Origin: Nocardioidaceae bacterium
Lineage (GTDB): Bacteria > Actinomycetota > Actinomycetes > Propionibacteriales > Nocardioidaceae
DNA: 37,872 nucleotides
Direction: 5' to 3'
Assembly: GCA_030447865.1 (NCBI GenBank)
Contig: JAUJOD010000003.1
Location: 91,127-128,998, forward strand
The notes under the pieces were generated by a model. The model did not search any database. It saw only the letters and a program-made list of their open reading frames with translations, and had not been told where the DNA came from. Both the position numbers and the translations under genes were made by a program. Below are positions 1 through 37,872 of the stretch, in pieces. Positions within the stretch are counted from its first letter, which is position 1. Each line of letters opens with the position of its first letter.

Positions 1-2
1 AG

Positions 3-497
3 TTGTCCCAACACGACGGAGAGTTCTGTCCGCCAGTGTTGCCTAGGGCGCCGCGTGCGACCTACGGCTTCGGAAACGATCGGCCCGCGACGACCGTGCC
101 GACATTGTGGAAGCCGCAGGAAGCCTGGGTCTGTCGGTACGTCGCCAGGGACGTCGCTTCCAAGGGCTCGAACGGCGCATGGTACGAGTGGATGAGGCAG
201 GACGCGCCGCGGCGGCTCGGCGCCGAAGAGTTGGCGGCCTTCTCGACCGCTATCGAGCAACTGGAGCCGCCCACCGGCGAGACCGCTTGCACCGATGACC
301 TGGGACCGCGGTACCTCGTGTCCTACGCATATGAGAATGACCTGACTGGCGTGGTAATCGATGACTACGGCTGCAACGGAGTACGACTAACGGATGACCC
401 ATTCACGACAGTTCCCGGCGATCCTTCCCAACCCGGCACGGTGGTAGGGGTCCTGTCCGGACCAACCACCTTGCTAAGCGAGCTAAACGCCGGTTAG
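3..497 (+). CDS. Unrecognised, probably exported protein (5' end outside window)
   Basis: The frame is open from the window edge, and the first in-frame start-like codon (TTG at 3) is probably internal, so the true N-terminus lies upstream. The visible 164 residues hold four cysteines (in VCRYV, TACTD, DDYGC and near the N-terminus), many Asp/Gly/Pro turns and no membrane segment. This suits the folded part of a secreted protein or lipoprotein whose signal peptide is upstream; that is inference. No family was recognised. In many actinobacteria nusA precedes ylxR, but here this gene occupies that place. Base composition looks less GC-rich than the infB region. Confidence 0.6.
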   Translation: MSQHDGEFCPPVLPRAPRATYGFGNDRPATTVPTLWKPQEAWVCRYVARDVASKGSNGAWYEWMRQDAPRRLGAEELAAFSTAIEQLEPPTGETACTDDLGPRYLVSYAYENDLTGVVIDDYGCNGVRLTDDPFTTVPGDPSQPGTVVGVLSGPTTLLSELNAG

Positions 498-663
498 CTT
501 GCTTGCCCCGCGCTGGGGACGGAGTCTTCCTGCACGCGATGCCCACCCACCGAGACGTCATTTGGTGGCCGACACGCCGCCAGGATTGGGCCTTCGCTGA
601 CATGTCGGCGGGATTGGCCAGCCGGGCAGCGCTTGTCGTTGGCGCCTCGGTCGCAACTCGCGG

Positions 664-669
664 TAGGCT
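664..669 (+). promoter_or_regulatory. Candidate -10 of a leaderless ylxR promoter
   Basis: TAGGCT lies ten bases before the ylxR ATG (679), so transcription would start at or very near the start codon. A weak -35 (TTGGCG, 639-644) is 19 bp upstream. No Shine-Dalgarno sequence precedes the ATG. This would let ylxR-infB be transcribed apart from the upstream gene. Hexamer match only. Confidence 0.35.
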
Positions 670-678
670 GTCTCGCAG

Positions 679-984
679 ATGAGTCGCGCAGAACCGGTCC
701 GCACCTGTGTGGGGTGCCGGGAACGCGCGCCGAAGTCTGATCTTCTGCGCGTTGTCGCGTACGTCGAGGGGTCCACCTACCGCGTCGTACCCGACGAGAA
801 CGCCAGGAGACCTGGCCGGGGAGCGCACTTACACCCCGTCCTTGAGTGTCTAGACCAAGCTGTACGCCGCCGAGCGTTTCCTCGGGCCTTGCGCCTGGAG
901 GGACCACTCGACTCCAGCGACGTGCAAGCGTGGATCGAGGCACACCGGTCTCCCTCACCCGAGGGAAGCCGCAGGCACGAGTGA
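679..984 (+). CDS. ylxR: YlxR family RNA-binding protein (RnpM-type)
   Basis: A 101-residue protein matching the YlxR (DUF448) family: an N-terminal RTCVGCRER motif followed by the conserved GRGAHLHP loop at about residues 49-56. YlxR proteins are small nucleic-acid-binding proteins encoded in the nusA-infB operon; in Bacillus subtilis a member was reported to modulate RNase P. The place directly before infB supports the call. The ATG at 679 has no ribosome binding site but fits a leaderless transcript. About 105 bases separate it from infB, with no clear terminator. Confidence 0.93.
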   Translation: MSRAEPVRTCVGCRERAPKSDLLRVVAYVEGSTYRVVPDENARRPGRGAHLHPVLECLDQAVRRRAFPRALRLEGPLDSSDVQAWIEAHRSPSPEGSRRHE

Positions 985-1089
985 AGCGGAGCAGCTGCTC
1001 ATGACCTCTCGATGAGACTTTCACGATGAGCGTGCACGTCAACTAACGGTCCGCTAGCCAACCGGCTCGGACCGCCCAGAAGGAGAACA

Positions 1090-3957
1090 GTGGCAAAGGT
1101 CCGAGTCCACGAACTCGCCAAAGATTTCGGAGTGCCGAGCAAGGATGTGCTCGCTGCGCTCAACGACATGGGGGAGTACGTCAAGTCCCCCTCTTCGACA
1201 GTCGAGCCACCCGTCGTACGCCGTCTCACCGAGCAGCACGGCGACGCTTGGAAGGCTGCGGCTGAGGCGAAGGCGGCCAAGAAAGCTGCCAAGGCGTCGC
1301 CGTCCGCGGCTCCGGCAGCCAACGGCAGCGCCGTAGCGCCCGCGGTCCCAAGTCCCGGCGACGGCACAGCCTCCGGCGACGGCTCCGGCGCGACGAATGG
1401 CGCAGCCAGCCCTGTGGGGTCGCCGGTCACCGTTGCGACTCCAACGCCCACACCGACCGCGACCGCCCCCGCTCCACCGACGGCACCTCCCACCGCGCCT
1501 CCGACGAACGGTCAACCCGGTGTGTCGGCTCCCGCCGCTGGAACCGGCGGCACGACCAGCCCGACGCCGAGCGCGCCGTCCCCGGCATCGCGGACTCCCC
1601 GTCCGACCGGCCCGCGTCCGGGCAACAACCCGTTCTCGTCGACCCAGGGCATGCAGCGGAGTCGCCGCCCGGCTCCCGGTGAGGTGCCTCCCGCCGCGCC
1701 GGCTGCTCGCACTGACCGCCCCGGTGAGCGACCCACCGACTTCCGTGCCCCCCGTCCCGGCGGTGTCCCCGGCGCGCCGCGTCCCAACCCAGCGATGATG
1801 CCTCGGCAGTCCGGCGGCTTCGGCAGCCCAGCCGCCCGCGGTCGCCCCGCTGGTCCCGGCATGGGGAGCCCCGCCACTCGCGGCGGCGCCCCGGCGACGC
1901 GCGGTGGCACCGGTGCACCCGCCCGCGGTGGCAGGGGCGGTTACGCCGGAGCGGGTGGCCCCGGCGGCACACCCGGCGCCCTCCCCAGTGGCGGGCGGCC
2001 AAGCTCGAGCAACCGCGGTTCCCGCGGCACCACCCAAGGCGCGTTCGGTCGGCCAGGCGGGCCCTCTCGGCGCGGCCGCAAGTCCAAGCGCGCCCGTCGA
2101 CAAGAGTTCGAGCAGATGCAGGCTCCCACGACCAGCGGCGTGCGGATTCGCAAGGGCGAAGGTGAGACCGTCAGGTTGTCTCGGGGAGCGTCGCTCACCG
2201 ACTTCGCCGACAAGGTGGGCGTCGACGCGGCCTCGCTCGTGCAGGTGCTGTTCGGCCTCGGCGAGATGGTCACGGCGACGCAGTCGGTCAACGACGAGAC
2301 GTTGCAGATCCTCGGTGAGGAGCTGAACTACCAGATAGAGGTCGTCTCGCCTGAGGACGAGGACAAGGAGTTGCTCGATTCCTTCAACCTCGAGTTCGGC
2401 GAGGACGAGGGCGGCGAGGACGCCCTCCAGGCGCGACCGCCAGTCGTCACGGTCATGGGTCACGTCGACCACGGCAAAACCAAGCTCCTCGACGCCATCC
2501 GCGACGCCAACCAGGTCTCCAAGGAGGCGGGCGGCATCACCCAGCACATCGGTGCCTACCAGGTGGCGACCAAGGTCGACGGCGACGAACGCCGACTGAC
2601 ATTCATCGACACTCCAGGTCACGAGGCCTTCACCGCCATGCGGATGCGCGGCGCCCAGGCGACCGACATCGCCGTACTGGTTGTCGCCGCCGACGACGGC
2701 GTCATGCCGCAGACCATCGAGGCGCTCAACCACGCCAAGGCGGCCGACGTGCCGGTCGTGGTCGCCGTCAACAAGATCGACAAGGAGGACGCCGACCCGA
2801 CGAAGGTCCGAGGCCAACTGACCGAGTACGGCCTGGTGCCCGAGGAGTACGGCGGCGACTCGATGTTCGTCGACGTGTCGGCGAAGTCGTTGCTCAACAT
2901 CGACAAGCTGCTCGAGGCGCTGGTGCTGACTGCCGACGCTGCCCTTGACCTGCGCGCGAACCCGCACCAGGACGCGCAGGGCCTGGTCATCGAGGCGCAC
3001 CTGGACCGCGGCCGCGGGCCCGTCGCGACCGTGCTGGTTCAGCGCGGCACGCTGCGGGTCGGCGACTCGATCGTCGCCGGTCCGGCCTACGGCCGGGTTC
3101 GGGCGCTGCTCGACGAGCACGGCGACTCCGTCCAGGAGGCCCTGCCCAGCCGACCTGTCATGGTGCTGGGTCTGACGGCGGTGCCCGGGGCGGGTGACAA
3201 CTTCCTGGTGGTCGCCGACGATCGGGTGGCCCGGCAGATCGCCGAGAAGCGGGACGCCCGTGAGCGGGCGGCGATGCTGGCGAAGAGCACCGGTCGCCGT
3301 ACCCTCGAGGACTTTCTCAACAGCATGGAGAAGGGCGAGAGCGAAGAGCTGCTGCTGATCTTGAAGGGGGACGTGTCCGGGTCGGTCGAGGCGCTGGAGG
3401 ACGCGCTGGCCAAGATCGACGTCGGCGAGAACGTCAACCTGCGAGTCATCGACCGCGGCGTCGGCGCGATCACTGAGACCAACGTCATGCTGGCGGCAGC
3501 GTCCAACGCGGTCATCATCGGCTTCAACGTGCGGCCGCAAGGCAAGGCGACCGAGGTCGCCGACCGCGAAGGCGTCGACATCCGCTACTACTCGGTGATC
3601 TACCAAGCCATCGACGAGATCGAGGCCGCTCTGCGCGGGATGCTCAAGCCGGAGTTCGAGGAGACTCAGCTCGGCACCGCGGAGGTGCGCGAGGTGTTCC
3701 GCTCGTCGAAGATCGGCAACATCGCCGGCTGCCTGGTCACCTCAGGGATCATGCGCCGCAACGCCAAGGCGCGTCTGCTGCGCGATGGCGCGGTGGTAAC
3801 GGACAACGTCGAGATCTCGTCGCTGAAGCGGTTCAAGGACGACGCTACCGAGGTTCGTGACGGCTACGAGTGTGGTCTCACCCTGTCGGGCTACAACGAC
3901 ATCAAGATCGGCGACGTCATCGAGACCTACGAAATGACGGAGCTTACGCGGAACTAG
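1090..3957 (+). CDS. infB: Translation initiation factor IF-2
   Basis: A 955-residue GTPase that brings initiator fMet-tRNA to the 30S subunit and promotes subunit joining. Order: an IF2_N domain (residues 1-50, start [11 protein letters not shown]), a very long Pro/Ala/Gly/Arg-rich linker (about 70-340), a second IF2_N-like segment (about 355-415), then the G domain with G1 GHVDHGKT at 457-464, G3 DTPGHE and G4 NKID, and the C-terminal beta-barrel and tRNA-binding domains. The GTG start at 1090 is preceded by GAAGGAG with good spacing. The low-complexity linker is typical of actinobacterial IF-2. It is followed by a palindromic repeat and rbfA. Confidence 0.98.
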
Positions 3958-3973
3958 ACCAGCCGGCACACCG

Positions 3974-4032
3974 AAACTGGAACGTTGTTGCAATCGCTGC
4001 TGCCTTTCGGCTGCAAGATCGTTCCACTATTG
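3974..4032. repeat. Palindromic repeat family A, copy 1
   Basis: A 59-base imperfect palindrome between infB and rbfA: TGGAACG (3978-3984) pairs with CGTTCCA (4020-4026) and TTGCA (3988-3992) with TGCAA (4012-4016), around a CCTTTCGG loop segment. Aligned without gaps it matches 8321-8379 at 48 of 59 positions. It could act as an RNA hairpin inside the operon transcript. Confidence 0.75.
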
Positions 4033-4056
4033 ACCACGAGGAACCAGGAGACCGTT

Positions 4057-4557
4057 GTGAGTGCTGGGCGGGTACGACGGGTGGCTGACCGCATTCGGGT
4101 GATCGTCGCCGAGATGCTGGAGCGGCGCATCAAGGATGCCCGACTGGGCTTCGTGACGATCACGGACGTCCGGGTCACTGGAGACACGCAGCACGCGACG
4201 ATCTTCTACACCGTGCTCGGTGACGACGAGGAGCGCGCCGCCTCCGAGGCTGCGCTCGAGAGCGCCAAGGGACTGATCCGGTCGGAGGTCGGCAAGCAGC
4301 TCGGCATGCGGCACACGCCGACGCTGGAGTTCATCCTCGACGCGCTGCCCGAGTCCGCCGCGCACATCGAGGAGCTGCTCGCGAAGGCCCGCGACAACGA
4401 CGCCGCGGTGGCGGCTGCAGCCGCCGACGCCGCGTACGCCGGTGACGTCGACCCCTACAAGCACCCCGACGTAGACCTTGAAGCCGACCCCGACGCAAAC
4501 CTTGAAGCCGACCCCGACCCCGAAGGTACGGATCTCGCCAGCGATGGCCGCGCCTGA
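4057..4557 (+). CDS. rbfA: Ribosome-binding factor A
   Basis: A 166-residue 30S maturation factor. The family core starts [18 protein letters not shown] and includes the KH-type fold with [11 protein letters not shown] and the segment around [14 protein letters not shown]. The GTG at 4057 is chosen because AGGAG sits six bases upstream and the family signature begins five residues in; an in-frame TTG at 3985 lies inside the palindromic repeat and is rejected. The C-terminus carries an acidic tail containing a near-duplicated [16 protein letters not shown] unit. The stop overlaps the truB start by 14 bases, so the two are translationally coupled. Confidence 0.96.
4477..4518 (+). repeat. 18-bp direct repeat in the rbfA acidic tail
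   Basis: CTTGAAGCCGACCCCGAC occurs at 4477-4494 and again at 4501-4518, a 24-base period that adds eight acidic residues to the RbfA tail just before the truB start. It looks like slippage-type expansion. Confidence 0.8.
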
Positions 4558-5434
4558 CGGGCTGCTCATCGTCGACAAGCCGACCGGGTGGACGTCGCAC
4601 GACGTTGTCGCTCGGGTACGTCGACTCGCCGGCACCCGAAAAGTAGGCCACGCCGGCACGCTCGATCCGCTCGCTACGGGTGTGCTGGTCCTCGGCCTGG
4701 GCAGGGCCACCAGGCTCCTCGGCCACCTGGCCCTGGAAGACAAGGCCTACACCGCCACCATCCGACTCGGCCAGTCGACAGTGACCGACGACGCCGAGGG
4801 CGAGATAACTAGCGTCGAGGACGCGTCGCAGGTCAGTGACGCGGAAATCGCCACGGCGGCGGCTTCGCTGACCGGCGAGTTGCAGCAGGTACCCGCGGCA
4901 GTGTCGGCGGTCAAAGTCGCAGGGCAGCGGGCGTACGCCCGGGTGCGGGCGGGCGACGAGGTCGTGCTGGCGCCGCGTGCCGTACGCGTCACGTCCTTCG
5001 AGATTCGGGCGGTACGCCGGCTGAGCGCGGTCGTCGACATCGATGTCGACGTCGAGTGCTCCACGGGAACCTACGTGCGAGCCCTGGCTCGAGACATGGG
5101 GAGCAACCTGGACGTGGGAGGCCACCTCACCGCGCTGCGACGCACGCGGGTCGGTTCCTTCACCCTCACCGGCGCTCACCCGCTCGACGAACTGGCGGCG
5201 CTTTGCCCCGAGAACCTGCCGGTATTGCCGCTCGATGATGCCGCGGCCGCCAGCTTTGCGACGTACACCCTCGAAGAGGAGCTCATCCCAGCTGTGCGCA
5301 ACGGGCGTCGGATCGCCGTGGACTTGGGGTCCGACGGCGTGGTCGCGCTGCTGACGTCGGCGGGGGAGTTCCTCGCGCTTTACCGGCAGGACGGCTCTAT
5401 GGCGCGGGCGGTGGCGGTCTTCGCGCCCGCGTAG
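4544..5434 (+). CDS. truB: tRNA pseudouridine(55) synthase
   Basis: A 296-residue enzyme converting U55 to pseudouridine in the tRNA T-loop. It starts [17 protein letters not shown] and has the catalytic motif [13 protein letters not shown], whose Asp is the nucleophile, followed by [10 protein letters not shown]; a C-terminal PUA-like segment is near residues 230-296. The ATG at 4544 is selected because the TruB signature begins at the next residues; an upstream in-frame extension runs inside rbfA. The 14-base overlap with rbfA places it in the same operon. Confidence 0.97.
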
Positions 5435-5595
5435 GGGCGACCCAGGGTTGGCTAGCGACCGGAAATGACGCACACTGAAATGAGACGCCCGAACCATGGA
5501 TGGTGCCCATGCGCAAAGCGACCGCTGGTCTTCCCGACGCCGTACCCGTGCTGTCACGTGGCAAGCATCGATCACCCCGCAAGGGTGGGTGCTTC

Positions 5596-6210
5596 ATGGA
5601 GTTCGCCTCGTTCATGGCCGGAGAGCGCTGGTCGGACCATCCGAAGTGCACCCACCCGGTGCTCGCGAGCCTCGCCCGTGACGTCAACGACCACCTGTCC
5701 GACGAGGGACGTAGCCGCATCGTCACCTTGATTCCGACAGTTATCGGTCTGGTTGGCGACGATCCGCGCATCGACCTGACGATCGCCGTGCACAGCGCGG
5801 CGGCGGCGCTGCCGGTGGCTGCCTACGAACGGCAGAAGTCCTTGGCGGTGGGCTTGCTGCGCTGTGAGAGCGAACTCGCCCGCCAGTCAGGACCGGCGAG
5901 CTCGACCCGCGAGCTGAGCGCACAGATTCGCTCAGCGCTTGGCTACGACCCACAGGCCGTGCGGTGGGCACGGTCGTTCGCACAGCAGTCATGGGGGAAG
6001 GTCGAAGACTTCAGCCGAACCGCCCAGCACCTCGTGCACCTGTCGGTTTCCGGCATCGCCAACGCGTGCGTCGCGGACGCCGACGACAGGTTGTGTCTCC
6101 TGCTCGAGAGGTGCCTGTACGACGTCCGGCAGCTCGTTTCCACGCAGCCCAGCCGTCCCGAGAGCTCGGCCGCAGCGACCCCCGAACGGCTGGCGACTCC
6201 CGCGCTCTGA
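5596..6210 (+). CDS. Conserved protein of unknown function
   Basis: A 204-residue soluble protein beginning MEFASFMAGERWSDHPKCTHP. I recall similar proteins in other actinobacteria but no assigned function. It looks mainly alpha-helical, with no membrane segment, signal peptide or catalytic motif I can identify. The ATG at 5596 is preferred because the conserved-looking segment starts there; a longer in-frame version from 5500 has low-complexity basic sequence. It lies between truB and ribF on the same strand with about 160 bases before it and 116 after, so it may have its own promoter. Confidence 0.7.
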   Translation: MEFASFMAGERWSDHPKCTHPVLASLARDVNDHLSDEGRSRIVTLIPTVIGLVGDDPRIDLTIAVHSAAAALPVAAYERQKSLAVGLLRCESELARQSGPASSTRELSAQIRSALGYDPQAVRWARSFAQQSWGKVEDFSRTAQHLVHLSVSGIANACVADADDRLCLLLERCLYDVRQLVSTQPSRPESSAAATPERLATPAL

Positions 6211-6326
6211 CGCCGGCGTCACCCGCGGTCGCGCCCGGCGCGGCCCAGTGGCAGAGTCTCGCCTGCGACCGCTGATGGACGCGGTCGGTCGAAACAGCCC
6301 CAGGCGGGTGCGAGAGGAGTCCCACG

Positions 6327-7289
6327 GTGCACGTGTGGCGCGACCTCTCCGACATCGACCCCGAGCTTGGCCCGACCGTGGTCACCGTCGGCAACTTCGA
6401 CGGCGTACACCTCGGGCATCGGCACGTGATCGAACGGGCGCACGACCTGGCCGCTCAGCACGGCGGGCTTGCGGTGGTGGCGGTGACGTTCGATCCGCAT
6501 CCGCTCAGCGTGGTAGCTCCCGCGAGCGCACCGCAGGCCCTGACGTCGCTCGAGCGGCGGATCGAGCTGCTGGCGGAGGCCGGTGCGGACGCCGTACTGG
6601 TGCTGCCGTTCACGCCAGAGCTGGCGCAGCTGTCCGCGGAGGACTTCGTCACAAAGATCCTGCTGGAGGGGCTGCAGGCGCGCGGCATCGTCGTCGGTGA
6701 GAACTTCCGCTACGGCAGCCGCGCTCGCGGCGACCTCGCGCTGCTGCAGCGTCTGTGCGGCGACCGCGGGGTCGACGTCGTGGGACTGCCGCTCGACGGC
6801 GAGGGCGAGCAGCGGTGGTCGTCGACGTACGTGCGGTCCTGCGTCATCGCCGGCGACGTGGCGGCGGCGGCGCAGGCGCTGGGGCGGCCGTACTCGGTCC
6901 AGGGGTACGTCGTCCGCGGCGAGCAGCGCGGGCGCCAGTTGGGCTACCCGACCGCCAACGTGCCGGTCGCTAGCACGCAGACGGCGGTGCCGGCCGACGG
7001 GGTGTACGCCGGCTGGTTGCGGCGACTCGACGAGGAGTCCGCCCCCTGGTGGCCAGCCGCCATCTCCGTCGGCACCAACCCGACCTTCCATGGGAGAGAC
7101 CGCCGGGTCGAGTCCTACGTCCTGGACCGCGACGACCTCGAGCTCTACGAGGTGCTGGTCGAGGTGGCCTTCGTGGCGCGGCTGCGGGGCATGGTCACGT
7201 TCGACAGCATCGACGCCCTCATCGAGCAGATGCGCGTTGACGTCGATCAGGCCCGCGATCTCCTCACCGAACCACCGGTCCGGCTCTAG
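6327..7289 (+). CDS. ribF: Bifunctional riboflavin kinase / FAD synthetase
   Basis: A 320-residue enzyme making FMN from riboflavin and FAD from FMN. The N-terminal adenylyltransferase domain has VTVGNFDGVHLGH and TFDPHP motifs; the C-terminal kinase domain has GRQLGYPTANV and the substrate-binding segment around SVGTNPTF. Length and domain order match the family. The GTG start at 6327 has GAGAGGAG upstream. Linkage to truB is typical of bacteria. Its TAG stop (7287-7289) overlaps a candidate -10 element for the next gene. Confidence 0.97.
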   Translation: MHVWRDLSDIDPELGPTVVTVGNFDGVHLGHRHVIERAHDLAAQHGGLAVVAVTFDPHPLSVVAPASAPQALTSLERRIELLAEAGADAVLVLPFTPELAQLSAEDFVTKILLEGLQARGIVVGENFRYGSRARGDLALLQRLCGDRGVDVVGLPLDGEGEQRWSSTYVRSCVIAGDVAAAAQALGRPYSVQGYVVRGEQRGRQLGYPTANVPVASTQTAVPADGVYAGWLRRLDEESAPWWPAAISVGTNPTFHGRDRRVESYVLDRDDLELYEVLVEVAFVARLRGMVTFDSIDALIEQMRVDVDQARDLLTEPPVRL

Positions 7290-7292
7290 AGT
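7287..7292 (+). promoter_or_regulatory. Candidate -10 overlapping the ribF stop
   Basis: TAGAGT overlaps the ribF stop codon and lies eight bases before the GTG at 7301, suggesting a leaderless transcript. No convincing -35 was seen. It supports choosing 7301 over the in-frame TTG at 7292. Confidence 0.3.
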
Positions 7293-7300
7293 TGCCCGGT

Positions 7301-8290
7301 GTGACGGACGAGCGGCGGGCCATGGTGGCAGCCGCCGAGTCCTGGTTCGACGCGCACGGCCTGCCGTACTTCATCGAGCGCAACGAGCGCCGGGTGCACG
7401 AGGCGCTCGCCGGCGGACGTCTGGTCGGGGTGTTCGGTGTCGCGGTCGTGCTTGGGGTGGTGGCCGGTGTGGCTACCGGCCTGGCCACCAATGTCTCCAG
7501 CGGGGTCCTCGTCGGAGCTGTCACGGCGGCCGCCGTCCTCCTGCTCTACGCGCTGGTCTCGCTGCACCTGCAACCGATCGCCGGCTGGGCGGTCAACCAG
7601 ACCTTTGGCAGCCTCGGCTGGTTGTTCCCGCTGGTCACCCGCGCGCTGCCGCTGCTGCTGCTCTTCATCACGTTCCTGTTCATCAACACCGAGGTGTGGC
7701 AGGTGACCAGCGCGTTGGACCGTGCGCTGCTGTGGCTGACCGTGCTGTTCTTCGCCGGTGTCGCCGTCGTCTTCCTGCTCGTGCGGTTGCCGGAGGAGGT
7801 CAGGCACGTCAGCACCCAGGCGCGAGGGGAGCGGCTGGTGACGATCTGCGCCGGCACGCCACTGGCCGAAGCCGCTGGACAGGTGGCGGTCGACGAGGAC
7901 GCTGCCACGCTGACCGGTCTGCAGCGTGCCAACCTCGTGCTGGTGCTGCTGTTCGCGCAGGCGCTGCAGGTTCTGATGCTGTCGCTGAGCGTGCTGGTGT
8001 TCTTCCTCGCCTTCGGGAAGGTGGCGATCAGCGACACGGTCATTGACAGCTGGGTGGGGCATGCGCCCACGCCGCTGCCCACGCTTGGCTTTCTGCCGGT
8101 GAGCAACGAGCTTTTCCAGGTGTCGCTCTTCCTTGCCGCGTTCTCCGGCCTCTACTTCACGGTGTACGCCGTCACCGACGAGAGTTACCGCAGGCAGTTC
8201 TTCACCGCGATCTCCACCGAGCTCGAACGCGCGATCGGCGTACAGACCGTGTATCGGGCTCTCCTGCGCGCCGGCGACCGGCCGGAGTGA
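7301..8290 (+). CDS. Multi-pass membrane protein of unknown function
   Basis: A 329-residue protein with a soluble N-terminal stretch (about 40 residues) and roughly six hydrophobic helices, in two groups: about residues 41-160 (including the very hydrophobic LPLLLLFITFLF) and about 210-295. A loop of about 50 residues between the groups is polar. No transporter or enzyme motif is visible. I recall similar uncharacterised actinobacterial membrane proteins. It starts 11 bases after the ribF stop. The alternative TTG start at 7292 adds three residues. A family A palindrome follows it. Confidence 0.8.
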   Translation: MTDERRAMVAAAESWFDAHGLPYFIERNERRVHEALAGGRLVGVFGVAVVLGVVAGVATGLATNVSSGVLVGAVTAAAVLLLYALVSLHLQPIAGWAVNQTFGSLGWLFPLVTRALPLLLLFITFLFINTEVWQVTSALDRALLWLTVLFFAGVAVVFLLVRLPEEVRHVSTQARGERLVTICAGTPLAEAAGQVAVDEDAATLTGLQRANLVLVLLFAQALQVLMLSLSVLVFFLAFGKVAISDTVIDSWVGHAPTPLPTLGFLPVSNELFQVSLFLAAFSGLYFTVYAVTDESYRRQFFTAISTELERAIGVQTVYRALLRAGDRPE

Positions 8291-8319
8291 TGCTCGTCGA
8301 CGGTCATGTCCTCCCCGCG

Positions 8320-8379
8320 CAAACTGGCACGTTCTTGCAGTCGCAACGGCCTTTCGGGTGCAAGACCGTTCCAGTTTGG
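8320..8379. repeat. Palindromic repeat family A, copy 2
   Basis: The better-formed copy: CAAACTGG (8320-8327) pairs perfectly with CCAGTTTG (8371-8378), and TCTTGCA (8333-8339) with TGCAAGA (8359-8365), around a CCTTTCGGG segment. It matches 3974-4032 at 48 of 59 positions. It lies between the membrane-protein gene and padR. Confidence 0.8.
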
Positions 8380-8430
8380 CAGGGCGGGTTGGGCGAGGGA
8401 ATCGGCGTGGCGCCCTACCGCTACCGCGCA

Positions 8431-8436
8431 TAAGAT
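8431..8436 (+). promoter_or_regulatory. Candidate -10 for the padR operon
   Basis: TAAGAT stands in a short AT-rich patch about 50 bases before the padR GTG; a second possibility, TAGTGT, starts at 8439. No clear -35 or PadR-type operator could be identified. Confidence 0.3.
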
Positions 8437-8483
8437 AGTAGTGTTCACTCCAGACGAGTGGGGATGGCAGGGAGTGAGGTGCC

Positions 8484-8816
8484 GTGGACTCGAGCCAGTT
8501 ACTCAAAGGCGTGCTCGATATGGCTGTGCTTGCAACGCTCACAGCTGAGGACGGCTACGGCTATGACGTCGTACGTCGACTCCGTGACGCGGGGCTTGAC
8601 GACATCGGGGACGCGTCGGTCTACGGCACCTTGCGCCGGTTGTTCGCCGCCGGGGCGCTCTCGTCGTACGTCGTGCCGTCCGAGGAGGGGCCACACCGCA
8701 AGTACTACGGGGTCACCGACGCCGGGCGGGCGATGCTGAAGTCACAACGCGACGACTGGCACGCCTTTGCCAGCACGATCTCGCACCTACTTTCCGCGCA
8801 GGAGGCGGCCCGATGA
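8484..8816 (+). CDS. PadR family transcriptional regulator
   Basis: A 110-residue winged-helix repressor. It shows the family signature: LLKGVLDMAVLATL, the GYGYDVVRRL helix, then SVYGTLRRLFAAGAL (recognition helix) and the wing with GPHRKYYGVTDAGR. PadR proteins of this short type usually sense a ligand or are paired with a membrane partner. The GTG at 8484 has GGGAG and GAGG upstream. The stop overlaps the next start (ATGA at 8813), so it is co-translated with a HAAS-type membrane protein, a common pairing. Confidence 0.93.
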   Translation: MDSSQLLKGVLDMAVLATLTAEDGYGYDVVRRLRDAGLDDIGDASVYGTLRRLFAAGALSSYVVPSEEGPHRKYYGVTDAGRAMLKSQRDDWHAFASTISHLLSAQEAAR

Positions 8817-10072
8817 GCACCAGCACCGAAGCAACGATCCGGCTCGATGTGGCTTCCTTCGTCGACGAGGTACGCCGCCATCTGGCCGATCTCAGCGCTG
8901 AGGAGCGGGAGGAACTCACGGGCGGCCTCGAGGCGGATCTCACCGAGCGTCTGGAGGAGAGCCGGGCCGCTGGCGACCTGCATTCCGTGCTGGGAGATCC
9001 GCGGAGATACGCCGAGGAGCTCCGGGCGGCCGCCGGGCTGGGATCTAGTACGACAAGCCGACGCTCGCGGTTGAGCACGACAACAGAACGACTCCGCGGT
9101 TGGAGCTCTGCATCTGGATGGCCGCAGAACACCATCGCCTGGGACTTTCTCGTGCCGCTTCGACCGGTCTGGTGGGTACTGCGGGCGTGGATCGCGGTCC
9201 AGGCTTTGGACTACTGGTTCGGCGACTGGCGGCATGACTGGATTCCTAGTTTCGGTGGCCACCTTATCGGCGTGGTGCTGTTGCTGGTGGCAATCGTCGT
9301 GAGCGTGCAGATCGGTCGCGGCGAGTGGTGGCCCGAGACCCGGTCGACAGGTCTGCCGTGGTACCTGCTCGCCGCCGCCAACGTCTTAGCCGTCGTGATG
9401 CTGCCCGTAGTCCTGTCGGACCTGCCAACCAGTAGAGACGTCAGGCTGGCCAGCTGGTGGGGTGCTCCGGTTCACCCGCCCACGCCGCAGGGTGTGCAGC
9501 TCAACGGTGATCCGGTGCGGAACATCTACGCATACGACGCCGAGGGTCGCCCGCTGGTCGGCGTACAGCTGTATGACCAGGACGGAACTCCACTCGCAGT
9601 AGCCTCCAGGACCCGGTGGCAGGCACGGAACTACCTGGTTACCTATCCGTGGGGGCTCAGCGAGGTGTCCGACGGACTGATGAACGTCTACCCGTTGCCG
9701 ACCCGCGAGCAGCCGCGTCGGGGGCTTGACACCGATGCCTTCACCGAGGCTGACCCACCGATGGTGCCTGCTCCTCCCTTCGTCCAGGTGCCCGCTGTGG
9801 CCGAGCTACCAGCGGAGGCCTTGGAGGTCTTCTACGCCGTTACCGGCACTGAACCGTCCGCTGAACCGAGCGAGGACGAGCCCGACGACACCGGCCCCGA
9901 CAAGCCGCGGCGCGACGACACCGAGGAACAAGACCGCAGCAACCGTGACCGCCGTACAAATCAGCGGGACGATCCCAGCGATCGCGACCGCGAGCAGGGC
10001 AGCGAGGGTAAGCGTCCAGACAGGACCACCTCCGACCGCGACGGTCGGGGAACCGGGGAGCCGGGCGACTAA
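8813..10072 (+). CDS. HAAS-type (DUF1700-like) membrane protein with a long charged tail
   Basis: A 419-residue protein. Residues about 8-80 form the helical HAAS-like domain (VRRHLADLSAEEREEL ... LGDPRRYAEELRAAAG), the usual partner of PadR regulators. Three hydrophobic segments follow (roughly 120-140, 150-170, 178-198), then an extracytoplasmic or periplasm-facing region of about 150 residues. The last 80 residues are almost entirely Asp/Glu/Arg/Pro/Ser with DRD and RDD repeats, so probably disordered. Known relatives are often shorter and lack this tail. Function is inferred only from the PadR pairing: possible envelope stress sensing. Confidence 0.85.
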   Translation: MSTSTEATIRLDVASFVDEVRRHLADLSAEEREELTGGLEADLTERLEESRAAGDLHSVLGDPRRYAEELRAAAGLGSSTTSRRSRLSTTTERLRGWSSASGWPQNTIAWDFLVPLRPVWWVLRAWIAVQALDYWFGDWRHDWIPSFGGHLIGVVLLLVAIVVSVQIGRGEWWPETRSTGLPWYLLAAANVLAVVMLPVVLSDLPTSRDVRLASWWGAPVHPPTPQGVQLNGDPVRNIYAYDAEGRPLVGVQLYDQDGTPLAVASRTRWQARNYLVTYPWGLSEVSDGLMNVYPLPTREQPRRGLDTDAFTEADPPMVPAPPFVQVPAVAELPAEALEVFYAVTGTEPSAEPSEDEPDDTGPDKPRRDDTEEQDRSNRDRRTNQRDDPSDRDREQGSEGKRPDRTTSDRDGRGTGEPGD

Positions 10073-10102
10073 GACGGCCCGGAACCCAAGCGACCTCGTC
10101 GA

Positions 10103-10160
10103 TTTGGCGCAGTACGCAGGTGTCCAGGGCGGGCGATCGCGACCTGCACACCGCGCCAAA
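10103..10160. repeat. Palindromic repeat family C, copy 1
   Basis: Outer arms TTTGGCGC (10103-10110) and GCGCCAAA (10153-10160) are perfect complements; inner arms GCAGGT (10116-10121) and ACCTGC (10142-10147) also pair. The left arm resembles that of the element at 14353-14439 (17 of 20 positions from the T before GGCGC). It lies between convergent genes. Confidence 0.75.
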
Positions 10161-10165
10161 GCGGT

Positions 10166-10194
10166 TCGCTCAAGGGATGGGCCCTTGGTAGCGA
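10166..10194. terminator. Bidirectional terminator hairpin
   Basis: TCGCT-CAAGGG (10166-10176) pairs with CCCTTG-(gt)-AGCGA (10182-10194) around a five-base loop, an 11-bp stem with a 2-base bulge between two convergent genes. No T-run follows, as is common in actinobacteria. Confidence 0.55.
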
Positions 10195-10252
10195 CGCGAG
10201 CCTTGCTTGGTTGCTGCCCATCGCTTGGTCGCTTTCTACTGTGAACTCGCTG

Positions 10253-11176
10253 TCAGCGGAAGGCTTGCGCGTCTTTGCCGCTTTGCTCGTCGATCCCGTA
10301 GCGGCGGATGTAACCCCAGCAGTCCGGCCGCGAACCGTCGGTGTCGGTTACGTCGTAAGCGTCTGCCAGTTGGCGGGCCGTGACGATCTGCCCCGACCAA
10401 CGCTCGGGGGCTCCGCTCGCGGCTAACGCGGCCACCCCGCGTGCGACGTACGTCGGGGTCTCCGAGATCGTGAAGCCCGGCACCTTGTCCAGAGCGTCGC
10501 GCCAGTTGTCCTCACGCACGCCGAAGTTGTCCAGCATCTGTTCCGAACGCAACCATCCCGGCGTCACTCCGAGAGCCGTGAACGGGTGCTCCTTCAACTC
10601 GAAGGTCAGGCCTTTCACGATCCGCTCCACACTTGCCTTGACGAGGTCGTAGTAGAAACCGACCACCTCCCGGTAGTTCGCGTTGAACTCGGAGGTGCCA
10701 TCGGTCATCTCGATGATCATCCCCGTGGTCCCGTGCGCCTGTGCGGTCCGCAGCAGCAAGGGGAGCGCGTGGTGGCACGTGATCAGGTGGGTGTCGACAC
10801 CCATGCGGAGCATCCGCAGGCCACCCGCCAGGTCGTGCTCCCACAGCGGGTGGTCCCACTCGGCGTACCGGTCGCCACCAAAGATGTCGTTGACGAGTAC
10901 GTCGAGCCGGGTGTGCTCGTCGTCGATCCGCTTGACGAGCGCCGCCACTGCGCCCGGGTCTTCGTGGTCCACCACGAGCGCGCTGCCGGTGCCGCCTGCA
11001 GCCTTGATCGCATCACCGGTCTCCTCGATGGTCTCCGGACGGTCGATCTCGGAGCGACCGGACAACCGGCTGCTGCGACCGGTGGCGTAAACGTAGAAAC
11101 CGGTCCTGGCCAGTTCCACCGCCATGGCCCGACCGGCACCCCTGGTCGCTCCGGCGACAAGTGCGACTGCATCCAT
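10253..11176 (-). CDS. SDR family NAD(P)-dependent oxidoreductase
   Basis: A 307-residue short-chain dehydrogenase/reductase. The Rossmann motif is a variant GATRGAGRAMA near the N-terminus (residues 8-18); LDVLVNDIFGGD replaces the usual NNAG motif, and the catalytic YxxxK is present as YDLVK in VVGFYYDLVKASVE. Length exceeds the 250-residue classical form. Substrate unknown. The ATG at 11176 is chosen because the nucleotide-binding motif begins a few residues later; an in-frame ATG at 11263 adds a 29-residue segment with no family signal. It is transcribed towards the padR operon, and convergent. Confidence 0.92.
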   Translation of the reverse strand: MDAVALVAGATRGAGRAMAVELARTGFYVYATGRSSRLSGRSEIDRPETIEETGDAIKAAGGTGSALVVDHEDPGAVAALVKRIDDEHTRLDVLVNDIFGGDRYAEWDHPLWEHDLAGGLRMLRMGVDTHLITCHHALPLLLRTAQAHGTTGMIIEMTDGTSEFNANYREVVGFYYDLVKASVERIVKGLTFELKEHPFTALGVTPGWLRSEQMLDNFGVREDNWRDALDKVPGFTISETPTYVARGVAALAASGAPERWSGQIVTARQLADAYDVTDTDGSRPDCWGYIRRYGIDEQSGKDAQAFR

Positions 11177-11250
11177 GCACTCATTCGACCACGCGCAACG
11201 CATGAGGACTTGATCGTTCTTGCGCTTTCCGGGTCTGTTGCCCAGTGGCA

Positions 11251-11374
11251 ATGCCGCATGCACACGGAGTCGCCGGCCAGGTCTCCGACGTACTGCTCGA
11301 CCTCGACCAACACGCTGGCCCGAAGTGCATCACGTTCCTCACCGCCTACGTCGCCGGGATCTGAAGCCTTCTGA
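11251..11374 (+). pseudogene. Frameshifted remnant of a small conserved actinobacterial gene
   Basis: Frame starting ATG 11251 reads ...GVAGQVSDVLLDLDQ then loses similarity and stops at 11364. The +1 frame over the same bases continues with TNTLARS, stopping at 11374. The intact-frame relative at 14039-14239 in this window reads AGQVSDVLLNLEHTLARAKK, so this copy appears to be the same gene with a single-base insertion and a lost C-terminus. The family is recalled only as an uncharacterised helical protein of about 80 residues. Confidence 0.6.
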
Positions 11375-11393
11375 CGCCCGACAGTCACGCCTA

Positions 11394-11423
11394 AGCCCTG
11401 ATCCACCGAGCCGGATCGGGGCT
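11394..11423 (-). terminator. Terminator-like hairpin after the DHFR-like gene
   Basis: AGCCCTGATCC (11394-11404) pairs with GGATCGGGGCT (11413-11423), ten of eleven positions, with an eight-base loop. It lies just beyond the 3' end of the minus-strand operon ending at 11437. Confidence 0.55.
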
Positions 11424-11436
11424 GAGGTCGAGACAG

Positions 11437-12057
11437 TTACCGCTCCCGGGCTGCGTAGGTCAGGTGGGTCACCCGCTGCGTTGACTCCGCGCGGACCTGC
11501 TCCAGGGCCACGCGGCCCGCGTCCACGCCCGCGAACAGGCGGATTCCGGAGCCGAACAGCACGGGTGAGAGCGCGATCGAGAACTCGTCGATCAGGCCCG
11601 CGTTCACAAACTCCAGGATCGTTGCGCCGCCGCCCGCGATGCGGACGTCCCGGTCGCCGGCGGCCTCGCGGGCCTGGTCGAGCGCGGGCTCGATGCCGTC
11701 GTTGACGAAGTGGAAGGTGGTCCCACCCGGCCGCTCCCAGGGGTCACGCTTCTCGTGCGTCACGACGAAGACCGGCGTGTGGAACGGCGCCTCCTCCGGC
11801 CACGCCTGCTCGCCGGCGTCGAACATGCGCTTGCCCATCACGCTCGCGCCGGTGCGCTCGAACGTCTCCCGCACGATGTCGTTGTCGCGCCCTTCCTCGC
11901 CGCCCTCGCCGAGCTTCAGGTTCTCCCGGAAGAACCGCTGCGGGAAGATCCACTGCTGCAGTTCCATCCACTGCTGCCCCATCAAGTCCTCGAGCGACTC
12001 GGGCGCGATGAAACCGTCCAGCGACATCGACACGCTGAAGAACACCTTCCCGGCCAT
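11437..12057 (-). CDS. Dihydrofolate reductase family protein (RibD C-terminal type)
   Basis: A 206-residue protein of the DHFR/RibD-C superfamily: start VFFSVSMSLDGFIA, then TGASVMGKRMFDAGE, TPVFVVTHEKRDPW, VRIAGGGATILEFVNAGLIDEF and SPVLFGSG. These are the NADPH-binding signatures of the family. True FolA activity is not implied; members of this class are generally of unknown substrate. The start overlaps the stop of the AHSA1 gene by one base (TGATG), so it is the third gene of an arsR-AHSA1-DHFR operon, an arrangement I recall in actinobacteria. Confidence 0.92.
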   Translation of the reverse strand: MAGKVFFSVSMSLDGFIAPESLEDLMGQQWMELQQWIFPQRFFRENLKLGEGGEEGRDNDIVRETFERTGASVMGKRMFDAGEQAWPEEAPFHTPVFVVTHEKRDPWERPGGTTFHFVNDGIEPALDQAREAAGDRDVRIAGGGATILEFVNAGLIDEFSIALSPVLFGSGIRLFAGVDAGRVALEQVRAESTQRVTHLTYAARER

Positions 12058-12563
12058 CAGCCCTCCGCTCCCTTCCCAACGATCTCGGTGACGTAGGCAG
12101 CCAGGTTGCTCAGGGTCTGCTGGGCGCCCTCGATCGCGTGGTACTTCTCGACCGCCTCGTCGCGAAGCTCCTTGGTGGGGAACACCGTGCGCATCTCGAT
12201 CCGGGTCGCCGCGCCGTGGGGCGCGAACGTCAGGACCGACTCGAAGGCGTTCGGGTCGCCGCGGGATTCACCATGCAGCAGCGCGATCCGCTCCGGCGGG
12301 GCGATCTCGGTCCAGGTGATCCACTCCTGGTAGTCCGTCCCGTCCGGTCCGCGCATCACGAAGTCCCACTCCCCGCCGACGCGGAACTCGAACGCCCGGG
12401 TGGTGGTGGTGAACCCTTCTGGGCCCCACCACCGCGACAGGTGCCGGACCTCGGTGAACGCCTCGAACACCAGTTCCCGTGAGGCACTGATGACCCGCGC
12501 GATCACGATCTCGCGGTCGGCCGTCGCGGACTGCGCCGGCGCGTCCCTTCCTGTCGCTTCCAT
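12057..12563 (-). CDS. AHSA1/START (SRPBCC) domain protein
   Basis: A 168-residue single-domain protein of the AHSA1-like SRPBCC fold. Characteristic pieces are the N-terminal RVISASRELVFEAFT, HLSRWWGPEGFTTT, the FRVGGEWDFVMRGPDG strand pair and the C-terminal helix beginning EGAQQTLSNLAAYV. These proteins bind hydrophobic ligands in a helix-grip cavity; the ligand here is unknown. GGAGGAG precedes the ATG. It lies three bases downstream of the arsR stop, the usual ArsR-AHSA1 pair. Confidence 0.93.
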   Translation of the reverse strand: MEATGRDAPAQSATADREIVIARVISASRELVFEAFTEVRHLSRWWGPEGFTTTTRAFEFRVGGEWDFVMRGPDGTDYQEWITWTEIAPPERIALLHGESRGDPNAFESVLTFAPHGAATRIEMRTVFPTKELRDEAVEKYHAIEGAQQTLSNLAAYVTEIVGKGAEG

Positions 12564-12566
12564 CGG

Positions 12567-12908
12567 CTACTCCTCCTGCCTTGCCTGCTTGAGGTCCTGC
12601 ACGTACTCGTCCAGCCGGTCGAAGCTCTCGTTCCAGAACCGCTCGAACCCACCGGTCCATTCGTGGACCGGTCGCAGTCCGCGGGCGTCAAGGCCGTACA
12701 GGCGTTGCTTGCCTGCCTTGCGGTCCCGCACGAGTCCGACCTCCCGGAGGACCCGCAGGTGTTTGGAGGCCCCCGGCTGGGTCATTCTCAGCTGCTGGGC
12801 CAACTCGGTCACCGGCCGCTCACCCGCCCGCAGTAGCACCAGGATCTCCCGGCGCTGCGGCTCGGCGATCGCGTTGAAGACATCCGACGTCGTCGCTGCT
12901 CGTGCCAT
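12567..12908 (-). CDS. ArsR family winged-helix regulator
   Basis: A 113-residue repressor-type protein. The winged helix is clear: VFNAIAEPQRREILVLLRAGE, then VTELAQQLRMTQPGASKHLRVLREVGLVRDRKAGKQRLYGLD. The metal-binding ELCVCDL motif of metal sensors is absent, as in the subgroup that accompanies AHSA1 proteins. The C-terminus (EWTGGFERFWNESFDRLDEYV) is also typical of that subgroup. The ATG at 12908 would be almost the first base of the transcript given the promoter upstream. It probably represses its own three-gene operon. Confidence 0.94.
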   Translation of the reverse strand: MARAATTSDVFNAIAEPQRREILVLLRAGERPVTELAQQLRMTQPGASKHLRVLREVGLVRDRKAGKQRLYGLDARGLRPVHEWTGGFERFWNESFDRLDEYVQDLKQARQEE

Positions 12909-12914
12909 CTCGCC

Positions 12915-12942
12915 ATGCTATGCCGATATCGGAATGCGTCAA
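12915..12942 (-). promoter_or_regulatory. arsR operon promoter with operator in the spacer
   Basis: On the minus strand, -35 TTGACG (12942-12937), a 16-bp spacer and -10 TAGCAT (12920-12915) precede the arsR ATG (12908) by six bases, giving a leaderless mRNA. The spacer contains the perfect palindrome CCGATATCGG (12923-12932), the place expected for a repressor operator. Confidence 0.6.
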
Positions 12943-13266
12943 GCGGGAGGAGCTCCGCAATGCGGCATGTTGCTGTTCTCTGCCTTCCTCGCAGCCCGGA
13001 CAGCGACCCTCTGCGCCGGTCAGACCGCGAGTAGGCCACCAGTGGCGGGTGGGGAACTGCGACCAGTGACGGTGAGCGCCACTACCAGTCCCCGTGTAGC
13101 GCCCTCGCCGAACCTTGACCGGTCGCCTCGAACAGGCCGCGTCGGTAAACCTTCCCCACGAGAAGTCGGACAATCTTCTCTATGTCTCGACAACGCTTTC
13201 GCTTGTTGTTGTTCCTCCTCCGCCGTCGTCCTACCGAGAAGGTGATGGTCTGGCGGCGCTGCTAAG
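12943..13266. other. Gene-free stretch between the arsR promoter and the HTH gene
   Basis: About 320 bases without a supportable gene. Open frames on both strands here have compositions unlike proteins (Arg/Pro/Ser rich) and no family signal. A short perfect palindrome (CCACCAGTGG, 13037-13046) is seen. The region near 13190-13230 is relatively T-rich. Likely decayed sequence. Confidence 0.5.
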
Positions 13267-13530
13267 TCAACGACGATCGGCGTGCTCGGTGTCCTTGGAG
13301 AACCGCTGGAAGGCGGCCTGTTTGGTGGTGCCCATTGCCGCGCCGATAACCGTCCACGAGTCGCCGGCGGCGCGCGCGGCCGCCACCGCGTCTCGCAGTT
13401 CCTTGTCCGCAGCCTCGAGGTCCTTCTTCGCATCGATGATCCTGCGGAAGTGGCTGACATCTTGCAGATTCCCAGGCGCGACCGAGTCCAGGCCGGTCTC
13501 GTCCTTCCTGGTCCGCATCTTCATCTTCAA
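13267..13530 (-). CDS. Small helix-turn-helix protein, likely antitoxin-type partner
   Basis: An 87-residue protein: a charged helix (IDAKKDLEAADKELRDAV) followed by AAGDSWTVIGAAMGTTKQAAFQRF, which reads as a helix-turn-helix of the sigma-region-4 kind. It follows the decayed toxin-like gene at 13541-13763 with a gap of 10 bases, as in two-gene toxin-antitoxin operons. The start is TTG 13530 (AAAGG six bases upstream) or ATG 13524. Role as antitoxin and autorepressor is inferred from order and size; two 19-bp palindromes upstream of the operon would suit it. It looks intact although its partner is broken. Confidence 0.65.
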   Translation of the reverse strand: MKMKMRTRKDETGLDSVAPGNLQDVSHFRRIIDAKKDLEAADKELRDAVAAARAAGDSWTVIGAAMGTTKQAAFQRFSKDTEHADRR

Positions 13531-13540
13531 TCACCGCCTT

Positions 13541-13763
13541 TCACAGCGCGTCGTAAAACTTCGGCCGTAGTCGGTCTGCGTCGATGATGCGAGTTGGCTC
13601 GGCGATCGGAATCGCGACGAGTTGCCGGACGAGTCGGGGTCATCACGAACAACCTTTCCTCGCCGTCGTACTCGAACTCGGCGAGCTTGATGGCGTTCTC
13701 CCACGCGTGAAGGATCGAGGTGTCGCTGATCCCGTGCGTGCGGGTGGAGTCCGCGATCTCCAC
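13541..13763 (-). pseudogene. Toxin-like gene with two frameshifts
   Basis: From GTG 13763 the frame reads ISDTSILHAWENAIKLAEFEYDGEERLFVM, resembling the N-terminal half of a small actinobacterial toxin-like family. The expected continuation then appears in two other frames: DPDSSGN in one, and LVAIPIAEPTRIIDADRLRP followed by KFYDAL and a stop at 13541 in another. Two single-base deletions, one near 13642 and one near 13625, explain this. The unshifted frame instead runs to 13527 with an Arg-rich nonsense tail. Recognition of the family is from memory; the frame pattern is seen directly. Toxin activity should be lost if the indels are real. Confidence 0.7.
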
Positions 13764-13765
13764 AT

Positions 13766-13811
13766 CGTCAAGTCTATCTTGACGCGACCGAACGTCAATG
13801 ATTCATTGACG
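13766..13811 (-). promoter_or_regulatory. Leaderless promoter with two 19-bp operators
   Basis: Two palindromes with the same CGTCAA/TTGACG half-sites stand 27 bp apart: CGTCAAGTCTATCTTGACG (13766-13784) and CGTCAATGATTCATTGACG (13793-13811). On the minus strand a -35 TTGACG (13798-13793), 16-bp spacer and -10 TAGACT (13776-13771) place the transcription start at about the GTG 13763. One palindrome covers each promoter element, which suits cooperative autorepression. Confidence 0.65.
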
Positions 13812-13936
13812 GCGTTCGCGGGTCAAGCGCTTCCCGCCCAAGTCCCGCACACATCTGCCGCGTACACGTCACTGAGGGTGCACGATATGTTCCGCGGCAA
13901 CCGAGAGACGCATGTGGAAGAGCCGTTTGTTGTCGG

Positions 13937-13953
13937 CGCCCTGTCGTAGGGCG
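13937..13953. terminator. Short hairpin
   Basis: CGCCCT (13937-13942) pairs with AGGGCG (13948-13953) around a five-base loop. It lies in gene-free sequence upstream of the small gene remnant; function unknown. Confidence 0.3.
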
Positions 13954-14005
13954 AACGCAGTCGCCGAACGGAGGTCCCCACCTCCTGTCTGAGCCGGTTC
14001 CAAGC

Positions 14006-14239
14006 ACTAGCACCGATCAGGTCTCGCGAGAGCGTGCCGCCGGTCAGGTCTCCGACGTTCTACTCAACCTCGAGCACACGCTCGCCCGGGCGAAGAAGGC
14101 ACACAAGATCGTCGGCAAGGACGGTGTCGACACCAACGTCGAGCTCGCGCTCGCCGAGGCGATCAAAGACCTAGAGCGGCTGCGCAAGCGGCTCCAACAA
14201 GACACGTACTTCGCGGGCGACTCGTTGCGGCTGCTCTGA
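14006..14239 (+). pseudogene. Small conserved actinobacterial gene lacking a start codon
   Basis: The frame reads STDQVSRERAAGQVSDVLL, NLEHTLARAKKAHKIVGKDG, then VELALAEAIKDLERLRKRL and ends QQDTYFAGDSLRLL at the stop 14237-14239. It is a helical, charged protein of about 70 residues resembling an uncharacterised actinobacterial family (recalled). No ATG, GTG or TTG stands in frame upstream of the conserved part within the preceding hundred bases; only CTG at 13985. Either the 5' end was lost or the start is unusual. A second, frameshifted copy lies at 11251. Confidence 0.6.
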
Positions 14240-14614
14240 CGCAGAACGACAAGGAGCTTGTCCTTCGCTTGATGCGGCTCAACCGGCAGATCGTGCAAGG
14301 GGAGCGGATTATCATCCGTTCGACTAGCTCAAGTCGGCTAGCAAGAGCCAACTTGGCGCAGTATGCAGGCGCCGACGTCCTTGGGTTCAGGGGGTCGACG
14401 CCACACCCTGAACCTTGGAGGGTGCCGGCATCGCGCCAAATCGGCTGCAGAGGGTGCCGGGCCTCGCCGACAGATCGGCTGCAGCGGACGCGGAGATTCG
14501 GCCTCAACTGCCGTCCGCTGATACCCTCGACGGGTGCCGTAGGAACGGCCGCGGATTGATAGTGCCCGGGTGGACAGGCCCCGGTGCGCCGCAGCAAGCC
14601 CCGAAGGGAATCGC
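14240..14614 (+). other. Gene-free region upstream of rpsO
   Basis: About 375 bases with no supportable gene. It contains the large family C palindrome (14353-14439), two copies of ATCGGCTGCAG (14440 and 14473 regions) and a weak -10 candidate TACCCT at 14522-14527 that could serve rpsO with a leader of about 85 bases. No convincing -35 was found. Confidence 0.5.
14353..14439. repeat. Palindromic repeat family C, copy 2 (long form)
   Basis: Outer arms TTGGCGC (14353-14359) and GCGCCAA (14433-14439) are complementary, as are inner arms GGTTCAGGG (14384-14392) and CCCTGAACC (14406-14414). The 87-base element shares its outer arms with 10103-10160 but carries an extra internal hairpin. Confidence 0.75.
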
Positions 14615-14884
14615 GTGCCACTTGACGCTGTAACGAAGAAGCAGATCATCGACGAATACGCCACCGGCGACGGTGACACCGGCTCCCCAGAGGTGCAGGT
14701 GGCGCTGCTCACCAAGCGGATCGCTGACCTTACCGGTCACCTCAAGGACCACAAGCACGACCACCACAGCCGCCGCGGACTGCTGCTGCTCGTCGGCCAG
14801 CGGCGTCGGCTGCTGAACTACGTGCAACAGACCGATATCCAGCGCTACCGCAGCCTTATCGAGCGTCTCGGCCTGCGTCGTTGA
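14615..14884 (+). CDS. rpsO: 30S ribosomal protein S15
   Basis: An 89-residue 16S rRNA-binding protein. It contains the family landmarks [50 protein letters not shown] and the C-terminal [20 protein letters not shown]. The GTG at 14615 is chosen because it gives the usual 89-residue length and is preceded by GAAGGG; an in-frame ATG at 14570 would add 15 residues without family support. It is followed by a terminator hairpin and then pnp, the usual bacterial order. Confidence 0.98.
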
Positions 14885-14889
14885 CCGCT

Positions 14890-14921
14890 AGAGCGGCCGT
14901 CCCAGCGGGGAGGGTCGCTCT
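14890..14921 (+). terminator. rpsO terminator
   Basis: AGAGCG (14890-14895) pairs with CGCTCT (14916-14921), with further GC pairing inside, followed by TTGT. It starts six bases after the rpsO stop. Confidence 0.6.
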
Positions 14922-15283
14922 TGTCAGTTAACGACCCGGAAGCCGGGCCGTCCCCGGCGGCGCACCCCACAACTGAATAGAGTCCACACCTGAAATCGGT
15001 GCACCGCAACGGCGCACCACCACCAGTGACGTCACGCGCTCACGCAAGCCCCGCGAAGACGCCGGTCCTCGGTAGTGGCTTTCGGGACAACGGTCCCGCG
15101 AGCCTCGATCGAAGACCGGCCTCGGCGAAGCAGCAGACCGGCTAGTCGCCATCGCAACAGGTCGTCAGCAGTTGCCCCAGCGCCGCGCGACGGTTCGGCG
15201 AAGCATCGGCGAACCGTGCAGTCAGGCCCCTCGCGGCCGGCGTACCCGCGTGATGTCACACGCAAAGAGAGGGATACCCCGAC
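14922..15283 (+). other. Structured leader region of pnp
   Basis: About 360 bases without a gene between the rpsO terminator and pnp. Several hairpins can be drawn: GGGAC/GTCCC near 15084-15096 enclosed by CCGGTC/GACCGG (about 15061-15118), and a perfect 8-bp stem ACGGTTCG (15190-15197) with CGAACCGT (15210-15217). In Escherichia coli the pnp leader carries a hairpin cut by RNase III for autoregulation; a similar role here is only an analogy. Confidence 0.5.
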
Positions 15284-17593
15284 ATGACGGGATCCGAACC
15301 CCAATCCGTCGAGACCGTGATCGACAACGGTGCTCACGGCACTCGCACCATCCGCTTCGAGACCGGGCAGCTCGCCCGCCAGGCCGCCGGCTCGGCCGTC
15401 GCCTATCTCGACGAAGAGACCATGCTCTTGTCGGCGACCACCGCCAGCAAGGCACCCAAAGAGCACTTCGACTTCTTCCCGTTGACGGTTGACGTCGAGG
15501 AGCGCATGTACGCCGCCGGGCGCATCCCCGGCTCGTTCTTCCGTCGGGAGGGCCGCCCGTCAGAAGACGCGATCCTGACGTGCCGCCTCATCGACCGCCC
15601 GCTGCGCCCGACGTTCGTGTCCGGCCTGCGCAACGAGGTGCAGGTCGTCATCACGGTGATGTCGCTGCACCCCAACGCGGCGTACGACGTCCTGGCCATC
15701 AACGCTGCCTCGCTGTCCACGCAGTTGTCTGGTCTGCCGTTCAGCGGCCCGATCGGCGGCGTGCGGGTGGCCCTCATCGAGGGTCAGTGGGTCGCGTTCC
15801 CGACGCACACCCAGGTCGACGACTCGGTCTTCGACATGGTTGTCGCGGGCCGAGTGGTCGATGACGGCGACGTCGCGATCATGATGGTCGAGGCCGAATC
15901 CACTGAAGCCACGTGGGAGAAGGTGCAGAGCGGCGTCCAGGCACCCACCGAGGAGATCGTTGCAGCCGGCCTCGAGGCGGCCAAGCCGTTCATCAAGCAG
16001 CTGTGCGAGGCGCAGCGGCAGCTGGCGTCGTCCGCCGCCAAGCCGGTCGCGGAGTTCCCGCGGTTCCTCGACTACCAAGACGACGTCTACGGCGTGGTCG
16101 AGGGCGTGGCCAGCGCCGAGCTGACTCAGGCGCTGGCGATCACCGGGAAGGCCGAGCGAGAAGACCGGCTCGACGAGATCAAGGCCAGCGTGCTCGACAA
16201 GATCGGTGCCGACTTCGAGGGCCGCGAGAAGGAGATCGGCGCGGCGTTCCGCTCACTGACCAAGAAGCTCGTGCGCGACCGTGTGCTGCGCGACCAGGTG
16301 CGCATGGATGGCCGTGGGCTGACCGACATCCGCACCCTGACCGCCGAGGTTGGCGTCGTACCCCGCGTGCACGGATCGGCGCTGTTCGAGCGCGGCGAGA
16401 CCCAGATCCTGGGCATCACCACGCTCAACATGCTCTCGCTGGAGCAGAAGCTCGACACGCTTTCGCCCGAGACGACGCGCCGCTACATGCACAACTACAA
16501 CTTCCCGCCGTACTCCACCGGTGAGACCGGCCGGGTCGGCTCGCCCAAGCGCCGCGAGATCGGTCACGGGGCGCTGGCCGGGCGGGCGCTGTTGCCCGTA
16601 TTGCCGACGCGCGAGGAGTTCCCCTACGCGATCCGGCAGGTGTCGGAGGCGCTCGGCTCCAACGGCTCTACGTCGATGGGCTCCGTGTGCGCCTCGACGA
16701 TGGGGCTGCTCAACGCCGGCGTTCCGCTGCGCGCCCCGGTGGCGGGCATCGCGATGGGCCTTATCTCCGGTGAGGTTGACGGTGAGCAGAGGTACGTCAC
16801 GCTGACCGACATCTTGGGTGCCGAGGACGCCTTCGGCGACATGGACTTCAAGGTGGCCGGCACTCGCGACTTCATCACCGCTCTGCAGCTCGACACCAAG
16901 CTCGACGGCATCCCCGCCGACGTGCTGGCGGCCGCCCTGCTGCAGGCCAAGGACGCGCGGATCGCGATCCTCGACGTGATGACCGAGGCGATCGACGCGC
17001 CCGACGAGATGGCGCCGACGGCTCCGCGGATCATCACGATGCGGGTGCCGATCGACAAGATCGGTGAGGTGATCGGCCCCAAGGGCAAGGTGATCAACCA
17101 GATCCAGGACGAGACCGGTGCACAGATCAGCATCGAGGACGACGGCACCATCTACGTCGGCGCCGACATCGGCTCAGCGGCCGAGGCGGCGCGGGCAGCC
17201 ATCAACGCGATCGCCAACCCGCAGATGCCTGAGGTCGGGGAGCGCTACCTCGGCACGGTGGTGAAGACCACCGCGTTCGGTGCGTTCGTGTCGTTGCTGC
17301 CGGGCAAGGACGGCCTGCTCCACATCTCCAAGCTGCGGGCGCTGGCCGGCGGCAAGCGAGTCGAGAACGTCGAGGACGTCGTCTCCGTCGGGCAGAAGCT
17401 GCAGGTCGAGATCGGCGAGATCGACGACCGAGGCAAGCTGTCGCTGGTCGCCGTTGTCGATGAGGCTGACTCGGGTTCAGGCTCCAACGGTGCAGGGTCA
17501 GACAGTGCAGGGTCAGACGGCGCAGGCTCCGACGGTGCGGGGTTCCCTGCAGCGGGCTCGGAGCCGGCAGAGTCGAGCGACGCCACCGCCTGA
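15284..17593 (+). CDS. pnp: Polyribonucleotide nucleotidyltransferase (PNPase/GPSI)
   Basis: A 769-residue 3'-5' phosphorolytic exoribonuclease that degrades mRNA to nucleoside diphosphates. Two RNase PH domains (about 15-230 and 335-560) flank an all-helical linker; then come KH ([16 protein letters not shown]) and S1 ([20 protein letters not shown]) RNA-binding domains. The C-terminus ends in a low-complexity Gly/Ser/Ala/Asp tail with repeated AGSDGAGSD units, beyond the usual domain end. ATG 15284 follows GAGAGGG. Two bases separate its stop from the M16 peptidase start, so the pair is co-transcribed. Confidence 0.98.
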
Positions 17594-17595
17594 CC

Positions 17596-18942
17596 GTGCG
17601 CACTGTGGCGGCAGTTGACCAGCGACCGGGCTCGACCCGCACGCTGCTGACCGAGCGCGGTGACCGTGGAGCGGCAGGCACCACGATCCGCCGCACGGTG
17701 CTGCCGGGTGGCCTGCGCGTCGTCACCGAGTCCATGCCGGGCGTGCGCTCGGCCACGGTCGGCTTGTGGGCTGGGGTGGGCTCCCGTGACGAGACTCCGA
17801 GCCTCGCGGGAGCCACCCACTTCCTCGAGCACCTGCTGTTCAAGGGCACCACTCGGCGTACGGCGTTGGACATCTCCGCCGCCCTCGACGCCGTCGGGGG
17901 CGAGCTCAACGCGTTCACCGGCAAGGAGTACACCTGCTACCACGCGCGGGTGCTCGCCGCCGACGTGCCGCTAGCGGTCGATGTCATCTGCGACATGGTG
18001 ACGTCGTCGCTGGTGGCGGCCCCCGACGTCGAGAGCGAGCGCAGCGTCATCCTCGAAGAGATCGCCATGCACGACGACGATCCCGACGACGTGGCGCACG
18101 ACGAGTTCGTCCGGGCGCTGTACGGCGACTCACCGCTAGGGCGGCCCATCTCCGGCAGCGTGGAGTCGGTCTCGGCGCTGACGCGCCGGCAGGTGGTCGG
18201 CTACTACCGGCGGCGCTACACCGCCGACAACCTGGTGTTTGCGGCGGCCGGCAACGTCGACCACGGCCGCGTCGTACGGCTGGTGCGCGACGCCTTCGCT
18301 GCCGCGGGCGCGCTCGGTGCGGCGACCAGCGCTCCGGCCGGGCTGCGCACCGTCACGCGACCCGCCGCTACCCACCGCGCCACAGTGGCGGTCGAGCGAC
18401 CGACGGAGCTGGCCACGTTCGTGCTAGGGGTGCCCGCGCTGGACCGCAGCGACCCCCGCCGGTTCGCTCTGGGCGTGCTGAACGCAGCGGTCGGGGGCGG
18501 CACCTCGAGCCGACTGTTCCAGGAGGTGCGCGAGCAGCGCGGGCTGGCGTACTCCATCTACTCGTTCACCAGCCAACACGTCGGCGGGGGCTACTTCGCG
18601 GTGGCGGGCGGTTGCATGCCGGGCAAGCTCGACTCGGTGCTGGGCATCTGCCGCGACCAGCTCGCCCGCGTGGTCAATGGCGGGATCAGCGCTGAGGAGC
18701 TCCGCCGCGGCAAGGGCCAGCTGCGCGGTTCGCTGGTCATGGAGCTCGAGGACTCCGGGGCGCGAATGATGCGGCTCGGCAAGGCCGAGCTGGTGCCGGG
18801 TGGCCTGCTCAGCGTCGATGAGCTGTTGGCCGCGATCGACGCCGTCACGCTCGACGACGTACGCCGGGTGGCTCACGACGTGCTCGACGCCGAGCCGACG
18901 CTTGCCGTCGTTGGCCCGGAAGCCGCGCTGGCCCGGGTCTAG
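17596..18942 (+). CDS. M16 family zinc metallopeptidase
   Basis: A 448-residue pitrilysin-family peptidase. The inverted zinc motif is intact: H75-F-L-E78-H79 in ATHFLEHLLFKGT, with the distal glutamate in ESERSVILEEI. The second half (peptidase M16C-like) includes GVPALDRSDPRRFALGVLN and GLAYSIYSF. No signal peptide is visible, so a cytoplasmic role such as peptide clearance is likely. The pnp-M16-dapB neighbourhood is conserved in actinobacteria. The GTG start is two bases after pnp. Its stop is 10 bases from the convergent serpin stop. Confidence 0.95.
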   Translation: MRTVAAVDQRPGSTRTLLTERGDRGAAGTTIRRTVLPGGLRVVTESMPGVRSATVGLWAGVGSRDETPSLAGATHFLEHLLFKGTTRRTALDISAALDAVGGELNAFTGKEYTCYHARVLAADVPLAVDVICDMVTSSLVAAPDVESERSVILEEIAMHDDDPDDVAHDEFVRALYGDSPLGRPISGSVESVSALTRRQVVGYYRRRYTADNLVFAAAGNVDHGRVVRLVRDAFAAAGALGAATSAPAGLRTVTRPAATHRATVAVERPTELATFVLGVPALDRSDPRRFALGVLNAAVGGGTSSRLFQEVREQRGLAYSIYSFTSQHVGGGYFAVAGGCMPGKLDSVLGICRDQLARVVNGGISAEELRRGKGQLRGSLVMELEDSGARMMRLGKAELVPGGLLSVDELLAAIDAVTLDDVRRVAHDVLDAEPTLAVVGPEAALARV

Positions 18943-18952
18943 CTGCTCTTCC

Positions 18953-20290
18953 CTAGGCCTCCGCGGTGGGGTCGGTGACGTGGCCGATGAACAGCGGCGT
19001 CGTTGTCTCGATGTCGTGGACGACGAACAGGAACGGCCGGTCCACATTCAGCGTGACGCCGCCTACCATCCCCGAAACGACACTCATTACCACCGCGGTG
19101 GCCGCGGCAGCCTCGGTGCCCTTCTCGTCGACGGCGATGAAGGCGTCGTGGAAGACATCACTGATGTGGAGCCTCTCCTGGGTCGTCATGCCGGTGAAGT
19201 CGGCGCGAGTGGCGTCGAAGGCGGTCGGCATACCCAGCGCCGCAAGGTGCTGGTTCAGCTGGAGGTTCACCCGGACCTTGAACCGGGGCAGCTGCAGGTT
19301 CAGCATCGGCACCGGCTGGGGCTCCCTCAGGATCTGCTGCACCCCCGTCTCCTCGAGCGACGCAGCGAACTCTCGGAAGTCGTCGCTGTCGGGCACGACG
19401 ACGGTCATCGCGACATCGCGGCCGGCGTAGGGAAGCCGCGCGGCCTGCCAGCCCGGCCCGCTGCCGTAGCCGGCCAGTTCGAGCGCGGCGCTCATCGTGG
19501 GCACGGGAACGACCGAGCCGTCCGGTCGCCGGAACGGCCGGGGCTTGGTGAGCGAGCGCTCGAACGGCTCCTCCCAGGGCGCCTTCAGATAGATCGCGTT
19601 CACCAGCACCAGGCGCACCATCTCATCGAGAGCGTCCTCGGGGATGAGGTCAGGGATCCGGTCGTGCGTCTGGTCCGCCGTCCACCGGTTGATCAGCGTC
19701 CGGGCAGCCTCGGCGTTGCTCTTGTAGTCGACCAGGTGCATGCCGGCGCCGTAGTGGCGCGCGAGGGCGGCGAGGAACTCGGCTTCCCACGTGGTGTCGC
19801 GCTGCCCCCAGAGCGAGTTCGCGACGTCGAGGGCCACGGTCGCCTTCGAGCCATCAGCGCGCTTTTGGGCACCCGCTCTGCTCTCCACTGCGCGGGTCAA
19901 TGCATTCATGCCGGCGTTGTGGTCGGCCAGGTCGGCGGCGTAAAGGACCCGGTCCATCTCGGTGGCGGTCTCGCCTCGGGCGCCGTTGCGCGTCATCGCC
20001 AGCGCGACTGCGACGGAGTACGGCGAGCAGATCAGGTTGGCTGACTCGGCAGCCAGCTTTCGGTACAGGTCTGCGGTGAGGCCTCGCACGGCGGCCGCCG
20101 CCGCAGGCAGGTGCTCCTCACCGGCGCGGGTCCGGGCCACCTCGGCAACCGCCAGCCCCGCGCCCTGCGCCACACCGTCCGCCACCCCGTCGGGCTCCGA
20201 TGGGCTGCGGCCGCAACCGGCGAGGACCGACGGTACGGCGATGCCCGTCCCGCCCCACAACAGTGCGCGCAGCAGATCCCGGCGGGTCAT
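18953..20290 (-). CDS. Serpin family protein, Tat-type lipoprotein
   Basis: A 445-residue serpin. The N-terminus MTRRDLLRALLWGG has a twin-arginine pattern and a lipobox (VLAGC), predicting folded export and lipid anchoring outside the membrane. The serpin fold is clear: LICSPYSVAVALAMTRNGA, VANSLWGQ, LVLVNAIYLKAPWEEPF, and LHISDVFHDAFIAVDEKGTE. The hinge EKGTEAAAATAV has small residues at P12-P9 as inhibitory serpins need; the C-terminal signature NVDRPFLFVVHD follows. The reactive loop seems about three residues longer than antitrypsin, so P1 is Val or Met by different counts. An in-frame ATG at 20308 is an alternative start. Confidence 0.92.
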   Translation of the reverse strand: MTRRDLLRALLWGGTGIAVPSVLAGCGRSPSEPDGVADGVAQGAGLAVAEVARTRAGEEHLPAAAAAVRGLTADLYRKLAAESANLICSPYSVAVALAMTRNGARGETATEMDRVLYAADLADHNAGMNALTRAVESRAGAQKRADGSKATVALDVANSLWGQRDTTWEAEFLAALARHYGAGMHLVDYKSNAEAARTLINRWTADQTHDRIPDLIPEDALDEMVRLVLVNAIYLKAPWEEPFERSLTKPRPFRRPDGSVVPVPTMSAALELAGYGSGPGWQAARLPYAGRDVAMTVVVPDSDDFREFAASLEETGVQQILREPQPVPMLNLQLPRFKVRVNLQLNQHLAALGMPTAFDATRADFTGMTTQERLHISDVFHDAFIAVDEKGTEAAAATAVVMSVVSGMVGGVTLNVDRPFLFVVHDIETTTPLFIGHVTDPTAEA

Positions 20291-20370
20291 CACGACAGTC
20301 TGACGCATGCAGCGTGTCGCCGGTTCCCGTGGCCGGGGACTCGCCTGCTTAAGAGAACTCTGAGCGGAAG

Positions 20371-20412
20371 GATCCGACGCTGAGCACGCTATAGCGAGCG
20401 CGCCGTCGGATC
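20371..20412. repeat. Palindromic repeat family B, copy 1
   Basis: GATCCGACG (20371-20379) pairs with CGTCGGATC (20404-20412); the interior contains GCTATAGC. It is 42 bases long and matches the copy at 21469-21510 at 36 of 42 positions. It lies between the divergent serpin and ketopantoate reductase-like genes. Confidence 0.8.
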
Positions 20413-20450
20413 TTCGGGCGTTCGCCTCCGGCGGCGCCCGCCCAACGCCG

Positions 20451-20456
20451 TACCGT
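20451..20456 (+). promoter_or_regulatory. Candidate leaderless -10
   Basis: TACCGT ends six bases before the ATG at 20463. No good -35 or Shine-Dalgarno sequence was seen, so the evidence is the spacing only. Confidence 0.3.
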
Positions 20457-20462
20457 GACGGC

Positions 20463-21443
20463 ATGCGCTTTGTTGTGTTTGGGGCAGGGGCCGTGGGCGG
20501 GGTTGTCGGCGGGCTGCTGCACCGCGCTGGGCAGGACGTGGTGCTGATCGCGCGCGGTGAACACCTCACCGCGATCCAACGAGACGGCCTGCGGCTGGTG
20601 TCCCCGACGGATGCCAGCGTCGAGCACGTCCGCGCCGTCGGGTCGCCCGACGAGGTCGACTGGCGTCCCGACGATGTCGTGCTGCTGGCAGTGAAGAGTG
20701 ACGCGACGGTAGCCGCGGTGACGGGGCTGGCCGCCGCCGCACCACCCGGCATCTCACTTGTTTGCCTGCAGAACGGCGTAGCGAACGAGCCGACCGCGCT
20801 CCGCTGGTTCGAGCACGTGTACGGCGTGTGTGTGATGGCGCCGACCGGCCACCTCGAGCCTGGCGTGGTCGAGGCGCACTGCTCGCCGACGCCGGCGATG
20901 CTCGACATCGGTCGCTACCCAGACGGGGTCGACGCCACCGCGCAGGCGGTGGCCGGCGCCTTCACGGCCGCCGGCATGCCGTCGTACGCATTCCCCGACA
21001 TCATGGTGTGGAAGTACCGCAAGCTGATGATGAACCTGGGCAACGCCGTCTACGCCGTGTGTAGCCGAGGCGACGGCTTCGACGAGCTACGCGACGTCAT
21101 CCGGGGCGAAGGAGGGTCGGCGCTGGCCGCCGCCGGAATCGAGCCGGTCAGCGAGGCCAAGGAGAGCGAGCGGCGAGGCAACATCCTGCAGAGCAAGCCG
21201 ATCGCGGGCCGACCGCGCGGTGGCGGGTCGTCCTGGCAGAGCCTCGAACGGCGTACCGGCGCGATCGAGACGGACTACCTCAACGGCGAGATCGTCTTGC
21301 TGGGCCGTCGGTACGGCGTCGCGACCCCGGCCAACGAGCTGATCCGCCGCGAGGCGAACCGGCTCGCTGCCGAGCGCAGCGGACCCGGCGTAGTCGACCC
21401 GCGCAGCCTGTTGGCGGCGCTGGAGCGCAGCCCCACCCGTTAA
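20463..21443 (+). CDS. Ketopantoate reductase-like (ApbA/PanE family) enzyme
   Basis: A 326-residue NADP-dependent reductase of the 2-dehydropantoate 2-reductase family. The N-terminal Rossmann motif is VVFGAGAVGGVVGG, followed by DDVVLLAVKSDATVAAV and LVCLQNGVANE; the catalytic Lys is expected in WKYRKLMMNLGNAVYAV, and the C-terminal helical domain includes SSWQSLERRTGAIETDYLNG, which matches the family's conserved SM/SWQ...EIDYLNG region. Whether it makes pantoate or reduces another 2-oxo acid cannot be decided, so no symbol is given. It is flanked by three copies of palindromic repeat B. Confidence 0.9.
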   Translation: MRFVVFGAGAVGGVVGGLLHRAGQDVVLIARGEHLTAIQRDGLRLVSPTDASVEHVRAVGSPDEVDWRPDDVVLLAVKSDATVAAVTGLAAAAPPGISLVCLQNGVANEPTALRWFEHVYGVCVMAPTGHLEPGVVEAHCSPTPAMLDIGRYPDGVDATAQAVAGAFTAAGMPSYAFPDIMVWKYRKLMMNLGNAVYAVCSRGDGFDELRDVIRGEGGSALAAAGIEPVSEAKESERRGNILQSKPIAGRPRGGGSSWQSLERRTGAIETDYLNGEIVLLGRRYGVATPANELIRREANRLAAERSGPGVVDPRSLLAALERSPTR

Positions 21444-21468
21444 CGCAAGCCGCCCAAGCCAGCGCGAA

Positions 21469-21510
21469 GATCCGACGCTGAGCACGCTATGGCGGTCACC
21501 GCGTCGGATC
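21469..21510. repeat. Palindromic repeat family B, copy 2
   Basis: GATCCGACGC (21469-21478) pairs with GCGTCGGATC (21501-21510). It differs from copy 3 at one base in 42 and, with it, could form a bidirectional terminator between convergent genes. Confidence 0.85.
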
Positions 21511-21553
21511 GTTCGCGCGCAAGCGGCGGGGGAGGTGCCTTAGGCGACGGAAA

Positions 21554-21595
21554 GATCCGACGCTGAACACGCTATGGCGGTCACCGCGTCGGATC
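21554..21595. repeat. Palindromic repeat family B, copy 3
   Basis: Same 42-base element as 21469-21510 with one substitution, 85 bases further on in the same orientation. Short flanks (AA before, GTTCGC after) are shared too, so the repeated unit is a little longer than the stem. Confidence 0.85.
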
Positions 21596-21629
21596 GTTCG
21601 CAGCCCGGGCGGCGGGGGTTGGAGTCGCG

Positions 21630-21890
21630 TCAGCCGGTCGGTTCGGACACGCCGGGCTCGCCGTCGGTGGTCTCTGGCGGCGGCACTTGTGCAGGTTGTC
21701 CCTTCGGCTCGGGGGTTTCCCCCATCGGCTCGGCGGCGTTGTCGCCGTCGGGTCCGCCGCCGACTCGGTCTTCGGAGGTCAGCCCCTCAGCGTCGGGACG
21801 CAGGTCCTCGGGGAGCTGACTGTCGTCGACGTAGCCGGCCGCTTCTTCGCTTTGCTGACTGCTGTCGGACTCGCCTGATGAAGTGGTCAT
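21630..21890 (-). CDS. Small acidic, disordered conserved protein
   Basis: An 86-residue protein made almost only of Asp, Glu, Ser, Gly, Pro and Gln, with the segment YVDDSQLPEDLRPDAEGL, a pattern I recall from small uncharacterised actinobacterial proteins. It has no hydrophobic core and is probably intrinsically disordered. No function is suggested. It is divergent from dapB with 63 bases between the starts. ATG at 21890 is the first in-frame start. Confidence 0.7.
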   Translation of the reverse strand: MTTSSGESDSSQQSEEAAGYVDDSQLPEDLRPDAEGLTSEDRVGGGPDGDNAAEPMGETPEPKGQPAQVPPPETTDGEPGVSEPTG

Positions 21891-21941
21891 GGCGGCCCCT
21901 TACCCGTTTCCGTGGGAGTGATGTCTGTGCGCGCGAGCGGC

Positions 21942-21947
21942 TAAAGT
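21942..21947 (+). promoter_or_regulatory. Candidate leaderless -10 of dapB
   Basis: TAAAGT ends six bases before the dapB ATG, and no Shine-Dalgarno sequence is present. A -35 is not convincing. Confidence 0.4.
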
Positions 21948-21953
21948 CCACGC

Positions 21954-22694
21954 ATGGTCAAGGTCGGGGTCATCGGTGCCCGCGGCAAGATGGGCTCCCA
22001 AGCATGCGCCGCTGTTGAGGCCGCAGACGACCTTGATTTGTCCGCGCAAGTCGACCTCGACGACTCGCGCGACGCACTCGCCGGCGTCGACGTGGCTGTC
22101 GACTTCACCTCACCTTCTGCGGTGATGGACAACCTCGCCTGGTGCATCGCTGCCGGCGTCCATGTCGTGGTCGGCACGTCCGGGTTCACCGACGAGCGGC
22201 TGCAGTCGGTTCGGGAGCAGCTTGAGTCAGCCCCGGGCGTTGGGGTCCTCGTCGTGCCCAACTTCTCGATCGGCGCGATCTTGATGATGCGCTTCGCCGC
22301 CGAGGCGGCCCGCTTCTACGAGTCCGTCGAGATCGTGGAGCTGCACCATCCGACAAAGGCCGATGCGCCGTCCGGCACCGCCCGTCGTACCGCAGAGGTG
22401 GTTGCCGCTGCCCGGGCCGAGGCTGGTGCGCCGCCGATCCCGGACGCCTCGGTCGACGTGGTCGACGGCGCGCGCGGTGCCAACATCAGCGGCATCGCCG
22501 TCCACAGTGTGCGCCTGCGGGGACTGGTAGCGCACCAGGAGGTCGTCTTCGGTGGGCCGGGGGAGACGCTGACCATCCGTCACGACTCACTCGACCGCGA
22601 GTCGTTCATGCCGGGAGTGTTGGCGGCCGTGCGTGCGGTGTCGCAGCGTCCCGGCCTGACCGTGGGGCTCGAAGGCGTCCTCGGCCTCGAGTGA
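21954..22694 (+). CDS. dapB: 4-hydroxy-tetrahydrodipicolinate reductase
   Basis: A 246-residue NAD(P)H-dependent enzyme of lysine and diaminopimelate synthesis. The N-terminal nucleotide-binding motif is VGVIGARGKMG; VAVDFTSPSAV and VVGTSGF follow, and the catalytic/substrate-binding signature is ELHHPTKADAPSGTA. Length matches actinobacterial DapB. The ATG at 21954 lacks a ribosome binding site, in line with a leaderless message. It follows the pnp-M16 region as in other actinobacteria, although accessory genes are inserted between. Confidence 0.97.
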   Translation: MVKVGVIGARGKMGSQACAAVEAADDLDLSAQVDLDDSRDALAGVDVAVDFTSPSAVMDNLAWCIAAGVHVVVGTSGFTDERLQSVREQLESAPGVGVLVVPNFSIGAILMMRFAAEAARFYESVEIVELHHPTKADAPSGTARRTAEVVAAARAEAGAPPIPDASVDVVDGARGANISGIAVHSVRLRGLVAHQEVVFGGPGETLTIRHDSLDRESFMPGVLAAVRAVSQRPGLTVGLEGVLGLE

Positions 22695-22752
22695 CGCGAC
22701 TGCCGCCACGCACGGCCCGCCAGCGTCGTCGTACCCCCGGAGAGGAGAGCCG

Positions 22753-23205
22753 ATGAGCATCCCGTCGAACTTCACCATCGTCACGCTCGGAGTGAGCGAC
22801 CTTCGTCGGTCCATTGAGTTCTATCAAGCCCTCGGGTGGGAGCAGCGGGGCGAAGACGAGCAGGACATCTCGTGGTTCAAAACGAGCGGCAGCTGGGTCG
22901 GGCTGTTCGGGTACGACGCATTGGCCGCCGACATCGGGCTCGTTGCAGAGGGCGAGCCTGCCGAGCCGGCCGCGCCTCCGGGGTACCGAGGGGTGACGCT
23001 GGCCATCAACCTCAACACCGAGGACGACGTTGACGCGGCCCTGGCGCACGCCGCGTCGGTCGGCGGCGCGATCATCAAGCCGGCGACGAAGATGAGCTGG
23101 GGCGGCTACTCGGGGTACTTCACCGACCCCGACGGCCACGTCTGGGAGGTGGCCCGAGCCCCCGGTTTCCCCGTCGACGAACACGGCCGCATCGAGATCC
23201 CCTGA
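22753..23205 (+). CDS. VOC (glyoxalase-fold) family protein
   Basis: A 150-residue protein with two beta-alpha-beta-beta-beta modules of the vicinal oxygen chelate fold: FTIVTLGVSDLRRSIEFYQALGW at the start and GGYSGYFTDPDGHVWEVA near the end. The second segment supplies a potential metal ligand (His and Glu in GHVWEV). Members include dioxygenases, glyoxalases and resistance proteins; the substrate is unknown. AGAGGAGAG precedes the ATG. It is 58 bases downstream of dapB and may be co-transcribed. Confidence 0.92.
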   Translation: MSIPSNFTIVTLGVSDLRRSIEFYQALGWEQRGEDEQDISWFKTSGSWVGLFGYDALAADIGLVAEGEPAEPAAPPGYRGVTLAINLNTEDDVDAALAHAASVGGAIIKPATKMSWGGYSGYFTDPDGHVWEVARAPGFPVDEHGRIEIP

Positions 23206-23206
23206 C

Positions 23207-23244
23207 CGCGCTGGCCAAGCGCGACGTTCTGGCCGGCGTCGGCC
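23207..23244. terminator. Paired hairpins between convergent genes
   Basis: CGCGCT (23207-23212) pairs with AGCGCG (23218-23223), and GGCCG (23231-23235) with CGGCC (23240-23244). They occupy most of the 76 bases between the VOC gene and azlD and could terminate both. Confidence 0.45.
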
Positions 23245-23281
23245 GGGACCGGCGCCAACTCGGAACCGCAGCGGTGCGTGG

Positions 23282-23581
23282 TCACGCCCACAGCCGTAGC
23301 AGCGCGGTGGAGGTGGCCGCCACCGCAACAACGACCAGAAACGGTGCCTTCGCCAGTAGGGCGACGAAGCCGGCAGCCACACCGGCGAGGCGGGCATCGA
23401 CCTCGAGATCCCGGCCAGTCGACAGCGCCTGTACGCCGACCAGCGCTGCCAGGAGGGCAACCGGGATGAGGTCGGCGACGCGCCGGATGAGGGGCCGGTC
23501 GAGCACCCGGTCAGGCACCGACAGACCGGCCAGCTTGAGCGCGTAGCAGCCGACAGCGGTGATCGCGATGGCCGCCCACAT
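23282..23581 (-). CDS. azlD: AzlD family amino-acid exporter subunit
   Basis: A 99-residue membrane protein with about three or four hydrophobic helices and the family features AITAVGCYALKLAGL, RRVADLIPVALLAALVGVQA and DARLAGVAAGFVALLAKAPF. With AzlC it forms a branched-chain amino-acid exporter of the LIV-E class. The start overlaps the azlC stop by one base. The exported substrate is inferred from the family, not seen. Confidence 0.92.
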   Translation of the reverse strand: MWAAIAITAVGCYALKLAGLSVPDRVLDRPLIRRVADLIPVALLAALVGVQALSTGRDLEVDARLAGVAAGFVALLAKAPFLVVVAVAATSTALLRLWA

Positions 23582-24327
23582 CAGCGATCACCTTCGTCGT
23601 CGGCCGCGGACGACTCGGCGGCGCGGCCATCCTCAGGGGTGGCTGGCCGCATGCCGGCCAGGACGGCGACGCCGGCAGCGGCAATGATCGGCAGCCCCGG
23701 CTGGAGGAGCGGCACCAGGCCGAGGGCGAGACCGGCGGCGGCCAGGGCGGTCAACCGGGTGAGCGGCGTCGTGAGCCGGGGCCACAACAACGCAAGGAAC
23801 GCGGCGGGTACGGCGGCGTCCAGACCGTATGCGCGCGGGTCGCCGAACGCGTTCCCGGCCAGGGCGCCAGCGAACGTCGCGAGGTTCCACAGCACGAAGA
23901 CAGCCAGTCCGGTGGCGAAGAAGCCGAGCGCGGCGTTCCTGGGGTCCTTGGGTTTCAGTGCCATCGCCGTCGACTCGTCGATCACGAGGTGAGCCGCCAC
24001 CAATCGGCGTGCGCCGGAGAGGCGCAGCAGCCCGGCGAGCTTCAGCCCGTACAGCGTGTTGCGGGAACCGAGCAGCAAGGCCGTCGCCGCGCCCGACAGG
24101 GGTGCGCCGCCGGAGGCGACGACGCCGACGAGCGCGAACTGGGAGGCACCGGTGAAAACCAGCAGGCTCAGCACGCAAGCCTGCGCCACACTCAGGCCGG
24201 AAGCGACAGCGATCGCGCCGAACGAGACGCCGTATGCCCCAGTGGCGGCCCCCACCCCCAGCGCATCGACGATCAGTCGGCGCCGGTCGTCGACGGAGTC
24301 CCCCGTTGGGGGGTCGGCCCCCCGCAT
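23581..24327 (-). CDS. azlC: AzlC family branched-chain amino-acid exporter
   Basis: A 248-residue multi-pass membrane protein. The conserved N-terminal region YGVSFGAIAVASGLSVAQA followed by SLLVFTGASQFALVGVVASG is diagnostic of AzlC, as is SRNTLYGLKL; six or so helices follow. It forms the large subunit of the AzlCD exporter. The last residues are charged. It is one base downstream of the GNAT stop, so GNAT-azlC-azlD form one operon. Confidence 0.94.
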   Translation of the reverse strand: MRGADPPTGDSVDDRRRLIVDALGVGAATGAYGVSFGAIAVASGLSVAQACVLSLLVFTGASQFALVGVVASGGAPLSGAATALLLGSRNTLYGLKLAGLLRLSGARRLVAAHLVIDESTAMALKPKDPRNAALGFFATGLAVFVLWNLATFAGALAGNAFGDPRAYGLDAAVPAAFLALLWPRLTTPLTRLTALAAAGLALGLVPLLQPGLPIIAAAGVAVLAGMRPATPEDGRAAESSAADDEGDR

Positions 24328-24328
24328 C

Positions 24329-24895
24329 TCAGCCGGCGGAGGTCAGGTCGGTGTGCAGGCGCACCTGCTTGACCGTGACGGAGCCGTCACCGTACAGGTC
24401 AAGCTCGCGATGAGCGCCATCCGGCGCCCACCCCTGGTCGACGAGGAACGCGCGCAGGTCGTCGACGGTCGACCCCAGCCAGTACGTCGCCCGCGCGAAC
24501 CCGTCGGACCGCAAGGTGTCCACGGCCGCGTGCAGCAGCCGCGAGCCGTGGCCGGCGTTGCGCTGCTCGGGGTCGACAACGAACTCGGTGACCTCGGCGT
24601 CCTTCGCTGGGTGTGCGTCGCTGTCAGTGGCTGGTGCCGTGGCGGCGAATCCACGCACGGTGGCGCGATCCAGGGCGACGAGCACGCGCTGGCGCGCCTC
24701 GGCGGGGCGCGCGATCGACTTCTCCCAGGCGCTGGTGAAGGACTCGACGGGCAACCGGTCGAGTACCTCAGGCGGGAGCAGGTCGGCGTACAGCTCGCGC
24801 CAGGCCCGCACCTGCAGCCGTGCGACGGCGGGTGCGTCCGCAGCCCAGGCCACCCGGACGCTGACGTCAGCCGTGGGCGTGCTCACGCCCTGCAT
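24329..24895 (-). CDS. GNAT family N-acetyltransferase
   Basis: A 188-residue acetyl-CoA-dependent transferase. The acetyl-CoA loop is in VVDPEQRNAGHGSRLLHAAV (the Q/R-x-x-G-x-G pattern), preceded by the substrate-binding VRAWRELYADLLPPEVLDRL region typical of the family. The substrate is unknown; co-transcription with an amino-acid exporter may hint at amino-acid or peptide acetylation, as inference. An in-frame GTG at 24886 is an alternative start. Confidence 0.9.
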   Translation of the reverse strand: MQGVSTPTADVSVRVAWAADAPAVARLQVRAWRELYADLLPPEVLDRLPVESFTSAWEKSIARPAEARQRVLVALDRATVRGFAATAPATDSDAHPAKDAEVTEFVVDPEQRNAGHGSRLLHAAVDTLRSDGFARATYWLGSTVDDLRAFLVDQGWAPDGAHRELDLYGDGSVTVKQVRLHTDLTSAG

Positions 24896-24923
24896 TCTCG
24901 CAGGTACGACGCGAGCGAAAGGG

Positions 24924-26108
24924 CTACGGCTTCAGTTGCACCTTGACCGTGCCGTCGTCCTTCTTCTGGAAGTTCCGGTACGCCGTGGGCGCCTCGTCGA
25001 TCGGCAGCCGGTGGGTCGCGAAGGTGTCGACGCCGAGCGGGTCGTCGTCGGTGAGCAGCGGCAGGATGTCGTCGGCGTACCGCTTGACGTTCGCCTGACC
25101 CATGCGCAACTGGACCTGCTTGTCGAACAGCGTCAGCATCGGGATGGGGTCAGCCATGCCGCCGTACACGCCGCTGAGCGAGATCGTGCCGCCGCGGCGC
25201 ACCATGTCGATCGCGGAGTAGAGGGCGCCGAGCCGGTCGGTGCCGGCTGTCTTCATCATCGGTCTGGCGACGACGTCCGGCAGCTTTGACGCCGCCTGCT
25301 GCGCCATCTTGTTGACCGGTGACCCGTGCGCCTCCATGCCGACGGCGTCGATCACCGAGTCCGGTCCGCGGCCGTCGGTGATCGTGCGGATGGCGTCGCC
25401 GAGGTCCTTCTTGTGCTCACGCATGTCGACGGTTTCGACGCCACGGGCGGCGGCTCGCTCGAGCCGCTCAGGCACCCGGTCGATCCCGATGACCCGTTCC
25501 ACGCCGAGGTGGGTGGCGATCCGGCAGGCCATGTCGCCGATCGGGCCGAGGCCGAGTACGGCGAGCGTGCCGCCGGGGGGGACGTCGGCGTACGCGACGG
25601 CCTGCCAAGCGGTCGGCAGCACGTCGGAGAGGTAGACGTAGCGGTCGTCGGGCGGACCGTGCGGCACCTTGATGTGCGTGAACTGCGCCCGCGGCACCCG
25701 GAGGTACTCCGCCTGCGCGCCCGGGATGTGGCCGTACAGCTTGGAGTAGCCGAAGATCGCCGCGCCCATGCCTTGGTCGCGCACCTGGGTGATCTCGCAC
25801 TGCGTGTAGAGCTCGAGGTTGCACATGTAGCAGCTGCCGCAGGAGATCTGGAACGGCATCACGACCCGATCGCCCGGTTGAAGGTTGGTTACCTCGCTGC
25901 CGACCTCCTCGACGATGCCCATCGGCTCGTGGCCGAGGATGTCGCCCTCGTCCATGAACGCGCCGAGCACCTCGTACAGGTGCAGGTCTGAGCCGCAGAT
26001 GTTCGTGGTGGTGATCCGCACGATCGCGTCGGTGGGTTCCTCGATCTTCGGGTCGGGCACGTTGTCGACGCGTACGTCGCGCTTGCCGTGCCAGGTGACT
26101 GCCTTCAT
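24924..26108 (-). CDS. Zinc-dependent alcohol dehydrogenase family protein
   Basis: A 394-residue medium-chain dehydrogenase. Catalytic zinc ligands: C38 in NICGSDLHLYE and H60-E61 in ILGHEPMG; structural zinc ligands C90, C93, C96 and C104. The Rossmann motif is LAVLGLGPIGDMACRIA, with an acidic residue after it (IGIDRV) favouring NAD. The insert around NKMAQQAASKLPDVVARPMM is typical of the glutathione-independent formaldehyde dehydrogenase-like subgroup. The ATG at 26108 has AGGAGGAG at ideal spacing; a longer frame from 26231 has no support. The physiological substrate is unknown. Confidence 0.94.
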   Translation of the reverse strand: MKAVTWHGKRDVRVDNVPDPKIEEPTDAIVRITTTNICGSDLHLYEVLGAFMDEGDILGHEPMGIVEEVGSEVTNLQPGDRVVMPFQISCGSCYMCNLELYTQCEITQVRDQGMGAAIFGYSKLYGHIPGAQAEYLRVPRAQFTHIKVPHGPPDDRYVYLSDVLPTAWQAVAYADVPPGGTLAVLGLGPIGDMACRIATHLGVERVIGIDRVPERLERAAARGVETVDMREHKKDLGDAIRTITDGRGPDSVIDAVGMEAHGSPVNKMAQQAASKLPDVVARPMMKTAGTDRLGALYSAIDMVRRGGTISLSGVYGGMADPIPMLTLFDKQVQLRMGQANVKRYADDILPLLTDDDPLGVDTFATHRLPIDEAPTAYRNFQKKDDGTVKVQLKP

Positions 26109-26232
26109 GCGGCTCCTCCTGCTGAGTCCTTGCGTGTGGTGCCGAGTCCTGCGGGCAGGCGTGCTGTGCCCTGGCGGCGGCTTGGTCAAACGCGGTGCTC
26201 GCCTCGCCGCGGTTCGCCGACCCCCGCACAAG

Positions 26233-26291
26233 TGCTGACCGAAGTCGACAATTCCGCCCGTTATGGGCTCGAACGCCGACTTCGGTCAGCA
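26233..26291. repeat. Long perfect-arm palindrome (family D)
   Basis: TGCTGACCGAAGTCG (26233-26247) and CGACTTCGGTCAGCA (26277-26291) are perfect 15-base complements around a 29-base interior that itself contains GCCC/GGGC arms. It lies between divergent genes (zinc dehydrogenase and ChaB-like). Only one copy is in this window, so calling it a repeat rests on its similar build to families A-C. Confidence 0.6.
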
Positions 26292-26363
26292 GTTCGGCAG
26301 GGCAACTGGCGCCAACGGGACCGAGGTTGGGCGGTAGCGTGCAGAGCACAGGAAGGAGGCGGC

Positions 26364-26789
26364 ATGCCGAAGACCACGAAGAAGGGCGAGCCGAAGCAGA
26401 GCGAGCTGCCGAGCACGTTGCAGCGCTCCGGCGACAAGGCGCAGCGGACGTTCGCGAAGGCGCACGACTCGGCGGCTGAGTCCTACGGCGATGAGGAGCG
26501 CGCCAACCGGGTGGCCTTCTCAGCCCTCAAGCACACCCACGAGAAGGTCGGCGACCACTGGGAGCCGAAGGAGGAGCCGGGGCCGTCAGATCCGCAGGCG
26601 GAGGGAGGCGTCGGCACCAACCGCCCGACCGCCGGCGGAGTCGACGCGAACGCCTCGAAGAAGCACCTGCAAGACCTCGCCCGCCGCCTCGGCGTCTCCG
26701 GCCGATCGAGGATGACCAAGGACGAGCTGGTCGAGGCGATCCAGAAGGCCAACGACAGGGAGACGCGCAAAGCGCGCGAGAACTCCTGA
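26364..26789 (+). CDS. ChaB family protein with a Rho N-terminal-like domain
   Basis: A 141-residue, very hydrophilic protein. Residues about 12-65 match the ChaB domain (ELPSTLQRSGDKAQRTFAKA ... AFSALKHTHEKVGDHW); residues about 96-130 match a Rho_N/SAP-like helix-extended-helix (KKHLQDLARRLGVSGRSRMT, then KDELVEAIQKAN), a likely nucleic-acid-binding part. ChaB was named for a cation transport regulator but its function is unsettled. GGAAGGAGG precedes ATG 26364, which decides the start against in-frame upstream codons. Confidence 0.9.
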   Translation: MPKTTKKGEPKQSELPSTLQRSGDKAQRTFAKAHDSAAESYGDEERANRVAFSALKHTHEKVGDHWEPKEEPGPSDPQAEGGVGTNRPTAGGVDANASKKHLQDLARRLGVSGRSRMTKDELVEAIQKANDRETRKARENS

Positions 26790-26859
26790 TCTCAGCCGCC
26801 GGATGGGTGGTGCGGCCGTGGCCGCACCACCCACCGCCCGTCGTGAGCAGGCTGAGATC
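26788..26859. terminator. Bidirectional terminator with nested stems
   Basis: The inner stem GGGTGGTGCGGCC (26805-26817) pairs perfectly over 13 bases with 26820-26832, leaving a two-base gap. The outer arms GATCTCAGCC (26788-26797) and GGCTGAGATC (26850-26859) pair perfectly over ten. The element starts inside the stop codon of the ChaB-like gene and separates convergent genes. Confidence 0.75.
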
Positions 26860-26869
26860 TGCCGTTCAG

Positions 26870-26891
26870 GTCAGCGTCAGTAGACGCTGAC
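26870..26891 (-). terminator. Hairpin across the protease stop codon
   Basis: GTCAGCGTC (26870-26878) and GACGCTGAC (26883-26891) are perfect complements with a four-base loop, enclosing the protease stop codon (26877-26879). It may protect the mRNA 3' end or slow terminating ribosomes. Confidence 0.5.
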
Positions 26892-27971
26892 GCCGTACGC
26901 GTTGAGCACCTCGGTCACCGGCTGGAAGTACGTCGTCCCGCCGGTGCTGCAGTTGCCGCTGCCGCCGGAGGTCAGCCCGATGGCGTAGGTGCCGTCGAAC
27001 AGCGACCCGCCGCTGTCGCCACCCTCGGCGCACACGTTGGTCTTGATCAGGCCGTACACCGAGCCCTCCGCGTAGTTGACGGTGGAGTTCAGCGCCTGCA
27101 CGTAGCCGCCGCGCAGGCCGGTGGTGCTGCCGCTGCGCCGGACGTACTCACCGACATAGGCGTTGGCTGCGGCGGTGATGTCCTGGTAGCTGCCGTTGTA
27201 CAGGTAGACGTTCCCCGGCTTGGAGATGCTGCTGGAGTGGCGCACGATGCCGTAGTCGTTGCCGGGGAAGCTGGTGCCGGCGCGCGGCCCGAGGTACGTC
27301 GACTGGCTGGAGTTGGCGTACCAGTACGTCGCGATGTTCGTGCAGTGCCCCGCGGTGAGGAAGTAGTAGTAGCTGCCGCTGCGGACGTTGAAGCCGAGCG
27401 AGCACCGGGAGCCGCCGCCGTAGATGGCCTGGCCGCCGGAGATCGTGGGCTGCAGGCGTCCGGACGTGCGGTCGAGACTGGTGCGGGCCGCGAACCGGCT
27501 CGTCACCGCCCGCAGCTTGGCCATCTCGGACCGCGACACGGTGCGGTCGGCGGTTACGTCGACCTCGTTTCCGCGCGGGTCGATCGCCCACGCGGTGCCC
27601 GCAATGGTTGCCCGAGCGGTCAGGGCGTCGGTGACCCGGTCGAGCTGGCGGGTGCTGAAGGCGACCAGCCGAGGCTTTGCCCCCGCCGCGCGTACTGCAG
27701 CGAAGTCCTGGCGGCTTGTCACGTTGACGACCATCGTGCCGGTGCGAGCGTTGTAGTAAGTACCGGCCGCGTCGCCAAGCTGCCGCTCAACGCCGGTCGC
27801 GGCACGGGCCAGCACTCGAGCGGCGTCGGAGCGCTGCTCATCCGCGGTCGACTTTGCAGCCGGCGGAGTGCCGGCGGCCTGGGCGTTGGGAGTAGTGAGC
27901 AGCGCGGCTGCAAGCAGTCCTGCGCTAGCGACAGCCGCTACGGAGCTGCGACGGGCGGAAAACCGGGTCAT
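26877..27971 (-). CDS. Secreted streptogrisin-type (S1) serine protease precursor
   Basis: A 364-residue preproprotein. A Sec signal peptide ([20 protein letters not shown], cleavage near NAQA-A) is followed by an alpha-lytic-protease-type pro-region (about 40-175) and a mature chymotrypsin-fold domain beginning near [11 protein letters not shown] (about 177). The triad is complete: H209 in TAGHC, D239 in GNDYGIV, S320 in GGDSGG. Cysteine pairs 190/210 and 314/341 suit the usual disulfides. AGGTAGG precedes the ATG. The pro-region normally acts as folding chaperone and inhibitor. Confidence 0.95.
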
Positions 27972-28318
27972 GTATGCCTACCTCTCTCACGGCAGATGCC
28001 GTCTGCGGGTTCGGCGGCCCGACGCGACGTCCTCGTTGGGGGTCGTAGCGCCGTGCCACCGGCAAGGTCACGTGGGAGCATACTCACGGTTAACCGATTG
28101 TCACCCCCTGCGACCATATTTTTTGCAACCCGTCGCGTTCTTCGCAAGTAGTAGCCGAATCGGGCCGCAGTACGCCCGTTCTACGACGACTTGCCGTGGC
28201 GATCAGCGTGGGCGTCTCAACCGCCGGGTGCTTGCAACGCTGTGACCGGTACGTCGCCGGGCGGGCCACCCTGGCGCACACCTGTCGGTCGCGCTGTGCG
28301 CTGGGTACTGTGCCGGTT
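27972..28318. other. Divergent intergenic region between protease and sigma-RsbT gene
   Basis: About 350 bases without a gene. It holds a good minus-strand promoter with a palindrome (28077-28104), an AT-rich patch with a run of T (28117-28124 region), and a weak plus-strand promoter candidate (TGTCGG 28283-28288, 17 bp, TACTGT 28306-28311) that would start transcription at the GTG 28319. Confidence 0.5.
28077..28104 (-). promoter_or_regulatory. Protease promoter with palindrome in the spacer
   Basis: On the minus strand: -35 GTGACA (28104-28099), 16-bp spacer, -10 TATGCT (28082-28077), giving a leader of about 100 bases. The spacer holds CGGTTAACCG (28087-28096), a perfect palindrome in the position of a repressor operator. 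Confidence 0.5.
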
Positions 28319-29395
28319 GTGAGCGCTGCGCAGTCGGTTGATGCACCGCATGAGCCCAGCCAGCCCGACGTGGCGGCGCTGATCCCGACGGTCCGGCGCG
28401 TTGTCGGCTCGCGGGTGGCGAACCGCGAGCAGGCCGACGACCTCGTCCAGGAGACGCTGGTGCGCGTGCTCGCCGCGGCGGGCCGGGTGGAGCCGGGGAT
28501 GCTCGAGCCCTACGCCATCGTCACCGCCCGCAACCTCGTCTCGTCGATGTGGAAGGAACAGGACCGGCACCGACGCAACCAGCACCGGATCGTCGAGCTG
28601 CCCGCACCAAGGGCGCCGGACGAGGGTCTGTTGCAGCGGGAGGAGGGCGCCGCCGTCGCTGAGGCGCTCGCCCGGCTGTCCGAACGGGAACGGCAGACGC
28701 TCCTCGCCCACGAGGTCGCTGGTCAGGACACCCGGTCGCTCGGCGAGGAGCTCGGGCTGACGGCCGGCGCGGTCGCCGCCCAGCTCAACCGCACGAGGGC
28801 TCGGCTGCGTGTCGAGTACCTGCTGGCACTGGAGCAGGTCGGATCAGTCACCGACCGCTGCCGCCCCGTGCTGTTCGCCTTGTCGAGCGGCGACCGCCGC
28901 CGTCAGCGGGAGGTCGACGCGGCTCGGCATCTGCTGGAGTGCGACCTGTGCGAGCGACTGAGCCAGCCGTTGATGGAGCGGGGACAGCACAGCGACAACG
29001 AATCGCGCATCCGCATCCAGGCGGACGGCGACATCGTGCTCGCCCGACAAGGTGCCCGCGAGCTTGCCTCCCGGCTGGGGTTCTCCGGCACCGACCTGAC
29101 GGTGATCGCGACAGCCGTGTCTGAGCTGGCGCGCAACATCGTCCGGTTCGCCGGCGACGGCGAAATCGTGGTCGAGCTGCTCGAAGAGCCACGGGGCGGC
29201 GTACGTGTGGTGGCCCGCGACACCGGACCAGGCATCCCGGATGTCGAGCAGGCCCTCGCTGACGGCTACAGCACCTACCACGGTCTCGGGCTTGGATTGC
29301 CCGGTGCTCGTCGCCTGATGGACGAGTTCGCCGTGGTGTCGGAGGTGGGCCGGGGGACGACCGTGACAATGACCAAGTGGCGGCAGGAAGGATGA
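28319..29395 (+). CDS. Fusion protein: ECF-like sigma factor, HX3CX2C zinc finger and RsbT-like kinase
   Basis: A 358-residue protein with three parts. Residues 18-90: sigma-70 region 2 (ADDLVQETLVRVL, PYAIVTARNLVSSMWKEQDR). Residues 112-170: region 4 (LSERERQTLLAHEVAGQDTR and the helix-turn-helix after it). Residues 181-211: C181-x22-H204-x3-C208-x2-C211, the zinc-binding anti-sigma pattern. Residues 229-358: an RsbT-type HATPase with N-box E269xxxN273, DTGPGIPD (301-308), the glycine loop 322-329 and MDEF/TTVTMTKW ending. GTG 28319 is chosen because an upstream extension is Cys/Arg-rich noise. The stop overlaps the RsbR-like gene. Sigma activity and kinase activity are inferred from motifs. 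Confidence 0.88.
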   Translation: MSAAQSVDAPHEPSQPDVAALIPTVRRVVGSRVANREQADDLVQETLVRVLAAAGRVEPGMLEPYAIVTARNLVSSMWKEQDRHRRNQHRIVELPAPRAPDEGLLQREEGAAVAEALARLSERERQTLLAHEVAGQDTRSLGEELGLTAGAVAAQLNRTRARLRVEYLLALEQVGSVTDRCRPVLFALSSGDRRRQREVDAARHLLECDLCERLSQPLMERGQHSDNESRIRIQADGDIVLARQGARELASRLGFSGTDLTVIATAVSELARNIVRFAGDGEIVVELLEEPRGGVRVVARDTGPGIPDVEQALADGYSTYHGLGLGLPGARRLMDEFAVVSEVGRGTTVTMTKWRQEG

Positions 29396-29397
29396 CC

Positions 29398-30306
29398 ATG
29401 AACGAGCGCTCGACCGTGGCTGCTGAGGGGTCCGCGGACTTCCCCACACTTGCCCAGCAGGACGACGACGAGTTGCTGCCGCAGCTGGTGGCGCACCTGC
29501 ATGAGCACCGCACCAAGCTCCGCCAGGAGTGGGCCAGCCGCATCCAGGAGGCCGATCTGCTGCACGCCATGACCCCTCAGGAGATGGCGGTGGAGACGCA
29601 GTCGGTGTACGACAACTACGTCGAGGTGCTCGAGACCGGCAGCGTCGAGGCGCTGCAGGACTACGCCCGGGACCTGTCTGAGCGCATCATCCCGCGCGGG
29701 GTGGAGACCCACGAGGTCGTCGGCATCGTGCTGCTGCTGCGCGACGTACTGGCCCGGTCGCTGTTCGAGAAGTACCAGCGGGACTTCGCGCTCCTGAACA
29801 GGGTGCTCGACGCCTACGAGCCCGCCGCGAACCGCATCGCCAACACGGTCGCCGTCAGCTTCGTCGACGAGCGCGAGCGCATCATCCGCCAGCAGCAGGA
29901 CGCGATCCGGGAGCTGTCGACCCCCGTGCTGCCGGTCCGGGAGCGGCTGCTCATTCTGCCGATCATCGGCGTCCTCGACAGCGAGCGGGCCCGGCAGCTG
30001 ACCGAGCAGCTGCTCACCGGCATCCGCACGCACCGGGCGAAGGTCGTCGTCATCGACATCACCGGCGCCCCCGACGTTGACGAGACAGTCGCCAACCACC
30101 TCGTGCGCACCGTCGACGCCTCCCGCCTGATGGGTGCCAGCGTGATCATCACCGGCCTGTCCCCAGAGATCGCGCAGACCCTGGTCACGATCGGGGTCGA
30201 CCTCAGCAAGATGAACACGATCGGAGACCTGCAGGGCGGCCTCGAGGAGGCCGAGAAGCTGCTCGGTTACGCGGTGAGCCGACAGGACGAAGCGGCGGAG
30301 AAGTGA
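29398..30306 (+). CDS. RsbR-like stressosome scaffold protein (RsbRD_N plus STAS)
   Basis: A 302-residue protein. Residues about 25-165 are helical and match the RsbRD N-terminal sensor type (LHEHRTKLRQEWASRI ... FVDERERIIRQQQDAI); residues 170-290 form a STAS domain (ELSTPVLPVRERLLILPIIG, VVVIDITGAPDVDETVANHL). Compared from memory with Bacillus RsbR, the T171 site is S195 and the T205 site is E229, followed by T230. ATG 29398 is preferred: AGGAAGG lies six bases before it, while ATG 29392, which overlaps the previous stop, touches that site. A 4-base overlap couples it to the RsbS-like gene. Confidence 0.9.
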   Translation: MNERSTVAAEGSADFPTLAQQDDDELLPQLVAHLHEHRTKLRQEWASRIQEADLLHAMTPQEMAVETQSVYDNYVEVLETGSVEALQDYARDLSERIIPRGVETHEVVGIVLLLRDVLARSLFEKYQRDFALLNRVLDAYEPAANRIANTVAVSFVDERERIIRQQQDAIRELSTPVLPVRERLLILPIIGVLDSERARQLTEQLLTGIRTHRAKVVVIDITGAPDVDETVANHLVRTVDASRLMGASVIITGLSPEIAQTLVTIGVDLSKMNTIGDLQGGLEEAEKLLGYAVSRQDEAAEK

Positions 30307-30710
30307 ACGCTGGGCCGGCGCTGGTCTCCATTCTGCGGCAGGGTTCCTACCTGATCGCGTCGATCCACACTGCGCTCGATGACTCTCAGATGGTCAGGTT
30401 CCAGCAGGACCTGATCGGGCAGATCGGTCAGCACCGGTCGCGTGGCGTCATCATCGACGTGGCCGCGCTCGACGTCCTCGACTCGTTCGGGTCGAAGACG
30501 CTGCGCAACATCGCGGAGATGGCGCGGCTGCGCGGGGCGACGACGGTCATCGTGGGCATCCAGCCCGACGTGGCGTTCGCGATGGTGGAGCTCGGGATGG
30601 GGACCGGGTCGGTCCACACCGCCTTGGACCTCGAGGAAGGCCTGGCTTACCTCGACAGCACCGTGCCCAGGAGGACGGCTTCCGAGGCTGACGTCGCCGG
30701 CCGCGGATGA
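30303..30710 (+). CDS. RsbS-like STAS protein, copy 1
   Basis: A 135-residue single STAS domain. The segment IDVAALDVLDSFGSKTLRNI carries S61, aligned with the phosphorylated S59 of Bacillus RsbS (IDSF), and is followed by VIVGIQPDVAFAMVELGM and TALDLEEGLAYL as in RsbS. In stressosomes RsbS with RsbR holds RsbT until phosphorylated. GTG 30303 overlaps the previous stop (GTGA), and its own stop overlaps the next ATG. About 94 percent of the first 118 residues match the second copy at 31716. Confidence 0.92.
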   Translation: MNAGPALVSILRQGSYLIASIHTALDDSQMVRFQQDLIGQIGQHRSRGVIIDVAALDVLDSFGSKTLRNIAEMARLRGATTVIVGIQPDVAFAMVELGMGTGSVHTALDLEEGLAYLDSTVPRRTASEADVAGRG

Positions 30711-31021
30711 CGGCACTGGACGACGTACGGCGTGACTATCGCGCGGCGTTTCTGCGTTACCTGCCGCGTCGGGAGGAGGCCGCGCTGCACGTCGGCTACG
30801 AGCTGGGCCGGTCGGCGGTCACCGACGGGCTCAGCATCCTCGATCTGGTGCAGGTGCACCATGACGTGTTGTTGGAGGTGCTCCAAGACAGCCACGGCGA
30901 CGACCTGGCTGGGGTGGCCACCGCGGCGTCGGAGTTCCTGCTCGAGGTGCTCGCCACCTACGACATGGCGCAGCGTGGCTTTCTTGGTGCACGCCCGGAC
31001 GCCGCTGAGGGCGGCGCATGA
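30707..31021 (+). CDS. Stand-alone RsbU N-terminal (RsbT-binding) domain protein
   Basis: A 104-residue helical protein. It follows the RsbU_N pattern: YRAAFLRYLPRREEAALHVG, YELGRSAVTDGLSILDLVQV, HHDVLLEVL and SEFLLEVLATYDMAQRGF, paralleling the Bacillus RsbU N-terminal domain that binds released RsbT. The PP2C phosphatase domain that normally follows is absent: the frame ends after a short acidic tail, and no phosphatase is encoded in the next 6 kb. It may be a decoy or adaptor for the RsbT domain of the sigma fusion; that is inference. The ATGA overlap makes it the fourth gene of the operon. Confidence 0.82.
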   Translation: MTALDDVRRDYRAAFLRYLPRREEAALHVGYELGRSAVTDGLSILDLVQVHHDVLLEVLQDSHGDDLAGVATAASEFLLEVLATYDMAQRGFLGARPDAAEGGA

Positions 31022-31023
31022 CG

Positions 31024-31045
31024 CGGGAATCCCGATTCTTTTTCT
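31024..31045 (+). terminator. Possible terminator after the stressosome operon
   Basis: A short CGGG/CCCG stem (31024-31034) is followed by ATTCTTTTTCT, one of the few T-rich tracts in the window. The stem is only four pairs. Confidence 0.35.
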
Positions 31046-31246
31046 AGCGGCCGGATCTCAGTCCTGAGCCGGTTTCCTGGGCAATCAGGCGGCAGTTCCG
31101 CCTTTCCAGAGGAATAACCGCCAGCAGCTGGCCTCAGCGGCGCGGCGTCATGGCGGGACGCCTGGGGTGTCTTCATACATGTAAGCCCGAACAGGCAACC
31201 AAACCGCCTGGGGCACCGAGCACCACCGAACCAGAAAGGCTCACAC

Positions 31247-31540
31247 ATGAGCTACGCAAAGAAGACGATCGTCACGCTGTTCGCTGGAGCCGCAGTGATG
31301 GCAGGGACCGCCGCCCCGGCGCATGCAGCGAACCAGAACCAAGATGGCCTGGTCAACGTGACCATTGGCGACATCACCATTCAGGATGTCAACATCGGCG
31401 TAGCGGCCCAGATCGCCGCGCAGGTCTGCGGCGTCAAGGTCGGCCCCGTCGCCGTGCTCGGCGTGGCGGTGGACCGCAGCGGCGCCATGCGCACCGTGTG
31501 CCAGTCCGACCAGGGTGACGTGGTTCTCACCCAGAACTAA
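31247..31540 (+). CDS. Small secreted protein of unknown function
   Basis: A 97-residue protein with a clear Sec signal peptide (KKTIVTLFAGAAVMAGTAAP, cleavage after AHA near residue 27). The mature 70 residues are Asn/Gln/Val/Ile rich (DGLVNVTIGDITIQDVNIGV), with two cysteines (VCGVKVG and TVCQSD) that could form one disulfide, and end GDVVLTQN. I recall similar small secreted proteins in Streptomyces-like actinobacteria but no function. AGAAAGG precedes the ATG. A strong terminator follows, so it is a single-gene unit between the stressosome operon and RsbS copy 2. Confidence 0.85.
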   Translation: MSYAKKTIVTLFAGAAVMAGTAAPAHAANQNQDGLVNVTIGDITIQDVNIGVAAQIAAQVCGVKVGPVAVLGVAVDRSGAMRTVCQSDQGDVVLTQN

Positions 31541-31547
31541 TCAAACC

Positions 31548-31572
31548 GAGCGCTGCCCCGGGTGCAGCGCTC
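31548..31572 (+). terminator. Terminator of the small secreted protein gene
   Basis: GAGCGCTGC (31548-31556) pairs perfectly with GCAGCGCTC (31564-31572) around a seven-base loop, eight bases after the stop. No T-run follows. Confidence 0.7.
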
Positions 31573-31654
31573 ATGGACGCCCTCGGTCGGGACTCCCACC
31601 GGGGGCGTCGCCTTTGCGGGTACGACGACCGCGCACGCTGCCGGCTCGACCTGG

Positions 31655-31684
31655 TGTCGTCGGTGCGTCCTTATCGGGACGACA
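31655..31684. promoter_or_regulatory. Inverted repeat before RsbS copy 2
   Basis: TGTCGTC (31655-31661) and GACGACA (31678-31684) are perfect complements 16 bases apart, 31 bases before the start codon. They could be a dimeric operator or an RNA hairpin; nothing else distinguishes the two. Confidence 0.35.
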
Positions 31685-31715
31685 GCCACCGCAATGAGGA
31701 CGGAGCAGCCGAGAC

Positions 31716-32132
31716 ATGAACGCTGGGCCGGCGCTGGTCTCCATTCTGCGGCAGGGCTCTTGCCTGATCGCGTCGATTCATACTGCGCTCGACGACTCTC
31801 AGATGGTCAGGTTCCAGCAGGACCTGATCGCTCAAATCGGCCAGCACCGGTCCCGCGGGGTCATCATCGACGTCGCGGCGCTCGACGTGCTTGACTCGTT
31901 TGGGTCGAAGACGCTGCGGAACATCGCAGAGATGGCTCGGCTGCGGGGGGCAACGGCAGTCATCGTCGGCACTCAGCCCGACGTGGCGTTCGCCATGGCG
32001 GAGCTCGGGATGGGGACGGGGTCGGTCCCCACGGCTCTTGATTTCGAGGAAGGCCTGGCCTACCTTGCCCGCGCCGAGGATGGACGGTCTGCGGCTAGCC
32101 CGGAACCGTCCACAGGCAGAAATTGGGGCTAG
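31716..32132 (+). CDS. RsbS-like STAS protein, copy 2
   Basis: A 138-residue STAS protein that is a near-duplicate of 30303-30710: in the first 118 residues about seven differ (Y16C, G39A and a few more), and the DNA is roughly nine-tenths identical by eye, starting at the start codon. The S61 site (DVLDSFGSK) is kept. Most base changes are synonymous, suggesting selection on both copies. The C-terminal tail is unrelated to copy 1. It starts with ATG instead of GTG and lies 59 bases before the Tad ATPase gene, so it may be the first gene of the Tad operon. Confidence 0.9.
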   Translation: MNAGPALVSILRQGSCLIASIHTALDDSQMVRFQQDLIAQIGQHRSRGVIIDVAALDVLDSFGSKTLRNIAEMARLRGATAVIVGTQPDVAFAMAELGMGTGSVPTALDFEEGLAYLARAEDGRSAASPEPSTGRNWG

Positions 32133-32191
32133 CGCGGCGGCCATGGGTGAGGCATGCTCGCGGGTGTTCGTCGCTACGGGGAAGAGTCGAG

Positions 32192-33472
32192 ATGAGCCGC
32201 GCTCAGCTGTCGGAGCACGCGTCCGCCATCGACGCGTTGGACTTCGATGTCCGTGAGGAAGTGCGCCGTCGTGGCGTCGACCCGTTGGCCGACGTTGAGG
32301 CTGTACGCCGATTCGCGCGGTCCGCCGTACGTTCCCACGATCAGCGCAGCCTGTCCGGCGTCGTCCGGCCGGTCGGCAATCCCGACGAGGTCGTCGACGA
32401 GCTCGTCGCACGGGTCGCCGGGTTCGGACCGTTGCAGCGCTACCTCGACGATCCGAGCGTCGAAGAGGTGTGGATCAACGAACCGCAGCGAGTCTTCGTG
32501 GCCCGCGACGGTCGCCATGAGCTCACCACCACGATCCTGACGGCCACCGAGGTGCGTGACCTGATCGAACGCATGCTCAAGACGTCCGGCCGCCGGCTCG
32601 ATCTGTCGACGCCGTTCGTGGATGCGATGCTGCCCTCCGGACACCGGCTACACGTCGTACTCGACGGCATCTCCAGGGGATTCAGCGCGGTCAACATCCG
32701 CAAGTTTGTGGTCAAGGCGAGCCGCCTCACCGAACTGGTCGACCTTGGCACACTCACCGCACAGGCGGCAGCGTTTCTCGACGCCTGCGTGGTGGCAGGG
32801 CTGAACATCATCGTGGCCGGCGGCACCCAGGCAGGCAAGACGACCCTGCTCAACACGTTGGGATCGGCCGTGCCGGGGCGGGAGCGGATCGTCTCCGCCG
32901 AGGAGGTCTATGAGCTTCGATTCCACCACCCCGACTGGGTGGCAATGCAGACGCGGCAATCGGGTCTGGAGGGCACCGGCGAGATCAAGCTTCGCCACCT
33001 GGTGAAGGAGGCGCTGCGGATGCGGCCCTCGCGCATCGTGGTCGGCGAGGTCAGAGCGGAGGAGTGCCTCGATCTGCTACTCGCCCTCAACAGTGGACTA
33101 CCGGGGATGGCGAGCGTGCACGCCAACTCCGCTCGCGAGGCGCTCGTGAAGCTGTGCACACTGCCCCTGCTGGCGGGTGAGAACATTTCGGCCCGGTTTG
33201 TCGTACCCACCGTCGCGGCCAGCGTCGACATCGTCGTGCACGTCGGGGTGGAAGCCGACGGCAAGCGGCGCGTTCGCGAGATCGTCTCCGTGCCCGGCCG
33301 AGTCGAGTCCGACGTGATCGAAACCGAGGCGATCTTCACCGCCCGACACGGCAGGTTGACGCGCGACCGCGGCATGCCGGCCCGCCTCGAGCGCTTCGCG
33401 GCTAACGGCATCGACATCCACGCACTGCTCGGCTCGCGAAAAGAGCCCGCCCTTGCCACCCAGGACGCCTGA
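32192..33472 (+). CDS. tadA: TadA/CpaF family secretion ATPase
   Basis: A 426-residue type II/IV secretion ATPase powering Tad (Flp) pilus assembly. The N-terminal domain includes GFGPLQRYLDDPSVEEVWIN and PFVDAMLPSGHRLHVVL; the Walker A is GGTQAGKTT, the Asp/His boxes lie in the segments around VSAEEVYELRF and MASVHANSARE, and the Walker B region is SRIVVGEVRAEE. ATG 32192 is preferred to an in-frame start at 32123 that lies within RsbS copy 2. It precedes tadB by two bases. Confidence 0.94.
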   Translation: MSRAQLSEHASAIDALDFDVREEVRRRGVDPLADVEAVRRFARSAVRSHDQRSLSGVVRPVGNPDEVVDELVARVAGFGPLQRYLDDPSVEEVWINEPQRVFVARDGRHELTTTILTATEVRDLIERMLKTSGRRLDLSTPFVDAMLPSGHRLHVVLDGISRGFSAVNIRKFVVKASRLTELVDLGTLTAQAAAFLDACVVAGLNIIVAGGTQAGKTTLLNTLGSAVPGRERIVSAEEVYELRFHHPDWVAMQTRQSGLEGTGEIKLRHLVKEALRMRPSRIVVGEVRAEECLDLLLALNSGLPGMASVHANSAREALVKLCTLPLLAGENISARFVVPTVAASVDIVVHVGVEADGKRRVREIVSVPGRVESDVIETEAIFTARHGRLTRDRGMPARLERFAANGIDIHALLGSRKEPALATQDA

Positions 33473-33474
33473 TC

Positions 33475-34332
33475 ATGGGTGCTGTCCTCGGGCTCGCCGT
33501 CGGCATCGGCCTGCTGCTCATCTGGACCGCAGCGACCGACACCGCGCCGCCCCGGCCGCGCCAATCCGCAGTCGCTGGGCGAACCACCGCCATGCTGCGC
33601 AGCGCAGGCATCACCACAGTGTCGCCACTCGGGCTCGCGTCCCTCTGCGTCATCAGTGGGGTAGTGGCCGGAACCGCGGTGCTCGTGGTCTCCCGAACGC
33701 CTCCCGTCGCAGCCGCGTTCGGACTGATGGCGGCCTACGCGCCGGTTGCTTTGGTGCGTGGCCGCGCTCGCCGGCGCCGGCGGGAGCTCGCGGAGGTATG
33801 GCCCGAGGCGGTCGACAACCTGGCCTCGGCGGTACGGGCGGGGTTGTCGCTGCCGGAGGCACTGACGCAGCTCGGGGAGCGCGGGCCTGAGCCGTTGCGG
33901 CCGGAGTTCTCCGCTTTCGGGCGCGACTACATGGTGTCCGGGCGGTTCGGTGATTGTCTCGACCGGCTGAAGGAGCGCCTCGCTGATCCCGTCGGCGACC
34001 GGGTCGTCGAAGCGCTCCGAATCGCTCGCGAAGTCGGGGGCGGAGACCTCGGGCGCATGTTGCGGTCACTGTCACGCTTCCTGCGCGATGACGCCCGCAC
34101 CCGCTCGGAGCTCGAGTCACGCCAGGCGTGGGTGGTCAACGGCGCACGGCTGGCCGCGGCGTCGCCGTGGGCGGTGCTGCTCGCGTTGTCGATGCAACCG
34201 GAGGTCATCGGGCGGTACCGCTCGGCTGCCGGCGTGCTGGTGCTGTGCATCGGTGCGGCCGCCTGCGCGCTGGCGTACCGCGTCATGGTGCGAGTTGGAC
34301 GGCTCCCCGAAGAGCGGCGGGTGCTGCAGTGA
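33475..34332 (+). CDS. tadB: TadB-type inner-membrane platform protein
   Basis: A 285-residue type II secretion F-domain protein. Hydrophobic helices lie at about 1-18, 45-80 and near 225-275; the cytoplasmic F domain includes VWPEAVDNLASAVRAGLSLP and ARTRSELESRQAWVVNGARL. It should form the membrane platform that the TadA ATPase drives. It starts two bases after tadA, and its stop overlaps tadC (GTGA). Confidence 0.9.
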   Translation: MGAVLGLAVGIGLLLIWTAATDTAPPRPRQSAVAGRTTAMLRSAGITTVSPLGLASLCVISGVVAGTAVLVVSRTPPVAAAFGLMAAYAPVALVRGRARRRRRELAEVWPEAVDNLASAVRAGLSLPEALTQLGERGPEPLRPEFSAFGRDYMVSGRFGDCLDRLKERLADPVGDRVVEALRIAREVGGGDLGRMLRSLSRFLRDDARTRSELESRQAWVVNGARLAAASPWAVLLALSMQPEVIGRYRSAAGVLVLCIGAAACALAYRVMVRVGRLPEERRVLQ

Positions 34333-35270
34333 CCAACGCTGTGCTTGGGGCGGTCCTCGGTGCCGCGGCTGCAATGGGTCTGGTTATGGTGGCCAGCCGC
34401 TTGACGGCGACCCGGCGGCCGTCGCTGGAGAGCCGAGTGGTGCCCTACATCCGCGACGTCCCGACGGTCTCGGTGTCATGGGCGCCGCGGCCGGTCTCTG
34501 ATCGCCCCTCCTCGGCACTGATGGCGCTCGTCAGTCCGGTGCTGCGCAAGGGCGCCGACCGGCTGGAGAGCGTCCTCGGCGGCCGGGAGTCGATCAGGCG
34601 CCGCTTGGAGCGTGCCGGTTCGCCGATGACCGTTGACCAGTTCAGGGTTTCCCAGGTCGTGTGGGGGCTTGCGGGATTCGGCGGGGCGATGGCGGTCGGC
34701 GTGCTAGGTCCCGCTCGCGAACCCGGCCGCGCCCTGCCATGGCTGCTGCTGTGTTCCGGTTGCGGCATGGCGGCAATCTTGGCGCGAGACGCGCTGCTCA
34801 CCCGACAGGTCACCGCGCGCGAGGAACGCATCCTCGCCGAGTTCCCGGTGGTGGCCGATCTGCTGGCCTTGGCGGTGGCCGCTGGTGAAGGTCCGGTTGC
34901 GGCTCTTGGCCGGGTCGTGTCGAGCAGCCGCGGCGCGCTTCCTGACGAGCTGGCGGTCGTCTTGGCGGAGTCCCGGACGGGTACGCCGATCGCCGCCGCC
35001 CTGGACTCCCTGGCCAGTCGGACGGGCCTGGCGGTGGTGTCGAGGTTCGCCGAGGGGTTCGCTGTCGCAATTGAGCGCGGCACTCCGCTGGTCGACGTAC
35101 TGACAGCTCAGACAGCAGACGTCCGGGAGGCCGCGAAGCGGTCGTTGATCGAGACCGGGGCTCGCAAGGAGATCGCCATGATGGTGCCGGTGGTGTTCTT
35201 GATCATGCCGGTCACCTTGCTGTTCGCATTCTTCCCCGGAGTGGTGGGACTCAACCTGCTGGCTCCCTAG
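34329..35270 (+). CDS. tadC: TadC-type inner-membrane platform protein
   Basis: A 313-residue F-domain protein, the second platform subunit. It has an N-terminal helix (about 2-20), a helix pair at about 105-145, the cytoplasmic FPVVADLLALAVAAGEGPVA region typical of TadC, and a C-terminal helix MMVPVVFLIMPVTLLFAFFP. The GTG at 34329 overlaps the tadB stop; longer in-frame versions lie inside tadB and are rejected. Confidence 0.9.
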   Translation: MTNAVLGAVLGAAAAMGLVMVASRLTATRRPSLESRVVPYIRDVPTVSVSWAPRPVSDRPSSALMALVSPVLRKGADRLESVLGGRESIRRRLERAGSPMTVDQFRVSQVVWGLAGFGGAMAVGVLGPAREPGRALPWLLLCSGCGMAAILARDALLTRQVTAREERILAEFPVVADLLALAVAAGEGPVAALGRVVSSSRGALPDELAVVLAESRTGTPIAAALDSLASRTGLAVVSRFAEGFAVAIERGTPLVDVLTAQTADVREAAKRSLIETGARKEIAMMVPVVFLIMPVTLLFAFFPGVVGLNLLAP

Positions 35271-35291
35271 CCAGCGACAAGGAGGTAACGC

Positions 35292-35459
35292 ATGAGGCAG
35301 TGGTGGTTCGATCGGTTGCGGGCGCGCACAGAGCGGGGCGACGTCCCGGGCTGGGTGATGATCACGGTGATGACCATCGTTATCGCATCGGCGATCCTGG
35401 TGATCTTCCAGGACCGGGTGACGTCGTTCCTGAACGAGACCCTCAACCAGTACATGTAG
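35292..35459 (+). CDS. 55-residue single-span membrane peptide of the Tad locus
   Basis: A short gene with an excellent AGGAGGT seven bases before ATG 35292. The product has a basic N-terminus (MRQWWFDRLRARTERGDVPG), one hydrophobic helix (about 21-39, WVMITVMTIVIASAILVIF) and a short polar end (LNETLNQYM). Size and place suit the Flp pilin slot, but the G-x4-EY processing motif of Flp is missing; RGDVPG occurs instead. It is either a divergent pilin-like peptide or a small assembly factor. The stop abuts the next GTG. Confidence 0.8.
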   Translation: MRQWWFDRLRARTERGDVPGWVMITVMTIVIASAILVIFQDRVTSFLNETLNQYM

Positions 35460-35906
35460 GTGGGAGCCGCTCTCGGCCACTGCCGGCAGCACCGGCAGCG
35501 GCCGCGAATCGGCGGCAGTCGCTGGCGTGCGCGGTCCCAAGGCGGGTCCGCGGTCGTCGACTTCGCGCTCGTCTCGGTCGTCTTGGTGCCGCTGTTCTTC
35601 GGCGTCTTGCAGCTCGCGCTGGTCTGGCATGTCAAGACGACGCTGACGTCGGCCGCGTCGGAGGGCGCGCGGTACGGCGCGGCGTACAACCGCACCGCGG
35701 CCGACGGGCAGCAACGGACCGTCACCGTCATCGACGACGTATTCGGCTCCGACTTCGGTGACGACGTCTCGGCGGCGGAGGTGGCCATCAACGGGCAACC
35801 AGCGGTGGAGGTGGCGGTTAGGGCTGACGTTCCGGTCCTGGTGTTCTGGGGGCCGACGATCACAGTGGAGGCCCGCGGCCACGCCATCAAAGAGGTGCTG
35901 CCGTGA
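35460..35906 (+). CDS. TadE-like minor pilin, first copy
   Basis: A 148-residue pseudopilin-like protein. After a 27-residue basic leader (many Arg/His) comes the class III-like motif GGSAVVDFALVSVVLVPLFF: processing is expected at the glycine, and the usual Glu at +5 is Asp. A single hydrophobic helix is followed by ASEGARYGA and a beta-rich domain. TadE proteins are minor pilins of the Tad pilus. The GTG start follows the preceding stop directly. Confidence 0.85.
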   Translation: MGAALGHCRQHRQRPRIGGSRWRARSQGGSAVVDFALVSVVLVPLFFGVLQLALVWHVKTTLTSAASEGARYGAAYNRTAADGQQRTVTVIDDVFGSDFGDDVSAAEVAINGQPAVEVAVRADVPVLVFWGPTITVEARGHAIKEVLP

Positions 35907-36355
35907 CTGGGGTCGGTCCGCGGCAACAGGAGCAAGGGTCTGCTTTGGTGGAGCTGACCTGGCTCGGGTTGCTGCTGTTGATCCCGTTGGTGTACGTCGT
36001 CATCACCATCGTCACGGTGCAGCGGTCGGCGTTCGGCGCCACCGAGGCGGCCCGGGCGGCCGGCCGTGCCTACGTGCTCGCGCCTGACGTAGGTACGGCG
36101 CAGTCGCGCGCATACGAGGCAGCGCGGATCGCGCTTGCTGACCAGGGAGTCGGGCTCGACCCCTCCGACGTACTCATTGTGTGCCACCCGAGCCCCGAGG
36201 CGTGCCTGCAGCCGGGTTCCACGGTGGAGGTGCGGCTGAGTTTGCAGGTGTCGTTGCCCCTGGTGCCATCGGTCATGGGACAGTCGGTCGCCAGCATCGC
36301 CGTCGAGTCGTCGCACGTCGAGCCGTACGGCGTCTACCGCGAGGCAGCGCGATGA
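35903..36355 (+). CDS. TadE-like minor pilin, second copy
   Basis: A 150-residue pseudopilin-like protein with the motif QGSALVELTWLGLLLLIPLV (here Glu is at +5 after the glycine), then ATEAARAAGRAYVLAP and a soluble beta-rich domain with two cysteines (IVCHPSPEACLQ) that could form a small disulfide loop. It overlaps the previous gene by four bases (GTGA) and the next by four (ATGA). Confidence 0.88.
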   Translation: MTGVGPRQQEQGSALVELTWLGLLLLIPLVYVVITIVTVQRSAFGATEAARAAGRAYVLAPDVGTAQSRAYEAARIALADQGVGLDPSDVLIVCHPSPEACLQPGSTVEVRLSLQVSLPLVPSVMGQSVASIAVESSHVEPYGVYREAAR

Positions 36356-36837
36356 CCTCACCGCGGTGGTCATGCCACCCCCTCCGATGGGACCGGTCCT
36401 GCGCGCGCCGACGAGCAGGCGCCGAGCAGGGGCAGATCACCACGATGCTGGTGCTGTTCACCGTCTGCCTGCTGCTGGCGATCATTGCGGTCACTGATGT
36501 GTCGGCGGCCTACCTACGCCGGCAAGCAGCGACGTCGTTGGCTGACGGGGCGGCACTGGCCGCCTCCAACGGTGCTGCCGCAGCCGGTGTCTACGGCGGC
36601 GGGGACGATGAGTTCGTGACCATCGGGCAGCCAGCCGCGAAAGCGGCCGTCGATAACTACCTACGAGACACCGGTGCCTACGCGAAGTATCCGGGCCTGG
36701 AGGTTGCCGTTGCGGTGGAGGACCACACGGTCACCGTGTCTCTCTCAATGCCCTTTGAGCTGCCGGTTCCCGTACCCGGGGTGGCGGGCACAACGACGAT
36801 TCACGCCGAGGGCTCCTCAATGATGCCCATCTACTGA
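36352..36837 (+). CDS. TadG-like pilus-associated protein
   Basis: A 161-residue protein with a basic leader (about 23 residues) and AEQGQITTMLVLFTVCLLLA, the Tad/TadG N-terminal pattern, then TDVSAAYLRRQAATSLADGA with AALAAS typical of TadG-like proteins. The von Willebrand domain of large TadG proteins is absent. ATG 36352 is fixed by the ATGA overlap. It is the last recognisable gene of the Tad operon; no prepilin peptidase or CpaB/RcpC gene is in the window. Confidence 0.87.
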   Translation: MTSPRWSCHPLRWDRSCARRRAGAEQGQITTMLVLFTVCLLLAIIAVTDVSAAYLRRQAATSLADGAALAASNGAAAAGVYGGGDDEFVTIGQPAAKAAVDNYLRDTGAYAKYPGLEVAVAVEDHTVTVSLSMPFELPVPVPGVAGTTTIHAEGSSMMPIY

Positions 36838-37060
36838 CGAGCTAGCGGGAACCTGATACGAGCGTGGCGCCGTGCTACCGGGGCGCGGATCCGGAGGGCA
36901 CGCTCCGAAGGACGCGAGGTACTGGGGCGCTACGACTGGCGACATCTGCATGTGGTCGGTGCTACGGTCCCAGCGGCATGAACGCTTAGTCGGCATCGAG
37001 GTGGTGGAGTTGCTTACGCAGGTCGCGTCCGATCGCGTCGGTGTGGGTGACGCGGGCTGG

Positions 37061-37177
37061 CCGGATTGGTGGTCGGGTAGTTTCGGCGGCCTGCTCGCCG
37101 GCTGTGCGCGGGTGTTGGGTTCGGATCATTTGGACACGTTGACCTCCGGGGATAACCCGGCTGGGTTTTATTGGTGA
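37061..37177 (+). pseudogene. Frameshifted TPR unit upstream of the TPR gene
   Basis: The frame reads FGGLLAGCARVLGSDHLDTL then TSGDNPAGFYW and a stop at 37175. This matches the repeat unit that follows, up to its NLARFLGESG part, where an extra T and a two-base loss shift the frame. The upstream 180 bases show no further repeat. It may be the decayed 5' part of the TPR gene or an old gene end. Confidence 0.55.
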
Positions 37178-37185
37178 GGAGGGCC

Positions 37186-37872
37186 GTGGCTGAGACGGTG
37201 GAGCAGTTCCGGGGCCTGCTCGCCGACTGTGAGCGGGTCTTGGGTTCGGATCATCCGGACACGTTGACTGCTAGAGACAATCTGGCTCGCTTCCTTGGGG
37301 AGTCGGGTGCGGTGGCTGAGGCGGTCCAGCAGTTCCGGGCTCTTCTGACCGATCTTGAGCGGGTGTTGGGTTCGGATCATCCGCACACCTTGACCACCCG
37401 GAATAACGTGGCTTGGTTTGTTGGTGAGTCGGGTGCGGTGGCTGAGGCGGTGGAGCAGTTCGGGGCCGTCTTGACCGACTCCAGCCGGGTGTTGGGGCCG
37501 GATCATCCGGACACGTTGACTGCCAGGGACAATCTGGCTCGGTTTCTTGGGGAGTCGGGTGCGGTGGCTGAGGCGGTGGACCAGTTCCGAGCTCTCTTAA
37601 CCGACCGTGAGCGGGTGTTGGGGTCGGATCATCCGGACACGTTGACCACCCGGAGTAACGTTGCCGAATGGCTTGGTGAGTCAGGTGCTGTGGCTGAAGC
37701 GGTGGAGCAACTCCGGTCCGTCTTGACCGACTCCAGCCGGGTGTTGGGGCCGGATCATCCGGACACGTTGACCACCCGGAACAACCTTGCCAGGTGGCTT
37801 GGTGTGTTGGGTGCGGTGGCTGAGGCGGTGGACCAGTGCCGAGGCGCGGTCGTCGACTTTGAGCGGGTGTTG
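37186..37872 (+). CDS. Tetratricopeptide repeat protein (3' end outside window)
   Basis: An open frame of 229 residues made of 42-residue kinesin-light-chain-type TPR units, such as VAEAVDQFRALLTDRERVLG followed by SDHPDTLTTRSNVAEWLGES. These resemble the C-terminal repeats of actinobacterial NB-ARC/TPR and FxSxx-COOH-type proteins, but no NB-ARC, CHAT or enzyme domain is visible. The GTG at 37186 has AGGAGG only three bases upstream, so it may be a real start or a chance codon in a longer gene broken by frameshift at 37150-37185. It continues beyond the window. Confidence 0.65.
   Translation, partial: MAETVEQFRGLLADCERVLGSDHPDTLTARDNLARFLGESGAVAEAVQQFRALLTDLERVLGSDHPHTLTTRNNVAWFVGESGAVAEAVEQFGAVLTDSSRVLGPDHPDTLTARDNLARFLGESGAVAEAVDQFRALLTDRERVLGSDHPDTLTTRSNVAEWLGESGAVAEAVEQLRSVLTDSSRVLGPDHPDTLTTRNNLARWLGVLGAVAEAVDQCRGAVVDFERVL

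Follow-up and report, generated by a model that had tools for sequence, protein, structure and literature searches.

The window is a stretch of 37,872 nucleotides from a Nocardioidaceae genome (GCA_030447865.1, contig JAUJOD010000003.1). Its central feature is a gene in which an extracytoplasmic function (ECF) sigma factor, a zinc anti-sigma-type module and an RsbT-type kinase are encoded as one chain. The fusion gene is the first of a four-gene operon, followed by genes for RsbR-like, RsbS-like and stand-alone RsbU_N proteins, and each of these three genes starts with a 4-nt overlap. The features are as follows, in window coordinates.

28306-28311, forward strand: TACTGT, a -10-like hexamer 7 nt before the start codon, the probable operon promoter
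28319-29395, forward strand: fusion gene for ECF sigma factor, zinc anti-sigma-type module and RsbT-type kinase, 358 aa
28373-28567, forward strand: sigma-70 region 2, residues 19-83 (Pfam PF04542 Sigma70_r2, 41.5 bits)
28652-28807, forward strand: sigma-70 region 4, residues 112-163 (Pfam PF08281 Sigma70_r4_2, 32.4 bits)
28859-28951, forward strand: putative zinc anti-sigma-type module with C181, H204, C208 and C211, invariant in 51/51 proteins, with four predicted helices over 181-220
29033-29377, forward strand: RsbT-type GHKL kinase domain, residues 239-353 (Pfam PF13581/PF02518; SpoIIAB Z 18.8)
29392-30306, forward strand: RsbR-like co-antagonist with a STAS domain, RsbRD_N below the cut-off only, overlapping the stop codon of the fusion gene
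30303-30710, forward strand: RsbS-like antagonist, a STAS protein with the conserved target serine
30707-31021, forward strand: stand-alone RsbU_N domain protein, 104 aa (Pfam PF08673, 63.7 bits)
31146-31175, forward strand: CGTCAT-N18-TCTTCA, a promoter-like site and predicted target of the fused sigma factor
31247-31540, forward strand: small secreted protein of family B, a predicted target gene
31716-32132, forward strand: second RsbS copy behind the predicted target gene, sharing 85% identity over 130 aa with the product of 30303-30710

A secreted serine-protease-like gene (GGDSGG, recognised by eye) lies upstream on the minus strand at 26877-27971, facing away from the operon.

The open frame of the fusion gene runs from 28319 to 29392 and ends with a stop codon at 29393-29395, giving a product of 358 amino acids. 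The first-pass annotation had read it as a single polypeptide joining sigma regions 2 and 4, zinc ligands and an RsbT-type HATPase; the Pfam matches and the residue positions agree with that reading, and C181, H204, C208, C211, E269 and N273 are all where it had placed them. The protein matches TIGR02937 with 73.8 bits (cut-off 42.9), has no Pfam match for sigma region 3, and in its kinase part exceeds the Pfam cut-offs for HATPase_c (residues 262-352) and HATPase_c_2 (239-353). An AlphaFold2 model computed from an alignment of 51 proteins had a mean pLDDT of 85.7 and a pTM of 0.60. The kinase part of the model resembles SpoIIAB with a Z-score of 18.8 and an r.m.s.d. of 2.0 for 127 residues, and it also matches the RsbW fold. 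The sigma part resembles region 4 of SigL (Z 11.2, r.m.s.d. 2.2, 80 residues) and, with poor r.m.s.d., whole ECF factors. In the model, the folds of the sigma and kinase parts are as expected, and the sigma fold, for whose absence the first-pass annotation had advised looking, is matched over residues 11-173. Nine kinase residues (E269, N273, D301, G303, G305, G322, G324, G326 and G329) are invariant in 51/51 proteins, and sigma regions 2 and 4 show strong residue conservation across the aligned fusion proteins. The RsbT part of the window protein is a fused domain, unlike the free single-domain RsbT.

A locus scan with one genome per species yielded 72 loci, 49 of which match the fusion nearly over its full length, and 21 of which carry stand-alone RsbT genes. 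The frames of two of the 49 (L076 and L081) are broken in the respective records, and at L082 and L105 the match to the fusion is cut by contig ends; these four were left out of the protein alignment, which comprises the window protein and 50 distinct relatives. The set of 50 distinct fusion loci used for the operon counts below leaves out duplicates, L076, L081 and L082. A frameshift between the sigma and kinase parts, the other doubt raised at the outset, was not seen, as the frame is intact in the window and the fusion is near full length in the related loci. The intact frame and the 50 distinct related proteins rule out a frameshift or an assembly artefact. The sigma-RsbT fusion is real and conserved.

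The fusion occurs in some soil bacteria, its named hosts being Nocardioidaceae, Geodermatophilaceae, Intrasporangiaceae, a few other Actinomycetes and two Acidimicrobiales. The full fusion was found in 12 of 98 near relatives (a contig-end fragment in G051 was not counted), and 4 of 394 genomes sampled from the class, the own genome included, match it at 1e-60. In a tree of the kinase domains, fusions and stand-alone RsbT proteins separate almost cleanly, with two label changes, compared with a mean of 22.6 after shuffling and none as low in 500 shuffles; with few columns and long branches (L080), this tree falls short of proving a single origin. At L022-L026, five loci of the window's family, rsbR/rsbS are followed by two or three consecutive RsbT-like matches.

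Between the sigma and kinase parts, C181, C208 and C211 are the sole cysteines of the window protein, and a C-x(18,28)-H-x3-C-x2-C arrangement appeared in 1 of 20,000 shuffles of its sequence. C181, H204, C208 and C211, like E269 and N273, are invariant in the 51 aligned proteins, window included, and an upstream cysteine followed by H-x3-C-x2-C is kept in 53/53 when two relatives, L019 and L020, are added to the fusions. Pfam zf-HC2 gave no match among these 53 carriers at E-values up to 1, and the module alone as a query returned nothing useful in Pfam and PDB profile searches. A further sigma fusion, L028, is 32% identical to the window protein over residues 23-211 of the latter, and here a real zf-HC2 match falls at the place aligned to the window module. 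The label "zinc finger" is used here for a module with no Pfam match of its own because of the ligand pattern, its conservation, the four helices that AlphaFold2 predicts over residues 181-220, and the alignment with the zf-HC2 match of L028.

These sigma and zinc parts recur in L019 and L020, where a hydrophobic, membrane-like stretch and a different domain take the place of RsbT. By hydropathy means alone, the highest 19-residue value is 1.1 in the window protein, compared with 2.2 in L019 and 2.6 in L020; in the window protein, Pfam and hydropathy place the RsbT domain, not a transmembrane segment, after the zinc module. The sharing of both parts with L019 and L020 suggests that the sigma factor and the zinc module constitute a portable unit. 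This organisation recalls ECF48, ECF52 and ECF53 (e.g. SCO4117), in which, as described in sections of PMC8999054, an ECF sigma factor is fused to zinc anti-sigma and membrane domains. There, too, a single chain carries the ECF sigma factor and, after it, a zinc anti-sigma-type module; by analogy with these factors, inhibition of the sigma part in cis by the zinc module is plausible. They differ in that the third part here is a soluble RsbT-type kinase instead of a membrane segment, and release here would be brought about by a stressosome and not by proteolysis.

The partners encoded after the fusion gene are also widely kept. The rsbR and rsbS genes follow it in 49 of the 50 distinct loci, the exception being L080, and RsbU_N is in the operon at 46 of the 50; two of the remaining four stop at a contig end (L008 and L014), and two are truly without RsbU_N (L078 and L104). 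The target of RsbT phosphorylation in RsbS, a serine numbered S59 in Bacillus and Ser56 in Listeria according to portions of PMC7522486 and PMC9237128, is present in 50/50 rows (window and 49 loci). The RsbR proteins at fusion loci are less canonical, judging from aligned sequences, with poor conservation of the phosphosites: the position of Listeria T175 holds S or T in 34/50 rows and R in 10/50, and the place of T209, the brake site (window residue 231), holds Glu in 38/50 fusion-locus rows but in only 2/25 rows of stand-alone-RsbT loci, the window row being included in the 25.

In the RsbU_N protein, the residue equal to RsbU E24, which contacts RsbT, is conserved, and the place of Y28 holds His. 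On the other side of the putative interface, R243 and R247 of the fusion protein, which we take to correspond to R19 and R23 of RsbT, are invariant in the alignment. Binding between RsbU_N and the fusion protein would be expected from these residues. RsbU_N is also encoded at 19 of the 21 stand-alone-RsbT loci, in frames of 253-713 aa except for one cut by a contig end. The 104-aa protein of the window has no SpoIIE/PP2C phosphatase domain in Pfam. L080 encodes the fusion and RsbU_N without adjoining rsbR/rsbS, as does L082 as far as its contig reaches, so that RsbU_N may be the more basic partner there.

The genome, estimated to be 97.8% complete, gave no match to a SpoIIE-type phosphatase, and the classical RsbU route therefore appears to be missing. 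The RsbU_N of the window is the sole RsbU_N match in the genome, the one other protein exceeding the HATPase_c_2 cut-off is a histidine kinase, and a further STAS protein is encoded elsewhere. The genome also contains a SigB/F/G-type sigma gene over the cut-off, beside which no RsbW was recognisable by eye, and many further sigma-like matches.

The hexamer in front of the fusion gene recurs among its relatives. TANNNT precedes the fusion start by 6-7 nt in 38 of 51 upstream regions and, by a looser rule, in 41 of 51, compared with a mean of 2.5 and a maximum of 7 in shuffled sequences; this recurrence supports the chosen start codon. The 41 aligned upstream regions have no conserved -35 element before TANNNT, as in leaderless housekeeping promoters. 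The fusion protein is therefore probably made all the time, with its control likely to be post-translational. The lack of a conserved -35 element also speaks against autoregulation of the operon as a rule; autoregulation may be added in some species, because in G008 an exact target-type site precedes the fusion gene by 67 nt. At L053, L063, L064 and L081, one-mismatch sites are found farther upstream, at 300-410 nt from the fusion start, some of them preceding a small gene.

Comparison of the flanks identified two unrelated families of small, secreted-looking proteins adjoining the module, family A in 14 loci and family B in 5 loci and the window, neither with a Pfam match over the cut-off. 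The hexamer pair CGTCAT/TCTTCA was first noticed by eye upstream of these genes, and with a spacer of 18 it is present in 18 of the 19 upstream regions examined (13 of family A, 5 of family B and the window), the one without it being L075. L080 was left out because its start is uncertain, and the sites at L038, L058, L068, L073 and L095 contain mismatches. Across 50 fusion loci totalling 479 kb, a spacer of 18 gave 57 sites, in 38 loci, when up to one mismatch was allowed; 30 of these sites are exact, and 18 of the exact sites fall in 17 loci outside the discovery set. Other spacers (12-17 and 19-24) gave 0-4 sites each, the reversed pattern gave none in the same loci, and the 21 stand-alone-RsbT loci (187 kb) contain none. 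Twelve of these 50 loci have no site at this threshold.

A recognised target gene lies downstream of about 20 of the 30 exact sites. A family A gene lies behind 12 of them, a family B or B-like gene behind 6 (four assigned by eye), and a PRC-barrel/DUF2382 gene identified by Pfam behind 2 (L046 and L062), with a third case at L047 having one mismatch. No clear gene follows five others (at L044, L055, L057 and L065, and one of two at L062), and 18 of the 27 one-mismatch sites have no gene assigned.

At the scale of whole genomes, the exact motif with a spacer of 18 occurs in 8 of the 12 fusion genomes and in 13 of the 86 others by hand count (Fisher p 0.0004, a value that overstates independence because the genomes are related, just as all the motif and family counts given here are less independent than they look). 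This corresponds to 10 exact sites in 34.7 Mb for the 12 fusion genomes and 19 in 416 Mb for the 86 others. Family B matches at E<1e-30 came from 6 of the 98 genomes, each of them one of the 12 fusion genomes; in G022 and G027, the family B gene has the motif and lies on a different contig from the fusion. The other 6 fusion genomes gave no family B match, whereas genomes without the fusion gave two weak ones, with E-values of 6e-7 and 3e-4. These associations suggest that CGTCAT-N18-TCTTCA may be recognised by the fused sigma factor. The own genome contains one exact spacer-18 site, which would imply a small regulon or one less strict than the motif. We set aside a genome-wide regulon drawn from two-mismatch sites in the own genome as too noisy (213 sites, compared with 126 for the reversed pattern). 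Among the 19 one-mismatch loci listed for the own genome, L165 is the only one whose site is followed by a frame that has a ribosome-binding-like sequence; by eye, this frame resembles pyrR, and it was not counted as a target. A one-mismatch copy of the motif also lies near the gene start of L020, on the other strand.

Additional rsbS copies were found in the window, L046, L047 and L095, each downstream of a site and its target gene and on the same strand, the site having one mismatch at L047 and two at L095. This arrangement behind predicted targets suggests feedback.

In Bacillus, RsbS holds RsbT until stress leads to phosphorylation of RsbS and departure of RsbT, and free RsbT activates the phosphatase RsbU through the N-terminal domain and linker of the latter, as set out in parts of PMC7522486 and PMC12143880. 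The SigB pathway of Bacillus and Listeria likewise has RsbR, RsbS, an RsbT-type kinase and RsbU_N encoded in one operon. Here, in contrast, RsbT is fused to a sigma factor, RsbU_N stands without a phosphatase, and the genome has no SpoIIE-type match; compared with Listeria, the RsbS target serine is shared, whereas the T209 place of RsbR is mostly Glu at fusion loci. RsbRST modules with other outputs, namely diguanylate cyclases, histidine kinases and PP2C phosphatases, are described in portions of PMC9237108 and PMC12143880; RsbT is likewise the switch there, and RsbU_N is the docking domain in some. Where present in them, RsbU_N is joined to the output, whereas here the output is joined to RsbT and RsbU_N stands alone. 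The EcfG-NepR-PhyR partner switch, as covered in part of PMC8999054, is another case of stress-controlled release of an ECF sigma factor, but it differs in its sigma-mimicking response regulator, none of which adjoins the fusion here, where control would lie with a GHKL kinase and STAS proteins.

On the basis of the domains, the operon, the conserved catalytic and ligand residues, and the motif with its association with the module, all read from sequence, we consider it probable, with moderate confidence, that the locus encodes a stressosome whose releasable output is the sigma factor itself. In resting cells, RsbR and RsbS would hold the fusion protein via its RsbT part, with the zinc module acting as a built-in anti-sigma domain. 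Upon stress, the RsbT part would phosphorylate the conserved RsbS serine and the fusion would leave the complex. The freed RsbT part would then bind the stand-alone RsbU_N, which we guess would stabilise an open form or a dimer, and the sigma part would direct RNA polymerase to CGTCAT-N18-TCTTCA promoters of small secreted and PRC-barrel/DUF2382 proteins. In some species, the extra rsbS behind the targets would help to shut the system down. We infer the binding by RsbR/RsbS, the release, the cis-inhibition, the role of RsbU_N and the recognition of the motif by the sigma part from these features. The first-pass annotation had proposed that release from the stressosome frees the sigma factor directly, in one step. 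The direct route is strengthened by rsbR/rsbS at 49/50 loci, the RsbS serine in 50/50 rows, the lack of a SpoIIE-type match and the identity of the other HATPase_c_2 match as a histidine kinase; the single step is not supported as stated, since RsbU_N, present in 46/50 operons, may be a required second step. A more elaborate form, in which RsbU_N locks the released sigma factor in an open form and the induced second RsbS re-captures it, so that this short circuit would replace both the RsbU-RsbV-RsbW cascade and the RsbX phosphatase, is tentative and somewhat doubtful.

The fusion and RsbU_N at L080 and at contig-end L082, with a motif before a family A gene and no adjoining rsbR/rsbS, would also fit an opposite role for RsbU_N, that of an inhibitor that would clamp the RsbT and zinc parts to the sigma part until a stressosome or other signal relieves it, with the stressosome as a second, optional layer. 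We regard this as unlikely, since RsbU_N docks free RsbT and switches the effector on in the systems described in sections of PMC12143880 and PMC9237108, and two Acidimicrobiales loci are without RsbU_N. The zinc and sigma parts could instead serve mainly as a redox or zinc sensor, with RsbT adding a stressosome input to an oxidative-stress sigma factor held in the manner of RshA or ChrR; the ligands are invariant and include the sole cysteines of the window protein, and soluble zinc anti-sigma domains are often responsive to oxidation, as stated in part of PMC8999054. Yet the same module is kept in L019/L020 next to a membrane-like stretch and reads as a general cis anti-sigma module, and no redox gene is prominent by eye among the predicted targets, making a primary sensor function improbable. 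Equally improbable is that the fusion is a scaffold whose sigma part no longer transcribes, the motif being read by another sigma factor or regulator. The SigB/F/G-type sigma gene and the many further sigma-like matches would provide candidates, and the tie between sigma part and motif is one of sequence association, but conservation within sigma regions 2 and 4 is strong, and the motif, frequent where the fusion is encoded, was not found at any of the 21 stand-alone-RsbT loci.

Both halves of the reading that we prefer, a stressosome releasing the sigma factor, are known, as ECF-zinc fusions and as RsbRST modules with other outputs; we did not find their joining, a sigma-RsbT fusion, reported in the literature searched, a set without the main ECF classification. 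The legend of an output-type figure in PMC9237108 names a Sigma domain, perhaps just that of SigB. Stressosomes occur in many bacteria with unclear output. If the proposal holds, a sigma factor would be under direct control of a stressosome, with a small regulon and a candidate promoter predicted for it, which would shorten a long stress relay and make stress sensing readable with one reporter. It would also bring within reach the effect of bare RsbU_N on RsbT and the use of GHKL kinases as releasable anchors for other effectors.

Five of the exact sites (L047, L053, L056, L059 and L066) lie on the opposite strand, face the 3' end of the operon and are antisense to RsbU_N, raising the idea that an antisense transcript of the module's 3' end may be produced by the module itself. 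The window carries CATGACGCG at 31017-31025, where the RsbU_N gene ends; this is the -35 element and its flank in reverse complement. Similar places occur in L069, L070, L079 and L106, and by eye the reverse strand reads CGTCAT-N18-TCCGG or similar.
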